Shown piece by piece: positions 1 to 64,000 of a stretch of DNA of 64,000 nucleotides; the stretch's first letter is position 1; the number at the start of each line of letters is the position of its first letter. The stretch comes from an uncultured Pelagibacteraceae bacterium (GTDB taxonomy: Bacteria > Pseudomonadota > Alphaproteobacteria > Pelagibacterales > Pelagibacteraceae). The stretch spans positions 1 to 64,000 of the forward strand of contig CABZLO010000004.1 of the NCBI GenBank assembly GCA_902526595.1. Direction: 5' to 3'. The position numbers were made by a program, and so were the translations under genes. The notes beneath the pieces were generated by a model. The model saw only the letters and a list, made by a program, of their open reading frames with translations, was not told the DNA's origin and did no database searches.

Positions 1-1415
1 GTATCTGGATTTAGATGAAATCTAATATCAAACTTAATATCTTTTCTTGGGTTTTTTCTCAATATTTTATCATACCCAATAAACTTATTTTGCTCTGGAT
101 AAAACTCAACTTCTCTTTGGTGTATTGTACCAAATTTTTGTAAATATCCATCATGTGATCCTGTAATTTTCCAGTAATTTTTTTTTGAAACAATGTTCTT
201 TTTTGAAACTTTAAGTCCTTTCTCAATCAGAATATTTTCCTGAACTGTTTTGGAAGAGCATGAAGAAAAATCTTCTATGATTAAAGTGTTATGAAGTGCA
301 GTGCTCTTTGAGAGCTTGTTTAATTTACTCTTTTTATCTGAGAAATATCCAGAATTAGTTATTAATTTTTTTTGATTTGAAAATATTTCAAAAGATAAAG
401 CTCCATATTGGTAATCCTTAGAAAAGTTTTTGCTTGGACTGGACCCAACATCCATCGTTAAAACAATTTTTTTATTTTTTAAAATGACATACCCACCTAG
501 TTCACTTACATCATTTTTGAAAGTATAACCAAGTCTTTTCAAATACTGATCGAAATCATTATTATCTGAATGATAATTACCGTTAAAGAAAACATCGGCA
601 CCAATATTTTTCCAGATAAATGCATAACTTGATCCTAAATAAAATATTGTTTCGTCTATATATTCTGGAATAATATTTTGAGACTCTTTAAACCACTCCC
701 TTATGATGATGAAATATTTTAGATAAAAGACTAATTGTTTAATATTTCTTGATTTAGTAAATCCTTGATTATCAATGGAGGATTTGATTATATTTTTTAA
801 AATACCCAATCCACTTTCAACATAGTTTTTTTGGTTTTTGTAAGCCAATCCAGTTAAAATTATTGCAGAACATCCTATCAATTTATTTTCAAATTCATTT
901 GAGGATTTAATTTCATTTAATAAATGATTAGTCTGTTTTTGAATCATGTGATCAAACAATAAACGATAATCTTTATCACTATCTTGATAGGTTAGCTGGT
1001 GATTTGATAACCAAGAAATTATTCTTTTAGAAGTTATATCAAATCCCCAGCTATTTTTGTTGTATTTGCCATTTTCTTTTAACCAATTTTTGACAACTGA
1101 TTGAGTAGCTTCTTTAGATGACCTTAAATCGAGGCTAAAAAACCAGAAAAAATTATTTAATTTTCCATAATCTTTAGCATCTACTTTCTTTTGCCAAATA
1201 GTCTCAACTGCAAAATCCTCAATACGATATTTTTTATTTTGATATTTTATAATTGAAGAGAGAAGATGAGGACTTGGCTTATATTGAAAACTACAGTCAA
1301 AAGTTTTTGAAATTTTTTTTTCGTAAAAATTAGAATTTTGATAAATTTTTTTGAGTTTATTCTTTAAACTAAAATAAAATTGGCCTAAAAAACCAGAGAA
1401 ATTTGTATTAATCAT
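1..1415 (-). CDS. Heparinase II/III-family protein, 3' end truncated by window edge
   Basis: Open minus-strand frame from ATG at 1415 to the window edge, not in the supplied ORF list; translation MINTNFSGFLGQFYFSLKNKLKK...; contains DVGSSPSKNFSKDYQYGALSFEIF...TALHNTLIIEDFSS, resembling the heparinase II/III-like C-terminal domain; adjacent to rpe. Confidence 0.78.
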   Translation of the reverse strand, partial: MINTNFSGFLGQFYFSLKNKLKKIYQNSNFYEKKISKTFDCSFQYKPSPHLLSSIIKYQNKKYRIEDFAVETIWQKKVDAKDYGKLNNFFWFFSLDLRSSKEATQSVVKNWLKENGKYNKNSWGFDITSKRIISWLSNHQLTYQDSDKDYRLLFDHMIQKQTNHLLNEIKSSNEFENKLIGCSAIILTGLAYKNQKNYVESGLGILKNIIKSSIDNQGFTKSRNIKQLVFYLKYFIIIREWFKESQNIIPEYIDETIFYLGSSYAFIWKNIGADVFFNGNYHSDNNDFDQYLKRLGYTFKNDVSELGGYVILKNKKIVLTMDVGSSPSKNFSKDYQYGALSFEIFSNQKKLITNSGYFSDKKSKLNKLSKSTALHNTLIIEDFSSCSSKTVQENILIEKGLKVSKKNIVSKKNYWKITGSHDGYLQKFGTIHQREVEFYPEQNKFIGYDKILRKNPRKDIKFDIRFHLNPD

Positions 1416-1419
1416 TAAC

Positions 1420-2079
1420 TTATTTTAATTTTAATAAATCAATATTCTTTTTTATATCTCCATCATTACTTTTGAATACAGTTGTGCCTGAAACAAGAAT
1501 ATTTGCTCCAGCATCAATAGCAATTTTACAATTTTCAAAATTTATTCCACCATCTATCTCAATATCAAAGTTTAACTTTTTTTCTTGTTGAATTTTTTTA
1601 AGTTCTTTAATTTTATCTAGGACTTCAGGCATAAATTTCTGACCACCAAACCCTGGATTTACACTCATGATTAAAACTAAATCTATTTGGTCAAGAAATT
1701 CAGTAATTAATTCGATTTTTGAATCTGGATTAAGAGAAACCCCAACTTCTTTTTTTAAATCTTTAATCGTTTTAATTGATTCTCTCAAGTTACGAGTGGC
1801 TTCTGGGTGAATTGTGATGATATCTGCTCCTGCATCTGCATATGCTTTTATATATTCATGCACTGGCGAAATCATTAAGTGTACATCAAACTTTAAAGAG
1901 CAGTGCTTTCTAAGTGCCTTAATAACTGGGGGACCAATAGTTAAATTTGGAACAAAGTGCCCATCCATGACATCTACATGTATCATGTCTGCTCCACCTT
2001 CCTCTAATCTTTTAATTTCAGTGCCTAATTGACTAAAATCAGCAGACAAAATTGATGGTGAAATTTGTATATTTTTCAT
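1420..2079 (-). CDS. rpe: Ribulose-phosphate 3-epimerase
   Basis: ISPSILSADFSQLG, HVDVMDGHFVPNLTIGP, SVNPGFGGQKF, EIDGGI motifs; full length 219 aa. Confidence 0.97.
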   Translation of the reverse strand: MKNIQISPSILSADFSQLGTEIKRLEEGGADMIHVDVMDGHFVPNLTIGPPVIKALRKHCSLKFDVHLMISPVHEYIKAYADAGADIITIHPEATRNLRESIKTIKDLKKEVGVSLNPDSKIELITEFLDQIDLVLIMSVNPGFGGQKFMPEVLDKIKELKKIQQEKKLNFDIEIDGGINFENCKIAIDAGANILVSGTTVFKSNDGDIKKNIDLLKLK

Positions 2080-2107
2080 TGATTACTAGATTTACTAGTA
2101 TCAATTT

Positions 2108-2464
2108 TTAAAATTTAATTGAATTAAAAAATTGATAAATTTGTCTTGATATTTCACTTTCGAGAGGAAATGACAGCATACCCATAACAGAATAGCCCAG
2201 GATCCAAGGCATTAAATAAAATCTAATCATATAAAAAAACCAAGCCACATATAATGGTACAAGAGGACCTATAATAAATGATGGGGTAATGGGTTTAAAT
2301 AGTCTGATTAAAGGATTTGTATATTTAACAAATACTCTCATAAAAAAAAATTGAGAATCCTCTCTTTGAAAGATATTCATCGCAACTCGACCGATTAATG
2401 TCCACATGATTATGCCAAAGAAATAATCAATAAAATATATAAACGGATGAAAGTTTGCTGACAT
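2108..2464 (-). CDS. Small integral membrane protein, possibly YggT-like
   Basis: 118 aa with hydrophobic segments and a TNPLIRLFKPITPSF segment reminiscent of YggT proteins. Confidence 0.5.
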   Translation of the reverse strand: MSANFHPFIYFIDYFFGIIMWTLIGRVAMNIFQREDSQFFFMRVFVKYTNPLIRLFKPITPSFIIGPLVPLYVAWFFYMIRFYLMPWILGYSVMGMLSFPLESEISRQIYQFFNSIKF

Positions 2465-2497
2465 TTAAGATTTATATTTGAAAAAGAATGGAAATAA

Positions 2498-2521
2498 AAG
2501 GGGCGAAATTAATCGCCCCTT
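2498..2521 (-). terminator. Intrinsic terminator of the symporter gene
   Basis: Perfect stem AAGGGGCGA / TCGCCCCTT with 6-nt loop just 3' of the 2533 stop; U-rich tract (TTTATTT) follows on the minus strand. Confidence 0.85.
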
Positions 2522-2532
2522 ATAAAGTTTAT

Positions 2533-4344
2533 TTACTGTTTTCCAAGAATTGTTTTACCACTTGGTACACGTACTTCATCAACCATCTTTTGAGTTGCTT
2601 TGTCTGGCTCTTGAGTCATTAAACTCACTACCACCATTGCAACCAAACTAACAGCTGATCCGAAGATACCAAATGTTAATTGAGTAATTCCTAGGAATCC
2701 ACTTCCACCAGTTCGTACCCAAACTAAGTACCAAGTACCAGCAGCTAGACCTCCTAACATACCAGCAATAGCACCTTGTCTGTTAGCTCTCTTCCACCAT
2801 ACACCAAGTACAAGTGGGAAGAACAATCCAGACATCGCAAAGTCAAATGCCCAGATGACCGAACCTAAGATACCTTGGATCTCCATTGCCGCAATCGTCG
2901 CTCCAGCAAAACCAATTACTACAAGTAATACCCTTGCAACAACTAGTCGTTTTGCAGTTTCCGCTTTTGGATCAATGATCTTATAATAAACATCATGTGA
3001 TATAGCGTTTGCAATTGCTAGAATCAAACCATCGGCTGTTGACATGGCAGCTGCCATACCTCCAGCGGCAACTAGACCTGAGATTACGTAAGGTAATCCA
3101 GCTATCTCTGGTGTTGCTAATACAACGGCTTTACCACCCATGAAGAACTCGTTTAACTCAACAGTTCCATTTCCATTAAAGTCGCTGATAAACATTAGGT
3201 TTGCAGTATTCCAGTTTTGATACCAATCTATCGCTTGAACCTCTGCTATTGATTTACCGATAATACCCGTAGATAAATTCGGATCTAACAAAGATAATTT
3301 AGATAGTGTAGCTAACATTGGAGCAGAAGAATAAAGTAGGAAGATAAAGAATAGTGACCAACCTACTGATTTTCTAGCTGCCTTTACACTTGGAGTAGTA
3401 AAGTATCTCATCATCACGTGAGGTAATGATGCTGTTCCCATCATCATTGCCAATGCTAATGAAATAAATGCCCAAGGTGTTGCGTTAACTGCAGAGTGAG
3501 CTTTAGTTATTCCTGCTAAGCCTTTAGGTACCGTTGCTAGATCAGCGGCTGAGTTTTTAACAAACCCAAATTGTGCTTCTAACTCACCAATTCTAGCCAC
3601 TTCATCAGCTAACATAAAGTGAGGGAAGAAACCCGCACCTATTTTGTTACTGATCCAGAATACTGGAAGTAAGTAAGCTATAATTAGTACGATATATTGT
3701 GCAACCTGTGTCCAAGTTACCCCTCTCATACCACCTAACATCGAACATAATAAAATACTTATTAGTCCAATATAGACTGCGTATTGGAATGGGATATCAA
3801 GTGCAACAGATGCAATAGTACCTGTAGCGTTAATTTGCGCTGTTACATAAGTAAATGAAGCAACGGTTAAAACCACTACTGCACTAAACCTTGCTAAATT
3901 ACCACCGTATCTTGTACCTATAAAATCTGGAACTGTATAACAGCCAAATTTTCTTAAGTATGGTGCTAATAAAGATGCAACTAACACGTAACCACCAGTC
4001 CAACCTACAAGTAGAGCCATATAGCCGTAACCTTTAAAGTAAATACCTCCAGCCATTGCAACGAATGAAGCACCAGACATCCAGTCTGCTGCTGTGGCCA
4101 TTCCGTTGAATACTGTTGGCACTTGCCTTCCAGCTACGTAATACGCATCTGCTTGGGCTGTTCGTGACAGGTAGCCGATCAATGCATAGATGAACACGGT
4201 AAATGCCACAAAAGCAATACCGATTGCTTTAGCAGTCATACCCATCTGTTCTGCAATTGCCATAATAATTATGAAACCTATAAACCCTCCGGTATAGATT
4301 CCATAAATCTTAGGCAAGTTGTCTATAAAATTACCCTGTTTCAT
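2533..4344 (-). CDS. Sodium:solute symporter (ActP/VC_2705-type cation acetate symporter)
   Basis: 603 aa polytopic SSS-family protein (ADAYYVAGRQVPTVFNGMATAADWMSGASF; AAAMSTADGLILAIANAISHD); paired with DUF4212 subunit and near acs. Confidence 0.88.
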   Translation of the reverse strand: MKQGNFIDNLPKIYGIYTGGFIGFIIIMAIAEQMGMTAKAIGIAFVAFTVFIYALIGYLSRTAQADAYYVAGRQVPTVFNGMATAADWMSGASFVAMAGGIYFKGYGYMALLVGWTGGYVLVASLLAPYLRKFGCYTVPDFIGTRYGGNLARFSAVVVLTVASFTYVTAQINATGTIASVALDIPFQYAVYIGLISILLCSMLGGMRGVTWTQVAQYIVLIIAYLLPVFWISNKIGAGFFPHFMLADEVARIGELEAQFGFVKNSAADLATVPKGLAGITKAHSAVNATPWAFISLALAMMMGTASLPHVMMRYFTTPSVKAARKSVGWSLFFIFLLYSSAPMLATLSKLSLLDPNLSTGIIGKSIAEVQAIDWYQNWNTANLMFISDFNGNGTVELNEFFMGGKAVVLATPEIAGLPYVISGLVAAGGMAAAMSTADGLILAIANAISHDVYYKIIDPKAETAKRLVVARVLLVVIGFAGATIAAMEIQGILGSVIWAFDFAMSGLFFPLVLGVWWKRANRQGAIAGMLGGLAAGTWYLVWVRTGGSGFLGITQLTFGIFGSAVSLVAMVVVSLMTQEPDKATQKMVDEVRVPSGKTILGKQ

Positions 4345-4604
4345 TATTCATCCTCTCTTTCGCTGAAGCCAAATTCCTCATCGATTTTTTCTTGTCTATT
4401 CGCAAACCAGAAAATTAGAATTACGAATGCGCCAAGAGATCCCTGACATGTAAACCAATATGTCCATGGATAACCGAAAGGTCCTGTGACCTCGTTCATT
4501 TCAGCTCCAAAAAGGAAGATGCCAATTGAGAATACAAACCAGATTGCTAAAGTAATCATCAGCAAACCTCTGGATTTCTCCCAATGTTTTTCTTGATTTG
4601 ACAT
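4344..4604 (-). CDS. DUF4212 family small subunit of the sodium/solute symporter
   Basis: 86 aa; W-rich two-TM protein (PFGYPWTYWFTCQGSLGAFVILIFWFANRQEKIDEEFG); overlaps the symporter start. Confidence 0.85.
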   Translation of the reverse strand: MSNQEKHWEKSRGLLMITLAIWFVFSIGIFLFGAEMNEVTGPFGYPWTYWFTCQGSLGAFVILIFWFANRQEKIDEEFGFSEREDE

Positions 4605-4717
4605 TTTTACCTCTCTATTTAGTTATAACTGGCAAAACCATAACCATTATAAGGCTTTTGAAAAGACCTAAATTTAACCATAATAGGTACTTATTTACTG
4701 ACTTTTTTAAGGTATAA

Positions 4718-5362
4718 ATGCCACACACGGGGCAAATTATGTCAAAATACAAGCTAACTTGGAAAGATTTAACAACAACGGATTTTAAAACATATCTGTT
4801 TGCAATGTTTAAAGCATTCATTCCTAAAAAAAAAATTAAGGATTTAAATGAACTTGAAGTTTTTATTCAAACTAAATCTGCATGGGTTACGCAAGTAACT
4901 TTATATAATTATTTAAAAACTCGAATGGGAACAAGATATGTCCTCCATTTTGATAATGATGAATTCATGGGATCTGTCAATCTTGCTAAATGGAACATTT
5001 ATTCTGTAGCACTTCAAGATTTATCTTTTTTTACTTTCTCTTATTTGAGGGTAAATTTTAATTTTCATGAAACCGATAAGGCAAAAGAAATTTTTAATAA
5101 AATATTAGACGATGAAATTTCCAATAAAATGCCACTAAATATTGTTGACCAAGCTAGAATAGATTTTGACAACAGGTTTCAGAATATTAATTGGGATAAC
5201 TATTATACAGATTTACCATTTAATCCAAGCGCACTCTCGTTATATAAATGGGCACCAATTGCTGAAGAGTTAAAAATCTTAGATCGTAAAATTGTCTTAA
5301 ATTCTATGATATTAAAATGGGATGTTATCAAACAAGAATTTCAAAACTTAATTCAGTTTTAA
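4718..5362 (+). CDS. Conserved hypothetical protein between symporter locus and acs
   Basis: 214 aa ORF; alternative ATG at 4739 ([10 protein letters not shown]). No family recognised. Confidence 0.75.
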
Positions 5363-7443
5363 ATATTTTTTCTATTATCAACTAAACTATCAACAACGCT
5401 TGGATCAGCTAAAGTAGTGGTATCTCCTAGTTGTCCATGTTCATTTGCAGCTATCTTTCTAAGAATTCTTCTCATTATCTTCCCTGATCTTGTTTTTGGA
5501 AGACCAGGGGTAAAATGTATTAAGTCTGGAGTTGCAAGTGGTCCAATCTGCTTTCTAACCCAAAGTTTTAAATCTCTCTCAAGATCTCCAGTCTCTGTTT
5601 CACCTGCATTCAAAGTGACATAACAATATAGACCGTTTCCTTTAATATCATGTGGGTAACCAACTACTGCTGCTTCAGCAACTTTTGGATGAGCAACAAA
5701 CGCACTTTCAATTTCAGCTGTACCCAAATTATGTCCTGATACAATGATTACATCATCAACTCTTCCTGTGATCCAATAGTATCCATCTTTATCTCTTCTG
5801 CAGCCATCACCAGTAAAATATTTTCCGTTAAATTGAGAAAAGTATGTGTCAATAAATCTTTGATGGTCTCCATAAACAGTTCTCATTTGACCTGGCCATG
5901 ATTGAGCAATACAAAGTCTTCCTTCTCCAGCACCTTTTATCTCTTTTCCGTTTTTATCGACAATAACAGGCTTAATTCCATAGAAGGGTTTTGTAGCTGA
6001 ACCAGGTTTTAACGGGATGGCTCCTGTTTGAGGAGATATCAATATTCCCCCCGTCTCAGTTTGCCACCAAGTATCTACAATTGGGCTTTTAGAATTACCA
6101 ACCGTTTTGTAATACCACATCCAAGCCTCAGGATTAATTGGTTCACCAACAGTCCCAAGTAATTTCAAAGATTTTCTAGACGTTTTTTTGACCGGTTTAT
6201 CACCCTCGCGCATTAAAGCTCTAATTGCTGTGGGAGCAGTGTAGAAAATATTAACTTTATATTTATCAACGATCTGCCACCATCTTGAAGTGTCGGGATA
6301 ATTAGGAATTCCCTCAAACATTATTGTTGTAGCACCATTAGCAAGGGGTCCATAAATAATATAACTATGACCCGTTACCCAACCAATATCAGCAGTACAC
6401 CAATAGATATCTTTTGGTTTATAGTTAAAAATATATTGATGGGTCATTGATGCATAAACCATATACCCACCAGTTGTATGAAGAACTCCTTTTGGTTTAC
6501 CAGTTGAACCTGATGTATATAAAATAAATAAAGGATCCTCAGCATTCATTTCTTCAGGCTCACAATGACTTGGAACATCTTTTATTAGATCATGATACCA
6601 AACATCTCTTTCTTCATTCCAATTGATATAATTTCCAGTTCGTTTAACAACAATACATTTTTTTATATTTGGACAACTCGTTAGCGCCTCATCAGTTGTA
6701 TATTTTAATGGAATAGTTTTTCCACCTCTAACACCTTCGTCAGCTGTAATTATATATTCAGACTCACAATCATTAACTCTACCTGAAATTGATTCTGCAG
6801 AAAAACCTCCAAATATTATAGAATGTACTGCTCCAATTCTAACACATGCTAACATTAAAATTGCAAGCTCTGGGATCATGGTTAAATAAATTGTAACTCG
6901 ATCTCCTTTTTTAATTCCAAGTTTTTTTAAACCATTTGCTGCCTTTGAAACTTTTTGGTGTAATTGTTTATAGGTCATTTTTTGACTATCTTTTGGATCA
7001 TCGCCAACCCAAATAATTGCAGTTTTATCTTTTTTATCTTTTAAATGTCTATCAATACAGTTAGCTGAAGCATTTAAAGTTCCATCATGATACCATTTAA
7101 TTTTTACTTCTTTAGTACTGTACTTAACGTCTTTGATTTTTTTATAAGGTTTTATCCAAGTAATTCTTTTTCCCTCTTTCCTCCAAAAATCGTCATTACT
7201 TTTTATAGATTGAGAGTATTTTTGTTGGTATTTACTTTTATTTGCCAAACTTGCTTTTACCCATTCTGGTTTAGTTTTTATGACTATTTCAGGTGGTGCA
7301 GAATCATTCTCTTTTTTGGTTTTCTTTTTACTTTTCTTTCTTTTTTTAATTTTTTTTGTAACCTTTTTTACTTTAGTTTTTTTCTTAACTTTTTTAGACG
7401 ATTTTTTTTTTACTTTAAATTTTTTTTTCTTTTTTTTGGGCAT
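5359..7443 (-). CDS. acs: Acetyl-CoA synthetase with Lys-rich N-terminal extension
   Basis: [36 protein letters not shown] motifs; N-terminus [22 protein letters not shown]... Confidence 0.96.
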
Positions 7444-7458
7444 GCGAAAATTTTTTTC

Positions 7459-7872
7459 TTAAATTCTACTCATGTTATTTATGATTTTCCAGCTTTTATA
7501 ATCGATTGGCATCACAGATAATCTGCTCTGTTTAATTAACGCTAAATTGCCCAATTCCTTGCGTTTTTTTATACCTTCCAAGGTAACCGGTTTTTCTAAT
7601 TTCTTTTTAAACGTAACAGTTACAGCTACAAAGCGCCCACTTTTGTCAGTTTTGTCAATGTAGTGTTCTTTGATGACCTCTACAATACCCACAATTTCTT
7701 TACCGATATTCGAATGATAAAAAAAACAAAGATCACCCTTTTTCATAGTCTTTAAATTTTTTGCAGCCTGATAATTTCTTACACCATCCCATGGAGCACC
7801 TTTAGCACCTGATTTTATTTGTTGATCAATAGACCATACATCTGGTTCAGATTTTAATAACCAATATTTCAC
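7459..7872 (-). CDS. EVE domain-containing protein
   Basis: MKYWLLKSEPDVWSIDQQ...WDGVRNYQAAKNLKTMKKGDLCFFYHSN, typical EVE/thymocyte nuclear protein 1-like fold. Confidence 0.92.
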   Translation of the reverse strand: MKYWLLKSEPDVWSIDQQIKSGAKGAPWDGVRNYQAAKNLKTMKKGDLCFFYHSNIGKEIVGIVEVIKEHYIDKTDKSGRFVAVTVTFKKKLEKPVTLEGIKKRKELGNLALIKQSRLSVMPIDYKSWKIINNMSRI

Positions 7873-7970
7873 TTAACCATTTTCTATTATTTCATTGAAT
7901 TTTTCAATATTTTTAGAATTATTTTGATTAACTGATTGTAAGAAAAAATAAAATTGATAATTTTAACATT

Positions 7971-8513
7971 ATGAGAGCTGCTAATTACTCATCAATGAAT
8001 ATATTTAATAAAGATCAAATTAAGGAGATTAATAAAGTTATCACTTCAAATTTTGTAGAGGGTAAAGATGATTTTGCAGTTGACTCAAAGAAAACTTCAA
8101 ATGTGAAATTTGTAAATCTAGGAGGCATTCAAAGGTATATTTACCCGTTTATTGATTTTTGCTTAACTGCAAATAACAATTATTTTGGATTTGATTTACA
8201 TCCACTTACATCATTAAAAAAATTAAATTATAATTCTTATGAAGTAGGCACTGAATATAGTTGGCATATTGATGCTGTTCCTGGAGATCCTATTAGAGAT
8301 ATTAAATTAACAGCTTTATTAAATTTATCAGAAGATAACTATGATGGTGGAGAGCTAGTTTTATTTAGGGCATCAGAAATTATTTGTAAAGAGTTTAATA
8401 CACCAGGAAGTGCAATTATTTTTCCTTCATTTATTAATCATAAAGTTAATAAAATAGTTTCAGGTAATAGGCATACTTTAGCTATTTGGCTTTCTGGACC
8501 TAAGTTTAGATAA
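7971..8513 (+). CDS. 2OG-Fe(II) oxygenase (PKHD-type/prolyl 4-hydroxylase-like)
   Basis: WHIDA (HxD), FINHKV (distal His), GNRHTLAIW (Arg) in expected order. Confidence 0.85.
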   Translation: MRAANYSSMNIFNKDQIKEINKVITSNFVEGKDDFAVDSKKTSNVKFVNLGGIQRYIYPFIDFCLTANNNYFGFDLHPLTSLKKLNYNSYEVGTEYSWHIDAVPGDPIRDIKLTALLNLSEDNYDGGELVLFRASEIICKEFNTPGSAIIFPSFINHKVNKIVSGNRHTLAIWLSGPKFR

Positions 8514-8518
8514 ATTAT

Positions 8519-9592
8519 TTATAGTTTAACTCCAGCACCTTTCAAAAATATAGCTTCCCCATCCAACGGCCATCTAGGTTTTGCTGGGTGATCCAATTCA
8601 CTAAACTGTTTTAATTTAAATTTTTCTAAACCAACCATAGCTATCATTGCAGCATTATCTCCACAAAGTTCTATTGGTGGAAAAATGCTTAGGTAATTTT
8701 TTTCTTCGCATAAACTGATTAGCATATTTCTAATATTTTTGTTAGCTGCAACTCCTCCAGCAACCACAAACGTTTTTTTAGTTGGGTTACTTTGCTTTTC
8801 GAAATCTGTAAATGCAATTTTAGTTTTTTTATATAAAATTTTTTCAATTGTTTTCTGAAATGATGCAGCAAGATCAAATTTTTCTTGATCAGTTTTAATA
8901 TTTTTTGTTATTCTTAATACTGCAGTTTTAAGTCCTGCAAAAGAAAGGTTACAACCACCCTTATTAAAAATAGGTTTTGGTAAATTATATTTATTAGCAT
9001 CACCCTTCTTTGCTAAAATTTCAATTTGTGGACCACCTGGAAATTCTATTCCTAAAAGTTTTGCAGTTTTATCGAACGCTTCTCCCAAAGCGTCATCAAT
9101 TGTTGTTCCTAATCTTTTATACTTCCCTAAACCTTGAACATTTAAAAATTGTGAGTGCCCACCTGATATTAACAAAAGCAGGTAGGGATAATTTAAATTT
9201 GAATTTAATTTAGGACTTAAGGCATGACCTTCTAGATGATTAATCGCTATAAAAGGTTTGTCTATAGAAGTGGCAAAAGCTTTTCCAAAACTTAAACCAA
9301 CTGATAGACAAACAATTAAGCCAGGTCCTGCAGTGGAAGCTACAGCATCAATTTCATCAATTTTTTTTCCACTATCATCAATAGCTTTTTGAACAATCCA
9401 ATCAATTTTTTCAATATGAGATCGTGCTGCTAATTCTGGAACAACTCCTCCAAATTCTTTATGAACTTCAACCTGGCTTGAAACAATATTTGATAATACT
9501 TCAGGGTTTCCCAGCTCATTTTCAGTTATTATTGATGCAGCCGTCTCATCACAGCTCGTTTCTATTCCGAGAATTAAGGGTTTTTTGCTCAT
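8519..9592 (-). CDS. tsaD: tRNA N6-adenosine threonylcarbamoyltransferase
   Basis: LGIETSCDETAASI, AINHLEGHALSP, LLISGGHSQF, VAGGVAANKNIR. Confidence 0.97.
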   Translation of the reverse strand: MSKKPLILGIETSCDETAASIITENELGNPEVLSNIVSSQVEVHKEFGGVVPELAARSHIEKIDWIVQKAIDDSGKKIDEIDAVASTAGPGLIVCLSVGLSFGKAFATSIDKPFIAINHLEGHALSPKLNSNLNYPYLLLLISGGHSQFLNVQGLGKYKRLGTTIDDALGEAFDKTAKLLGIEFPGGPQIEILAKKGDANKYNLPKPIFNKGGCNLSFAGLKTAVLRITKNIKTDQEKFDLAASFQKTIEKILYKKTKIAFTDFEKQSNPTKKTFVVAGGVAANKNIRNMLISLCEEKNYLSIFPPIELCGDNAAMIAMVGLEKFKLKQFSELDHPAKPRWPLDGEAIFLKGAGVKL

Positions 9593-9648
9593 TCAAATAG
9601 TTTTTAATAATTGTACAATCTCAATACAAGTAAGAAATAAATATATTT

Positions 9649-10566
9649 ATGAATAGAAAAATTATCATTGGATCCAGAGGAAGCAAGTTAGCGATGATTT
9701 ATGCTAAAAAAGCTAAAGATAATATTGTCAAAACCACTTATTTTAGTGATGAAGATGTGGTTATAAAAAAAATTTCTACAAAAGGGGATGAGTTTCAGGA
9801 TGTAAGATTGTCAGAAGTTGGAGGCAAAGGATTATTTTCAAGTAATATTGAAAAAGAGCTTCAAGATAAAAATATTGATATTGCAGTTCACGCACTTAAA
9901 GACATGCCAGCCATTGAAACAAAAGGTCTTAAAACAGACTCATTTTTAGAGAGAAATGATCCAAGAGAAATTCTCATAACAATGAATAAAAAAAAATTAA
10001 GTGAATTAAAAAAAAATTCTGTAATTGGAACTTCATCTTTTAGAAGAGAATATCAAATTAAAAAAATTAGATCAGATCTTGTATGTAAACTTATTAGGGG
10101 AAATGTTGATACACGAATTAAAAAATTAAAAGATGGAATATATGATGCAATAATTTTGTCTTATGCAGGGATTAAATTTTTAAATTTTGATGATGAAATT
10201 TCAGAAATTTTTTCACCAGAACAAGTGATACCAAGTGCTGGACAAGGTATAATTGCTCTTCAATGTAGAGAGAGTGATGAGGAAATAATCTCAGTTTTAA
10301 AAAAAATAAATCACAATGAGACATTTATGAGAGCACATGTTGAGAGAAATATTTTAAAAGTTTTGGAGGGAGATTGCGAAACCGCAGTTGGAGCCCACTC
10401 CATAATAAAAGATGATAAAATTATTGTTGAAGCTGAACTATTTTCTTTAGACGGTTCTAAAAGGTTTTATGAAAAAAAAACTGACAAAGCAGAAAATTTC
10501 AGTGAAATCGGTAAAGAAATAGGTCAAATTTTAAAAACAAAATCCAATAATTCCTATAAAAGATAA
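9649..10566 (+). CDS. hemC: Hydroxymethylbilane synthase
   Basis: IIIGSRGSKLAMIYA, GKGLFSSNIEKEL, HALKDMPA, GDCETAVGAHS (cofactor Cys). Confidence 0.96.
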   Translation: MNRKIIIGSRGSKLAMIYAKKAKDNIVKTTYFSDEDVVIKKISTKGDEFQDVRLSEVGGKGLFSSNIEKELQDKNIDIAVHALKDMPAIETKGLKTDSFLERNDPREILITMNKKKLSELKKNSVIGTSSFRREYQIKKIRSDLVCKLIRGNVDTRIKKLKDGIYDAIILSYAGIKFLNFDDEISEIFSPEQVIPSAGQGIIALQCRESDEEIISVLKKINHNETFMRAHVERNILKVLEGDCETAVGAHSIIKDDKIIVEAELFSLDGSKRFYEKKTDKAENFSEIGKEIGQILKTKSNNSYKR

Positions 10567-10567
10567 T

Positions 10568-11266
10568 ATGCATATTTTATTAACAAGACCGCTAGAAGAT
10601 TGTTCTGAAATGATTGTTAAATTTAAATCCTTAGGTCATCAAGTTTCTCATCTACCTTTATTAAATGTTGAGGAAGTAGATTATGATAGAATTAATTTTA
10701 AAGATTTTCATGGAATTATTTTCACTAGTGCTAATGCTGTAAAATTTCTAAACCACAATGAAATTAATAAGACAATCAAATGTTTTTGTGTCGGTCAGAT
10801 AACTGAAAAAAAAGCAAGAAGTTTTGGTTTCCAAAATACAATTGCAGCAGAAGGTAATGTTTCAAACTTAAAAGAATTAATTTTGCAAAACTATGATGCA
10901 TCGAGTGGTCAGTTACTTTATATAAGTGGAGAAACCATATCTGCAGATCTTGACAAACAGTTGATAAATGAAGGTTATAGTATTAAGAGGATTGTGAATT
11001 ATAGAGTTAATCACAACATGAATTTTAATGAAGCCTTTGTTAAAGAATTAAAACAAAACATGCCTGACATGGTCTATGTTTACTCCCAAAATAGTGGATC
11101 AAGCTTTTTAAATTTTATCAAAATTCATCAATTAGAAAGTCAATGGATGGATACGAATTTAATGTGTATTGGTGAAAAAACTTCATCTATACTGAACGAA
11201 ATTAAATGGAAAAAGATATTTCTTTTTAATCCTGGAGAAGAGGAGTTTTTGTTATATAAAATTTAG
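10568..11266 (+). CDS. hemD: Uroporphyrinogen-III synthase
   Basis: LLTRPLEDCSEM, GIIFTSANAVKFL, SQNSGSSFLNF; directly follows hemC. Confidence 0.88.
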   Translation: MHILLTRPLEDCSEMIVKFKSLGHQVSHLPLLNVEEVDYDRINFKDFHGIIFTSANAVKFLNHNEINKTIKCFCVGQITEKKARSFGFQNTIAAEGNVSNLKELILQNYDASSGQLLYISGETISADLDKQLINEGYSIKRIVNYRVNHNMNFNEAFVKELKQNMPDMVYVYSQNSGSSFLNFIKIHQLESQWMDTNLMCIGEKTSSILNEIKWKKIFLFNPGEEEFLLYKI

Positions 11267-11268
11267 CC

Positions 11269-12354
11269 ATGGATATAATAAATAATTTTTCTGAAATATT
11301 TTTGTCGGTTTGGAATAAGGGAATTCTTGGAGTTGATATTTTTCAAATTTTAATTGGTATTGGTATATTTTTAGTTTTTCTGATTTTTAGAGGTCTCATC
11401 AGTAAATTAGTTATTAAAAAATTAGAAATTATATCAAAGCGAACTACAAATAAACTAGACGATACTTTTGTTCGATCTTTAGAAGGGCCCGCAAGATTTC
11501 TGCCAATTGTTTTAGGTTTTTTTATTGCAAGTTATTACATGACTTTTTCTGCCGAAGGTAGGGATGTTGTAGATACTATTAACAGAACCTTAATAACAAT
11601 TTTAATATTTTGGGTCATTCATCAAATAATAGAACCAGTATCTTATATATTAAGTGGACTAGATAAACTTCTAACAAGAGAACTTATTGGATGGATAATT
11701 AAATCATTAAAAGTATTAATTTTTATACTTGGGTTAGCTGCTGTTCTTGAGTTATGGGGAATTAAAATTGGTCCAATAATTGCAGGACTTGGTTTGTTTG
11801 GTGTTGCGGTAGCTTTAGGTGCACAAGATTTATTTAAAAATCTAATTTCAGGAATTTTAGTATTAGTTGAAAAAAGATTTAAAATTGGAGATTGGATTGC
11901 TGTTGAAGGAATTATAGAAGGGATTGTTGAAAAAATTGGTTTTAGATCCACAACAATTAGAAAGTTTGATAAGTCTCTAGCAATTATTCCAAACTTTCAG
12001 TTTGCAGAAAATGCAGTGATAAATGTTAGTGAAACTTCAAATTGGAGAGTGAGGTGGATTATAACTCTTCAGTATGACTCTACAATTGATCAATTAAAAA
12101 AAGTGAGAGACGAAATAGAGGAATATATTAATAAAAGTGAAGACTTTAACCAAGCAACAGGAGTTGCTGTAAGAATAGAAAAATTTTCAGACAGCTCTAT
12201 TGATTTACTGGTGAGATGTTTCACAAATTCTAATAGTTGGAGTAATTCTTTAGAAGTGAAAGAGAGATTAGCAATCGAAATAAAAAAGATAGTTGAAAAA
12301 AATGGTGCTTCTTTTGCTTTCCCAAGTCAGTCGATTTATGTTGAAAAAAAATGA
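11269..12354 (+). CDS. Small-conductance mechanosensitive channel (MscS family)
   Basis: GLGLFGVAVALGAQDLFKNLISGILVLVEKRFKIGDWI signature. Confidence 0.93.
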   Translation: MDIINNFSEIFLSVWNKGILGVDIFQILIGIGIFLVFLIFRGLISKLVIKKLEIISKRTTNKLDDTFVRSLEGPARFLPIVLGFFIASYYMTFSAEGRDVVDTINRTLITILIFWVIHQIIEPVSYILSGLDKLLTRELIGWIIKSLKVLIFILGLAAVLELWGIKIGPIIAGLGLFGVAVALGAQDLFKNLISGILVLVEKRFKIGDWIAVEGIIEGIVEKIGFRSTTIRKFDKSLAIIPNFQFAENAVINVSETSNWRVRWIITLQYDSTIDQLKKVRDEIEEYINKSEDFNQATGVAVRIEKFSDSSIDLLVRCFTNSNSWSNSLEVKERLAIEIKKIVEKNGASFAFPSQSIYVEKK

Positions 12355-12641
12355 TAGCAATTTTTTATTTAGTTTTACAAATTTTAAAACTTTATTCGTA
12401 TGTTGTAATTGCCAATGTAATTGTTAGTTGGTTAATTGCTTTTAACGTCTTAAATACCCAAAACAGATTTGTTTATTCTCTATTAGAATTAACCTATAGA
12501 CTTACAGATCCACTTTTAAATAAAATCAGACGTTTTATACCTAATTTAGGATCTTTAGACATATCCCCTGTAATTCTTCTTCTATTGATTTGGTTTATTG
12601 AAATGTGTATGAAGCTCTACATCGCGCCAATGATTTTTTAG
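12351..12641 (+). CDS. YggT family membrane protein
   Basis: 96 aa; VIVSWLIAFN...LTYRLTDPLLNKIRRFIPNLGSLDISPVILLLLIWF. Confidence 0.9.
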   Translation: MIAIFYLVLQILKLYSYVVIANVIVSWLIAFNVLNTQNRFVYSLLELTYRLTDPLLNKIRRFIPNLGSLDISPVILLLLIWFIEMCMKLYIAPMIF

Positions 12642-12650
12642 AAAGATGAA

Positions 12651-13496
12651 ATGATTTTAATAGATGGAAAGAAAGCTGCTGCAGAGTTAAGAGAAGAGCT
12701 TAAACATGAAGTTACAAGTTTAAAAGCTAAATACAATAGAGTGCCAGGTTTAACAGTTATCCTGATAGGAGATTTAACTCCAAGCCAAATTTATGTGAGA
12801 AATAAAGAAAAATCTGCAAATGAGGTAGGTTTAAAATCTGAAGTTATTAAATATCCAGATTCAGTAGAGGAAAAAACAGTATTAGAAAAAATTGAAGAAT
12901 TAAATAAAGACGAAACAGTTTCAGGAATTCTAGTTCAGCTCCCGCTGCCAAAACATATTGATAAACAAAAAGTTATTGAAACTATTTTACCGTCAAAAGA
13001 TGTTGATGGATTTCATCCAATGAATGTAGGAAATCTTTCTTCTGGATATGAAAGTTCAGTGCCATGTACTCCTTTAGGTTGTTATTTATTAATCAAAAAA
13101 GTTGAGCCTAACTTAAAAGGAAAGAAAGCAGTAATAGTTGGAAGGTCAAATTTAAATGGAAAGCCAATGACGCAACTTCTTTTAAAAGAAAATTGCACAG
13201 TGACAGTAACTCATTCAAAAACTAAAGACCTGAAAGCAGAATGTTTAGAGGCAGATATCATAGTTGCTGCTGTTGGAATTCCAGAGCTTGTCAAAGGTGA
13301 CTGGGTTAAAAAAGATACGATAGTTATTGATGTAGGTATAAATAAGACCGATAAAGGTATTGTTGGAGATGTTGATTTTGATGAAGTTTCTAAAAATGCA
13401 AAAGCATTAACACCGGTCCCAGGTGGTGTTGGACCTATGACAATCGCTTGTTTATTGAAAAATACTATAGAGTGTTTCAAAAGATCGCAAATTTAG
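12651..13496 (+). CDS. folD: Methylenetetrahydrofolate dehydrogenase/cyclohydrolase
   Basis: GILVQLPLPKHID, KDVDGFHPMNVG, VIVGRSNLNGKPM, TPVPGGVGPMTIA. Confidence 0.97.
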   Translation: MILIDGKKAAAELREELKHEVTSLKAKYNRVPGLTVILIGDLTPSQIYVRNKEKSANEVGLKSEVIKYPDSVEEKTVLEKIEELNKDETVSGILVQLPLPKHIDKQKVIETILPSKDVDGFHPMNVGNLSSGYESSVPCTPLGCYLLIKKVEPNLKGKKAVIVGRSNLNGKPMTQLLLKENCTVTVTHSKTKDLKAECLEADIIVAAVGIPELVKGDWVKKDTIVIDVGINKTDKGIVGDVDFDEVSKNAKALTPVPGGVGPMTIACLLKNTIECFKRSQI

Positions 13497-13533
13497 CAAT
13501 TAAATCTCACAATTTATTCTGTTACTCTAAGAT

Positions 13534-13737
13534 ATGAAAAAACCAAAGTATCCCTACAGGATTGCCATAATTTTTCTTTTATTAACTTTTCCAACAATTG
13601 GAGCCACTCAACTCGGTTGGTACCTTCACGATCAACAAACAGGATTTGATTATGGAATGATAGTAGGCACTGTATCAGTAATCTATGCAGCTTATTTATT
13701 GTACGAAAAAAAATGGAGAGAGGAAGATGAAGATTAG
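13534..13737 (+). CDS. Small membrane protein, unknown function
   Basis: 67 aa with two predicted TM segments; tightly spaced with the next gene. Confidence 0.7.
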   Translation: MKKPKYPYRIAIIFLLLTFPTIGATQLGWYLHDQQTGFDYGMIVGTVSVIYAAYLLYEKKWREEDED

Positions 13738-13740
13738 TTT

Positions 13741-14007
13741 ATGGAAAAAATAATTTTTTTTGGATTAGTAATCCCTATTATGGGTTACGTTCTATATTTA
13801 GGTGGCATGGCAATTATGAATGGATTTAATGCTAAGGAAGCCAATAGAGCTGAAAAAGAAGAAGTTGAAGAAGAAACCAAGACAACCATATCAGCTGATA
13901 ACGCTTCACTGAGTGATGAATTAGCAAAATTAAATAGTTTGCGAGAAAGTGGAGTGCTTACTCAAGAGGAGTTTGAGAAAGCAAAAAATAAATTATTAAA
14001 TACCTAA
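13741..14007 (+). CDS. SHOCT domain-containing small membrane protein
   Basis: C-terminal LSDELAKLNSLRESGVLTQEEFEKAKNKLL matches SHOCT pattern. Confidence 0.82.
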   Translation: MEKIIFFGLVIPIMGYVLYLGGMAIMNGFNAKEANRAEKEEVEEETKTTISADNASLSDELAKLNSLRESGVLTQEEFEKAKNKLLNT

Positions 14008-14008
14008 G

Positions 14009-14800
14009 ATGTTAAGAATTATTCCCAATAAAAATAATATTGGGGCTGAGATTGACACCGATCTTCAAAAACTTTCAAAAGAAAATTTCAAAATCATTAT
14101 GAATACTCTAAATAAATATGGGATGATCTTTTTTAGAAGACAAAATCTTTCTTCTAAACATTATGTTGAGTTTGCTAAAAATTTTGGAAAACTCGCAAAT
14201 TATCCTAGATTAAAAGGATTAAACAAAAAATATCCTCAGATAACTGTTGTTCAAAGAAAAGAAAGTGATAAAGGGCCAAGTTTTGGGGAGCAGTTTCACA
14301 CAGACTCTATTTATACAAAAAAACCACCAAGATTTACAATGTTGTTATCAAAATTAGTTCCAAGAAAAGGAAAAGCAAATACCGAATTTTGTTCGCAGTA
14401 TTATGCTTTTAAAGATTTAACAAAATCTATGAAAAGAAAGTTATCAAGCTTAAAGGGTGTCTATTCCTCGGAAGGACCAATTTCAATTACCACAAAAGAG
14501 AGAGTGAAAGAGAAAGGGAAGAAAATAAAAGAATTAAAATCTACTCATAAAATTATAAGAAAAATTAGTTCAAATTATGCAATTTACTCTAGCCCAGGTC
14601 ATCTAGTTGGATTTCAGCCAAAAATAAAAAATACAATTAATTTAAAAAAAAAATTATTCAAACATCAAATTAAAAAAAAATTTCAACATTCTTTAGAATG
14701 GGAAAAAAATCAATTAGCTATTTGGGATAACAGATCCATGTTGCATCAAGCAACACCTTTTAAAGGTAATAGAATTATGCACAGAATAACAATTCTTTAA
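14009..14800 (+). CDS. TauD/TfdA family dioxygenase
   Basis: EQFHTDSIY (HxD) and WDNRSMLHQATPF...NRIMHR motifs. Confidence 0.9.
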   Translation: MLRIIPNKNNIGAEIDTDLQKLSKENFKIIMNTLNKYGMIFFRRQNLSSKHYVEFAKNFGKLANYPRLKGLNKKYPQITVVQRKESDKGPSFGEQFHTDSIYTKKPPRFTMLLSKLVPRKGKANTEFCSQYYAFKDLTKSMKRKLSSLKGVYSSEGPISITTKERVKEKGKKIKELKSTHKIIRKISSNYAIYSSPGHLVGFQPKIKNTINLKKKLFKHQIKKKFQHSLEWEKNQLAIWDNRSMLHQATPFKGNRIMHRITIL

Positions 14801-15861
14801 TTTTTCTCCATTAACCATAATTTATCACTTGCTAAAAAATAAATTTTACCATTTTTAGGATGTACTTGAATGTCTCTTAGTCTTCCAATTTTATCTTTAA
14901 AGACTAAATTCTCTTTAACATTAGATAGATCAGAAAAATCAATTGTTCTTAATGATTTATCCTTTAAAGAAGTTACTAAAGCGAGACCATTCCATTCTTT
15001 AAATTCTGAACCTTTGTAAATTGTGATTGCGCTGGTTGCAATTGAAGGAACCCAGTATTTAATAGCTTTTGTGAAGCCAGGCTTCCATTTTGGTCCAATT
15101 TTGCTTCCTGAATAATTTGTTCCACCCCAGCCTAAAATTTTCCATCCATAGTTTTCACCTTTTTTTGCTTCACCAAACCAATCTCCTCCTTTGGCTCCGT
15201 GATTACTCATATAAATTTTTCCATCATAAGGTGAAAGTGTTAAACCTTGAGGGTTTCTAATACCTATTTGATATATTTCTGGCAGCCAATCTGACTTTCC
15301 TTCGAACTTCGGATTGTCTTTAGGTATGCTTCCATCTAAGTGTATCCTTATAATACTACCTGGATGCTGAGTTGGATCTTGTGCAATCATACCTTGTCCT
15401 CTTTCACCAGCAGATGCAAATAAATAATTATCTTTAATAGCTAGTCTTGATCCAAAATGATATCCAGAGTCTATTGGTGGATTAGCTTGAAAGATATTTT
15501 TAAAATCTAATTCTCGTTTATTTAATTTCGCTTTCGCAATTGAAGTGCTAGTTTTCCAATTAACTCTATTTTCAGTATAAGAAATCCAAACAGTATTGTT
15601 TTGATAAATAATATCTAGCAATCCTCCTTGACCATACTCTAAAAAATTCAAATTATGTTTTACTTCTAAAATTTCTTTTGTAGCAATATTTATAATTTTT
15701 ATCTTTCCACTTTTTTCCGTAATTATTATTTCGTTCTCACTGATAAAAGACGAGCCCCACGGATCTTTAAGATTAGCAATTTTTTCAAAGTTTAAATTTT
15801 CAGAAAAACCATTTGAACATAGAAAAGCAAAAAAAATAATAGATAAGAAAAATCTAATCAC
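14797..15861 (-). CDS. PQQ-dependent sugar dehydrogenase (glucose/sorbosone dehydrogenase fold), exported
   Basis: NPQGLTLSPYDGKIYMSNHGAKGGD, ENYGWKILGWG. The supplied ORF starts at 15897, but GTG at 15861 directly after the SDR stop gives a clean signal peptide (IRFFLSIIFFAFLCSNGFSEN). Confidence 0.88.
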   Translation of the reverse strand: MIRFFLSIIFFAFLCSNGFSENLNFEKIANLKDPWGSSFISENEIIITEKSGKIKIINIATKEILEVKHNLNFLEYGQGGLLDIIYQNNTVWISYTENRVNWKTSTSIAKAKLNKRELDFKNIFQANPPIDSGYHFGSRLAIKDNYLFASAGERGQGMIAQDPTQHPGSIIRIHLDGSIPKDNPKFEGKSDWLPEIYQIGIRNPQGLTLSPYDGKIYMSNHGAKGGDWFGEAKKGENYGWKILGWGGTNYSGSKIGPKWKPGFTKAIKYWVPSIATSAITIYKGSEFKEWNGLALVTSLKDKSLRTIDFSDLSNVKENLVFKDKIGRLRDIQVHPKNGKIYFLASDKLWLMEKN

Positions 15862-15862
15862 T

Positions 15863-16573
15863 TTATGAAAGTTTAGATCTACCACCATCAACAGCAATTA
15901 TTTGACCTGTAACCCAAGAACTATCTTCAGTTATTAAAAATTTAGCTAATGAAGCCGAGTCTTTGCCTTCACCCAATCTTTTTAAAGGATGAGCCTTTGC
16001 GATACCTTCTGCAATTGCTGTATTTTTTAACATTGGTTCTGCAATTTTGGATTTTGTTAGACTTGGAGCAACACAGTTTACTCTAATGTGTGGAGCAAAT
16101 TCTGCAGCAAGAGAAACCGTTAAACCCTCAACAGCTGCTTTTGTAGATGCGATAATAGCATGGTTAGTAAAACCTCTTTGTGCAGCAACAGTTGAAAATA
16201 AAACAATTGAACCTTTATTTTTCTTTAGGCTTTCTTGATATCCTTTGATCGCTTCAACTGCTGAATATAAATTTAATTTCATACATTTAGTGAAATCTTC
16301 TTCCTTTACCATTCGTAAAGGTTTTAAATCAATTGAACCAACGCAGTAAGCAATCCCTTTTATTTCTGGGACATCAGCTTTGACTTTTTCTATAAAACCC
16401 TCTTCTAAAACGTCAGCAACTGTGAATGAACATCCTAGTTTATCTGCGATAGCGTTTACTTCACTTTCGTTCCTTGCGACTAAATGAATATCATTACCAG
16501 AATTTTTTAATTGTTCTGATAGATTAGAGCCAATAGATCCTGTCGCACCAAAAATGAGATATTTTTCTGACAT
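15863..16573 (-). CDS. SDR family oxidoreductase
   Basis: IFGATGSIGSNL (variant GxxxGxG), VAAQRGFTNHAIIASTKAAVEGL (S/Y-type active-site region), C-terminal GQIIAVDGGRS. Confidence 0.9.
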   Translation of the reverse strand: MSEKYLIFGATGSIGSNLSEQLKNSGNDIHLVARNESEVNAIADKLGCSFTVADVLEEGFIEKVKADVPEIKGIAYCVGSIDLKPLRMVKEEDFTKCMKLNLYSAVEAIKGYQESLKKNKGSIVLFSTVAAQRGFTNHAIIASTKAAVEGLTVSLAAEFAPHIRVNCVAPSLTKSKIAEPMLKNTAIAEGIAKAHPLKRLGEGKDSASLAKFLITEDSSWVTGQIIAVDGGRSKLS

Positions 16574-16600
16574 AAAAATTTTTATTAGTTATATTTAATC

Positions 16601-18091
16601 ATGAAGTTATTTTTTATACTTGGTAATCAATTATTTCCAACAAAATACATCGACCGCTTCAAAAAAGACCATACGTTCTTTATGGCAGAAGATAAAGGTT
16701 TATGCACTTATGAAAAGCATCATAAGCAAAAAATTTTATTGTTCCTATCTTCTATGCGGTCCTATGCTGATAGTCTTAAGAAAAATAAATTTAAATTAGA
16801 ATATTCAAAAATCGAAGATAAAGAATTTAGTGAAGATTATTTAAAAAAATTAAAAAAAATTATTACCCAAAAAAAAATCAAAGAAATTTCTAGCTTTGAG
16901 ATAGAAGACAAGCCTTTTGAACAAAAGATTTCCATGTTTTTTAAAAAAGAAAAGATTGATTGGAATATCTTACAAACACCAATGTTTTTAAATTCTCGTG
17001 AAGAATTTAAAAAATATTTAGGAAATTCAAAAAAACCATTTATGGCAACTTTCTACAAAGAGGTTAGAAAAAAATCTGGAATATTAATGGGTTCTGACGG
17101 CAATCCTATTGGTGGTAAGTGGAGTTTTGACGAAGACAATAGAAATAAATTACCCAAAGATATTTCAATACCTAAATTTCCTAAAATTAAAGAAACAAAT
17201 CATACAAAAAAATTAAAACCTATTATTGAAAAATTATTCAAAGATCATCCAGGTAGTACAAATAATTTTTGGTTTGCAACAGAATATGATGATGTTGTGA
17301 AACTTTTGAATTTTTTTATAAAAGAAAAATCAAATTTATTTGGTGACTACGAAGATGCCGTAGATCAAAAAGATAATATTCTTTTTCACAGTGCTCTAAG
17401 TCCCTATATTAATCTTGGCTTAATAACGCCAGAATTTATAATTCAAAAAGTTCTAGATTTTCATAAAAAAAATAAAATTAGAATGAATTCTATTGAAGGA
17501 TATATTCGTCAAGTGATTGGTTGGAGAGAATTTATGCGAGGAATTTACCAAGGTTATTCAAAAGAAATGGAAAATGGAAATTTTTTTAAACAAAATAGAA
17601 AAATGAAAAATTCTTGGTACGAGGGAAATACAGGTCTTCCCCCATTAGATTATGCGATTAAAAATGCTGTTAATCACGGATGGTCACATCATATCGAGAG
17701 ATTAATGATTTTATCAAATATTATGAACTTGTGCGAGATCAAACCTATGATCGTTTACAAATGGTTTATGGAAATGTTTGTAGACTCTTCCGACTGGGTG
17801 ATGGTTCCAAATGTATATGGTATGGGGCTATTTAGTGATGGAGGAATTTTTGCAACCAAACCTTATATATGCGGATCGGCATATTTTATGAAAATGATGG
17901 ATTTTAAAAAAGGTGAGTGGTGTAATACTATGGATGGTCTTTATTGGAGATTTATAGATAGAAATAGAAAATTCTTTTTAAAAAACCCTCGTTTATCTAT
18001 GATGGTTAGGATATTTGATAAAATGAAAGCAGACAGAAAAAAATTAATTTTATCTGAAGCAGAAAAATTTATCAAACAAAATACTGCATAG
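16601..18091 (+). CDS. Cryptochrome/photolyase-related protein (FeS-BCP/PhrB-like clade)
   Basis: 496 aa; MKLFFILGNQLFPTK..., GYIRQVIGWREFMRGIY, HHIERLMILSNIMNLCEIKP, VPNVYGMGLFSDGG, DGLYWRFI. Confidence 0.9.
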   Translation: MKLFFILGNQLFPTKYIDRFKKDHTFFMAEDKGLCTYEKHHKQKILLFLSSMRSYADSLKKNKFKLEYSKIEDKEFSEDYLKKLKKIITQKKIKEISSFEIEDKPFEQKISMFFKKEKIDWNILQTPMFLNSREEFKKYLGNSKKPFMATFYKEVRKKSGILMGSDGNPIGGKWSFDEDNRNKLPKDISIPKFPKIKETNHTKKLKPIIEKLFKDHPGSTNNFWFATEYDDVVKLLNFFIKEKSNLFGDYEDAVDQKDNILFHSALSPYINLGLITPEFIIQKVLDFHKKNKIRMNSIEGYIRQVIGWREFMRGIYQGYSKEMENGNFFKQNRKMKNSWYEGNTGLPPLDYAIKNAVNHGWSHHIERLMILSNIMNLCEIKPMIVYKWFMEMFVDSSDWVMVPNVYGMGLFSDGGIFATKPYICGSAYFMKMMDFKKGEWCNTMDGLYWRFIDRNRKFFLKNPRLSMMVRIFDKMKADRKKLILSEAEKFIKQNTA

Positions 18092-18222
18092 TGAAAAAAG
18101 AAAATCTACCATCTAAAATTTGTTTAGTTTGCCAAAGACCCTTTAAATGGAGAAAAAAGTGGAGACTAAATTGGAATAAAGTTAAGTATTGTTCAAAAAA
18201 ATGTTCAAATCAAAAAATTTAA
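18091..18222 (+). CDS. DUF2256 domain-containing small zinc-ribbon-like protein
   Basis: GTG-start ORF absent from supplied track; VKKENLPSKICLVCQRPFKWRKKWRLNWNKVKYCSKKCSNQKI*; CxxC...CxxxC; start overlaps photolyase stop (TAGTG). Confidence 0.88.
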   Translation: MKKENLPSKICLVCQRPFKWRKKWRLNWNKVKYCSKKCSNQKI

Positions 18223-18266
18223 ATTTGTCACAGAGACTAGTTTAAAAAAGAAATTATACAAATCCC

Positions 18267-19724
18267 ATGAACAAGATTGTTTGGTTTAGATATGATTTAA
18301 GACTAATTGATAATGATGCTTTTTTAAATGCAATTAAAAATGGCAATATTTTACCAATTTTTATATTTGATAAGGGTTATTTTAAATTAGAAGTCTCTAG
18401 TAGTTTTCATTTGAAGTTTATAATTGAGTCACTCAAAGAACTCGACAATATATTACAAAAAGAATTTGGTACTAACTTAAATATATATTATGGAGATACT
18501 CTAGAAATATTAAAAAAAATTATAGAAAATTTTAATATTAATGAGGTTTTCTCAAATAAAATATTCAAGAACAAATATTTAAATGATTTAGATTTAAATT
18601 TAAAAAATTTTTTTATTTCAAAAAATGTCAAATGGAATTTTTATAATCAATTTGGAATCCAATTAAATCACAGAGAACGATACAAATGGTCTGCTAATTG
18701 GAATAAATTCATAAATAGTAGACTAACTACTGGTAAATCAAATTGTAAATTTCTATTTGATCAAAAGTTAGATAATTTTGACATTATCGAAACAAATGAA
18801 ATTGATAGTAAATTTATACAAAAAGGTGGTAGAAAGCACGCATTAGACTTACTAGATAGTTTTCTAGATTCTAGATCAGAGAATTATCAACAAGAGATGT
18901 CTTCACCTTTAACTGGCGAAAAATCCTGTTCAAGATTAAGTCCTCATATTACATATGGAAATATTTCTCTTAAAGAAATATACAACAAAACAAAAAAAAA
19001 AATTAATACTATTGAGTCTTATTCAAATAAAAAATCATTATTAGCTTTTAAAAGTAGATTAGCTTGGCACTGCCATTTTATTCAAAAATTGTATGATGAA
19101 CCTGAAATTGAATTTACTAATTTAAATAAGGCTTATGATGGACTCAGAGAAAATGACTTTAATGAAGATTACTTTTTAGCTTGGAAGGAGGGCAAAACTG
19201 GATTTCCATTTGTTGATGCCTGTATCCGTTATTTAATTAAAACAGGTTGGATTAATTTTAGAATGAGAGCAATGCTTGTATCTTTTGCTTCATATCAGCT
19301 TTGGCTAGATTGGAAAAAAACTTCAAAACACATGGCTAAATTATTTACAGATTATGAGCCTGGTATCCATTACTCTCAATTTCAAATGCAATCAGGTACA
19401 ACTGGAATAAACTCTATTAGAATTTACAATCCAATTAAACAATCTTTTGATCAAGATGTTGATGGTAAATTCATACGTAAATGGGTGCCAGAATTAAGGA
19501 GTATTCCAGATAAATTAGTTCACGAACCATGGAAATTGACCTATCTGGATCAAAAAGGTTTGGGAATAGAGATTGGTACTGATTACCCTTCACCAATTGT
19601 TGATAATAAGATTTCTACTAAGTTAGCAAAAGATAAGATATGGAATGTTAAAAAATCTACAAAGTCAAAAATTATATCCAAAGATATTTTAAATAAACAT
19701 GCGAGCTTGTCGTTAAGAAGATAG
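18267..19724 (+). CDS. phrB: Deoxyribodipyrimidine photolyase (classical FAD-binding photolyase)
   Basis: IVWFRYDLRLIDNDAFLNAI N-terminal antenna domain; KTGFPFVDACIRYLIKTGWINFRMRAMLVSFASY; HYSQFQMQSGTTGINSIRIYNP. Confidence 0.92.
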   Translation: MNKIVWFRYDLRLIDNDAFLNAIKNGNILPIFIFDKGYFKLEVSSSFHLKFIIESLKELDNILQKEFGTNLNIYYGDTLEILKKIIENFNINEVFSNKIFKNKYLNDLDLNLKNFFISKNVKWNFYNQFGIQLNHRERYKWSANWNKFINSRLTTGKSNCKFLFDQKLDNFDIIETNEIDSKFIQKGGRKHALDLLDSFLDSRSENYQQEMSSPLTGEKSCSRLSPHITYGNISLKEIYNKTKKKINTIESYSNKKSLLAFKSRLAWHCHFIQKLYDEPEIEFTNLNKAYDGLRENDFNEDYFLAWKEGKTGFPFVDACIRYLIKTGWINFRMRAMLVSFASYQLWLDWKKTSKHMAKLFTDYEPGIHYSQFQMQSGTTGINSIRIYNPIKQSFDQDVDGKFIRKWVPELRSIPDKLVHEPWKLTYLDQKGLGIEIGTDYPSPIVDNKISTKLAKDKIWNVKKSTKSKIISKDILNKHASLSLRR

Positions 19725-19728
19725 AATT

Positions 19729-20253
19729 ATGAATTTAGAAAAATATAAATGGAAAAGTAGAATTTTATTAGTAAATACACCAAATTTTAAACACAAATCA
19801 TATCAAAGAGCAAAAAAAATATATCAAAGCAAGATTAAGGAATTCCATAAAAGATATGTAAAATTAATTTGTAAATCAAATAAAAACAAAACTTTTTCAA
19901 TAAATCTTATTGGTTTCGATGGAAAATCAAAAAAAATTATGAATGATTTAAAACCCAAGCTAGTTTTCCAAATAATTGACAAGATGCCATTAGGTAAAAA
20001 AATTAGACCAATTAACCTATCTTTATATTCTGATTATAATCCTAAAACCACAACACATGGATTAGGATTTAAAAATAAAGAAAAAGCTTTATTTACAATT
20101 AATAAAATTAAAAATAGATCTACAAAGTATCAAGTAAATGTAGTTTCGACCATGCTTGGTAGAGCCAAAAATCATCCAAACAAAACTAAAGACATGGGTG
20201 GAGCTATAAAAGTATTTGAAGATTGGTTGAAACGATATAAGAGAAAAAAATGA
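19729..20253 (+). CDS. DUF4174-like protein with extra C-terminal domain
   Basis: N-terminal YKWKSRILLVNTPN ... NLIGFDGKSKKIMNDLKPKLVFQIIDKMPLGKKI resembles DUF4174; residues after ~95 form a separate basic domain. Confidence 0.65.
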   Translation: MNLEKYKWKSRILLVNTPNFKHKSYQRAKKIYQSKIKEFHKRYVKLICKSNKNKTFSINLIGFDGKSKKIMNDLKPKLVFQIIDKMPLGKKIRPINLSLYSDYNPKTTTHGLGFKNKEKALFTINKIKNRSTKYQVNVVSTMLGRAKNHPNKTKDMGGAIKVFEDWLKRYKRKK

Positions 20254-21692
20254 AAAGTAAGACGTCTAATTTTTTAAATAAAATAATAATTTTAACAATT
20301 TTAATAATACCCAACATTGTTAATGCTGATTTTTTTGAGGATATAACTAATAAAATTGTAGATAATCCAAAAAGACTTAGTTATGGCATTTCTGTTGCCG
20401 ATATAAATCAAAATGGAAAATATGAATTTATAGTTACAGGATTTGGTTATCCTAATTTAGCTTTATCATATAACAATGGAACATTAATTAATATTGCTAA
20501 TCAAAATGTATTTTCAGATGAATCTAGAAAAACTATTGGTGTTGCAGCCTGTGATGTTGATAGAGATGGTTATGAAGAAATATATTTTCTTAACACAGAT
20601 ACATATAGTGGAACAAAAAAATATTCGGACAGACTTATAGATTTAGAGGAAAATAAGTTTTTAGACATGTTCGAAATTGAAAAAAATAAAGAGGATTTAA
20701 ATTTAACAGCAGGTAGATCCGTCGCTTGTGTGGATAGAAGAGGTAATGGTGAATATGGTCTCTATGTATCAAATTACGGAGGACCAACAAGGTTTTATGA
20801 GATTGAAAATAAAAAGATTAGGGATAAATCAGTTAGTTTAAATTTAGATAAGGTTACAGGTGGAAGGGCAGTTGTTTCAGGGCATATTTTAACAGATAGA
20901 TCTGATATTTTCGCAGCAAATGAAAGAGGCCCAAATTTTCTTTTGAAAAATAATAATGGGGTTTTTGAAGATGTTGCATTTGATTATCGAGTAGATGATG
21001 TGATCCAGAACGGCAGAGGAACTGCACTATCAGACATACTTTATCGAGGAAGATTAGATATTATAAGTGGAAACTGGCAGGGTTATCACAGAGCTTACGC
21101 TTTAAGAGATAATCAATTTAAAGATATAGGCAACAGTAAATTTGATAAACCTTCAAGAATTCGAACAATTATATCTGCTGATTTTGATAACGACGGTTAT
21201 GATGAAGTCTTCATGAACAACATCGCTGAGCCTAATAAGTTATTTAGGATAATAGAGAATGGAGCTTTTGAGGAAATAATACTGGAAACAGGCCTTGAAC
21301 CAGATGGGTTTGGCACGGGAGCTGCAGTTGCTGACATTGATGATGATGGCATTTTAGAATTATTAGTTTCTCGTGGTGAAAGCAAAGAACAGCCATTAAC
21401 TCTGTATAAAGCAACAGTTGATAAACAAAGCAAATATTTGAGAATTAAACCTATTAATAAATTTGGGGCACCAGCAAGAGGTGCAACAGTTACATTACTT
21501 ACAAATCAAAGAAAACATTCAAAAACTATTGATGCTGGATCTGGTTATTTGTGTCAAATGGAGCCTGTGGCACATTATGGAATTAGAAAAAACGAAATAA
21601 ATTTTAAGGTAGAAGTTAAATGGACTGATGGTACTAAAAATTTAATCAAAATAACTTCGTTAAATCAAACAGTTACTATAAAACAAAAATGA
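20250..21692 (+). CDS. FG-GAP/VCBS repeat CRTAC1-like exported protein with ASPIC/UnbV domain
   Basis: Signal peptide; repeated VADINQNGKYEFIV/ACDVDRDGYEEIYF/ADFDNDGYDEVFMNN/ADIDDDGILELLVS Ca-binding repeats; C-terminal INKFGAPARGATVTL...HYGIRK...VEVKWTDG. Confidence 0.9.
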   Translation: MKSKTSNFLNKIIILTILIIPNIVNADFFEDITNKIVDNPKRLSYGISVADINQNGKYEFIVTGFGYPNLALSYNNGTLINIANQNVFSDESRKTIGVAACDVDRDGYEEIYFLNTDTYSGTKKYSDRLIDLEENKFLDMFEIEKNKEDLNLTAGRSVACVDRRGNGEYGLYVSNYGGPTRFYEIENKKIRDKSVSLNLDKVTGGRAVVSGHILTDRSDIFAANERGPNFLLKNNNGVFEDVAFDYRVDDVIQNGRGTALSDILYRGRLDIISGNWQGYHRAYALRDNQFKDIGNSKFDKPSRIRTIISADFDNDGYDEVFMNNIAEPNKLFRIIENGAFEEIILETGLEPDGFGTGAAVADIDDDGILELLVSRGESKEQPLTLYKATVDKQSKYLRIKPINKFGAPARGATVTLLTNQRKHSKTIDAGSGYLCQMEPVAHYGIRKNEINFKVEVKWTDGTKNLIKITSLNQTVTIKQK

Positions 21693-22378
21693 AAAAAATC
21701 TTATCTAAATTCATTTTAATTTTCTTTGTATTTTTTCAATTTGAGTCATTCGCAGAAGAAAAAAATTATCATAAAGAATTAATTACTGATTGGTCTAGAA
21801 TATTTCCAGATCAAAATAGAAATGCAGCTGGACCAAAGTTTTTTAAGTATATTATAGATAAAGAAATTACTTATAAAGATTTTAAAGAATTTAATAAATT
21901 ATACTGTGCAGTTTCTGGATCATTAATTGACCCAAATAGCGAACCAGATTTTTTATACGCTAAAGAGACCAAAAGTGGGGAAAAGATTTGTGGTGATTAC
22001 TATAAGTGCTGTATTCCTTGCTCGTGCGATATTATGAAATATTCTGAAGTTGAAAAGATGACTCATAAATTTTTGGATGGTTTAAAAGATTTTTATGTAT
22101 TTACCATCAGAAATCCTTGCAAGAAGAAAGATTTTCCTGACCGAGTAAATAAAGATTACTTTTGTGATGGAGAAAAAATCAACAATAATCAAGTCTATAA
22201 TCTTAATGATCGAGTAGTAATAGGCTTATTACATGAAGGAAGAAGCTGTAAAAAAGAAGAGATAGATTTTGTAAAAAGTCACCAAGTAACCGGAAGGTTT
22301 TGTGAATTACGAAATAATACTCCTTTAGAAAATTTGAAAACTGGAATGGGCGATATATTTATTAAGCTTGCCAGATAA
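21689..22378 (+). CDS. Secreted cysteine-rich protein of unknown function
   Basis: Signal peptide MKKILSKFILIFFVFFQFESFAEE; mature part with many Cys (KICGDYYKCCIPCSCDIM, NPC, YFCDG, RSC, RFC). Confidence 0.75.
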   Translation: MKKILSKFILIFFVFFQFESFAEEKNYHKELITDWSRIFPDQNRNAAGPKFFKYIIDKEITYKDFKEFNKLYCAVSGSLIDPNSEPDFLYAKETKSGEKICGDYYKCCIPCSCDIMKYSEVEKMTHKFLDGLKDFYVFTIRNPCKKKDFPDRVNKDYFCDGEKINNNQVYNLNDRVVIGLLHEGRSCKKEEIDFVKSHQVTGRFCELRNNTPLENLKTGMGDIFIKLAR

Positions 22379-22424
22379 TATTATTTAATTTGTTCAAAGA
22401 AGTGTTCTGAGCTAAGCTGAATTA

Positions 22425-23144
22425 GTGAATATTCTCGTATTACAACACATTAAGATAGAAGACCCCGGATATATTAAAGATTTAATGTTAGCTGATGGAT
22501 TCAATCTAACCACTATTGAGTTAGATGAAGGTGAAAAAATACCTGACGATCTAAATAAATTTGATGGAATGTTTTGTATGGGGGGTCCAATGGATACCTT
22601 TATGGAAAAGCAGTATCCATGGTTGGTAGAGGAAAAGAAAAAAATTAAAGAGTTTGTTGTAGATCTAAAAAAACCTTATTTAGGATTTTGTTTAGGCTGT
22701 CAGTTACTAGGAGAAGTAATAGGGGGGCAGGTAGTTAAATCAAATCCTGCTGAGATTGGCATGATGGATATCAACTTTACAAAAGAAAAGGAAGTTGACA
22801 ATTTATTTTCAAAATTTCCAAAACAAATCAAAAGTCTTCAATGGCATTCCTATGAGGTGCAGGGCATTCAAAATCATAAGGATGTGACTTTGTTAGCTTC
22901 TTCACCAGTTACAAAATTTCAAATTTTTAAATACCAAAACCACGCCTACGGAATTCAATTCCATATAGAAATAAAAAATACCACAGTCAATGAATGGGGA
23001 TGTGTCCCAGAATATAAAAAAGCTTTGGAGGATCAGCTTGGTAATGGTGCGTTAGAAAAATTTGATCAATCTGCAAAGGATAATATGAAAGATATGAATA
23101 ATTATTCTAAAATCCTTTATAATAATTTTAAAAAACTTTTATGA
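22425..23144 (+). CDS. Type 1 glutamine amidotransferase (class I GATase)
   Basis: FCMGGPMDTF, PYLGFCLGCQLLGEVIGG (nucleophile Cys), GIQFHIE (catalytic His/Glu); GTG start. Confidence 0.9.
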   Translation: MNILVLQHIKIEDPGYIKDLMLADGFNLTTIELDEGEKIPDDLNKFDGMFCMGGPMDTFMEKQYPWLVEEKKKIKEFVVDLKKPYLGFCLGCQLLGEVIGGQVVKSNPAEIGMMDINFTKEKEVDNLFSKFPKQIKSLQWHSYEVQGIQNHKDVTLLASSPVTKFQIFKYQNHAYGIQFHIEIKNTTVNEWGCVPEYKKALEDQLGNGALEKFDQSAKDNMKDMNNYSKILYNNFKKLL

Positions 23145-23362
23145 ACAATAAAATATTTGAATGGGCTGGAGTTATAACTGCAATATTATATTCTTTGTTT
23201 GTAGCTTTGAATATAGGAATTGAATTTTTCGGTTTTTGTTTATTACTTTTATCGGCAATTTTAATCGGAATTTGGGCCTATAGGGGTGGTCATAAAGGAA
23301 TTTTATTTCTACAATTTTTTTATGCAACAGCTGGTATTATTGGGATGGTACGTTGGTTTTAA
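23141..23362 (+). CDS. Small membrane protein (nicotinamide mononucleotide transporter-like size), unknown
   Basis: 73 aa with hydrophobic segments; overlaps preceding gene. Confidence 0.6.
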   Translation: MNNKIFEWAGVITAILYSLFVALNIGIEFFGFCLLLLSAILIGIWAYRGGHKGILFLQFFYATAGIIGMVRWF

Positions 23363-24498
23363 TCAAAACTTGATATTATTTTTGGAATATAATTTTTAAA
23401 ATTAAAAAAACCTTTGTTGCAATATTGCCAGGAAAATCGATCAAGATCCCTGTATAAAAAGTCTAATTTAATATTATTTGAATTTAAATAACTTAAATTT
23501 TCACCTACAGTTGGGTATAGTCCGTAACAATTTTCAATATTTTTAATTTCATTAATATCAATAACCTCACATTCGATAGAATTATCTTTCAATCTTTGTT
23601 GTTGGTCATCAATTAAAAGAGACTTAAATTTCACTGACTTCTCACTGAGCTTGATAGATCTACTTTCATTTTTAATAGAAACTATGTAAATTTTTTGAAA
23701 GTTATTTTTTTTAAAGTCAGAGATTTCAAATGAGAGATTATTTTCAAAAGCTAAAAGATTTTTCCCTTCCAAATCCTGTGGGTTACTGAAATCTTGTTTA
23801 ATTGTAGAGTAAGTTTTTTCTGAGATTTTTGGAGGTGCGTTTTCATTCAATTTGATGTTTTGAAACCTGTTATTAGTAAATTTTTTTATGTTCCACTCGC
23901 TTGCTAGGTAATGTTTACCTTGTGTTTGAATTCCAGCTACCCATCTCCAACCAAGGGTGTTAGATGCAGCGTCTCCATCATAAAGATGTTGCATAAAAAA
24001 CTCAGCACCAAGTTGCCATGGTAATTCTAAAGTGAAAATCCAAATACTTGCAAACCACATTCTAGTATGGTTGTGAAGATAGTTATTTTCTTTGAGTTCA
24101 TTTACCCAGTAATTAAAGCATTCAATATTTGTTTTCCCTTCGATTGCTCTCAAATATTCTTTGTTATCTTTTAAATCTTCTCTTGTTTTTTTTAGATCTA
24201 TTAAATAATCATTCCATACATTTGGTCTTAGTTCTAACCAGCCTTTCCAATAAGTACGCCAAAGAACTTCTTGAATAAATTTTTCGTTTTTAGCGAAAGA
24301 AAATTTATTAAGAGACTTTTTTATTATTTCTTTTTCGCTTATTATTCCGTGTGTAATGTAAGGTGATAAGCACGAGACATTAGATCTACTCTCTGGACCA
24401 AGATCAAAATTTCTTAATTTAGAGTAATCTGTTAAATTATTTTCGATAAAATGATTTAGTTTTTCAATGGCTTTCGCCCTCGAAGCCTCAAACGACAT
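23359..24498 (-). CDS. FAD-binding photolyase/cryptochrome-family protein lacking the N-terminal antenna domain
   Basis: Begins directly in the FAD domain (SCLSPYITHGIISEKEI, QEVLWRTYWKGWLE, HNHTRMWFASIWIF, WQLGAEFFMQHLYDGDAASNTLGWRWVAGIQTQGKHYLA) followed by a ~150 aa C-terminal domain. Confidence 0.85.
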   Translation of the reverse strand: MSFEASRAKAIEKLNHFIENNLTDYSKLRNFDLGPESRSNVSCLSPYITHGIISEKEIIKKSLNKFSFAKNEKFIQEVLWRTYWKGWLELRPNVWNDYLIDLKKTREDLKDNKEYLRAIEGKTNIECFNYWVNELKENNYLHNHTRMWFASIWIFTLELPWQLGAEFFMQHLYDGDAASNTLGWRWVAGIQTQGKHYLASEWNIKKFTNNRFQNIKLNENAPPKISEKTYSTIKQDFSNPQDLEGKNLLAFENNLSFEISDFKKNNFQKIYIVSIKNESRSIKLSEKSVKFKSLLIDDQQQRLKDNSIECEVIDINEIKNIENCYGLYPTVGENLSYLNSNNIKLDFLYRDLDRFSWQYCNKGFFNFKNYIPKIISSFD

Positions 24499-24505
24499 AT
24501 TTAAA

Positions 24506-24886
24506 TTACCTAGATTTTTTTTTCTTAAGACCTAGTTTGTCACTATGTCTTAATCTTAGAACAACGATTGCTCCAGCGATTAACAGTATAGCAACTGCCT
24601 CATAAACAAGAGCTGTAGGATCCATTTCTTTTCCTTGAAGTATAATAAATCGAGCAAGAGCTGTTATTGCAATAAGAAGTGGTAAGGTAATACTTATAGA
24701 TTGCTGATTCCAAAAAACTCTTACCATTGCAAGAACTTCTAAATATAGAAACATTAAAAGTAAATCAGCTAGGGTCACTAATTGATTTGTAAACATATTT
24801 AATATTTCAATACCAACAGCAATAACAGTGCTGATTAAAATAATACACATCAAACCTAATTGTAAGTTTTTTGCTATCTTATCCAT
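24506..24886 (-). CDS. Phosphate-starvation-inducible PsiE family protein
   Basis: ADLLLMFLYLEVLAMVRVFW and TM pattern typical of PsiE. Confidence 0.8.
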   Translation of the reverse strand: MDKIAKNLQLGLMCIILISTVIAVGIEILNMFTNQLVTLADLLLMFLYLEVLAMVRVFWNQQSISITLPLLIAITALARFIILQGKEMDPTALVYEAVAILLIAGAIVVLRLRHSDKLGLKKKKSR

Positions 24887-25344
24887 TATTTATCTTTACT
24901 AAATGGTAGCCATTTTTCAAATACTGACTTTGAGGAACCATCATATGGAATTGAGTAAGAATATGGGTTTGGACTAGTTAGAACTTCAATTCCTTTTGAA
25001 AAGACAAATATAAAAACAATAACAAAAACAATTACCATTATTTTAAAGGGATCAAAATTTTTTGTTTTAAAAACGCTAGCAGAACTTTCTTCGGCTCTGT
25101 GGAAATGTTTAAATGTCATATACACTGCAAAAATCAACCCAATATGAGCAAGAAATAGCCCTGCCCAACCAAATGCAAAAGTTGTATATGAAAAAACATA
25201 TAAACTAAAAACAGTTGTCCAAATAAAACTTAAAACCAGAAGAATTTGTAATCGCACTGTTTTAGGTAGAGCCCTCAAATCATTTTTACTATCATCAAAT
25301 AAAATATTTGCTGCTTCTATCATCCAATTTTTTAATGATTCCAT
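24886..25344 (-). CDS. Membrane protein, unknown function
   Basis: 152 aa with predicted TM helices; overlaps the PsiE gene start. Confidence 0.65.
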   Translation of the reverse strand: MESLKNWMIEAANILFDDSKNDLRALPKTVRLQILLVLSFIWTTVFSLYVFSYTTFAFGWAGLFLAHIGLIFAVYMTFKHFHRAEESSASVFKTKNFDPFKIMVIVFVIVFIFVFSKGIEVLTSPNPYSYSIPYDGSSKSVFEKWLPFSKDK

Positions 25345-25401
25345 AAATCTAAGATATAGTTTTAAACAAATTTGACAAACAATAAATTGACCTAAGATTT
25401 A

Positions 25402-26589
25402 TTAAGAACGTAGTTTTTTCTTATGAAAATTAATAAATCTTTCAACATTTGTTTTATTAAAGGTTTTATTTTCTTCAAAAGAAACTTTTTTCATAGAGTA
25501 GGCTACACTCTTAGTTTGTCTAGAAATTATTGTAACATTTCCTTTGTAAAGTTTAATTTTAACTAAACCATTAACTTTATTTTTACTTAGATCCATAATT
25601 TTTTGAAGTTTAAATCTTTCTTTTGAATACCAGTAGCCATTGTAAATAAGCTCTGAATATCTTGGCATAATTTGATCTTTTTTATGCATTGTATCTTTAT
25701 CGAGAGTTACAGACTCCATTGCACGATGGGCATGCATTAACAAGGTACCACCTGGTGTTTCGTATACACCTCTAGACTTTATTCCAATAAATCTATTTTC
25801 AACTAAATCAACTCTGCCAATTCCGTTTTTACCCGCAAGTTGATTTAATTTTTCTAATAGTTTTGCTGGAGTAATTTTTTTCCCATTTATACCAAATGGA
25901 TCTCCATTTTTAAAATTGATAGTAACGAAAGATGCTTTGTTTGGTGCCTTCTCTGGTGAAACTGATCTTTGAAAAATAAATTCTGGTGCAAAATTTTTTG
26001 GATTTTCTAAAATCTTACCTTCAGTCGAGGTATGAAACAAATTATCGTCCACTGAAAAAGGAGAAGCGCCTTTTTTATCCTTTGGAATGGCTATGTTGTG
26101 TTTCTTCGCATAATTAATTAGGTCAGTTCTTGATTTTAATTTCCAAATTCTCCAAGGAGCAATGACTTTTATTTTGGGACCAAAGTAATGATAGCCTAAT
26201 TCAAATCTTATTTGATCGTTCCCTTTACCAGTCGCACCGTGAGAAACTGCAAATGCTTTAAATTTTTTAGCAACTCTAATCTGATCTTTAGCTATGAGTG
26301 GTCTTGCTATGGATGTACCCAACAAGTAGACACCTTCATAAATAGCATGGCCTCTGATCATTGGATAAACATAATCTTTTACAAAAATATCTTTTAAATC
26401 TCTGATAATTATTTTAGTAACACCAAATTTTTTTGCATTAGAGATGATTTTTTTTCTATCAATCTGTTGTCCTACATCTGCAGTGTAACAAATTACTTCT
26501 GCGTCATAATTTTCTTGAAGCCATTTTAAAATTATAGAGGTATCAAGCCCTCCAGAGTATGCTAGAACAATTTTTTTTTTTGATTTCAT
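25402..26589 (-). CDS. argG: Argininosuccinate synthase
   Basis: KIVLAYSGGLDTSIILKWLQE, SHGATGKGNDQIRFE. Confidence 0.98.
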   Translation of the reverse strand: MKSKKKIVLAYSGGLDTSIILKWLQENYDAEVICYTADVGQQIDRKKIISNAKKFGVTKIIIRDLKDIFVKDYVYPMIRGHAIYEGVYLLGTSIARPLIAKDQIRVAKKFKAFAVSHGATGKGNDQIRFELGYHYFGPKIKVIAPWRIWKLKSRTDLINYAKKHNIAIPKDKKGASPFSVDDNLFHTSTEGKILENPKNFAPEFIFQRSVSPEKAPNKASFVTINFKNGDPFGINGKKITPAKLLEKLNQLAGKNGIGRVDLVENRFIGIKSRGVYETPGGTLLMHAHRAMESVTLDKDTMHKKDQIMPRYSELIYNGYWYSKERFKLQKIMDLSKNKVNGLVKIKLYKGNVTIISRQTKSVAYSMKKVSFEENKTFNKTNVERFINFHKKKLRS

Positions 26590-26593
26590 TAAA

Positions 26594-27106
26594 TTAACTG
26601 CAAGCTTTTCGAGATGCGATATAAGCTTTAGTAAATCCTAGCAATGAATAGTGATCAATTGTTTGAGAACCTTTTTGATTGTATCCAGTAATCATTATTC
26701 GAGAACCTTTTCTCATTTGCTTAATCATTTTTAGTTCAATTTTATTGTCAGCAATCCAAGCAAATCCCTGTTCTTTAATATCAAACTTAAATTTGTTCTT
26801 TCCTGAAGCTGCAGTGACAGAGTTGCTTTTGTTAAACTCATAGCCTGGGGTTACACTCACTTCATTGCTAATACTTTCGCTTGGTCTAAAGGCTACAAAT
26901 AATTTTGCATCTCTTTTGTTTGATTTTGGAGCTTGCAAGATAGGTGAGGATTGTGCGAAACAAACTTTTCCACTTGCTTCAGAAACCACCATAGCTTCCC
27001 AGTCTTTATATTTGCCAATTTTCTTTACTTCTTGAGCTTGAAGCTGGCTAAAGTTAGTTAAAAACAAAATACTACAAAACGTTATAATTCTTTTAATTAA
27101 GGACAT
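26594..27106 (-). CDS. Invasion-associated locus B (IalB) family protein
   Basis: Signal peptide, then YKDWEAMVVSEASGKVCFAQSSP and MIKQMRKGSRIMITGYNQKGSQTIDHYSLLGFTKA. Confidence 0.83.
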   Translation of the reverse strand: MSLIKRIITFCSILFLTNFSQLQAQEVKKIGKYKDWEAMVVSEASGKVCFAQSSPILQAPKSNKRDAKLFVAFRPSESISNEVSVTPGYEFNKSNSVTAASGKNKFKFDIKEQGFAWIADNKIELKMIKQMRKGSRIMITGYNQKGSQTIDHYSLLGFTKAYIASRKACS

Positions 27107-28131
27107 GGATTAGGGTAAATTTTTTGAACATTGTTAATTTCTTTAATGACATCTTCTGATAGATTAACATTTACACTTTCTATATTTGTTTTCAACTGCT
27201 CCATTGTTGTTGCTCCAATAATCACACTAGTCATAAAGTCTTGTATTTCACAAAATTTGATAGACATTTGACTCATATCAAGATCATGTTTCTTGCTTAT
27301 ATTGTAATAAAGCTCTACCGCTTCCTTGGTATTTGGCTTTCTGTATCTTGTCCAAAAATCAAAATCTCTCTCCATTCTTGATCCTTTTGGAAACTTTTTA
27401 TTTCTATATTTTCCACTCAAATAACCACTTGCAAGTGGAGAATATGATAGACATCCGATTTCTTCTCTTATTGATACTTCCGCTAATCCAACCTCGTAAG
27501 ATCTATTTAATAAACTATATGGGTTCTGGATTGACATCATTCGGGGCAAATTTTTGTCTTTCGATAGCTTAAGAAAGCTCATTGTTCCCCAGGGTGTTTC
27601 ATTCGATAAACCAATGTATCTGATTTTACCTTGATCTATATACTTATTTAATTCTTTTAAAACATCCTCAAATTGGTTCCATTCGTTTTCTTGATGAACA
27701 TAACCTAACCTTCCAAAGTTATTTACTTTTCTCTCTGGCCAATGAAGCTGATATAAATCAACATAGTCAGTTTTTAATCTTTTAAGACTATTATTTAAAG
27801 CGGTCTCTAAGTTGGGACCTACAAAACTATTTTCTCCATTTCTTAAATAGTCCCTAGCAGGTCCTGCAACTTTAGTTGCTAGAATTACCTTGTCTCTTTT
27901 TTTAGTTTTCTCAAACCATTTTCCAATAATTTCTTCTGTATCACCATAAGTTTCTTTTCTGGGAGGTACGGCATATAATTCTGCTGTGTCCCAAAAATTG
28001 ACTCCCTGATCTAAAGCAAAGTCCATTTGCTCAAATGCTTCATTTTGCGTATTTTGTTCTCCCCAAGTCATAGTTCCGAGACAAATTGTGCTTACTTTTA
28101 AGTCAGTATTTCCTAGATTTTTGTAATTCAT
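27097..28131 (-). CDS. Aldo/keto reductase
   Basis: LGTMTWGEQN, FWDTAELYAVPP, YQLHWPERK, VIIGATTMEQLKTN. Confidence 0.95.
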   Translation of the reverse strand: MNYKNLGNTDLKVSTICLGTMTWGEQNTQNEAFEQMDFALDQGVNFWDTAELYAVPPRKETYGDTEEIIGKWFEKTKKRDKVILATKVAGPARDYLRNGENSFVGPNLETALNNSLKRLKTDYVDLYQLHWPERKVNNFGRLGYVHQENEWNQFEDVLKELNKYIDQGKIRYIGLSNETPWGTMSFLKLSKDKNLPRMMSIQNPYSLLNRSYEVGLAEVSIREEIGCLSYSPLASGYLSGKYRNKKFPKGSRMERDFDFWTRYRKPNTKEAVELYYNISKKHDLDMSQMSIKFCEIQDFMTSVIIGATTMEQLKTNIESVNVNLSEDVIKEINNVQKIYPNPCP

Positions 28132-28209
28132 TTGAAAATTGTGTTAATGTTTTATTAACCTTTTAAGGTATCTTGAATAATTAGTAAAAGGCTATTATAT
28201 AACACTAAT

Positions 28210-28971
28210 ATGGAATTTGATAAAAACGGAATACTAAACAGAGCAAAAGCAGCTCAACAATCAACTGTAGTAATGGATGAAGGCTTAAGAGCCTACATGC
28301 TAAAAGTTTATAACTACATGGCAACAGGAATTCTATTAACTGGAATAGTTGCGCTTTTAACCTTTAAAATGTCAGTCGTTACTAATGATACTGGATCTAT
28401 TGTTGGTCTAACTCAAATGGGTAATGCAATTTATATGTCAGGCTTAAAATGGCTTGTGATGCTTGCGCCATTAGGAATTGTTTTTTATATGAGTTTTGGA
28501 ATTAATAAAATGAGTGCATCAAAAGCTCAAACAACTTTTTGGGTTTTTGCAGGTTTGATGGGCTTATCTTTATCATCAATTTTATTAGTATACACAGGCA
28601 TGAGTGTAACAAGAGTTTTCTTTATTTGTTCAGCAACTTTTGGGGCAATGAGTATTTATGGTTACACTACAAAAAGAGATCTAACTAAATTAGGTTCTTT
28701 TTTAATAATGGGTTTAATTGGAATAATTATCGCTTCGATAGTTAATATATTTATGAAATCATCAATGATGTATTTTGTGATTTCAATATTAGGAGTTTTA
28801 ATTTTTGTTGGTCTTACAGCTTACGATACTCAAAAAATTAAAAATATGTATGCAGCTAGCGACACTGGTGAAATTATGGGCAAAAAAGCTGTGATGGGTG
28901 CACTTACTCTTTATTTAGACTTTATAAATCTATTTATAATGTTGCTTAGACTTTTTGGCCAAAGACGTTAA
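28210..28971 (+). CDS. Bax inhibitor-1/YccA family membrane protein
   Basis: LRAYMLKVYNYMATGILLTGIVA; C-terminal GLTAYDTQKIKNMY...ALTLYLDFINLFIMLLRLFG. Confidence 0.95.
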   Translation: MEFDKNGILNRAKAAQQSTVVMDEGLRAYMLKVYNYMATGILLTGIVALLTFKMSVVTNDTGSIVGLTQMGNAIYMSGLKWLVMLAPLGIVFYMSFGINKMSASKAQTTFWVFAGLMGLSLSSILLVYTGMSVTRVFFICSATFGAMSIYGYTTKRDLTKLGSFLIMGLIGIIIASIVNIFMKSSMMYFVISILGVLIFVGLTAYDTQKIKNMYAASDTGEIMGKKAVMGALTLYLDFINLFIMLLRLFGQRR

Positions 28972-29315
28972 TTTTTAAAGCTTCTCCAATTGGTATTTTT
29001 TAATAATAATCTAAGTTCATAAGAGTTTTTTAAGATTTTACCATTTGTATCTGTTATCAAATATTTAAGATTTTTATTTTTTGGCTTAAAATTTTTACAA
29101 ATTTTATAAAGAGCATTTTCAGTTGCGTTTCTAAAAACACTAAAGCTCACTTGTTTGCTAGAAATATTTAACCCATAGTCTTTCCAAGATCCTTCAGATA
29201 CCATATTTGCATATAGATCCAAAATTATTTTAAGTTCATCTTTTTCAAAGAACTGCTTTTGCTCTATTTTATTTTGAGTGTTATTAATTATTAATTTTAG
29301 ATTACTACGCATCAA
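28968..29315 (-). CDS. DUF2794 family protein
   Basis: FFEKDELKIILDLYANMVSEGSWKDYGLNISSKQVSFSVFRNATENALYKICKN. Confidence 0.82.
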   Translation of the reverse strand: MMRSNLKLIINNTQNKIEQKQFFEKDELKIILDLYANMVSEGSWKDYGLNISSKQVSFSVFRNATENALYKICKNFKPKNKNLKYLITDTNGKILKNSYELRLLLKNTNWRSFKN

Positions 29316-29856
29316 TTTTATGTTTATTAATTAGTGGTATTTGGAATGCTGTAAAAATTATTGTTATTGGCAACATTCCCCATACTTTAAAGTTAACCCA
29401 AAACTCCTCAGTTTGCGTTCTCCAAACTAATTCATTAAGCACAGCGAGCCCAAGAAAAAAGAACATCCATCTTTTATTTAATATTTCCCATCCAATATCA
29501 GATAAAGGTATCGATTTTCCCATAATTTTTTTTAGAATTGGTTCTCTTGTAAAATATTTTCCAAAAAATAAAGCAAGAGCAAACAAGATATTAATTATAG
29601 TTGGTTTTACATAAATAAATATTGGGTCATTGAAATAAATAGTTAGTCCACCAAAGAATGTGATTAGTATCCCACTCACCAAAGGCATTGGAGGTATTTT
29701 TTTTTCGAAGAACCATACAACTGCCAAAGCAATTAAAGTTGCAACTATAAGTGGAGGTATTGCAACCGATAAATTCTTATTATTATAATAATAAAAGAAA
29801 AAAAATATTGCTAATGGCCCGAAATCGGTAATAAATTTCAAAAAAGATTTATTCAC
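29305..29856 (-). CDS. yciB: Inner membrane-spanning protein YciB (septation protein A)
   Basis: FLKFITDFGPLAIFFFFYYYNNKN, KPTIINILFALALFFG, LNKRWMFFFLGLAVLNELVWRTQTEEFWVNFKVWGMLPITIIF. Confidence 0.93.
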   Translation of the reverse strand: MNKSFLKFITDFGPLAIFFFFYYYNNKNLSVAIPPLIVATLIALAVVWFFEKKIPPMPLVSGILITFFGGLTIYFNDPIFIYVKPTIINILFALALFFGKYFTREPILKKIMGKSIPLSDIGWEILNKRWMFFFLGLAVLNELVWRTQTEEFWVNFKVWGMLPITIIFTAFQIPLINKHKIDA

Positions 29857-29943
29857 TAAAAAGATATTAACATATTTGCCACATCACAAAACATTAATCT
29901 TTTTTGCATTGATTTTTATATTTAAATACCCATACTAAAGATA

Positions 29944-30264
29944 ATGCCAACCCAAAAAGCTAAATTTTCAATCGGCGACATTGTTAAACATAAACACTTT
30001 GAATTTAGGGGTGTGATTTATGATGTTGATTTTGAATTTAACAATTCAGAGGAATGGTATCAATCGATACCAAAAAATGTCAGACCAAGAAAAGATCAGC
30101 CATTTTACCACTTACTTGCTGAAAATGATGAAATCACTTATGAAGCATATGTTTCAGAGCAAAACTTGCTTATGGACGACTCTGATGAGCCAATAAAACA
30201 CCCTTTAATTGAAGAAATTTTTTCAGGAAAAAAAGGTTCAAGCTACTTTAAGCTATCAAATTAA
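29944..30264 (+). CDS. hspQ: Heat shock protein HspQ
   Basis: KFSIGDIVKHKHFEFRGVIYDVDFEF...DQPFYHLLAENDEITYEAYVSEQNL. Confidence 0.94.
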   Translation: MPTQKAKFSIGDIVKHKHFEFRGVIYDVDFEFNNSEEWYQSIPKNVRPRKDQPFYHLLAENDEITYEAYVSEQNLLMDDSDEPIKHPLIEEIFSGKKGSSYFKLSN

Positions 30265-30332
30265 GCATATCAATATTCCAACACATTTAGCTCAAATCTA
30301 GGCCATAAATATTAATTAAATCTACGTTATAT

Positions 30333-30397
30333 TCTGATCAAGGGTGTTAAACGTTATATTTAGTCTTATTGTCTCCCCCTCTGCATTCTTGATCAGA
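30333..30397. repeat. 10-bp perfect inverted repeat (TCTGATCAAG / CTTGATCAGA) spaced by 45 nt upstream of ccmC
   Basis: Arms at 30333-30342 and 30388-30397, read directly from sequence. Confidence 0.75.
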
Positions 30398-30445
30398 TAA
30401 CTTTTTCATAATAGAAATTCCAAAATTAATTATTAAATAATAGAT

Positions 30446-31153
30446 ATGTTAAAGATCTTTGAACCAAATAAAATTTTTCAAATAACTTCTAAAGCCCCAA
30501 AGTATATTTTATTTTTATTTGTTGTTGTTTTAACAGTTGGTTTGACAGAGGCATTAATTTTGTCTCCAGAGGATTATAAACAAAGCGACGCAGTTAGAAT
30601 TATGTATGTTCATGTTCCATCAGCATGGATCTCACTTGGAATTTTCTCGTCGATTACTTTTTTATCGATAAGTGGTTTTATTTTTAAGAATAAAAATTTT
30701 TTTTTAATAGCAAAAAGTTTAGCACCATCTGGATTTGTTTTTAATGTAATTGCTTTAGTTACAGGTGCAATTTGGGGCAAACCTACATGGGGAACTTGGT
30801 GGGCATGGGACGCTCGGATTACATCAATGTTAATTTTAGCATTATTTTTTGCTATGTATTTAATAGCTTGGAGAATTTACGAGAAAGAAGAAAAAGTTTT
30901 TAAGATTACTACTTTTATAACTATCGTTGGTATTATAAATGTTCCAATTACTAAATACTCGGTTGATTGGTGGAATACACTTCACCAGCCAGCATCAATT
31001 AATATTCTAACAAAAAGCTCAATACATTCCTCAATGCTTTTCCCGTTATTATTAATGACTGCGGCATTTGCTCTATTTTCGTTGTTAATTTTCTTAATGA
31101 AATATAATACAGAACTGATAAAAATTAAAAATAAAGGCTTAGATAGATTATGA
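30446..31153 (+). CDS. ccmC: Heme exporter protein CcmC
   Basis: MYVHVPSAWISL, GKPTWGTWWAWDARITSMLIL, WNTLHQPASI. Confidence 0.97.
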   Translation: MLKIFEPNKIFQITSKAPKYILFLFVVVLTVGLTEALILSPEDYKQSDAVRIMYVHVPSAWISLGIFSSITFLSISGFIFKNKNFFLIAKSLAPSGFVFNVIALVTGAIWGKPTWGTWWAWDARITSMLILALFFAMYLIAWRIYEKEEKVFKITTFITIVGIINVPITKYSVDWWNTLHQPASINILTKSSIHSSMLFPLLLMTAAFALFSLLIFLMKYNTELIKIKNKGLDRL

Positions 31154-31377
31154 TTAATAAATTACTTTTTATGAATGGATATGCAGTGTACGTAATGTCT
31201 GCTTTTGGCTTTACTCTTTTAAGTTTTTTAGGCTTGTATATGATTACGAAGCTACAATTCGTTAAAGAGCAAAATAAATTTGTTGCTAAGTTTGGGTCTT
31301 TAAATCCTAACAAAGCTAATTCTGCAAAAACACAAAGAATCAATAAAGAAATTTTAGCTAACGCCACAAATAACTAA
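31150..31377 (+). CDS. ccmD: CcmD-like heme exporter small protein
   Basis: Position between ccmC and ccmE; GYAVYVMSAFGFTLLSFLGL single TM. Confidence 0.8.
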   Translation: MINKLLFMNGYAVYVMSAFGFTLLSFLGLYMITKLQFVKEQNKFVAKFGSLNPNKANSAKTQRINKEILANATNN

Positions 31378-31387
31378 CTTTTAAACC

Positions 31388-31807
31388 ATGTATGGTCGTA
31401 AAGTTAAATTAAGATTTTTGTTTGTAACATTAATTTTAGTTACATTAATTTTAACAGTTTTTTTAATTCTAAAATCTTTAGAGGAAAATGTAGTTTTTTT
31501 TCAATCACCAACTGAAATTAAAACATTATCAGAATTAGATACAAATAAAATTAGAGTTGGAGGAATGGTTAAAAAAAATTCAATTAATGTAAATTCTGAT
31601 GAAGTTAACTTCATTATCACAGATTTTAAAAATGAAATAAATGTAAGTTATTCTGGTGCTGTCCCTAATCTCTTTGCTGAGGAAAAAGGGGTAGTTGCAG
31701 AAGGATTTTTAAAAGATAGAAATTTTTTTTCTGCCACTAAAATATTAGCTAAGCATGATGAAAATTACATGCCACCAGAAGTAAAAGAAGCTTTGGAGGA
31801 GAAATAA
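31388..31807 (+). CDS. ccmE: Cytochrome c maturation protein CcmE
   Basis: [45 protein letters not shown] (heme-binding His). Confidence 0.96.
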
Positions 31808-31808
31808 A

Positions 31809-33683
31809 TTGATTTACAGTGTTGTCGGTCATTACTCACTTATCTTAGGTTTATGTGTTGGCTTAATTTTAATTTTTTTTTCAATTCAAAATTTTAAAAA
31901 CTCAAATCAATTAGATACTAAAATTTTATCTTTTTCGTTTTTACAATTATTTTTTGTTTTAATTAGTTTTTTAGTTTTAATTATTTCTTTTGTTATATCA
32001 GATTTTAGTAACGAAACTGTATTTAACAACTCACATACAACTAAACCCCTTTTTTATAAAATTAGTGGAACTTGGGGAAACCACGAGGGGAGCTTGCTGT
32101 TATGGTTATTAGTTTTAACATTATTTATATTTATATTTTTATTAAGAACTAAAGATCAACCAATTAAGTATAAAATTTTAACACTAGGTTTTCAGCAAGT
32201 AATTATAATTGGTTTTTTTTTATTTCTCATTCAAACTTCAAATCCTTTTAATTATTTATTTCCAGTTCCAGATGAGGGCTTAGGATTAAATCCAATATTG
32301 CAGGATCCTGCATTAGCAATTCATCCACCAATTTTATATTTGGGTTATGTTGGTTCCTCTATTATTTTTTCATCTGCTTTAGCTGCAACCACCTTAAAAA
32401 TGGTTTCAACAAGCTGGGCGGTACATATTAAAAAATGGGTTTTAATCTCCTGGATTTTTTTAACATTAGGTATTTTACTTGGATCAATTTGGGCTTATTA
32501 TGAATTAGGTTGGGGAGGATTTTGGTTTTGGGATCCAGTAGAAAATGTCTCTTTAATGCCTTGGCTAGCTTTGACAACTCTTTTACACTGCATTTTAGTA
32601 CTTGAGAGAAAAGAAATCCTAACTTCATGGGTTATTATATTATCTATTGCTACTTTTACTTTGAGTATGTGTGGAACTTTTTTAGTAAGATCTGGAATTC
32701 TAAATTCTGTTCATACATTTGCTAATGATCCAGAAAGAGGTTTATTTATTTTAATATTCTTATTTGCTTTAATTTTTTTGTCTTTATTCATTTTTTTCTT
32801 TTTTCATCAAACCACTAAAGATAATTCGTCTAATTTTTTTTGGTTAAGTAAAGAAACTTCAATTTTAGTAAATAACTGGTTTATGATGTATTTTCTGTCA
32901 GTTGTATTGATTGGTACAGTTTATCCTATATTTTTAGACGTCATATCCTCTCAAAAAATATCTGTGGGGCCACCATTCTATCACAAACTCATTGCTCCAT
33001 TTTTAATTCCTTTTTTATTTGCGATGTCAATTGGTCCAAAGTTAAAATGGATAAAATCTGATTTGAAAAACAAGATCTATCTGATTTCTTTATTAACTAT
33101 CTCTATTTTAATATCTTTTTTTATTGTCAAAATTTTTAATACAAATATCCTTATTAACACTATTTTAATCTCAAGTGCTCTCTATTTATTTTTTATTACA
33201 TTGAGAGATTTTTTTAATAAGAAATATAAAAATTTTGCTCAAAACACTGCTCATTTTGGATTTAGTTTATTGATTTTAAGTATTTTATTTAACAATTTAT
33301 TTTCAAGTGAAATTATAACCAATTTAAAAGTAGGTGAAACTTATGATAATTCAAAAACTAAAATAGTTTTTGAAAGTATCAATCAAAAAACAGAAAAAAA
33401 TTATAAATCTATAATTGCTAATTTTAATATTACGAATTCCGAAGGTATAAACAATAACTTGTCACCTGAACTAAGAATATATAATCAGCCTAATATCACA
33501 ACTAGTGAGGCAGATATTAAAACTACATTAATGAAGGATAAATTTATTGTAATTAATCTTGTCCAAAATCAGGATTATTTTAATGTAAGATATCAAGTTA
33601 AACCTTTCATGTTGTGGATATGGTTATCGGTTATCATGATAAGCTTAGGTGGTTTAGTTAGTTTTTTACAAAAAAGAATATGA
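31809..33683 (+). CDS. ccmF: Cytochrome c maturation protein CcmF
   Basis: GTWGNHEGSLLLWLLVL, IHPPILYLGYVG, WAYYELGWGGFWFWDPVENVSLMPWL; TTG start. Confidence 0.97.
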   Translation: MIYSVVGHYSLILGLCVGLILIFFSIQNFKNSNQLDTKILSFSFLQLFFVLISFLVLIISFVISDFSNETVFNNSHTTKPLFYKISGTWGNHEGSLLLWLLVLTLFIFIFLLRTKDQPIKYKILTLGFQQVIIIGFFLFLIQTSNPFNYLFPVPDEGLGLNPILQDPALAIHPPILYLGYVGSSIIFSSALAATTLKMVSTSWAVHIKKWVLISWIFLTLGILLGSIWAYYELGWGGFWFWDPVENVSLMPWLALTTLLHCILVLERKEILTSWVIILSIATFTLSMCGTFLVRSGILNSVHTFANDPERGLFILIFLFALIFLSLFIFFFFHQTTKDNSSNFFWLSKETSILVNNWFMMYFLSVVLIGTVYPIFLDVISSQKISVGPPFYHKLIAPFLIPFLFAMSIGPKLKWIKSDLKNKIYLISLLTISILISFFIVKIFNTNILINTILISSALYLFFITLRDFFNKKYKNFAQNTAHFGFSLLILSILFNNLFSSEIITNLKVGETYDNSKTKIVFESINQKTEKNYKSIIANFNITNSEGINNNLSPELRIYNQPNITTSEADIKTTLMKDKFIVINLVQNQDYFNVRYQVKPFMLWIWLSVIMISLGGLVSFLQKRI

Positions 33684-34198
33684 AAAAAAAATTAATTCCG
33701 TATTCAATAATATTTACATTTTTAATTATTTTTGCTGTTTTTTACAAAAGTTTAAAAGATACAAATATTTATACACCAGAGACGAAGATCAATAATGATA
33801 TCCCAATTTTCTCGGCTGATCTTTTGCTTTTAAATGAGAATTCAAATTCAACTGAAATTTTTGAATTAGATAAATTCTATTTATTAAACATTTGGGCTTC
33901 TTGGTGTGTTCCATGTAGAGATGAACACCCAATATTAATGAGTTTAAGTAAAAATAATAAATTAAATATTATTGGCATCAATTATAAAGATAACAAAAAA
34001 AATGCTAAAAGCTTTTTGGATGAATTAGGAAATCCTTATGAAAAAATCATTGTTGATAAAAATGGGACAAATTCAATTGAGTGGGGAGCTTTTGGTGTAC
34101 CTGAAACTTTTATAATTTATAATAACAAAATAATTAAAAAATATATTGGACCTCTTAATAATGAGTTGCTGTTAGAAATACAAAAAATAATAAAATGA
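33680..34198 (+). CDS. ccmG: Thiol:disulfide interchange protein CcmG/DsbE
   Basis: LLNIWASWCVPCRDEHP (CxxC), GVPETFII (cis-Pro). Confidence 0.95.
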   Translation: MKKKLIPYSIIFTFLIIFAVFYKSLKDTNIYTPETKINNDIPIFSADLLLLNENSNSTEIFELDKFYLLNIWASWCVPCRDEHPILMSLSKNNKLNIIGINYKDNKKNAKSFLDELGNPYEKIIVDKNGTNSIEWGAFGVPETFIIYNNKIIKKYIGPLNNELLLEIQKIIK

Positions 34199-34557
34199 AA
34201 ATATTTAAAAATTTTGTAATTATTTTTCTCTTAATGACTATTAATAATATTAATGCGAATGAAAATAGTGAAAGAAATGAAATCACAAAAAATCTCAGAT
34301 GCTTGATATGTCAAGGACAATCAGTTTATGACTCAGACTCTGATTTTGCAAATAGCATGAAAATTTTAGTAGATAAAAAATTAGACGAAGGCTTATCAGA
34401 AAAAGAAATATATATTTATTTTAAAGAAAAATATGGTGATTGGATTTTGTATGATCCTGGTCTCAACAAAAATACCTATTTACTATGGTTATTACCAATA
34501 TTGATATTTCTATTTGGAGGTGCAATAATTGCTAAAAGTTTTATACTAAAGAAATAA
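34195..34557 (+). CDS. ccmH: Cytochrome c maturation protein CcmH (CcmL)
   Basis: LRCLICQGQSVYDSDSDFA, KEKYGDWILYDPGLNKNTYLLWLLP. Confidence 0.95.
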   Translation: MKIFKNFVIIFLLMTINNINANENSERNEITKNLRCLICQGQSVYDSDSDFANSMKILVDKKLDEGLSEKEIYIYFKEKYGDWILYDPGLNKNTYLLWLLPILIFLFGGAIIAKSFILKK

Positions 34558-34570
34558 CTATTAATTATCT

Positions 34571-35083
34571 ATGAAATTCAAAAATTTTCTGACTTCATTA
34601 TTCTTGGTTTTTTTTACTTTTTCAGTGAATGCTGAAGAATTAAAAATAAAAAATCAAAATACAGAATTTAATATTTATACAGGCATGTTCGATTTTAGTG
34701 ATGATGGAAAAAAATCCACATTATTAGGTTTCCAACATCAAAATGAGAACTTGAATAAGGATACTTTTCTAGGAAATCTATCACCAATAACTGGAGCTTT
34801 AATCACAGCAGATGCTGCGGGTTATTTGTATACTGGTGTACAAGCTCAATATAAACTGGGTGCTTTAAATATCACTCCGAGTTTTACTCCTGGTTTATAT
34901 TTTGAAGGAGACGGTAAAGACTTAGGACATTTGATTGAATTTAAAAGTGAATTACAATTTTCACTAGATTTGTCAAATACTAGCGAGCTAGGTTTTTCTT
35001 ATAATCATATATCTAATGCTAGTTTAGGAGATAAAAATCCTGGGGCAAATAGTTATATGTTTAATTTCTTAAAAAACTTCTAA
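34571..35083 (+). CDS. Acyloxyacyl hydrolase/PagL-like outer-membrane lipid A deacylase
   Basis: Signal peptide and C-terminal NHISNASLGDKNPGANSYMFNF matching PagL His-Ser active-site region. Confidence 0.8.
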   Translation: MKFKNFLTSLFLVFFTFSVNAEELKIKNQNTEFNIYTGMFDFSDDGKKSTLLGFQHQNENLNKDTFLGNLSPITGALITADAAGYLYTGVQAQYKLGALNITPSFTPGLYFEGDGKDLGHLIEFKSELQFSLDLSNTSELGFSYNHISNASLGDKNPGANSYMFNFLKNF

Positions 35084-35091
35084 TAAAACTT

Positions 35092-36243
35092 ATGAATTTA
35101 AAAGATTGTCATAATTTTGCTGATTTCAGAAAATTAGCACAAAAAAAGTTACCTTCTCCAATTTTTCATTACATAGATGGCGCTGCAGATGATGAAGTTA
35201 CTTACGCAAGAAATACAAGTGCATTTGATGATGTTGATTTGGTGCCAAATGTTTTAAGGGGTGTAGAGAATGTTGATTTATCAACAACAATATTTGGAAA
35301 GAAATTAGATTTACCTTTTTATTTATCACCTACCGCCTTACAGAGATTATTTCATTATGATGGTGAGAGAGCTGTAGGTAAAGCAGCTAAAAAATATAAC
35401 ACTATGTTTGGGGTATCGGCCTTAGCTACAGTAAGTGTCGAAGAAATTTCCTCACTTGTTGATACACCAAAAATGTTTCAGTTTTACTTTCATAAAGATA
35501 GAGGACTTAATGATTCATGTCTTGAAAGAGCAAAAGCAGCCAAGTTTGATGTTATGGCTCTAACCGTTGATACAATAACTGGAGGAAATAGAGAAAGAGA
35601 TTTGAGAACTGGGTTTACATCACCACCTAAACTAACATTATCAAGTTTATTTAGTTTTGCTACAAAGCCAATGTGGGGAATAAATTATTTAACAAAAGGT
35701 AAGTTTGAATTACCTCATCTTCAAGATTTTGTAAAAGAAGGTACAAGCACCAACTCTTCAATTGGTAATTATTTTACTACAATGCTTGATCAATCAATGA
35801 ACTGGAAAGATGCTGAACAACTTTGTTCTAAATGGGGTGGTCATTTTGCTTTAAAAGGAATAATGAGCGTAGAAGATGCTAAGCGAGCGGCTGATATTGG
35901 ATGTACAGGAATAATGGTTTCAAACCATGGTGGAAGACAACTCGATGGGTCAAGGTCGCCTTTCGATCAACTTGCTGAAATTGTTGATGCTGTCGGTGAT
36001 AAACTGGATGTAATTTGTGAGGGTGGAATTCACAGAGGAACTCACATGCTTAAAGCATTATCATTAGGTGCAAAGGCATGTTCTGGGGGAAGATTATATT
36101 TATACGCTCTAGCAGCAGCTGGACAAGCAGGTGTTGAAAGAGCTTTAGAAAAATATAAGTCTGAATTAGTAAGAGATATGAAGTTAATGGGGTGCACCAA
36201 AATAAGTGATCTAAATAGAAGTAATTTAAGATTTAGAACATAG
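35092..36243 (+). CDS. FMN-dependent alpha-hydroxy-acid oxidase/dehydrogenase (copy 1)
   Basis: FHYIDGAADDEVTYARN, SNHGGRQLDGSRSPFDQL, CEGGIHRGTHMLKALSLGA. Confidence 0.92.
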   Translation: MNLKDCHNFADFRKLAQKKLPSPIFHYIDGAADDEVTYARNTSAFDDVDLVPNVLRGVENVDLSTTIFGKKLDLPFYLSPTALQRLFHYDGERAVGKAAKKYNTMFGVSALATVSVEEISSLVDTPKMFQFYFHKDRGLNDSCLERAKAAKFDVMALTVDTITGGNRERDLRTGFTSPPKLTLSSLFSFATKPMWGINYLTKGKFELPHLQDFVKEGTSTNSSIGNYFTTMLDQSMNWKDAEQLCSKWGGHFALKGIMSVEDAKRAADIGCTGIMVSNHGGRQLDGSRSPFDQLAEIVDAVGDKLDVICEGGIHRGTHMLKALSLGAKACSGGRLYLYALAAAGQAGVERALEKYKSELVRDMKLMGCTKISDLNRSNLRFRT

Positions 36244-36248
36244 CAACC

Positions 36249-37400
36249 ATGAATATAAATGATTGTTATAACTTTGAAGATTTTAGAAAATTAGCAAAAA
36301 AAAAATTACCATCTCCTATTTTTCATTACATAGACGGTGGCTCAGACGATGAGGTAACTCTAAATAGAAACACAAATGCTTTCAATGATTGTGATCTTGT
36401 TCCAAATATATTAGCAAGTGTTGGAGAGCCTGATTTATCCACAACAGTATTTGGCAGAAAAATTGATATGCCTCTTTTCTTATCACCTACAGCAATGCAA
36501 AGTTTGTACACTCCTGAAGGGGATAAAGCATCAGCAAGAGCTGCTGAAAAATTTGGAACGATGTATAGTATGTCTACAATGGCATCGTTTTCAATTGAAG
36601 AAATTGCGAATATTTCAAGTGGTCCAAAACTTTTTCAACTATATGTTCATAAAGATCAATCTATTACTGACGATTTAATTGATAGATGTCGAAGAGCTAA
36701 TTTTGATGGGCTTTGTTTGACTGTAGATACTCTTGTTGCTGGAAACAGAGAAAGAGATCATAGAACTGGGTTTACTACACCTCCCAAATTAACCTTAGAA
36801 AGCTTGCTAAGTTTTGCGATGCGTCCACAATGGGTTTTTAAATATTTAACAAATAAAAAATTTGAGTTAGCTAACATTAAGCACAAAACTGACAAAGGAA
36901 CTAATATTGCTAAGTCAGTTATAGATTATATCAATGAACAATATGATCCTAAAATGAATTGGAAAGATGCAGAGTACTGTATTAAGAGATGGAACGGTCC
37001 TTTTGCTTTAAAGGGGGTGATGTCAGTTGAAGATGCAAAAAGAGCAATTGATATTGGTTGTACAGCTATAATGATTTCTAATCATGGAGGAAGACAATTA
37101 GATGGTTCAAGATCTCCTTTTGATCAAGTGAAAGCTATCTCAGATGCAGTTGGTGATAAATTAGAAATTATACTTGATGGTGGCATCAGAAGAGGAACGC
37201 ATGTTCTTAAAGCCTTGGCTGCAGGAGCAACAGCTTGTAGTTTTGGTAAAGCATTTCTTTTTAGTTTAGGAGCAGGAGGTCAAAAAGGTGTTGAAAGATT
37301 ATTAGATAACATGCAAAAAGAAATTAGAAGAAATATGATTTTGATGGGATGTAAAAAAATTGAAGAGTTAGATGCGTCAAAAATAATCTACCGTAACTAA
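36249..37400 (+). CDS. FMN-dependent alpha-hydroxy-acid oxidase/dehydrogenase (copy 2)
   Basis: FHYIDGGSDDEVTLNRN, SNHGGRQLDGSRSPFDQV, LDGGIRRGTHVLKALAAGA; same length (383 aa) as copy 1. Confidence 0.93.
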   Translation: MNINDCYNFEDFRKLAKKKLPSPIFHYIDGGSDDEVTLNRNTNAFNDCDLVPNILASVGEPDLSTTVFGRKIDMPLFLSPTAMQSLYTPEGDKASARAAEKFGTMYSMSTMASFSIEEIANISSGPKLFQLYVHKDQSITDDLIDRCRRANFDGLCLTVDTLVAGNRERDHRTGFTTPPKLTLESLLSFAMRPQWVFKYLTNKKFELANIKHKTDKGTNIAKSVIDYINEQYDPKMNWKDAEYCIKRWNGPFALKGVMSVEDAKRAIDIGCTAIMISNHGGRQLDGSRSPFDQVKAISDAVGDKLEIILDGGIRRGTHVLKALAAGATACSFGKAFLFSLGAGGQKGVERLLDNMQKEIRRNMILMGCKKIEELDASKIIYRN

Positions 37401-37506
37401 TCAACAAGTAATTGCCAGGATTATTGTAAATATTCTAAAAAAGTTTTTTTAAAAATCATGAATAGACATTAGTCTACTTTTCGTCTAGGTTTTCATTTTT
37501 AAAATT

Positions 37507-38673
37507 ATGATACTTGCAAAAAATTTAGAAAATTTAGGAACAGAATCTGCATTTAGCGTCTTAGCAGAAGCTAAAGCATTGGAGGCCAAAGGCCATCCAA
37601 TGATTCATTTAGGATTAGGTCAGCCAGACTTTAAAACCCCGAAGCACGTTGTTGAAGCTGCAAAAAAAGCGTTAGATGATGGACATCACGGATATGTAAT
37701 GTCTAACGGAATTCTAGAATGTAGAGAGGCTGTAACAAGGTGGATTAAAAAACAGTATAATACCAACATTGATCCTGAAAGAATTTTAATCATGCCTGGT
37801 GGAAAGCCTACGATGAGCTATGCCATTCAATGTTTTGGTGAACCAGGAGCAGAAATAATTCACCCTACACCTGCGTTTCCAATTTATGAGTCAATGATAA
37901 ATTATACTGGTTCTACCCCAGTTCCATATGATCTTACTGAAGATAAAGATCTTAAATTTGATCCAGATAAAATATTATCTTTAATCACTGATAAAACTAG
38001 ATTGTTAATTTTAATCAATCCAAATAACCCAACAGGTAGTTTTGTTGAGAAACCTGTAATAGATTATTTTGCTAAAGAATTAGAGAAGCACCCACATGTT
38101 ACTATTTTAAGTGATGAAATTTATAGTAGACAAATTTTTGATTATAAAGAAATGCCATCTTTTTTTCATTATGAAGCTTTAAAGGAGAGATTAATAGTTT
38201 TAGAGGGATGGAGCAAAGCTTACTCAATGACTGGTTGGAGACTAGGGTGGAGTTATTGGCCTAAAGAAATGATTCCTCATGTTAATAAATTATTAATAAA
38301 TAGTGTCTCTTGTGTAAATGCAGCTGCACAATTTGCAGGCATAGCGGCTTTAGATGGCCCAGATGACTCGATAAAAGACATGTTAGATAAATTTACATTA
38401 AGAAGAAATTTAATTCACAAAGGATTAAATGACCTGCCTGGAATAGAATGTAGTTTACCAGGTGGTGCTTTTTATGCTTTTCCAAAAGTAATAGGTACAG
38501 GTATGAATGGATCTGAATTTTGTAAAAAAGCTATGCACGAAGCTGGAGTTGCTATTGTTCCAGGAACAGCATTTGGTAAAACTTGCCAGGATTATGTAAG
38601 ATTTAGCTTTGCTGCGTCTAGAGATAATATACAACAAGCATTAGAAAACATAGGTAAGATGCTCACTAAATAA
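37507..38673 (+). CDS. PLP-dependent aminotransferase (class I/II)
   Basis: LGLGQPDFKTPKHV, NPNNPTGSFV, SDEIYS, EGWSKAYSMTGWRLGW (PLP Lys). Confidence 0.95.
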   Translation: MILAKNLENLGTESAFSVLAEAKALEAKGHPMIHLGLGQPDFKTPKHVVEAAKKALDDGHHGYVMSNGILECREAVTRWIKKQYNTNIDPERILIMPGGKPTMSYAIQCFGEPGAEIIHPTPAFPIYESMINYTGSTPVPYDLTEDKDLKFDPDKILSLITDKTRLLILINPNNPTGSFVEKPVIDYFAKELEKHPHVTILSDEIYSRQIFDYKEMPSFFHYEALKERLIVLEGWSKAYSMTGWRLGWSYWPKEMIPHVNKLLINSVSCVNAAAQFAGIAALDGPDDSIKDMLDKFTLRRNLIHKGLNDLPGIECSLPGGAFYAFPKVIGTGMNGSEFCKKAMHEAGVAIVPGTAFGKTCQDYVRFSFAASRDNIQQALENIGKMLTK

Positions 38674-38711
38674 GCTGTATTTTTTTATTTTTTTTAATAA
38701 TATTAAAAATT

Positions 38712-40085
38712 ATGAACCAACAAGTTGAAACAGAATTAAAAAGTCTTTTAAACAGCAGATATTCAACATCAGAGTCTGCTCGTGGTAATTATGCGAGAGG
38801 AGAAGATACTTACGATCCAATTTTATCAAAAGCAGTAGTTTTTCCAGAAACTAATGAAGAGGTATCAAAAATACTAAAACTTTGTAACGAGCATAAAGTT
38901 CCAGTAGTTCCATATGGGACAGGTACATCTTTAGAGGGCAATGTAGTAGGAAATGAAAATGGCATAACTATCTGCTTGGAAAAAATGAATAAAATTTTAA
39001 GTGTAAACACTGAAGATTTTGATTGTAGAGTTCAGGCATGCGTAACAAGAGAGCAATTAAATGAGCATTTAAGAGAAGATGGTGTTTTTTTTCCCATAGA
39101 TCCAGGAGCAAACGCTGCTTTAGGAGGCATGGCATCCACTTCGGCTTCAGGAACAATGGCAGTAAAATATGGGACAATGAAAACAGTTATTTCAGGTCTA
39201 ACCGTAGTATTACCAAATGGAGATATTATAAACACAGGTGGCAGAACTAAAAAAACTTCAGCAGGTTATAATTTAACAAATTTATTTATTGGATCGGAAG
39301 GAACTCTTGGTATTATTACTGAAGTTCACTTAAGATTATCTCCTATACCCGAAAGTATAATGAGTGCGGTATGTCATTTCTCTTCATTAGAGGACGCAGT
39401 GATGACAGCTCAACAGGTTATTCAGTATGGTGTTCCAATTGCAAGAATTGAAATGCTTAACGCAGATCAGATGGGAATTTCTATAAATTACTCTAAATTA
39501 AAAGACATTGAGGCAGTACCAACTTTATTTTTTGAATTTCATGGATCAGAGTCTTCAAATAAAGAAAATATCAACATTGTAGAGGAATTATCAAAAGAAA
39601 ATAACGGAAGCTCATTTAAATGGGCCAAAGACTTAGAGGATAGGAACAAACTTTGGCAAGCAAGATGGGATGTATATTATTCTGTTAAAGCTCTAAACGA
39701 TAATGGAAGAGTTTATTCAACTGACGTTTGTGTTCCAATTTCAAAAATAACTGAATGTGTAAAATTTGCAGAGGAAAAAGCAAAAGAATTCGGAGTTAGA
39801 GCACCAATGGTAGGACATATGGGAGATGGCAATTTCCATGTTGTATTACCTTACGATCCTACAAAAAAAGAAATGTACAAACAGCTTAGAGCATTTAATG
39901 GTACTTTAATTAGAAAAGCTTTAGAGCTTGAAGGAACAATTACAGGCGAACATGGAGTGGGACTTCACAAAAAAGAATATTTACTCGAACAGCATCCCGA
40001 CAATATTCCAGTAATGAAATCAATTAAAAGAACATTGGATCCAAACAACATAATGAACCCTGGAAAAATTTTTGATTTAAACTAA
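38712..40085 (+). CDS. FAD-binding oxidase, GlcD/D-lactate dehydrogenase family
   Basis: VPVVPYGTGTSLEGN, GSEGTLGIITEVHLRL, GHMGDGNFHVVLPYD, TGEHGVGLHKKEYL. Confidence 0.95.
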   Translation: MNQQVETELKSLLNSRYSTSESARGNYARGEDTYDPILSKAVVFPETNEEVSKILKLCNEHKVPVVPYGTGTSLEGNVVGNENGITICLEKMNKILSVNTEDFDCRVQACVTREQLNEHLREDGVFFPIDPGANAALGGMASTSASGTMAVKYGTMKTVISGLTVVLPNGDIINTGGRTKKTSAGYNLTNLFIGSEGTLGIITEVHLRLSPIPESIMSAVCHFSSLEDAVMTAQQVIQYGVPIARIEMLNADQMGISINYSKLKDIEAVPTLFFEFHGSESSNKENINIVEELSKENNGSSFKWAKDLEDRNKLWQARWDVYYSVKALNDNGRVYSTDVCVPISKITECVKFAEEKAKEFGVRAPMVGHMGDGNFHVVLPYDPTKKEMYKQLRAFNGTLIRKALELEGTITGEHGVGLHKKEYLLEQHPDNIPVMKSIKRTLDPNNIMNPGKIFDLN

Positions 40086-40093
40086 TCTTCAAT

Positions 40094-41047
40094 ATGAAAA
40101 AAATCCTGATCACTAGAAGATTGTTAAGATCTTGTGAGGATAAAGCTAAAGAAACATTTGAAGCAAATTTTAATTTAAACGACGAGTTATATTCTCAAAA
40201 AAAATTAATTGAATTAAGCGTAGGACAAGATGCAATATTATCATCTTTAACTGATAAATTAGATGCTGAAACAATTAATCAACTTTCAGATACTATAAAA
40301 ATAATTTCTAATTTTGCAGTTGGATTTGGAAATATAGACTTAGATGCAGCAAAGAAGAGAGGTATTGCAGTTACAAATACTCCAGATGTACTAACTGATG
40401 CAACAGCTGAAATTGGAATGTTGTTGATATTAGGTGCATGTAGAAGAGCTGCTGAGGGAATTGAAAGTGCTAAAGAAGGTGGTTGGAAGTGGTCTGCAGA
40501 TTATTTAATTGGTAAGCAATTAACAGGTGCAAGACTTGGAATACTTGGGATGGGGAGAATTGGTCAAAAAATTGCAAAAGTTGCTAATTCTTTAGGAATG
40601 ATCATTCATTATCACAACAGATCAAAGTTAAGTGAAGATAAAGAAAACGGAGCAACTTACCATGACAATTTGAAAGACTTACTTTCAGTATCTGATGTAT
40701 TGTCTGTTTGTTGTCCAGCTTCAAAAGAAACAGTCGATATGATCAACAAAGATACAATTGAATATTTACCTAAAGGAGCAATTGTCACAAACGTTGCAAG
40801 AGGAGATATAATTGAGGATGAAGCTTTGATTGATGCTCTGAATAGAAGAAAAGTTTATGCTGTCGGGTTAGATGTTTACAAGAACGAACCAAATTTAAAT
40901 CCTGGATATCTGAAACATAAAAGCGCATTTATACTTCCACATTTAGGTAGTGCCACAAAAGAAACTCGTACAGCAATGGCTAATTTGGCAATAGATAATA
41001 TCTATGAATTTTTTAAAACAGGTAACTGTAAAAATAAAGTTAATTAA
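40094..41047 (+). CDS. D-isomer-specific 2-hydroxyacid dehydrogenase (glycerate/glyoxylate reductase-like)
   Basis: GFGNIDLDAAKKRGIAVTNTPDVLTDATAE, LGILGMGRIGQKIAK, VARGDIIEDEAL, GLDVYKNEP, LPHLGSAT. Confidence 0.95.
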   Translation: MKKILITRRLLRSCEDKAKETFEANFNLNDELYSQKKLIELSVGQDAILSSLTDKLDAETINQLSDTIKIISNFAVGFGNIDLDAAKKRGIAVTNTPDVLTDATAEIGMLLILGACRRAAEGIESAKEGGWKWSADYLIGKQLTGARLGILGMGRIGQKIAKVANSLGMIIHYHNRSKLSEDKENGATYHDNLKDLLSVSDVLSVCCPASKETVDMINKDTIEYLPKGAIVTNVARGDIIEDEALIDALNRRKVYAVGLDVYKNEPNLNPGYLKHKSAFILPHLGSATKETRTAMANLAIDNIYEFFKTGNCKNKVN

Positions 41048-41159
41048 CAATCTCAAGTTGTATTAATTAAATCTATCATTTATTAAAATTATTCTAAGCT
41101 GCTAGACTTATTTTTTAATTCAATCTACAATTTAAAAATAAAAATTAAAGAGGGGTATA

Positions 41160-42221
41160 ATGAAAGCACAGGTGTTACATAAGTATGACCCAGAGATGAA
41201 AGAAAAGGTTTGGGTTACAGGTGAAGAGTTACCAAATCCAAAAATAGAGAAAGCCAGCGATGTAATCGTTAAAATTGGAGCTGCAGGAGTTTGCAGAACA
41301 GATTTACATATAATTGAAGGAGTATGGAAACACATTACAGACCAAAATAATGATCTATTACCAATGGTTATGGGACATGAAAATGCTGGGTGGATTGAAG
41401 AAGTTGGTAAAGATGTTACAGGATTTAAAAAAGGGGATGCAGTTATTTTACACCCTAAAGTTTCTGGCACAGGAGGAACATGTTTAGACTGCAGAAGAGG
41501 AAATGATATGCATGCGGAAGATCCTATCTTTGCAGGTTTGAATGTTAAACATGGAGGATATTCAGAATTACTTCAAACAAGTGTTAGAAATTTAATAAAA
41601 ATTCCAAAAGTTCTTGGTCCAATAGATGTAGCTCCTTTTTCTGACGCTGGTTTGACGGCCTACAGGGTAGTGAAAAAAGCTACAAGACACCTACTACCTG
41701 GAGAAACTTGTGTAATAATAGGTGCTGGTGGACTAGGGCATATAGCAATTCAATGTATGAAAGCAATGTGTGCCGCAAATATTATTGTGGTTGAAAAAGC
41801 TAAAGCACCCTTAGATCATGCAATGGAGCTTGGAGCAGACCATGGAGTCTTAATAGATGGTAATGAAATTGAGAGGGTTAAAGAGCTTACTAAAGGTAAA
41901 GGAGCAGAGGCTGTCATTGATTTTGTTGGTGAAAAAGGTTCAACACCAATGGGAATTAAAATGACAAAAGCAACTGGAACTTTTTATATTGTAGGCTATG
42001 GAGAAGAAATAAGAGTTTTGGCGATTGATATGATCGATCAAGAAAAAAGTATAGTTGGAAGTCTTGTTGGTACATGGGCTGAATTATACGAATTAATGGA
42101 ATTAGCTGACAAAGGTTTAGTTAAACTTTCTATGAAAGAATATAAACTTGAAGATGCTAACAAAGCTTTACATGACCTAAATGATGGAAAGATTAAAGGT
42201 CGTGCTGTTTTGGTTCCATAA
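41160..42221 (+). CDS. Zinc-type NAD(P)-dependent alcohol dehydrogenase
   Basis: GVCRTDLHIIEG, GHENAGWIEEVGKDV, VIIGAGGLGHIAIQ. Confidence 0.93.
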   Translation: MKAQVLHKYDPEMKEKVWVTGEELPNPKIEKASDVIVKIGAAGVCRTDLHIIEGVWKHITDQNNDLLPMVMGHENAGWIEEVGKDVTGFKKGDAVILHPKVSGTGGTCLDCRRGNDMHAEDPIFAGLNVKHGGYSELLQTSVRNLIKIPKVLGPIDVAPFSDAGLTAYRVVKKATRHLLPGETCVIIGAGGLGHIAIQCMKAMCAANIIVVEKAKAPLDHAMELGADHGVLIDGNEIERVKELTKGKGAEAVIDFVGEKGSTPMGIKMTKATGTFYIVGYGEEIRVLAIDMIDQEKSIVGSLVGTWAELYELMELADKGLVKLSMKEYKLEDANKALHDLNDGKIKGRAVLVP

Positions 42222-42245
42222 TTAACAACAAAAAGAGGGGAAAAC

Positions 42246-43781
42246 ATGAAGACAATAAAAACCTACGTAGTAGCACTTATCTCGGCTTTGTTGGTATTAA
42301 GTCCTGTTGCGTATGCTGATAAGTGGAGCGATCAGTTTCCACATATCAAGGCTACTGGAGATATTCCAGGTGATTGTTCTTATGATGCTATGTCTAAGAA
42401 AAATTACAAAGGTAAGACGCTTAAAATAAATACACATGCTGTTCCAGTTATGGGAGAGCCAACAGCTTTACATGCTGAGCAATTTGCTAAACTTACTGGA
42501 GCAAAAGTTGATGTAACACATACACCAGCTGGTGATTTGTATGCAAAAGCGATGGTTCCATTTCAAGCAGGTCAAGCTCCGTATGATATAGTTTTTGGAT
42601 TTTCAAACTTTATTAATGATTGGAAAAGATACTTAGAGCCAGTTCCAAAAAAATATGTTGAGATGAAACAAATGCAAGACGTTACTCCATCTCACATTGG
42701 TATAGCATCTTGGGATGGTGTTATGTATCAGTTTCCAGTTGATGGTGACAGACACTATTTAAAATATAGAAAAGACGTGATTGATAATCCTGAGTATCAA
42801 AAAAAATATAAAGCTGATACTGGTAAAGAGTTAAGAGTTCCAAAAACATGGAAAGAGTATGGAGAAATGGCTGCGTACTTTAATGGTTGGGACTGGGATG
42901 GAGATGGCGAGAAAGAATATGGATCTGCAGAAGTTATGAAAAAAGATGACTTGATGTATGCAGCTTTTTATTCAAGATCTGCTGCTTACTCAAAAAATCC
43001 TAAAACTCCAGGTGGTTTTTTCTTTGATTTAAAAACTATGAAACCATTGATTAACAATCCAGGTTTTGTGGAAGCTTTAACAGACTGGGTTGCAGCTACT
43101 AAATATGTTCCTCCAGGAGGAATAAACTTTGGTCTTGGTGATGAAATTGGATCATTTGGTGGTGGACAAACTTTGTTTAGTTTTTCATGGGATGATGCAT
43201 TTGTTGCTGCTATGCAACCTGACAGCCCAATTAACAACAAAGTTGGTGCTGCTCAATTACCTGGTGCAATGAAAGTTTGGAATAGATCAACAAACTCTTG
43301 GGATGATGGCTTTAACCAAGCTCCTTTCTTCGTATGGGGATGGGCAGTTGGTGTTGCTAAGAAAAGTAAAGAAAAAGAAATGGCTTTTGATTACTTATGT
43401 TTCTTTGCAAACGAAGCAAATCACCAAGCTGACATAGGTATTGGTCGTTTTGGAGTTAACCCATTTAGAAATGATGACTTTAAAGCAGATGTTTGGACTC
43501 AAATTGGTTGGGATAAAGATATTGCCCAATCATACGTTGATACCCTAGCTCAGATGGAAGATAGTAAGAATAGAGTTTTCCCATTGAGAGTTCCAGGTAC
43601 ATTTGAGTTTAACGCTGCATTAGCTACAGCTGCTGCAAAAGCTTTAGCTGGACAGTTATCACCACAAGCTGCCTTAGACGAAGCTGCTAAGCAGTGGGAA
43701 GATATACTTAATAGAGTAGGAAAAGACAATGTAAGAGCAGCTTACTCTGTTGGTGTAGCAATGGAAGATAACAAGCTTTAA
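42246..43781 (+). CDS. Sugar/polyol-type ABC transporter substrate-binding protein (GlpV-like)
   Basis: Signal peptide; extracellular solute-binding family 1-like; followed by two permeases and two ATPases; strong SD (agagggg). Confidence 0.92.
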   Translation: MKTIKTYVVALISALLVLSPVAYADKWSDQFPHIKATGDIPGDCSYDAMSKKNYKGKTLKINTHAVPVMGEPTALHAEQFAKLTGAKVDVTHTPAGDLYAKAMVPFQAGQAPYDIVFGFSNFINDWKRYLEPVPKKYVEMKQMQDVTPSHIGIASWDGVMYQFPVDGDRHYLKYRKDVIDNPEYQKKYKADTGKELRVPKTWKEYGEMAAYFNGWDWDGDGEKEYGSAEVMKKDDLMYAAFYSRSAAYSKNPKTPGGFFFDLKTMKPLINNPGFVEALTDWVAATKYVPPGGINFGLGDEIGSFGGGQTLFSFSWDDAFVAAMQPDSPINNKVGAAQLPGAMKVWNRSTNSWDDGFNQAPFFVWGWAVGVAKKSKEKEMAFDYLCFFANEANHQADIGIGRFGVNPFRNDDFKADVWTQIGWDKDIAQSYVDTLAQMEDSKNRVFPLRVPGTFEFNAALATAAAKALAGQLSPQAALDEAAKQWEDILNRVGKDNVRAAYSVGVAMEDNKL

Positions 43782-43787
43782 AAAACT

Positions 43788-43814
43788 TTGTGGCCGTCAT
43801 AACGACGGCCACAA
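43788..43814 (+). terminator. Strong hairpin between substrate-binding protein and permease genes (mRNA-stabilising/partial terminator type)
   Basis: Perfect 11-bp stem TTGTGGCCGTC / GACGGCCACAA, 5-nt loop, no downstream U-run. Confidence 0.8.
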
Positions 43815-43839
43815 CAAATAAATTCCAAAAATTACAATT

Positions 43840-44706
43840 ATGAATTTTAAGCACAAGTATGTTTTTTTATTTCCTGGTTTATTTGTGCTTATAGGAATAC
43901 TTATTTTTCCTATAATTTTTACTATCAGATTAAGTTTATCAGGCTGGAATAGTTATACGCCTGAAATGAATTTTATAGGAATTACAAATTATATAAGACT
44001 TTTTACTGACGACCCAAGATTTTGGGAGTCTTTCTTTAGACTAAGTTTTTTATCAGTTACTACTGTTATTCTTCAATACATTATTGGTTTTGCATTAGCG
44101 CTTATAGTTTGGAGAGAAATTAAATTTAAAAGATTCTTCAGAGTTATTTTTCTAATTCCTATGATGACCACACCTGTCATTATGACAGTAATTTGGAGAA
44201 CGTTTTTTCATGAGTCCCTAGGTCCTGTGAATGATCTCTTGGGTAACTTAGGAGTAGAGCCTATATTATGGCTCAGTGATCCAGTTATTGCTAAATTCAC
44301 TGTCATTATTGTTGAAGTTTGGCAGTGGACCCCATTTATGTTTTTATTGTTACTTGCAGGTTTATTATCTCTACCTAAAGAACCTTTTTTAGCTGCAGCC
44401 ATAGATGGTGCAAGTCCTTTAAGAAAGTTTGTATATGTTACATTTCCACTAATGGCACCAATCTCAATTGGTGCAATTATTATTAGATTAATTGAGGCCT
44501 CAAAGATAATGGATACAGTTTTTGTATTGACTTCTGGAGGACCAGGTACTGCAACAGAGACATCAAGTTTTTATATTTACATTAAAGGTTTAAGGGAGTT
44601 TCAAATGGGTTATGCTGCAACACTTTCTTTTACGTATTTAGTTATAATGATCATAAGTCTAACGATCATAGCAAAAGTTTTAACAAAATTGATGATTAAA
44701 GAATAA
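43840..44706 (+). CDS. ABC transporter permease (sugar type)
   Basis: EAA-like loop AAAIDGASPLRKFVYVTFPLMAP; polytopic. Confidence 0.94.
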   Translation: MNFKHKYVFLFPGLFVLIGILIFPIIFTIRLSLSGWNSYTPEMNFIGITNYIRLFTDDPRFWESFFRLSFLSVTTVILQYIIGFALALIVWREIKFKRFFRVIFLIPMMTTPVIMTVIWRTFFHESLGPVNDLLGNLGVEPILWLSDPVIAKFTVIIVEVWQWTPFMFLLLLAGLLSLPKEPFLAAAIDGASPLRKFVYVTFPLMAPISIGAIIIRLIEASKIMDTVFVLTSGGPGTATETSSFYIYIKGLREFQMGYAATLSFTYLVIMIISLTIIAKVLTKLMIKE

Positions 44707-45554
44707 TGGAAAAACTCTACAAATTTTTAAAATATACATTTATTATTCTGTGGACAGTTTTTATTGTGGCTCCTTTTCTGTGGGCTATTTCTACTTCTTT
44801 TAAAGATTTCCAGTCAGTAAATAGTAAGGTTACTTATATTCCCTGGTTAGATTTTGAACCAACACTTGAAGGATGGCGTGTATTAGTTAAGTCACCTGCA
44901 AGAGGTGGAGTGGATATTGTTGAACCTTACTTCAATAGCCTTTTTGTAACCTGCACTGCAAGTTTAATAAGTATAGTTTTAGGGACGTTAGCAGCTTATG
45001 CTCTATCGAGATTTACATTTAAAGCAGGTTTTGTAAGAAATAACGATATTACTTTCTTTTTTATATCTCAAAGAATAATGCCACCGATTGTTTTATCGAT
45101 ACCCTTTTTTATATTTTTAAGCACGATTGGATTATTAGATAGTTTGATAGGACTAGTAGTAGTTTATATAGTTCTATTAATGCCCATAGCAGTTTGGATT
45201 ATGGTAGATTTTTTTAATAGAGTTCCAAAAGAGTTAGATGAAACAGCACTGATAGACGGATGTAATCCTTACCAGGCATTTTATAAAGTTGTGCTGCCAA
45301 ACTCTATACCAGGATTAATTGTTGCAGGTATGTTCTGTATTATATTTGGTTGGATAGATTTTTTCTTTGCATTTATTTTAACATTTACAGAGGTACAATT
45401 ATTACCTGTAAAGGTTGTAGCGCTTAATTCTTCAATAACACCTTGGTGGAGCTTGTCAGCATCTGCTTTAATATCGGTCGCGCCTTTAATTATTGTAGCT
45501 TTCATTGTGGAGAGATATTTATCTAAAGGAAATTTATCTGGAGCATTAAAATAA
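44706..45554 (+). CDS. Carbohydrate ABC transporter permease
   Basis: ELDETALIDGCNPYQAFYKVVLPNSIPGL EAA loop; overlaps previous stop. Confidence 0.94.
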   Translation: MEKLYKFLKYTFIILWTVFIVAPFLWAISTSFKDFQSVNSKVTYIPWLDFEPTLEGWRVLVKSPARGGVDIVEPYFNSLFVTCTASLISIVLGTLAAYALSRFTFKAGFVRNNDITFFFISQRIMPPIVLSIPFFIFLSTIGLLDSLIGLVVVYIVLLMPIAVWIMVDFFNRVPKELDETALIDGCNPYQAFYKVVLPNSIPGLIVAGMFCIIFGWIDFFFAFILTFTEVQLLPVKVVALNSSITPWWSLSASALISVAPLIIVAFIVERYLSKGNLSGALK

Positions 45555-46633
45555 TGAATTTAATCGGAGAAAATATAACTTACAAACCAGACGATCAGTT
45601 TCATTTAAACGATGTTTCATTTAATTTTAAAAAAGGAAATCTGTATACTATCCTAGGAAGAACTTTATCTGGAAAAACTACATTTTTAAAAACAATCGCT
45701 GGTCTGCTAAACCCTGATAGTGGAAATTTATCATTTGAGGACAATGATTTTATCAAAATACCTGTGTGGGAAAGAAATGTAGCAATGGTTTATCAACAAT
45801 TTATTAATTATCCTCATCTAAATGTTTATGAGAATATAATTTTCCCCCTTAAACAAAGGAAAATAAGCGAAGATCAAATAAAGAAGGATGTAGAAGAAGC
45901 GCTTAAAACTGTAGGACTAGTCGGTTTCGAAAATAGGAAGATCCAAGAATTATCTGGAGGACAGCAACAAAGAGTTGCTTTAGCGAGATCATTAGCAAAA
46001 AAAGCAAAAATATTATTACTGGATGAACCTTTGGTTAATTTAGATTACAAATTAAGAGAACAATTAAGAGAAGAATTTAAAAGAATATTCACACAAGGTT
46101 TATCTGAAGATACTATTTTAATCTACTCTACTACTGACCCACAGGAAGTCATGGAATTAAACGGTGAGGTGATAGTGTTAGATGAGGGTAAAGTTTTACA
46201 AAAAGGACCTGCAAAAGAAATTTTTGAAAATCCTAGAACTTTAAAGGTGGCTGAAATTTCAAATGATCCACCAATGAATATTTTGAAGGGAACAAAAAAT
46301 TCTGAAAAACTAAGTTTTGAAAATATTTTAATTAATTCTCCTTCCCATTTTAAAAATTTAAGTGATCAAGGTTATAATTTTGGGATTAGGGCCTCAGAAA
46401 TAAAATTAGATGATCAAGGTGAAGAGTTTGAAATTGAACTTGCTGAAATTAGTGGCTCAGAAACCTTATTGCATTTAAAAAAAGGAGAGTCTAAGGTGAT
46501 AGCTCTTATAGAAGAAGTTATGAATTTTAAAATTCATGAAAAAGTAAAAATTAAATTTAATGAAAATAAATTATATGCTTTTGATCAAAATGAAGAATTA
46601 GTTTCTTCACCTTATGGAGTATCTCATGGCTAA
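45554..46633 (+). CDS. ABC transporter ATP-binding protein (GlpS-like; altered H-loop)
   Basis: Walker A GRTLSGKTT, signature LSGGQQQR, Walker B ILLLDEP, H-loop region IYSTTDPQEV without His. Confidence 0.93.
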   Translation: MNLIGENITYKPDDQFHLNDVSFNFKKGNLYTILGRTLSGKTTFLKTIAGLLNPDSGNLSFEDNDFIKIPVWERNVAMVYQQFINYPHLNVYENIIFPLKQRKISEDQIKKDVEEALKTVGLVGFENRKIQELSGGQQQRVALARSLAKKAKILLLDEPLVNLDYKLREQLREEFKRIFTQGLSEDTILIYSTTDPQEVMELNGEVIVLDEGKVLQKGPAKEIFENPRTLKVAEISNDPPMNILKGTKNSEKLSFENILINSPSHFKNLSDQGYNFGIRASEIKLDDQGEEFEIELAEISGSETLLHLKKGESKVIALIEEVMNFKIHEKVKIKFNENKLYAFDQNEELVSSPYGVSHG

Positions 46634-47702
46634 AATTGAGTTATCAAATATTTCTCATACTTATAACCCAAATGATAATAATCCAACTTATGCACTTAAT
46701 CCGTTTTCTATGACTTGGGAAAATGGAAAGAGATACGCAATTTTAGGACCATCTGGTTGTGGAAAAACCACAATGTTAAACATTGTTTCAGGATTAGTTA
46801 GACCATCAAAAGGAAATATTTTATTTGACGAGAATGATGTAACAGATCTTATAACGGAAGAGAGAAATATAGCTCAAGTCTTTCAATTTCCAGTTATTTA
46901 TAACACCATGACAGTTTATGATAATTTAGCTTTTCCATTAAGATGTAGAAATTTTTCAGATCAAAAAATTGAAGAAAGGGTTAAATCAGTTTCAGACACT
47001 CTTAGATTGTCATCTTTTCTAAAGTCTCCAGCAAGAAAACTTACTGCCGACCAAAAGCAACTCATATCTCTTGGAAGAGGATTAGTAAGAGAGGATGTTG
47101 CGGGTGTTTTGATGGATGAACCATTAACCGTAATTGATCCAGATTTAAAATTTAGATTAAGAAGAAATTTAAAAGAAATTAATGAACAATACAAAACAAC
47201 ATTAGTTTATGTCACCCACGATCAAAACGAAGCAATGACATTTGCTGACAATATCATTGTGATGGATCAAGGAGAAATAGTTCAAGTAGGACTTCCAAAA
47301 GACTTATTTGAAAAACCAAGAACCACATTTGTTGGATATTTTATAGGTTCCCCTGCTATGAATTTATTTAATTCTCAAATTCTTTCTGATAATTCAATAA
47401 AGCTTAATAATGATACCATTAAAACTAAAACTGACTTGTCAAAAATTAAAGACAAGAATGTAAAATTGGGAATACGATCAGAATTCATTAAAATTGCAAC
47501 TGGTCAAAAAGAAAATATTGTTAGTGTTAAAGTAACAAGAGTTGAGGATTTTGGAAATTTTAAACTCATAACTGGTAAAGCTGGCGATTTAGAGATTAAG
47601 TCTAAGGTTGAGAGAGAAATTCCAATATCACTCGAGGAGCTAAAACTTCATTTACCTGCAGAAAAATGTTGTATTTACTCTAACGAAATGCTCGTTAATT
47701 AA
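46614..47702 (+). CDS. ABC transporter ATP-binding protein (GlpT-like; altered signature motif)
   Basis: Walker A GPSGCGKTT, signature region LTADQKQLISLGRGLVR, VLMDEPLTVIDPDLK, H-loop YVTHDQNEA. Confidence 0.93.
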   Translation: MEYLMAKIELSNISHTYNPNDNNPTYALNPFSMTWENGKRYAILGPSGCGKTTMLNIVSGLVRPSKGNILFDENDVTDLITEERNIAQVFQFPVIYNTMTVYDNLAFPLRCRNFSDQKIEERVKSVSDTLRLSSFLKSPARKLTADQKQLISLGRGLVREDVAGVLMDEPLTVIDPDLKFRLRRNLKEINEQYKTTLVYVTHDQNEAMTFADNIIVMDQGEIVQVGLPKDLFEKPRTTFVGYFIGSPAMNLFNSQILSDNSIKLNNDTIKTKTDLSKIKDKNVKLGIRSEFIKIATGQKENIVSVKVTRVEDFGNFKLITGKAGDLEIKSKVEREIPISLEELKLHLPAEKCCIYSNEMLVN

Positions 47703-47704
47703 AA

Positions 47705-49282
47705 CTAATACCCAGATGCATATCCATCTTTTCTAGGATCCGAACCTCCAATTAATTTACCTTTTTTTCTGTCTATCTGGATTGCTTGACCTCCACCATG
47801 TGGATCATTAGTAAATTCTACTTTATGGCCAATAGTTTCAAGTTTACTTTTAACATCCTCGCTTATTTCTTTCTCAAGTTTGTAGATATTATTGAAATGA
47901 AATGCTCTAGGATAAGAAATGGCTTCTTGGGGAGACATATTAAAGTCAAAAATATTATTAAATACATGCACTTGTCCAACAGGTTGATATTGACCACCCA
48001 TTACTCCAAATGAAAGTACGGTTTTATTATCATTGTCTAAAGCTAAGCCTGGGATAATAGTGTGTAATGGTCTTTTGCCACCCTCAATACAGTTTGGATG
48101 ATCTCTTTCTACTCTAAAATTAGTTCCTCTATTGTGAAATAGGATACCTGACTTATTAGATGTAATCCCACTTCCAAACGAGTAGCAAATAGAATTTATA
48201 ATGGAGACAGAATTTAAATCCTTGTCAACCACTGTTAAGTATACAGTTTCTGGATGATTTGGAATCTTTAGGTCATTGATTTTATAACACTTGTTTAAAG
48301 ATATATTGTTAAATAATTCTTGAATACTTTGATCACTTAGAATTTTTTCTAGATCAATACTTATAAAATTTGGGTCTGCAATATTCTCTTCTCTTATTTT
48401 ATAACATAATTTTGTTACTTCAGCTTCAAGATGGAACCTTTCAACACTATCAGGGTTAAACTTATTTATTTTTAATTTCTCTAACAGTTTTAACATTAAT
48501 AACACTGTTACACCTGGTCCGTTAGGTGGACATTGGTGAACAGTCATATCTTTTAAATTCGAGGATATAGTTTTGGATTTTAAGGTTTTTTGAATTGAAA
48601 AATCTTCAATTGAATGTAGTCCTCCAATTTCATTTAAGCTCTTTACCATATCCTCAGCTATTGAACCTTGATAAAATTCCTTAATTCCATTTTTTTTAAT
48701 TATTTTTAGAGTATTAGCTAAAGGAATATTTTTTCTAATTTCATTATTTTTATAAACTTTTCCATTTTTTAAATATAAGTTTTTAGTAATTTTATGATTA
48801 TTTAATTTTTTAAATGACTTTTCCCAAGCTTCAGAAACTTTTTTAGTTACTTTATAACCATCTTCAGCATAATTAATTGAATTTAAAAATAATTCTCCAA
48901 AGTCTAACTTGCCATGTTCGTCGTGAATAGTTTTCCAAGCATCAAGGGCCCCTGGAATAGTTATGGAATGAGGGGTTGTTAACTCTATTTTATCAATGTC
49001 TTTACTTTCAAAAAATTCAAAGTTAGCTTTTTTAGGAGCAATACCTGATCCATTGTAGGAAATTGGATCTTTATTTTCCATTTTAACTATTGCAAAACAA
49101 TCACCCCCAATACCAGTTGAATTTGGTTCTACGACTGATAAGCAAATTGATGCTGCAATTGCAGCATCTACTGCATTTCCACCTTTTTTTAAAATATTAA
49201 GCGCTTCCTCCGTTGCGAGTGGGTGTGAAGTAGCGGCCATTGCATTTGCAGAAGTAGAGTCTGAATTTTTGTTAGATTTCAT
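47705..49282 (-). CDS. Gamma-glutamyltransferase family protein
   Basis: GGNAVDAAIAASICLSVVEPNSTGIGGDCF; ETVYLTVVDKDLNSVSIINS (nucleophile Thr); GFGSGI-like CYSFGSGITSNKSGI. No obvious signal peptide. Confidence 0.93.
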   Translation of the reverse strand: MKSNKNSDSTSANAMAATSHPLATEEALNILKKGGNAVDAAIAASICLSVVEPNSTGIGGDCFAIVKMENKDPISYNGSGIAPKKANFEFFESKDIDKIELTTPHSITIPGALDAWKTIHDEHGKLDFGELFLNSINYAEDGYKVTKKVSEAWEKSFKKLNNHKITKNLYLKNGKVYKNNEIRKNIPLANTLKIIKKNGIKEFYQGSIAEDMVKSLNEIGGLHSIEDFSIQKTLKSKTISSNLKDMTVHQCPPNGPGVTVLLMLKLLEKLKINKFNPDSVERFHLEAEVTKLCYKIREENIADPNFISIDLEKILSDQSIQELFNNISLNKCYKINDLKIPNHPETVYLTVVDKDLNSVSIINSICYSFGSGITSNKSGILFHNRGTNFRVERDHPNCIEGGKRPLHTIIPGLALDNDNKTVLSFGVMGGQYQPVGQVHVFNNIFDFNMSPQEAISYPRAFHFNNIYKLEKEISEDVKSKLETIGHKVEFTNDPHGGGQAIQIDRKKGKLIGGSDPRKDGYASGY

Positions 49283-49346
49283 TAATAAATTCTACAGAAT
49301 TAATTTGATTTAATACAAAGAATTAAAATACAATCTGGAATTGAAT

Positions 49347-49380
49347 AAATCGTCATAAGGGGCAAAACGCCCGATTTTTT
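49347..49380 (+). promoter_or_regulatory. Terminator-like hairpin in the 5' leader of the TRAP operon (candidate attenuator)
   Basis: AAATCG...GGGC-AAAAC-GCCC-GATTTTTT between divergent GGT and TRAP genes. Confidence 0.5.
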
Positions 49381-49445
49381 AGAAAGACTCTATAGTGAAT
49401 CTATGTTTTACTTCGCACAGTTAATTAACTAGAGGAGAGAACAAA

Positions 49446-50606
49446 ATGATTAAAAATAAAAAATCATTAAAAGGTGCTAAAACACCTTCAAGACGAAAGT
49501 TCTTCAAAGCAGCAGCAGCAACTGGTGCAGCAGCAACAGCAGCTGTAGCAATGCCGAATCTTGCTTTGGGAGCTGGTCACATTACTCTAAAGATGCAAGC
49601 AGCTTGGCCTTCAGGCGCTAACATCTTTTTTGAAATGGCGTCAGACTACGCAAAAATGGTTAGCGATATGTCAGACGGAAAACTAAAAATTGACGTTCAA
49701 CCAGTCGGTGCAGTTGTTAAAACTTCTGAAATCGGACAAGCGGTAAGTTCTGGAGTAGTAGATATGGGTCACTGGGTGACTGCATACTGGTACGGAAAAA
49801 ATCCAGCAGCTTCACTTTTTGGAACTGGTCCTTCATACGGTATGTCATCTCAAGAAGTTATGGCTTGGATGGAGTATGGTGGAGGAAGAAAGCTATATGA
49901 AGAAGCAGTAGCAAGTGTAGGATTTAATTACACAGGTTTCTTCCATATGCCTATGCCAGCTCAACCATTTGGTTGGTTTAAAAAGAACGTAACAAAAGTA
50001 TCTGATGTTAAAGGTATGAAGTATAGAACAGTTGGTCTAGCGACTAACGTTTTAACTGCTATGGGAATGGTCGTAAGACAATTGCCTGGTGGTGAAATCC
50101 AACCAGCAATGAAAACTGGTTTGATTGATGCTGCAGAGTTTAACAACCCAACATCAGACTCACAGTTTGGAATGCAAGATGTCTCTAAACACTATCACTT
50201 AGGAAGTTTCCACCAATCTCAGGAAATGTTCGAAATTCCTATGAATACTAAGAGACTAAATAGCCTTTCACCTGCTCATCAGGCTATCTTGAGAAATGCT
50301 GCATATGCTGCAAACTCAGATAATTACTTCAAAGCTTTAGTTAGATATTCAAAAGATTTAGCTAAATTAATGAATGAGCATAAGGTTAATGTTTACCAAA
50401 CATCTGACGCTATCTTAGCTGAACAACTAAAAGGTTGGGATAAGGTCATTGGTGAGTTTTCTGGTAAAGATGCTTTCTTCAAGAAAGTAGTAGACTCACA
50501 AAAAGCATACGCTAAGAGAACTATGAAGTATCTGTTGATGAATCAACCGAACTACAAATTAGCTTATGAAAATGAGTTTGGTCCAATTCAGAAAGTTAAA
50601 ATCTAA
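49446..50606 (+). CDS. TRAP transporter substrate-binding protein DctP, Tat-type signal
   Basis: SRRKFFKAAAATGAAATAAVAMP signal; FNNPTSDSQFGMQDVSKHYHLGSFHQ; strong SD (agaggaga). Confidence 0.94.
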   Translation: MIKNKKSLKGAKTPSRRKFFKAAAATGAAATAAVAMPNLALGAGHITLKMQAAWPSGANIFFEMASDYAKMVSDMSDGKLKIDVQPVGAVVKTSEIGQAVSSGVVDMGHWVTAYWYGKNPAASLFGTGPSYGMSSQEVMAWMEYGGGRKLYEEAVASVGFNYTGFFHMPMPAQPFGWFKKNVTKVSDVKGMKYRTVGLATNVLTAMGMVVRQLPGGEIQPAMKTGLIDAAEFNNPTSDSQFGMQDVSKHYHLGSFHQSQEMFEIPMNTKRLNSLSPAHQAILRNAAYAANSDNYFKALVRYSKDLAKLMNEHKVNVYQTSDAILAEQLKGWDKVIGEFSGKDAFFKKVVDSQKAYAKRTMKYLLMNQPNYKLAYENEFGPIQKVKI

Positions 50607-50623
50607 TTAACTTTTAGAAATTT

Positions 50624-50656
50624 AAAAAGGGGGTTTAAAATACCCCCTTTTTTTTT
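50624..50656 (+). terminator. Intrinsic terminator/attenuator after TRAP substrate-binding gene
   Basis: AAAAAGGGGGT - TTAAAAT - ACCCCCTTTTT followed by T run. Confidence 0.9.
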
Positions 50657-50682
50657 ACATTAATTTAATATATTTGTTGTTG

Positions 50683-51267
50683 ATGGAATCTTTCATTAAA
50701 TTTGCTGACACACTTAGCACCTCCATGGGTAAAGCATTTTCTTGGTGTATAGTAATTTTAATGGGAGGAACCGTTTATGAAGTTGTTATGGCTTATGTTT
50801 TTAACATGCCAACTTTATGGAATTTTGATTTTAGCATGCAGATGTATGGTGCAATACTAATGATGTCAGGCGCATACTGTTTAGCAACTGAAGCTCATGT
50901 AAGAGGTGATGTCATTTATAGATTATTTAAAGAAAGAACTCAGGCTTGGATAGATTTAGTTCTATACTTTATTTTCTTTTTTCCTGGAGTATTAGCTCTA
51001 GCGTTTTATGGTTATGAATACGCTGCAATGGCCTGGAAGATTAAAGAAACTAGTTGGAGCAGCCCTGCGCAAATTCAAATTTATATGGTTAAATCAATGA
51101 TACCTTGTGCTGGTGTTCTATTAGTTATTCAAGGAGTAAGCGAAGTTTTCAGATCATTTATTTGTATAAGAACAGGTCACTGGCCATCTAGAATGGTTGT
51201 TGCAGAAGAAACAGAGCAGATATTAATGAGGCAGTCAAAAGAGGAGGAACAAAAAGATGTTGTTTAG
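50683..51267 (+). CDS. TRAP transporter small permease subunit
   Basis: Polytopic ~195 aa DctQ-like; ATG at 50683 preferred over TTG at 50674. Confidence 0.92.
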   Translation: MESFIKFADTLSTSMGKAFSWCIVILMGGTVYEVVMAYVFNMPTLWNFDFSMQMYGAILMMSGAYCLATEAHVRGDVIYRLFKERTQAWIDLVLYFIFFFPGVLALAFYGYEYAAMAWKIKETSWSSPAQIQIYMVKSMIPCAGVLLVIQGVSEVFRSFICIRTGHWPSRMVVAEETEQILMRQSKEEEQKDVV

Positions 51268-52618
51268 TTTAACAAATCCAGAGGTTGCTATTTTAATGAT
51301 GGGAATTTTTCTTTTTGCGGTTCTTTTAGGTTTTCCAATTGCCTTTACTTTAATGGCAATGGGAATTGGTTTTGGTTATTACGCTTATTACGATGCGACC
51401 ATGATGGAGCATATTTTTGACAATAGAATATTTCAACTCTTTGTTCAAAACACTTATACAGTAATGGATAACAACGTTCTCACAGCTGTACCTTTATTTT
51501 TATTTATGGGTTACTTAGTTGAGAGAGCAGGAATAGTAGCAAAATTATTTTTTGCAATCAGATTAGCCGCACACAGATTGCCTGCATCAATGGCGGTAGC
51601 AGCATTGATAACATGCACATTATTTTCGACAGCAACAGGAATTATTGGAGCAGTTGTAACCTTAATGGGATTATTAGCTTGGCCTGCGATGGTTAAAGCA
51701 GGTTATGACAAAAAATTTGCATCAGGTATTATTTGTTCTGGAGGGTGCTTAGGAATCTTAATTCCTCCAAGTATTATGTTAATTGTTTATTCAGTTATTG
51801 CGCAACTTTCCCCACTAAGACTTTTTGCAGCTGCTATTTTTCCAGGTTTATTATTAGCAGGTTTATATATTGGGTATGCAGTTTTTAGAGCTTGGTTAAA
51901 CCCATCAATAGCCCCTAGACCTCCTGAGGAGGATATTCCGCCAAGAGCTGAAATTTTAAAAGAAGTTTTAGTATCTTTCGTACCTTTGTTTGGATTAATT
52001 ATGTTAGTTCTTGGAACAATTTTGGCTGGGATTGCAACTCCAGCAGAGGCAGCAGCAGCAGGTGCATTTGGAGCTCTGATATTATCGTGGTTTTATAAGA
52101 CACTTAAATGGCAAAATTTTAAAGAGTCAGTATTTTTAACTGCTAAAACAACAGCTATGATCATGTGGTTATTTATTGGGTCTTGGACATTTTCATCTGT
52201 GTTCTCTTATTTAGGAGGTCACGAAGTTTTTGAGCATTTCTTTACTTCAATAAATATTTCAACTTGGCAGTTTTTAGTTATTACTCAAATCATAATATTT
52301 CTTTTAGGATGGCCGTTAGAGTGGACAGAGATTTTAATTATTTTTGTACCTATATTTTTACCTTTACTAGAAATTTTTGGAGTTAATCCGTATTTCTTTG
52401 CAATGTTGATTGCTTTAAACTTGCAAACATCCTTCCTAACTCCACCCATGGCGATGTCCGCCTATTACTTGAAAGGAGTTCAAAAAACAAATGTTGAACT
52501 TCTACAAATTTTTAGTGGAATAATGCCATTCTTAGGGATTGTTATTTTTGCAATGTTTCTAATGTACATGTTTCCTGCAATAGCATTATGGTTACCAGAA
52601 ACGTTATTTGCACAATAA
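51257..52618 (+). CDS. TRAP transporter large permease subunit (DctM)
   Basis: FSTATGIIGAVVTLMG, GGCLGILIPPSIMLIVYS, GIATPAEAAAAGAFGA. Confidence 0.96.
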   Translation: MLFSLTNPEVAILMMGIFLFAVLLGFPIAFTLMAMGIGFGYYAYYDATMMEHIFDNRIFQLFVQNTYTVMDNNVLTAVPLFLFMGYLVERAGIVAKLFFAIRLAAHRLPASMAVAALITCTLFSTATGIIGAVVTLMGLLAWPAMVKAGYDKKFASGIICSGGCLGILIPPSIMLIVYSVIAQLSPLRLFAAAIFPGLLLAGLYIGYAVFRAWLNPSIAPRPPEEDIPPRAEILKEVLVSFVPLFGLIMLVLGTILAGIATPAEAAAAGAFGALILSWFYKTLKWQNFKESVFLTAKTTAMIMWLFIGSWTFSSVFSYLGGHEVFEHFFTSINISTWQFLVITQIIIFLLGWPLEWTEILIIFVPIFLPLLEIFGVNPYFFAMLIALNLQTSFLTPPMAMSAYYLKGVQKTNVELLQIFSGIMPFLGIVIFAMFLMYMFPAIALWLPETLFAQ

Positions 52619-53951
52619 AAAAATGTCAGACATATTTTCGTTAAAAGTTGAGGAGCTTGCCTCAAAGATCAAAGATGCCCAATTAACGTCAGTTGAGATT
52701 TGTGAAACATATCTGGAAAGAATTAAAAAGTTTGAAAAGGATGTGAAGGCTTGGGCTCATTTTGATAAAAAACTTTTACTTGAAAAAGCAGCTGAGTCAG
52801 ATGAGCATAGAAGATCAGGTAAACCCCTCGGGCCTTTGCATGGAATCCCAATAGCTATAAAAGATATAATTGGTACAGTAGACATGCCAACTGAATGTGG
52901 AACTGTTATTAGAAAAGGAAAATCTTTTTCTCAAAATGCAGAAATAGTAGATTTACTTTTGTCAGCTGGGGCAATTGTGATGGGCAAAACAGCAACTTCT
53001 GAGCTTGCCTTTCTTGGTCCACCTAAAACTACTAATCCACACGATCATACAAGAACGCCAGGAGGTTCATCTAGTGGATCTGCTGCATCGATAGCTTCTT
53101 TTATGGCACCTTTATCAATCGGATCTCAAACTGGTGGATCTGTCATAAGACCAGCATCTTACTGTGGAGTTGTGGGTTATAAACCATCTTATGGATTAAT
53201 TTCAAGAAATGGAGTTCTTAAAACATCTGACAAGTTAGACCATATTGGCATCTTTGGAAGATCTGTAGAGGATGTTGCGTTACTTGCAAAAGTTCTTATT
53301 AAAAAAGATAATTATGATAGTGCAACAGTTCACTATTCAGCCGAAAACATGTTGGATGAAACAAAAAAGGGACCATTGTTTGATCCAAAATTCATTTTTT
53401 ACAAAACTGATCATTGGAAAATTGTAGATAAAAAATCAAAAGAAGCATTTGAATATTTTATAAAGTCTTTTAAAAAAAATATTGAAGTATTTGATACACC
53501 TTCATATTTTAAAGATATTCATAAGTACCATCAAATTATTCATGAAACTGATTTAGCAAATAACTTTGCTCTTTATTATAAAAAATATAAAAAAAAATTA
53601 TCAAAGTATATGCAAGATGCGATAGCAAAAGGAAATAAACATTCCGCAAAAGATTATGCTGAAGCAGTTGATTTTATGAAAAGAAGCTACGAGTCATATC
53701 AGGAAGTTTTTGAAGATTACCACGGAGTTTTGTCTCCATCTAGTCCAGGTGTAGCACCCAAAGGTTTAAAAAGTACAGGAACTGCTGAATTTAATAAAGT
53801 TTGGTCTTATCTTGGAACACCTTGTATTTCTTTACCTTTACTTCAAGGCGAAGGAAATATGCCTTTAGGAGTGCAATTAATAGGCGCGAAATATGATGAT
53901 CACAGGTTTTTAGGTATTGCTAATTGGTTAGAAAAGGAATGTAATAAATAA
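52608..53951 (+). CDS. Amidase (amidase-signature family)
   Basis: GPLHGIPIAIKDIIGT, TRTPGGSSSGSAASIASFMAPLSIGSQTGGSVIRPASYCGVVGYKPS (Ser-cisSer-Lys triad). Confidence 0.95.
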   Translation: MHNKKMSDIFSLKVEELASKIKDAQLTSVEICETYLERIKKFEKDVKAWAHFDKKLLLEKAAESDEHRRSGKPLGPLHGIPIAIKDIIGTVDMPTECGTVIRKGKSFSQNAEIVDLLLSAGAIVMGKTATSELAFLGPPKTTNPHDHTRTPGGSSSGSAASIASFMAPLSIGSQTGGSVIRPASYCGVVGYKPSYGLISRNGVLKTSDKLDHIGIFGRSVEDVALLAKVLIKKDNYDSATVHYSAENMLDETKKGPLFDPKFIFYKTDHWKIVDKKSKEAFEYFIKSFKKNIEVFDTPSYFKDIHKYHQIIHETDLANNFALYYKKYKKKLSKYMQDAIAKGNKHSAKDYAEAVDFMKRSYESYQEVFEDYHGVLSPSSPGVAPKGLKSTGTAEFNKVWSYLGTPCISLPLLQGEGNMPLGVQLIGAKYDDHRFLGIANWLEKECNK

Positions 53952-53952
53952 A

Positions 53953-54129
53953 ATGATTAAATTTACAACATTTCTAGGAACTTTGCTTGCTGCTGCATTT
54001 TTAATTGGTCTTGCGACTACGTTAACAAGATCAACTATGATTGGTTTTTTCGATGTTCTTCCTGTTTATATTTTGATGGCTATAGCAATTTTCATGATGG
54101 TCTACGAAGCTTTCTTCGACAAAAAATAA
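53953..54129 (+). CDS. Small two-TM membrane protein
   Basis: 58 aa ORF just below track cutoff: MIKFTTFLGTLLAAAFLIGLATTLTRSTMIGFFDVLPVYILMAIAIFMMVYEAFFDKK*; starts right after amidase stop. Confidence 0.65.
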   Translation: MIKFTTFLGTLLAAAFLIGLATTLTRSTMIGFFDVLPVYILMAIAIFMMVYEAFFDKK

Positions 54130-54144
54130 TTTTTAAGTATTAAA

Positions 54145-55050
54145 TTGTCTAAACAGAATAAAAATTTTTTAGCTTTCTCATTGCTTTTTATTCAACCAAT
54201 TTTTATGTCTTCTAATTTAATAGTTGCCAGAGGTGGTATTGAATTTGTTCCCCCAATTTCTCTAGCATTTTGGAGATGGACTTTTGTTTTTATAATCCTT
54301 TTACCTTTTACCTTTATATCTTTAAAAAAAAATTATTTAACAATAAAAAAAGAATATAAAAAATTATTTTTCTTAGGTGCTATGGGATGCGGGGTATGTG
54401 GTGCATTTCCATTTCTAGCTGGAGCAACAACAACAGTTACCAATATGGCTATTATTTACACTTCATCGCCTATCTTTATAATTTTAATTTCTGCAATTTT
54501 TTTTCAAGAAAAAATAAATTATCTTAAAATAATTGGATTGATTTCTTGTTTAATTGGTGTTTTTGCAATTATTATTAAGGGAGACTTAAACTTATTAATA
54601 AATTTAAACTTTACTATTGGTGACCTATGGATGCTTGCTGCAGCTATAGGCTGGGCATTATATTCAATATATCTTTTTTACTGGAAGTCTGATTTATCAA
54701 TTTTTCAGAGATTTACATTGGTCTCTTTTTTTGGTGCACTCAGTTTGTTGCCTTTTTATATTATTGAAGAGCTTTTAGTAGCTAGAACTACTTTTAACGA
54801 ACAATTTTATATGTGGGTATTATTTGCAGCTATTTCTCCGGGTATAATCGCATTCACTTTGTATACTCAAGCTCAAAAAAGTCTTGGAGCGTCATTAACT
54901 GGATTTACACTTTATGTTTTTACAATTTATGGTGCAATTTATGGATATTTTATATTTGATGAAAAATTTGAATCATTTCATTATGTAGGCACAGCTTTGG
55001 TGTTTTTGGGAGTTTACCTGGCAAAAAAAAATTATGAAACTAAAACGTAG
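54145..55050 (+). CDS. DMT superfamily transporter (EamA)
   Basis: Ten-TM drug/metabolite transporter pattern; two EamA-like halves; TTG start. Confidence 0.92.
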   Translation: MSKQNKNFLAFSLLFIQPIFMSSNLIVARGGIEFVPPISLAFWRWTFVFIILLPFTFISLKKNYLTIKKEYKKLFFLGAMGCGVCGAFPFLAGATTTVTNMAIIYTSSPIFIILISAIFFQEKINYLKIIGLISCLIGVFAIIIKGDLNLLINLNFTIGDLWMLAAAIGWALYSIYLFYWKSDLSIFQRFTLVSFFGALSLLPFYIIEELLVARTTFNEQFYMWVLFAAISPGIIAFTLYTQAQKSLGASLTGFTLYVFTIYGAIYGYFIFDEKFESFHYVGTALVFLGVYLAKKNYETKT

Positions 55051-55852
55051 GAATTTTTTCTTGGAAATTATAATTGGAATTATAACTATTTATATTTTAA
55101 TATTAATTTTGCTTTTTTTATTCCAGCGAAATCTCATGTACCACCCAGATGAAAATAACTATTTTGGGGATAAGCTAGAGGTAGAAATAGAAAAGGTTAA
55201 TATCAAAACAAGTGATAACATTAATATTGTGGGCTGGTTTCATAACAAGAGTTTAGATAATTATAAAACCATACTTTACTTTCATGGAAATGCAGGAAAA
55301 CTAGAAAATAGAATATACAAATTAAATCATTTTAAAGATTTAGATGTAAATTTTTTAATTATAGCTTGGAGGGGTTTTAGCGGCAATGAGGGAAAACCCA
55401 CAGAAAATAACCTTTATATTGATGGAAATAGCGCGATTGATTGGCTTAAAAAAAAGGGTGTAGTTGAAAAAGATATAATTATTTACGGTGAATCGCTCGG
55501 TACTGGGATAGCAATAGAGATAGCTCAAAATAAAAATTTCGCTGGATTAATTTTAGAGACACCTTTTACCTCAATGGTGGAAGCTGCAAAAAATTTTTAT
55601 CCCTACATACCTGTAGGACTTCTTTTGAAAGATAAATACAAAAACAAAGAAAAAATTAAAAATATTAATATTCCTGTTTTGGTCATGCATGGTGAAGCTG
55701 ATCAAATAGTTCCTTTCTGGATGGGAAAAAAAATATTTGATTTAGCGAACAATCCTAAATATTCATATTTTACAGAGTATGATGATCACATGATGGAATA
55801 TGACTCTAAATTAGTATCAGCACTTAACGACTTTTTAAAAAGTTTAAATTAG
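55034..55852 (+). CDS. Alpha/beta hydrolase (membrane-anchored, BEM46/YfhR-like)
   Basis: LYFHGNAGKLENR, IIYGESLGTGIAIE (nucleophile), VLVMHGEADQIVP, DDHMMEY. Confidence 0.92.
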   Translation: MKLKRRNFFLEIIIGIITIYILILILLFLFQRNLMYHPDENNYFGDKLEVEIEKVNIKTSDNINIVGWFHNKSLDNYKTILYFHGNAGKLENRIYKLNHFKDLDVNFLIIAWRGFSGNEGKPTENNLYIDGNSAIDWLKKKGVVEKDIIIYGESLGTGIAIEIAQNKNFAGLILETPFTSMVEAAKNFYPYIPVGLLLKDKYKNKEKIKNINIPVLVMHGEADQIVPFWMGKKIFDLANNPKYSYFTEYDDHMMEYDSKLVSALNDFLKSLN

Positions 55853-55900
55853 GCCACATTCTAAACAAATAAAATTCAAAATATTTTTTAATAGTTAAGT

Positions 55901-56464
55901 ATGAAAAAACTATATTTAATTATTCTATTACTATTCTCAATTCAAACCTTCAGTTCTGCTAACGAAAATTTATCCTCAGTTGATAATTTATTTCATATTG
56001 ATCACATGAATTCTCACAATGAAAATTTTGCTTTATATTTTAAAACACGAGAAAAAGCTATTTTGACAAAGGGAGAAGATAGTAATTATATAAATGATTA
56101 TCCTAAAGATCTTTATATTTACAATTACGAAACAAAAAGTTCTTTACCATTAATATCTCATGAATGGTTTCCAAGAAAAGCTAAATATTTTTTACAAGAA
56201 TATGATTTTCCAGTTTTTCCAGATGATTTTGCTTATTATTTATTAAAAGATAACAAAACACTTGTAATGATAAGTGCAGTTAAAAGCTTAAGAGCAAACT
56301 TTAAATTTGATATTATAGAGAAGAAATTAGAAATTTATCCAGTTAATGGAAAGTTTGATTTTATTATTTCTTCAATTGCAAAAGGTTGTGATCATTATGA
56401 TTTTAATGATAATTATAAATGCAGTTTTTACAAACCTTTAATCTCAAGCACTTTAATTAATTGA
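55901..56464 (+). CDS. Exported protein of unknown function
   Basis: Signal peptide MKKLYLIILLLFSIQTFSSANEN; 187 aa; no family recognised. Confidence 0.65.
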   Translation: MKKLYLIILLLFSIQTFSSANENLSSVDNLFHIDHMNSHNENFALYFKTREKAILTKGEDSNYINDYPKDLYIYNYETKSSLPLISHEWFPRKAKYFLQEYDFPVFPDDFAYYLLKDNKTLVMISAVKSLRANFKFDIIEKKLEIYPVNGKFDFIISSIAKGCDHYDFNDNYKCSFYKPLISSTLIN

Positions 56465-57374
56465 TTTGTGTAAAGGCTTCGGCAAACTTTTCAGCCTCAA
56501 AAATCTGAAGATCATCTTCTTTCTCCCCTAAACCAAGAGCAATAATTGGTAGCTTATATTTTTTAGCAACTGCTAGAAGAATACCACCTTTTGCTGTTCC
56601 ATCTAATTTTGTCATTATTAGTCCTGTAATGGGTATAATTTTATTAAATTCTTCAACTTGGTTGATTACATTTTGTCCTGAGGTAGCGTCTAAAACTAAA
56701 ATTACATCGTGAGGAGCTTCAGAGTCTATTTTTTTTGCTACGTTTGCAATTTTCTTGTATTCTTCCATTAAATTTTTTTTGTTTTGTAATCTTCCAGCAG
56801 TGTCTATTAAAACTTGATCGAATTGATTATTTACCGCCTCTTCTATTGCTTTATATGCCACTGAAGCTGGATCAGATCCTTGTGATGATTTAGTAATTGA
56901 AACATCTACCTTTTTTGACCAGTTTTCTAATTGTTCAATTGCTGCTGCTCTAAATGTATCTGATGCAGCAAGCATTACTTTGTTTCCATTGCCTTTAAAT
57001 ATTTTACTAATTTTTCCTATTGTAGTTGTTTTGCCAACTCCATTAACACCAGAAATAAGTATTGCGTTAAGTTTTTCTTTTTTTTTAAAAAATTCAAAAT
57101 TTTCTAAAGGTTTCATCAATTCGATTATATAATTTTTTAAAATAATATTTATTTCATCTGATGTATCTTTGTTTGGATCAATTTTAGTTTGGGAAACAAT
57201 TTCTCTAATTTCTGATGCAGCAGCAATACCAACATCTGATTGAATCAAATAATCTTCAATCATATCTAAAGTTTTGTCATCTATTTCTTTTTTAATTACA
57301 ATATTTTTTAAACCAGAACTAAATGCTGACGCGCTTTTCTTAAAACCAGATTTAAATTTATCAAAAATTCCCAT
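56457..57374 (-). CDS. ftsY: Signal recognition particle receptor FtsY
   Basis: NGVGKTTTIGKI, AASDTFRAAAIEQL, DTAGRLQNKKNLMEE, TKLDGTAKGG. Confidence 0.97.
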   Translation of the reverse strand: MGIFDKFKSGFKKSASAFSSGLKNIVIKKEIDDKTLDMIEDYLIQSDVGIAAASEIREIVSQTKIDPNKDTSDEINIILKNYIIELMKPLENFEFFKKKEKLNAILISGVNGVGKTTTIGKISKIFKGNGNKVMLAASDTFRAAAIEQLENWSKKVDVSITKSSQGSDPASVAYKAIEEAVNNQFDQVLIDTAGRLQNKKNLMEEYKKIANVAKKIDSEAPHDVILVLDATSGQNVINQVEEFNKIIPITGLIMTKLDGTAKGGILLAVAKKYKLPIIALGLGEKEDDLQIFEAEKFAEAFTQIN

Positions 57375-58198
57375 TAAATTTTTATGTTAATTTCTTTAAT
57401 ATCAGAAACGGGTCCTTTCATGTGAATACTGTCATTTTCATCAATAAATATTGATAACTTGCCAGTAGAAAACTCGATATCTACTTTATTATCTGAAAGT
57501 CCATTTCTTAATGCAGCAAAAGCAGTAGCACAAGCTGCCGTACCACAAGCCTTAGTAAGACCTGCTCCTCTTTCCCACACTTTAACTTTAATTAGTTCTT
57601 TATTAACAACTGTTGCTAAAGTGACATTACATTTTTCTGGAAACAATGGATGGTGTTCAATTTGTGGTCCAATTTTTTTTATTTCAAAATTTTCATTATT
57701 CTCAACAAAAAAAATTATGTGTGGGTTTCCAACATTTACTGCTGTACCTCCAGTATGATTATTATTATTTATATCAGTTATTTTTATATTAAGGTTATTG
57801 GTATCCGTTTCTTCTGAAAGTGGAATTTCATTCCACTCTGTTCTACCTTTTCCAATTTCTGTGGAGACTACTTTTTTTCCTAATATCTCAGATTTTAAAT
57901 CACCAGATTGTGTAGTTAAAGTAACTAATGATTTATTATTTTCTTTAGATAACAAATCTGCAACACATCTTGTTCCATTTCCACATGCTCCAGAAGTTCC
58001 ACCATCAGAATTATAAAATTCTAGAGATGCATCAGAACTATCATTTTTAGTTATTAATATTAATTGATCACAACCTATAAATTCTCTATCGCAAATCTTA
58101 ATAATTTGCTCTTTGCTTAAATTAGTAATTTTTTGCCTATTATCTATAATGACAAAATCATTACCTAAACCATCCATTTTAAAAGCTTTGATATCCAT
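57374..58198 (-). CDS. dapF: Diaminopimelate epimerase
   Basis: MDGLGNDFVIID, YNSDGGTSGACGNGTRC, ERGAGLTKACGTAACATAFAA. Confidence 0.97.
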   Translation of the reverse strand: MDIKAFKMDGLGNDFVIIDNRQKITNLSKEQIIKICDREFIGCDQLILITKNDSSDASLEFYNSDGGTSGACGNGTRCVADLLSKENNKSLVTLTTQSGDLKSEILGKKVVSTEIGKGRTEWNEIPLSEETDTNNLNIKITDINNNNHTGGTAVNVGNPHIIFFVENNENFEIKKIGPQIEHHPLFPEKCNVTLATVVNKELIKVKVWERGAGLTKACGTAACATAFAALRNGLSDNKVDIEFSTGKLSIFIDENDSIHMKGPVSDIKEINIKI

Positions 58199-58249
58199 AT
58201 GTAGATATTTAACTTATTTATTGACTTTTTGAACCTCTATTATAGTTTG

Positions 58250-58356
58250 TTGGCGTTTCCGCAAAAATATTAACTTTGTGGTGTCTTTGGAAACAAAGAG
58301 ATCGACACTAGTCAGCGAGGCTTCGCCCACTAGTGCTATTACTGCTGTGCAAAAAT
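58250..58356 (+). promoter_or_regulatory. Candidate structured 5' leader RNA of ffh
   Basis: CTTTG-GAAA-CAAAG hairpin (58285-58298), enclosing TGGTGTC/GACACTA pairing, alternative CACTAGT/ACTAGTG stem (58306-58335), inner GCGA-GGCT-TCGC. Confidence 0.6.
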
Positions 58357-59715
58357 ATGTTTGAAAATTTGACAAATAAATTTGAAGAAATCTTTTCTTC
58401 TCTAAAAAAATCACCTTCACTTGATGAAGCTCAAGTTGATGAAGGTTTAAGAGGAATTAGGCAAGCTCTTTTAGAGGCTGATGTATCTTTAGAGGTTGCT
58501 AAAGATTTTATTGAAAAAGTTAAGCCAAAAGCTTTGGGTCAAGAGATTATTAGATCGACTTCACCAGGGGATATGGTTGTCAAAATTGTATACGATGAAC
58601 TTGTAAGTTTGTTGGGAGAGTCTAACAGCGATATAAATCTTAACGCAGTACCACCTGTCCCAATGATGTTGGTAGGACTTCAGGGTTCAGGTAAAACAAC
58701 AACAACCGCAAAACTTGCTAAGTACTTGGAGAACAACAAAAAGAAAAAAGTTATGATGGTAAGCTTAGACATTTATAGACCAGCGGCACAAGAGCAACTT
58801 AGATCTTTAGGGGAACAAAATAACATTTTAACCTTACCAATTGTTGAAGGGCAGCAACCAGCAGATATTTGTAGAAGAGCAATTGGTGCTGCTAATTTAA
58901 ATGGTGCTGAAATAATCCTTTTTGATACTGCTGGAAGAACTCAAATTGACTTACAGATGATGAGTGAGATTAAACAAATTGAAGGTGTAATTAATCCAAC
59001 AGAAACATTCCTAGTAGCAGACTCTTTAACAGGTCAAGTTGCAGCATCAGTTGCAAAGGAATTTAAAAATACAGTTAATTTATCAGGAATTATTTTAACT
59101 AGAGCCGATGGTGATGCTAGAGGTGGTGCTGCGGTCAGTATGAAATATGTTTCAAATGTTCCTATTAAATTTTTAGGAATAGGCGAAAAAATTGACAATC
59201 TTGAAGTGTTTCACCCTGACAGAATAGCTAACAGAATTCTTGGAATGGGAGATATAGTTTCTCTTGTTGAAAAAGCTGCTCAAGATCTTGGCGAAGAAAA
59301 TATTAAGAAAACTGAAGAAAATTTAAAAAAAGGTCAGTTTTCAATGGAAGATTATTTGGCTCAACTAAGACAAATGAAAAAAATGGGTGGCATTGAAGGA
59401 ATAATGTCATTTATGCCAGGAGTTTCAAAAATTAAATCTCAAATGGACTCAGCTGGAATTGATGAGAGAATTATTACTACAAATGAAGCTATTATTTTGT
59501 CTATGACAAAAAAAGAGAGAGAGAACCCAAAAATAATTGATGGTTCTAGAAAAAAAAGAATTGCTAATGGCTCTGGTACCAATCCAGCCACTATCAATAA
59601 ATTGTTAAAACAATTTAAAATGATGTCTGAAATGATGAAAAAGATGTCCAAAGGAAATATTAAGGGTATGTCTGATAAAGGAATACCACCAGAGCTATTT
59701 AACCAATTAAAATAA
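58357..59715 (+). CDS. ffh: Signal recognition particle protein Ffh
   Basis: [45 protein letters not shown], Met-rich M domain; ATG at 58357 preferred over GTG at 58333. Confidence 0.97.
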
Positions 59716-59729
59716 TAAAAGGAGAAGAT

Positions 59730-60155
59730 ATGTTAAAACTAAGATTATCAAGAGGAGGAACAAAAAAACGTCCAGTATATAAAGTCGTTGTAGCTGATAG
59801 TCGTTTTGCGAGAGACGGAAGATTTATTGAGAAGGTTGGATTTTTTAATCCTCTTTTACCCAAAGATAAAAAAGAAAGAGTAGGTCTTGAGGCCGAAAGA
59901 ATTAAATTTTGGCTTGGTCAAGGAGCTAAACCAACGACTAGAGTCGCGAGAATATTGGGAGAAAATGAATTAATGCCAATGCCTGTAAACGGTAATAACC
60001 CTAATAAAGCTATTCCGAAAAAAGAAAGGAATAAAAAAGAGGAAGATAAAACTGAAGCTCCTAAAGCAGACGCAGCAGCAGAAGCTCCAAAGGAAGAAGC
60101 TCCTAAAGCAGACGCAGCACCAGCAGCAGAAGCTCCAAAGGAAGAAAAAAAATAG
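59730..60155 (+). CDS. rpsP: 30S ribosomal protein bS16 with low-complexity C-terminal tail
   Basis: [40 protein letters not shown]; tail [33 protein letters not shown]. Confidence 0.97.
60054..60143 (+). repeat. Imperfect coding tandem repeat in rpsP (42-bp unit, then 48-bp unit)
   Basis: GAAGCTCCTAAAGCAGACGCAGCA...GAAGCTCCAAAGGAA occurs twice; second copy has a 6-bp CCAGCA insertion. Confidence 0.9.
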
Positions 60156-60169
60156 TTTAAAAATTATTT

Positions 60170-60856
60170 ATGTGGCAAGCTCAAGTGTTTACACTTTATC
60201 CAGAAGTTTTTCCTGGTCCTCTGTCAAAAGGATTATATGGAAAAGCTATGTCTAAAAAGTTATGGGATTTAAAGGTTGTTAACATAAGAGATGCAGCTGA
60301 AGATAAACATAAAACTGTAGATGACACACCTTATGGTGGTGGTTCAGGAATGTTACTAAAGGCTGATGTCCTTGCTAAATCATTAGATCAAAACAGAATT
60401 GAAGGTGAAAAAATTTTATATTTGTCTCCAAAAGGAAAAAAATTTGATCAAAGCTATGCAAAAAAATTGGCAACTGCAAAATCCTTATCACTTATTTGTG
60501 GTCATTTTGAAGGCGTTGACGAGAGAGTATTATCTACAAGAAATATAGAAGAAGTAAGTATAGGAGACTATGTTTTGTCTGGAGGCGAAATAGCTGCATA
60601 TGTTGTTATAGATAGTGTACTAAGGCTATTACCAGGGGTATTAGGAAATGATAATTCTAAGATCGAAGAAACTTTTGAAAATGGTCTATTAGAGTATCCG
60701 CAGTATACAAAACCTCAAATTTGGGAGGAAAAATCAGTACCAGATGTACTATTATCAGGTGATCATAGTAAAATTAAAGACTGGCGTTTATCTCAATCTG
60801 AGGCTATAACACGCGACCGAAGACCAGATTTGTGGGAAAAATATAAGAAGAACTAA
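60170..60856 (+). CDS. trmD: tRNA (guanine-N1)-methyltransferase
   Basis: [43 protein letters not shown]. Confidence 0.97.
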
Positions 60857-60872
60857 TTTGATTATTGCTAAC

Positions 60873-61427
60873 ATGAAAACTATTGAAGAAATAAACCAAC
60901 ATAACGTAAAAAAAATTCTTTCTGAGAAAAAAATTCCAGATTTTTATCCAGGTGATGTTGTTAAGGTTGGTGTTAGAATTACTGAAGGTAAAAAAGACAG
61001 AATTCAATATTTTGAAGGTGTCTGTATCGCTAAAAAAAGTAGAGATTTAAACTCCTCTTTTACAGTAAGAAAGATTTCTTTCGGAGAAGGAGTTGAGAGA
61101 ACTTTTCCCTTATATGGAACATTAATAGATTCAATTAAAGTTATAAGATCAGGTAAAGTCAGAAGAGCAAAACTATATTATTTAAGAGATAGAACTGGTA
61201 AATCAGCAAGAATAGCAGAAAAAATAAGAAAAAAAATTGGTATTGATGTTGATGTTAAGCCAGAAACAGTAACAGAAGAAAACGTTGCTCCCGCAGTAGA
61301 GGCACTAAAAGAAGAGGCCCCTAAAATAGAAGCAGTACAAGACGATACTGTTAAAGCTGAGGAGGCACCAAAAGAAAAGGCTTCTAAGGAAGATCAAAAA
61401 CTAGAAAGCCCTTCAGAAAAAAAATAA
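60873..61427 (+). CDS. rplS: 50S ribosomal protein bL19 with low-complexity C-terminal tail
   Basis: [62 protein letters not shown]; start [11 protein letters not shown] at 60873. Confidence 0.95.
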
Positions 61428-61438
61428 TTTTTTTTTCA

Positions 61439-62842
61439 ATGTCCACAACTCTTTACGATAAAATATGGAATGATCACTTAGTTGATCAACAAGATGATGG
61501 AACAGCCCTTCTTTTTGTTGATAGACATTTAGTTCATGAGGTGACAAGTCCACAAGCATTTGAAGGATTAAGAAATTCAAATAGGAAAGTAAGACATCCT
61601 GATTTAACACTAGCAGTTGCAGATCATAATGTTCCAACTACGGATAGGACTAAAGGAATAGCTGATCAAGAGTCTAAAATACAAGTAGATACTTTAGATG
61701 CAAATTGTAAAGAATTTGGCGTTCAACTTTTTGGAATGGATGACAGAAGACAAGGCATTGTACACATCATAGGTCCAGAACAGGGATTTACTCAACCAGG
61801 TACTGTTATTGTATGTGGAGATAGTCATACAGCAACGCATGGAGCCTTCGGAGCTTTAGCATTTGGAATCGGAACATCAGAAGTTGAACACGTTTTAGCT
61901 ACACAAACTCTAGTTCAAAAGAAAGCAAAAAATTTTAGAATAAATGTTAATGGTAAACTACCGTTAGGTGTTACTTCAAAAGACGTAATTCTTCAGATAA
62001 TTGGAAAAATTGGTACAGCTGGTGGAACGGGTTGTGTAATTGAATATGCAGGAGATTTAATAAGATCATTGAGCGTTGAGCAAAGAATGACGATCTGCAA
62101 CATGACAATTGAAGGTGGAGCAAGAGCAGGATTGATTGCGCCAGATGAAAAAATATTTGAGTATTTAAAAGGTAAACCTATGTCACCTAAAGGTGAAAAT
62201 TGGGAAAAAGCTTTGAATTATTGGAATGGTCTTAAGACTGATAGAGAGGCAAATTTTGATAAGGAAATAAATTTAAATGCAGAAGAAATTTTGCCAATGA
62301 TAACATGGGGAACTTCTCCACAAGATGTTATTACAATTGATGGAAAAGTTCCTAATCCACAAAGCGAGACAGATGAGGACAGAAAAAACTCAATTGAAAG
62401 ATCACTAAAATACATGGGTCTAAAACCTGATATGTCAGCAACAGATATAAAGATTGATAAGGTTTTTATTGGAAGCTGCACAAACGGAAGAATCGAGGAT
62501 TTAAGAGAGGCAGCTAAAATTTTAAAAGATAAAAAAATATCATCTCATGTCAATGCAATGGTAGTTCCAGGGTCTGGGTTAGTTAAAGAACAAGCTGAAC
62601 AGGAGGGATTAGATAAGATTTTTATCAGTTCAGGATTTGAGTGGAGGGAGCCAGGTTGCTCTATGTGTTTAGCAATGAATGCTGACAAGCTTAAGCCTGA
62701 GGAAAGATGTGCCTCTACTTCAAATAGAAATTTTGAAGGAAGACAAGGTAGAGGCGGCAGAACTCATTTAGTGAGCCCAGGAATGGCAGCTGCAGCGGCA
62801 ATTTCAGGAAATCTTGACGATGTTAGAAAGTATCAAAATTAA
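61439..62842 (+). CDS. leuC: 3-isopropylmalate dehydratase large subunit
   Basis: [68 protein letters not shown]. Confidence 0.98.
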
Positions 62843-63448
62843 ATGCAAAAGTTTAATACATTAAAAAGTATTCCCGCATATTTACCAATAGTAAATATTG
62901 ATACGGATATGATTATACCTAAGCAATTTTTAAAAACTATTAAAAGAACTGGACTTGGAAAAAACCTATTTTTTGAAATGAGATACGATGATCAAGGAAA
63001 AGAAATTGATAACTTTGTCCTTAACAATGATCCATTCAATAAGTCAAAAATTTTAATTGCAGGTAAAAACTTTGGATGTGGCTCTTCAAGAGAACATGCT
63101 CCTTGGGCGCTACTAGATTTTGGAATTACTTGTGTAATCAGTTCAAGTTATGCAGATATTTTTTATAGCAATTGTTTTAAGAATGGTATTTTGCCAATTA
63201 TTCTTGAGGAGGAAAAAATAAAAGAGCTTTCAGAATACGCAAACAGAAAGGAAGAAATTTCAGTTGATCTAAATGAACAAGTGATTGTTTACGGTAATAG
63301 CGAAACTAAGTTTGAAATTGATCCATTTAAAAAAAAGTGTTTACTTGAAGGTCTTGATGATATCGCTTTATCTTTAAAAAAATCAGACAAAATTAAAACA
63401 TTTGAAAATAATTTAAAAAATCAAAAACCTTGGATTTTTAATGATTAA
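62843..63448 (+). CDS. leuD: 3-isopropylmalate dehydratase small subunit
   Basis: [53 protein letters not shown]. Confidence 0.97.
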
Positions 63449-64000
63449 GGTAAAAAAAAGAAAAATTCTTTTATTACCTGGTGACGGTATTGGTCCAGAA
63501 GTAATAGGTGAAGTAAAAAAAATTATTAATTGGTTTAATGATAAAAAATCACTAGATTTTGAAGTAGACGAAGATCTTGCTGGTGGTTGTTCTTATGATA
63601 AACATGGAACTCCAATCACTGATGAAGTATTTTATAAAGCTTTAGAGAGCGAAGTTGTTATGCTAGGCGCGGTAGGTGGACCAAAATGGGATGAAGTAGA
63701 ATTTTCTAAAAAACCAGAAAGAGCATTATTAAAATTAAGAAAAGAACTAAAACTATTTGCTAATTTACGACCAGCAATATGCTTTGAACAATTGGTAGGT
63801 GCTTCAACTTTAAAACCAGAAGTAGTGTCGGGTTTAGACATAATGATTGTTAGAGAGCTTACAGGCGGAATATATTTTGGGGAACCAAGAGGAATTAAAC
63901 CAATTGAGAATGGAGAGAGAAAAGGAATAAATACTCATACATATACGACTAGTGAAATTGTAAGGGTGGCACGTATCGCATTTGACCTTGCAAGAAAAAG
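63441..64000 (+). CDS. leuB: 3-isopropylmalate dehydrogenase, truncated by window end
   Basis: [25 protein letters not shown]...[10 protein letters not shown]...LFANLRPA...[11 protein letters not shown]; overlaps leuD stop and runs off the window. Confidence 0.96.

Follow-up and report, generated by a model that had tools for sequence, protein, structure and literature searches.

A conserved structured leader RNA with its own promoter upstream of ffh in Pelagibacterales belongs to the known ffh RNA family

The gap between dapF and ffh in a 64,000-nt stretch of an uncultured Pelagibacteraceae genome (the whole of which is referred to here as the window) is predicted from its sequence to encode an RNA that is the ffh leader RNA, catalogued as RF01793, described as the ffh motif and known as Sm5 in Sinorhizobium. 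Its best explanation, to which we assign a probability of roughly 0.75, is a structured cis-acting 5' leader that lies immediately before ffh and has its own conserved promoter. The family has been known since 2009, and the additions made here are a fuller architecture, the promoter, a broader distribution and a competition between helices that can be tested and is not the one first proposed.

Identification of the ffh leader RNA

RF01793 (ffh) is the sole Rfam 15 match in the whole 64-kb window, and the match (58291-58344, plus strand; 54.2 bits against a gathering threshold of 35; E 1.6e-7) covers the full length of the model (positions 1-52 of 52). Rfam types RF01793 as an sRNA. A preliminary description of this DNA had named an existing Rfam match among the observations that would refute its reading, and RF01793 is such a match; the idea of a conserved structured leader before ffh held, the helices being present and the leader strongly conserved.

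Meyer et al. described the ffh motif in 2009 from the dapF-ffh gap of 'Candidatus Pelagibacter ubique', where it was drawn as one bulged hairpin in which two C residues are conserved (PMC2704228). It was found in several alphaproteobacterial orders, nearly always before ffh, was suggested to regulate this gene, and was reported absent from Rhodospirillales (PMC2704228). The features of that motif recur here: the two conserved C residues of the bulge are C58313 and C58328, which form a C.C mismatch in 104 of the 107 distinct Pelagibacterales leaders; the first pair of the hairpin (P4) is CG in all 107, its stem covaries, and the element is located directly upstream of ffh. RF01793 models only this 3' hairpin and begins at 58291, part-way through the GNRA loop of P3, the hairpin before it; judged by alignment, the conserved element is about twice the catalogued length.

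Locus and promoter

The divergent neighbour of ffh is dapF (57374-58198, minus strand; Pfam DAP_epimerase), beyond which lies ftsY (56457-57374; Pfam SRP54). The ffh gene itself (58357-59715, plus strand) starts with the AUG at 58357 and encodes a protein of 452 aa that carries all three SRP54 domains (Pfam SRP54, SRP54_N and SRP_SPB). A GTG at 58333 was considered as an upstream in-frame start of ffh and rejected, the extension being closed by a stop in relatives (e.g., L022). The predicted 5' leader RNA occupies 58252-58356 on the plus strand (~105 nt), as deduced from the position of the promoter and the AUG at 58357, and P4 ends 21 nt before this AUG. No Shine-Dalgarno sequence is visible before AUG 58357, in agreement with the preliminary description, and no intrinsic terminator was found in the leader. 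The segment 58240-58356 (117 nt) folds better than its shuffles (z -2.22). An earlier suggestion that the leader coordinates both SRP GTPases found no backing: no link between dapF-ftsY and the element was detected, and the element shares its strand with ffh, as does its promoter.

The leader promoter (58221-58248, plus strand) consists of TTGACT (58221-58226) followed by TATTATAGTTT, and this match is exact and unique in the window. The TTGACT..TATAGT pattern pointed out earlier at 58221-58246 is present, and it is almost invariant in the genus; a 40-nt stretch, TTTAACTTATTTATTGACTTTTTGAACCTCTATTATAGTTT, is likewise near-invariant within the genus, its core being unique in the 64-kb window. 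TTGAC was found in 148/148 Pelagibacterales loci, in nearly all of them 80-92 nt before P4; among 82 loci from other alphaproteobacteria, 79 have it within 130 nt of P4, where about 8 would be expected. From the position of the promoter, transcription is predicted to start near 58252-58255, which would place hairpin P2 close to the 5' end of the RNA.

Several features were also observed downstream of ffh. The genes rpsP and trmD adjoin (59730-60856) with no rimM between them; this genome lacks RimM (PF01782), as do 55/55 sampled genomes of its family, and 3/3 genomes of the sister family within the order have it. In ribosomal proteins S16 (59730-60155) and L19 (60858-61427), a long C-terminal tail that is enriched in A, E, K and P and contains EAPKEE-like repeats extends past the Pfam domain.

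Secondary structure and covariation

Three hairpins on the plus strand make up the leader. P2 (58259-58281) pairs CCGCAAA (58259-58265) with UUUGUGG (58275-58281); P3 (58284-58299) has the form UCUUUG-GAAA-CAAAGA with a GNRA tetraloop; and P4 (58306-58335) comprises 7 bp, a C.C mismatch (58313/58328), an A.C mismatch (58314/58327), a GCGA/UCGC stem and a 4-nt loop. All three (P2 as CCGCAAA/UUUGYGG and P3 as UCUUUG-GNRA-CAAAGA) are present in the 107 distinct Pelagibacterales leaders, the P3 loop being GAAA, GCAA, GUAA or GGAA in 62 of them. The helices listed in the preliminary description, including CUUUG-GAAA-CAAAG of P3 (58285-58298), CACUAGU/ACUAGUG (58306-58312 with 58329-58335) and GCGA/UCGC (58315-58318 with 58323-58326), could all be located; it passed over P2 and an extension of P3 that joins 58279-58282 to 58301-58304, and it lacked the Rfam match.

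Covariation was examined in a plain MAFFT alignment of 26 diverse leaders (A1), and by a tree null in which the same number of substitutions was replayed on the ffh codon tree in 2000 simulations. In A1, 96.4% of cells pair and 59 cells show changes on both sides compared with 17 in shuffles, a signal that is lost when partners are slid. P3 has changes on both sides at 6/6 pairs and P4 at two pairs, with 100% of P4 cells paired, and both exceed all 2000 simulations (p<0.0005 each). For P2, 94% of cells are paired and a GC/AU exchange occurs at 58261-58279, the tree null giving p=0.04 for double changes and p=0.07 for pairing; P2 is found in distant alphaproteobacteria too. An all-pairs scan of 106 close leaders, which has little power, returned a single pair below E 0.05, and this top-ranked pair belongs to P4 (E~0.007). 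Across Pelagibacterales, covariation was recovered strongly for P3 and P4 and more weakly for P2, and failed to appear for the outer helix proposed as a switch (see below). The part upstream of P4 has a mean folding z of -3.24 over the 107 Pelagibacterales leaders; the mean is -1.38 for other alphaproteobacteria and -0.1 for control windows. A closing helix (P1) that would join the 5' end to the tail preceding the AUG was rejected: native pairing beat swapped pairing only narrowly (p 0.008) and fell behind it in the order's other family, and the predicted start is downstream of a large part of the 5' strand.

Within 58313-58328, the pair beside the C.C mismatch in other alphaproteobacteria is A.C in 41 loci, C-G in 25, G.U in 6, U-A in 6 and G-C in 4. 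Because of this variety, the internal loop of P4 is more aptly described as a single C.C mismatch next to a fifth inner pair, which is frequently an A.C wobble; the C.C itself, seen in 82/82 of these loci, holds by construction, as the P4 finder used for them demands it, which is not the case for the 104/107 count in Pelagibacterales. A tail ~10 nt after P4 (58336-58349) is conserved across the class, with UU at +10/+11 in ~90% followed by a G-rich stretch, and is UGCUGG-like in Pelagibacterales.

Relation to SRP RNA

The view that the leader is not 4.5S RNA is borne out, as neither a match to the bacterial SRP RNA model (RF00169) nor its GGAAGNAGCC core was detected at this locus, and an SRP RNA candidate of this genome, with GGAAGCAGTC, is located on another contig (L002 1501-1597). 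For the same lack of a match, the leader was rejected as 4.5S RNA or as a mimic of the Ffh site of 4.5S RNA. The candidate on the other contig scores 37.4 bits, just below the Rfam cut-off of 40, and automatic annotation may miss it.

Distribution

RF01793 was detected in 47/61 genomes of the genus, in 182 of the 198 genomes of the order that are at least 80% complete, and in 80/289 of the class. A search for Ffh in the 16 negative genomes of the order either came back empty or turned up no more than FtsY or ffh fragments truncated by the end of a contig. As far as is visible these are assembly gaps, because no 5' end of ffh was found in any of them, and a real loss of the leader there was rejected on the same ground. 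So far as these searches detect it, the leader is present in every sampled Pelagibacterales genome with an assembled 5' end of ffh.

A DNA search of GTDB genomes with a P4 variant (GUCCGCGAG..UCGCGC) yielded at least 119 stretches, and among the matches listed 113/119 are directly upstream of ffh, most of the others being cut by the end of the stretch. The variant also precedes ffh in Rhodospirillales (Azospirillum picis, Niveispirillum irakense and Skermanella aerolata). Six of eight named P4-variant loci score below the Rfam cut-off; a model trained on Pelagibacterales leaders alone (R1) finds all eight with E below 0.0015 in 64 kb. R1 also matches 46/50 other alphaproteobacterial loci over its full length (E up to 0.005), where most of the 50 loci had been chosen via RF01793 and P4 contributes much of the score, so that these matches show the upstream part to be alignable and are not independent proof. 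An alphaproteobacterial ffh leader was also found on a contig labelled Phormidium willei, a cyanobacterium (L301), which is probably a contaminating contig.

Competing helices in the leader

It had been proposed that the leader switches between P4 and a mutually exclusive helix pairing UGGUGUC (58279-58285) with GACACUA (58304-58310). This helix can be drawn on paper only. Its four inner pairs are possible in most leaders, yet its outer pairs are broken in 19/26, 11/26 and 6/26 of them; the 26 leaders contain 0 cells with compensatory change and the helix does no better than in shuffles, and the comparison with the tree null gave 0 double changes (p=1.0). Where P4 changes from CACC/GGUG to CACU/AGUG or CAUC/GAUG, the upstream GGUG is unchanged, and the helix has an energy of -8.2 kcal/mol vs -25.8 for P2, P3 and P4 together (about 17 worse). 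It was rejected as a conserved feature, a switch built on it is hardly credible, and as the sole candidate for an anti-terminator it lacks compensatory change. Mutual exclusion survives in another form, between P2 and an extension of P3 that have a CGG in common. The P3 extension (58279-58304, plus strand) pairs UGGU (58279-58282) with AUCG (58301-58304) and excludes P2, and RNAalifold applied to A1 picked it, as (C/U)GGU with AUC(G/A), instead of P2. All four of its pairs are possible in 26/26 leaders, the outer pair 58279-58304 being CG in 19, UA in 6 and UG in one, a modest covariation (tree null p=0.02). The CGG that closes P2 is the same CGG used in the extension (CGGU/AUCG), and the P2 partner position covaries as well (GC in 19, AU in 6 and GU in one of the 26 leaders). 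At the triple 58261-58279-58304, a full exchange from G-C-G to A-U-A took place in two separate clades, and the source leader carries the intermediate, with G.U and U.G wobbles. The two folds differ by <2 kcal/mol in 80/107 leaders and by 0.9 in the source leader. Outside the order, the four pairs are possible in 18/71 alphaproteobacterial loci vs 5.5 in permutations, a rough comparison in that for some of the loci the P3 chooser selects long-loop stems that are implausible, and they include changed forms such as UGGU/AUCA and CGGC/GUCG. Together these observations support real pairing in both P2 and the P3 extension. Whether the leader then has two states, exchanging P2 for the extension on binding of a protein, on a change of temperature or on passage of a ribosome, is another matter: the shared CGG, the triple covariation and the near-equal energies speak for it, while there are just two independent full exchanges (p about 0.02-0.04), no expression platform was seen, and there are loci, L255 among them, where P2 lies apart from P3 and the two need not compete. 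Because two exchanges are few and non-overlapping hairpins occur in L255, such a switch can be offered as a hypothesis that we regard as unlikely. A still larger proposal, that promoter, P2, P3 and P4 constitute a class-wide bistable leader whose P2 competes with the P3 extension for CGG as an alphaproteobacterial feedback switch for Ffh, appears doubtful.

Possible mechanism and alternative explanations

As a cis-acting element, the leader may set the level of Ffh. Of the loci from other alphaproteobacteria, 42% have TTTT in the 10 nt that follow P4, compared with 3.1% of background windows and 2.8% of Pelagibacterales loci. In Sinorhizobium meliloti, the sm5 gap has a sigma-70 promoter and a predicted terminator, with an RNA of ~120 nt expected and small RNA enriched on arrays (PMC2573895), and deep sequencing identified Sm5/SmelC778 as an RNA of 115 nt (PMC2873474). 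The U-run after P4 and Sm5 suggest that in many relatives P4 and the U-run could act as a leaky intrinsic terminator that would release a small RNA of ~115 nt, read-through giving the ffh mRNA. In Pelagibacterales the U-run is lost, so that the mRNA would keep the leader in full. A protein, for which Ffh is the obvious candidate, may bind P4, which carries the C.C mismatch and lies 21 nt ahead of the AUG, and we infer that the Ffh level could be controlled in this way. The cis-acting leader is supported by the RF01793 match, the published motif at the same gene pair, the distribution, the covariation, promoter conservation, the U-runs after P4, Sm5, and the 'ffH leader RNA' in RNA-seq of Bartonella bacilliformis (PMC7717549). 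Against it are the missing terminator, the absence of a visible Shine-Dalgarno sequence to hide, and a P4 unlike the 4.5S site for Ffh; moreover, other alphaproteobacteria place P4 anywhere from 17 to about 120 nt ahead of the AUG, so that there is no fixed geometry with the start codon.

The discrete 115-nt Sm5, the small RNA enrichment and the U-runs in relatives would also suit a chiefly stand-alone, trans-acting small RNA placed before ffh by chance, which we consider rather unlikely in view of the position kept upstream of ffh (among the matches listed) and of Pelagibacterales leaders that have neither U-run nor terminator. The same want of a terminator hairpin with U-run, which a riboswitch or attenuator would use, leaves no expression platform visible; together with P2 at the predicted 5' end, this agrees with a passive leader whose 5' hairpins only shield the mRNA from decay or hold the start region open and have no regulatory function. 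Since the conserved unpaired AUCG, the C.C mismatch and the UUUGG-like tail suggest specific recognition, a purely passive role seems improbable. The means by which bacteria balance Ffh against 4.5S RNA are poorly understood, and the cis-acting leader is a candidate for such control across Alphaproteobacteria.

Comparison with known RNAs

Like the bacterial SRP RNA (4.5S, RF00169), the leader is an RNA tied to the SRP system; it differs in that P4 is unlike the site bound by Ffh, as was also noted by Meyer et al. (PMC2704228). Compared by description, without sequence alignment, Sm5/SmelC778 of S. meliloti has in common with it the gap between divergent dapF and ffh, a sigma-70 promoter, a length of ~115-120 nt and the ffh strand, whereas a predicted terminator is present there and none here. 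The closest likeness in form is to the ffh motif (RF01793), which shares P4, the gene, the gap and the organism group with this leader; it was drawn as a single bulged hairpin, to which the present leader adds P2, P3 and possibly an extension of P3.
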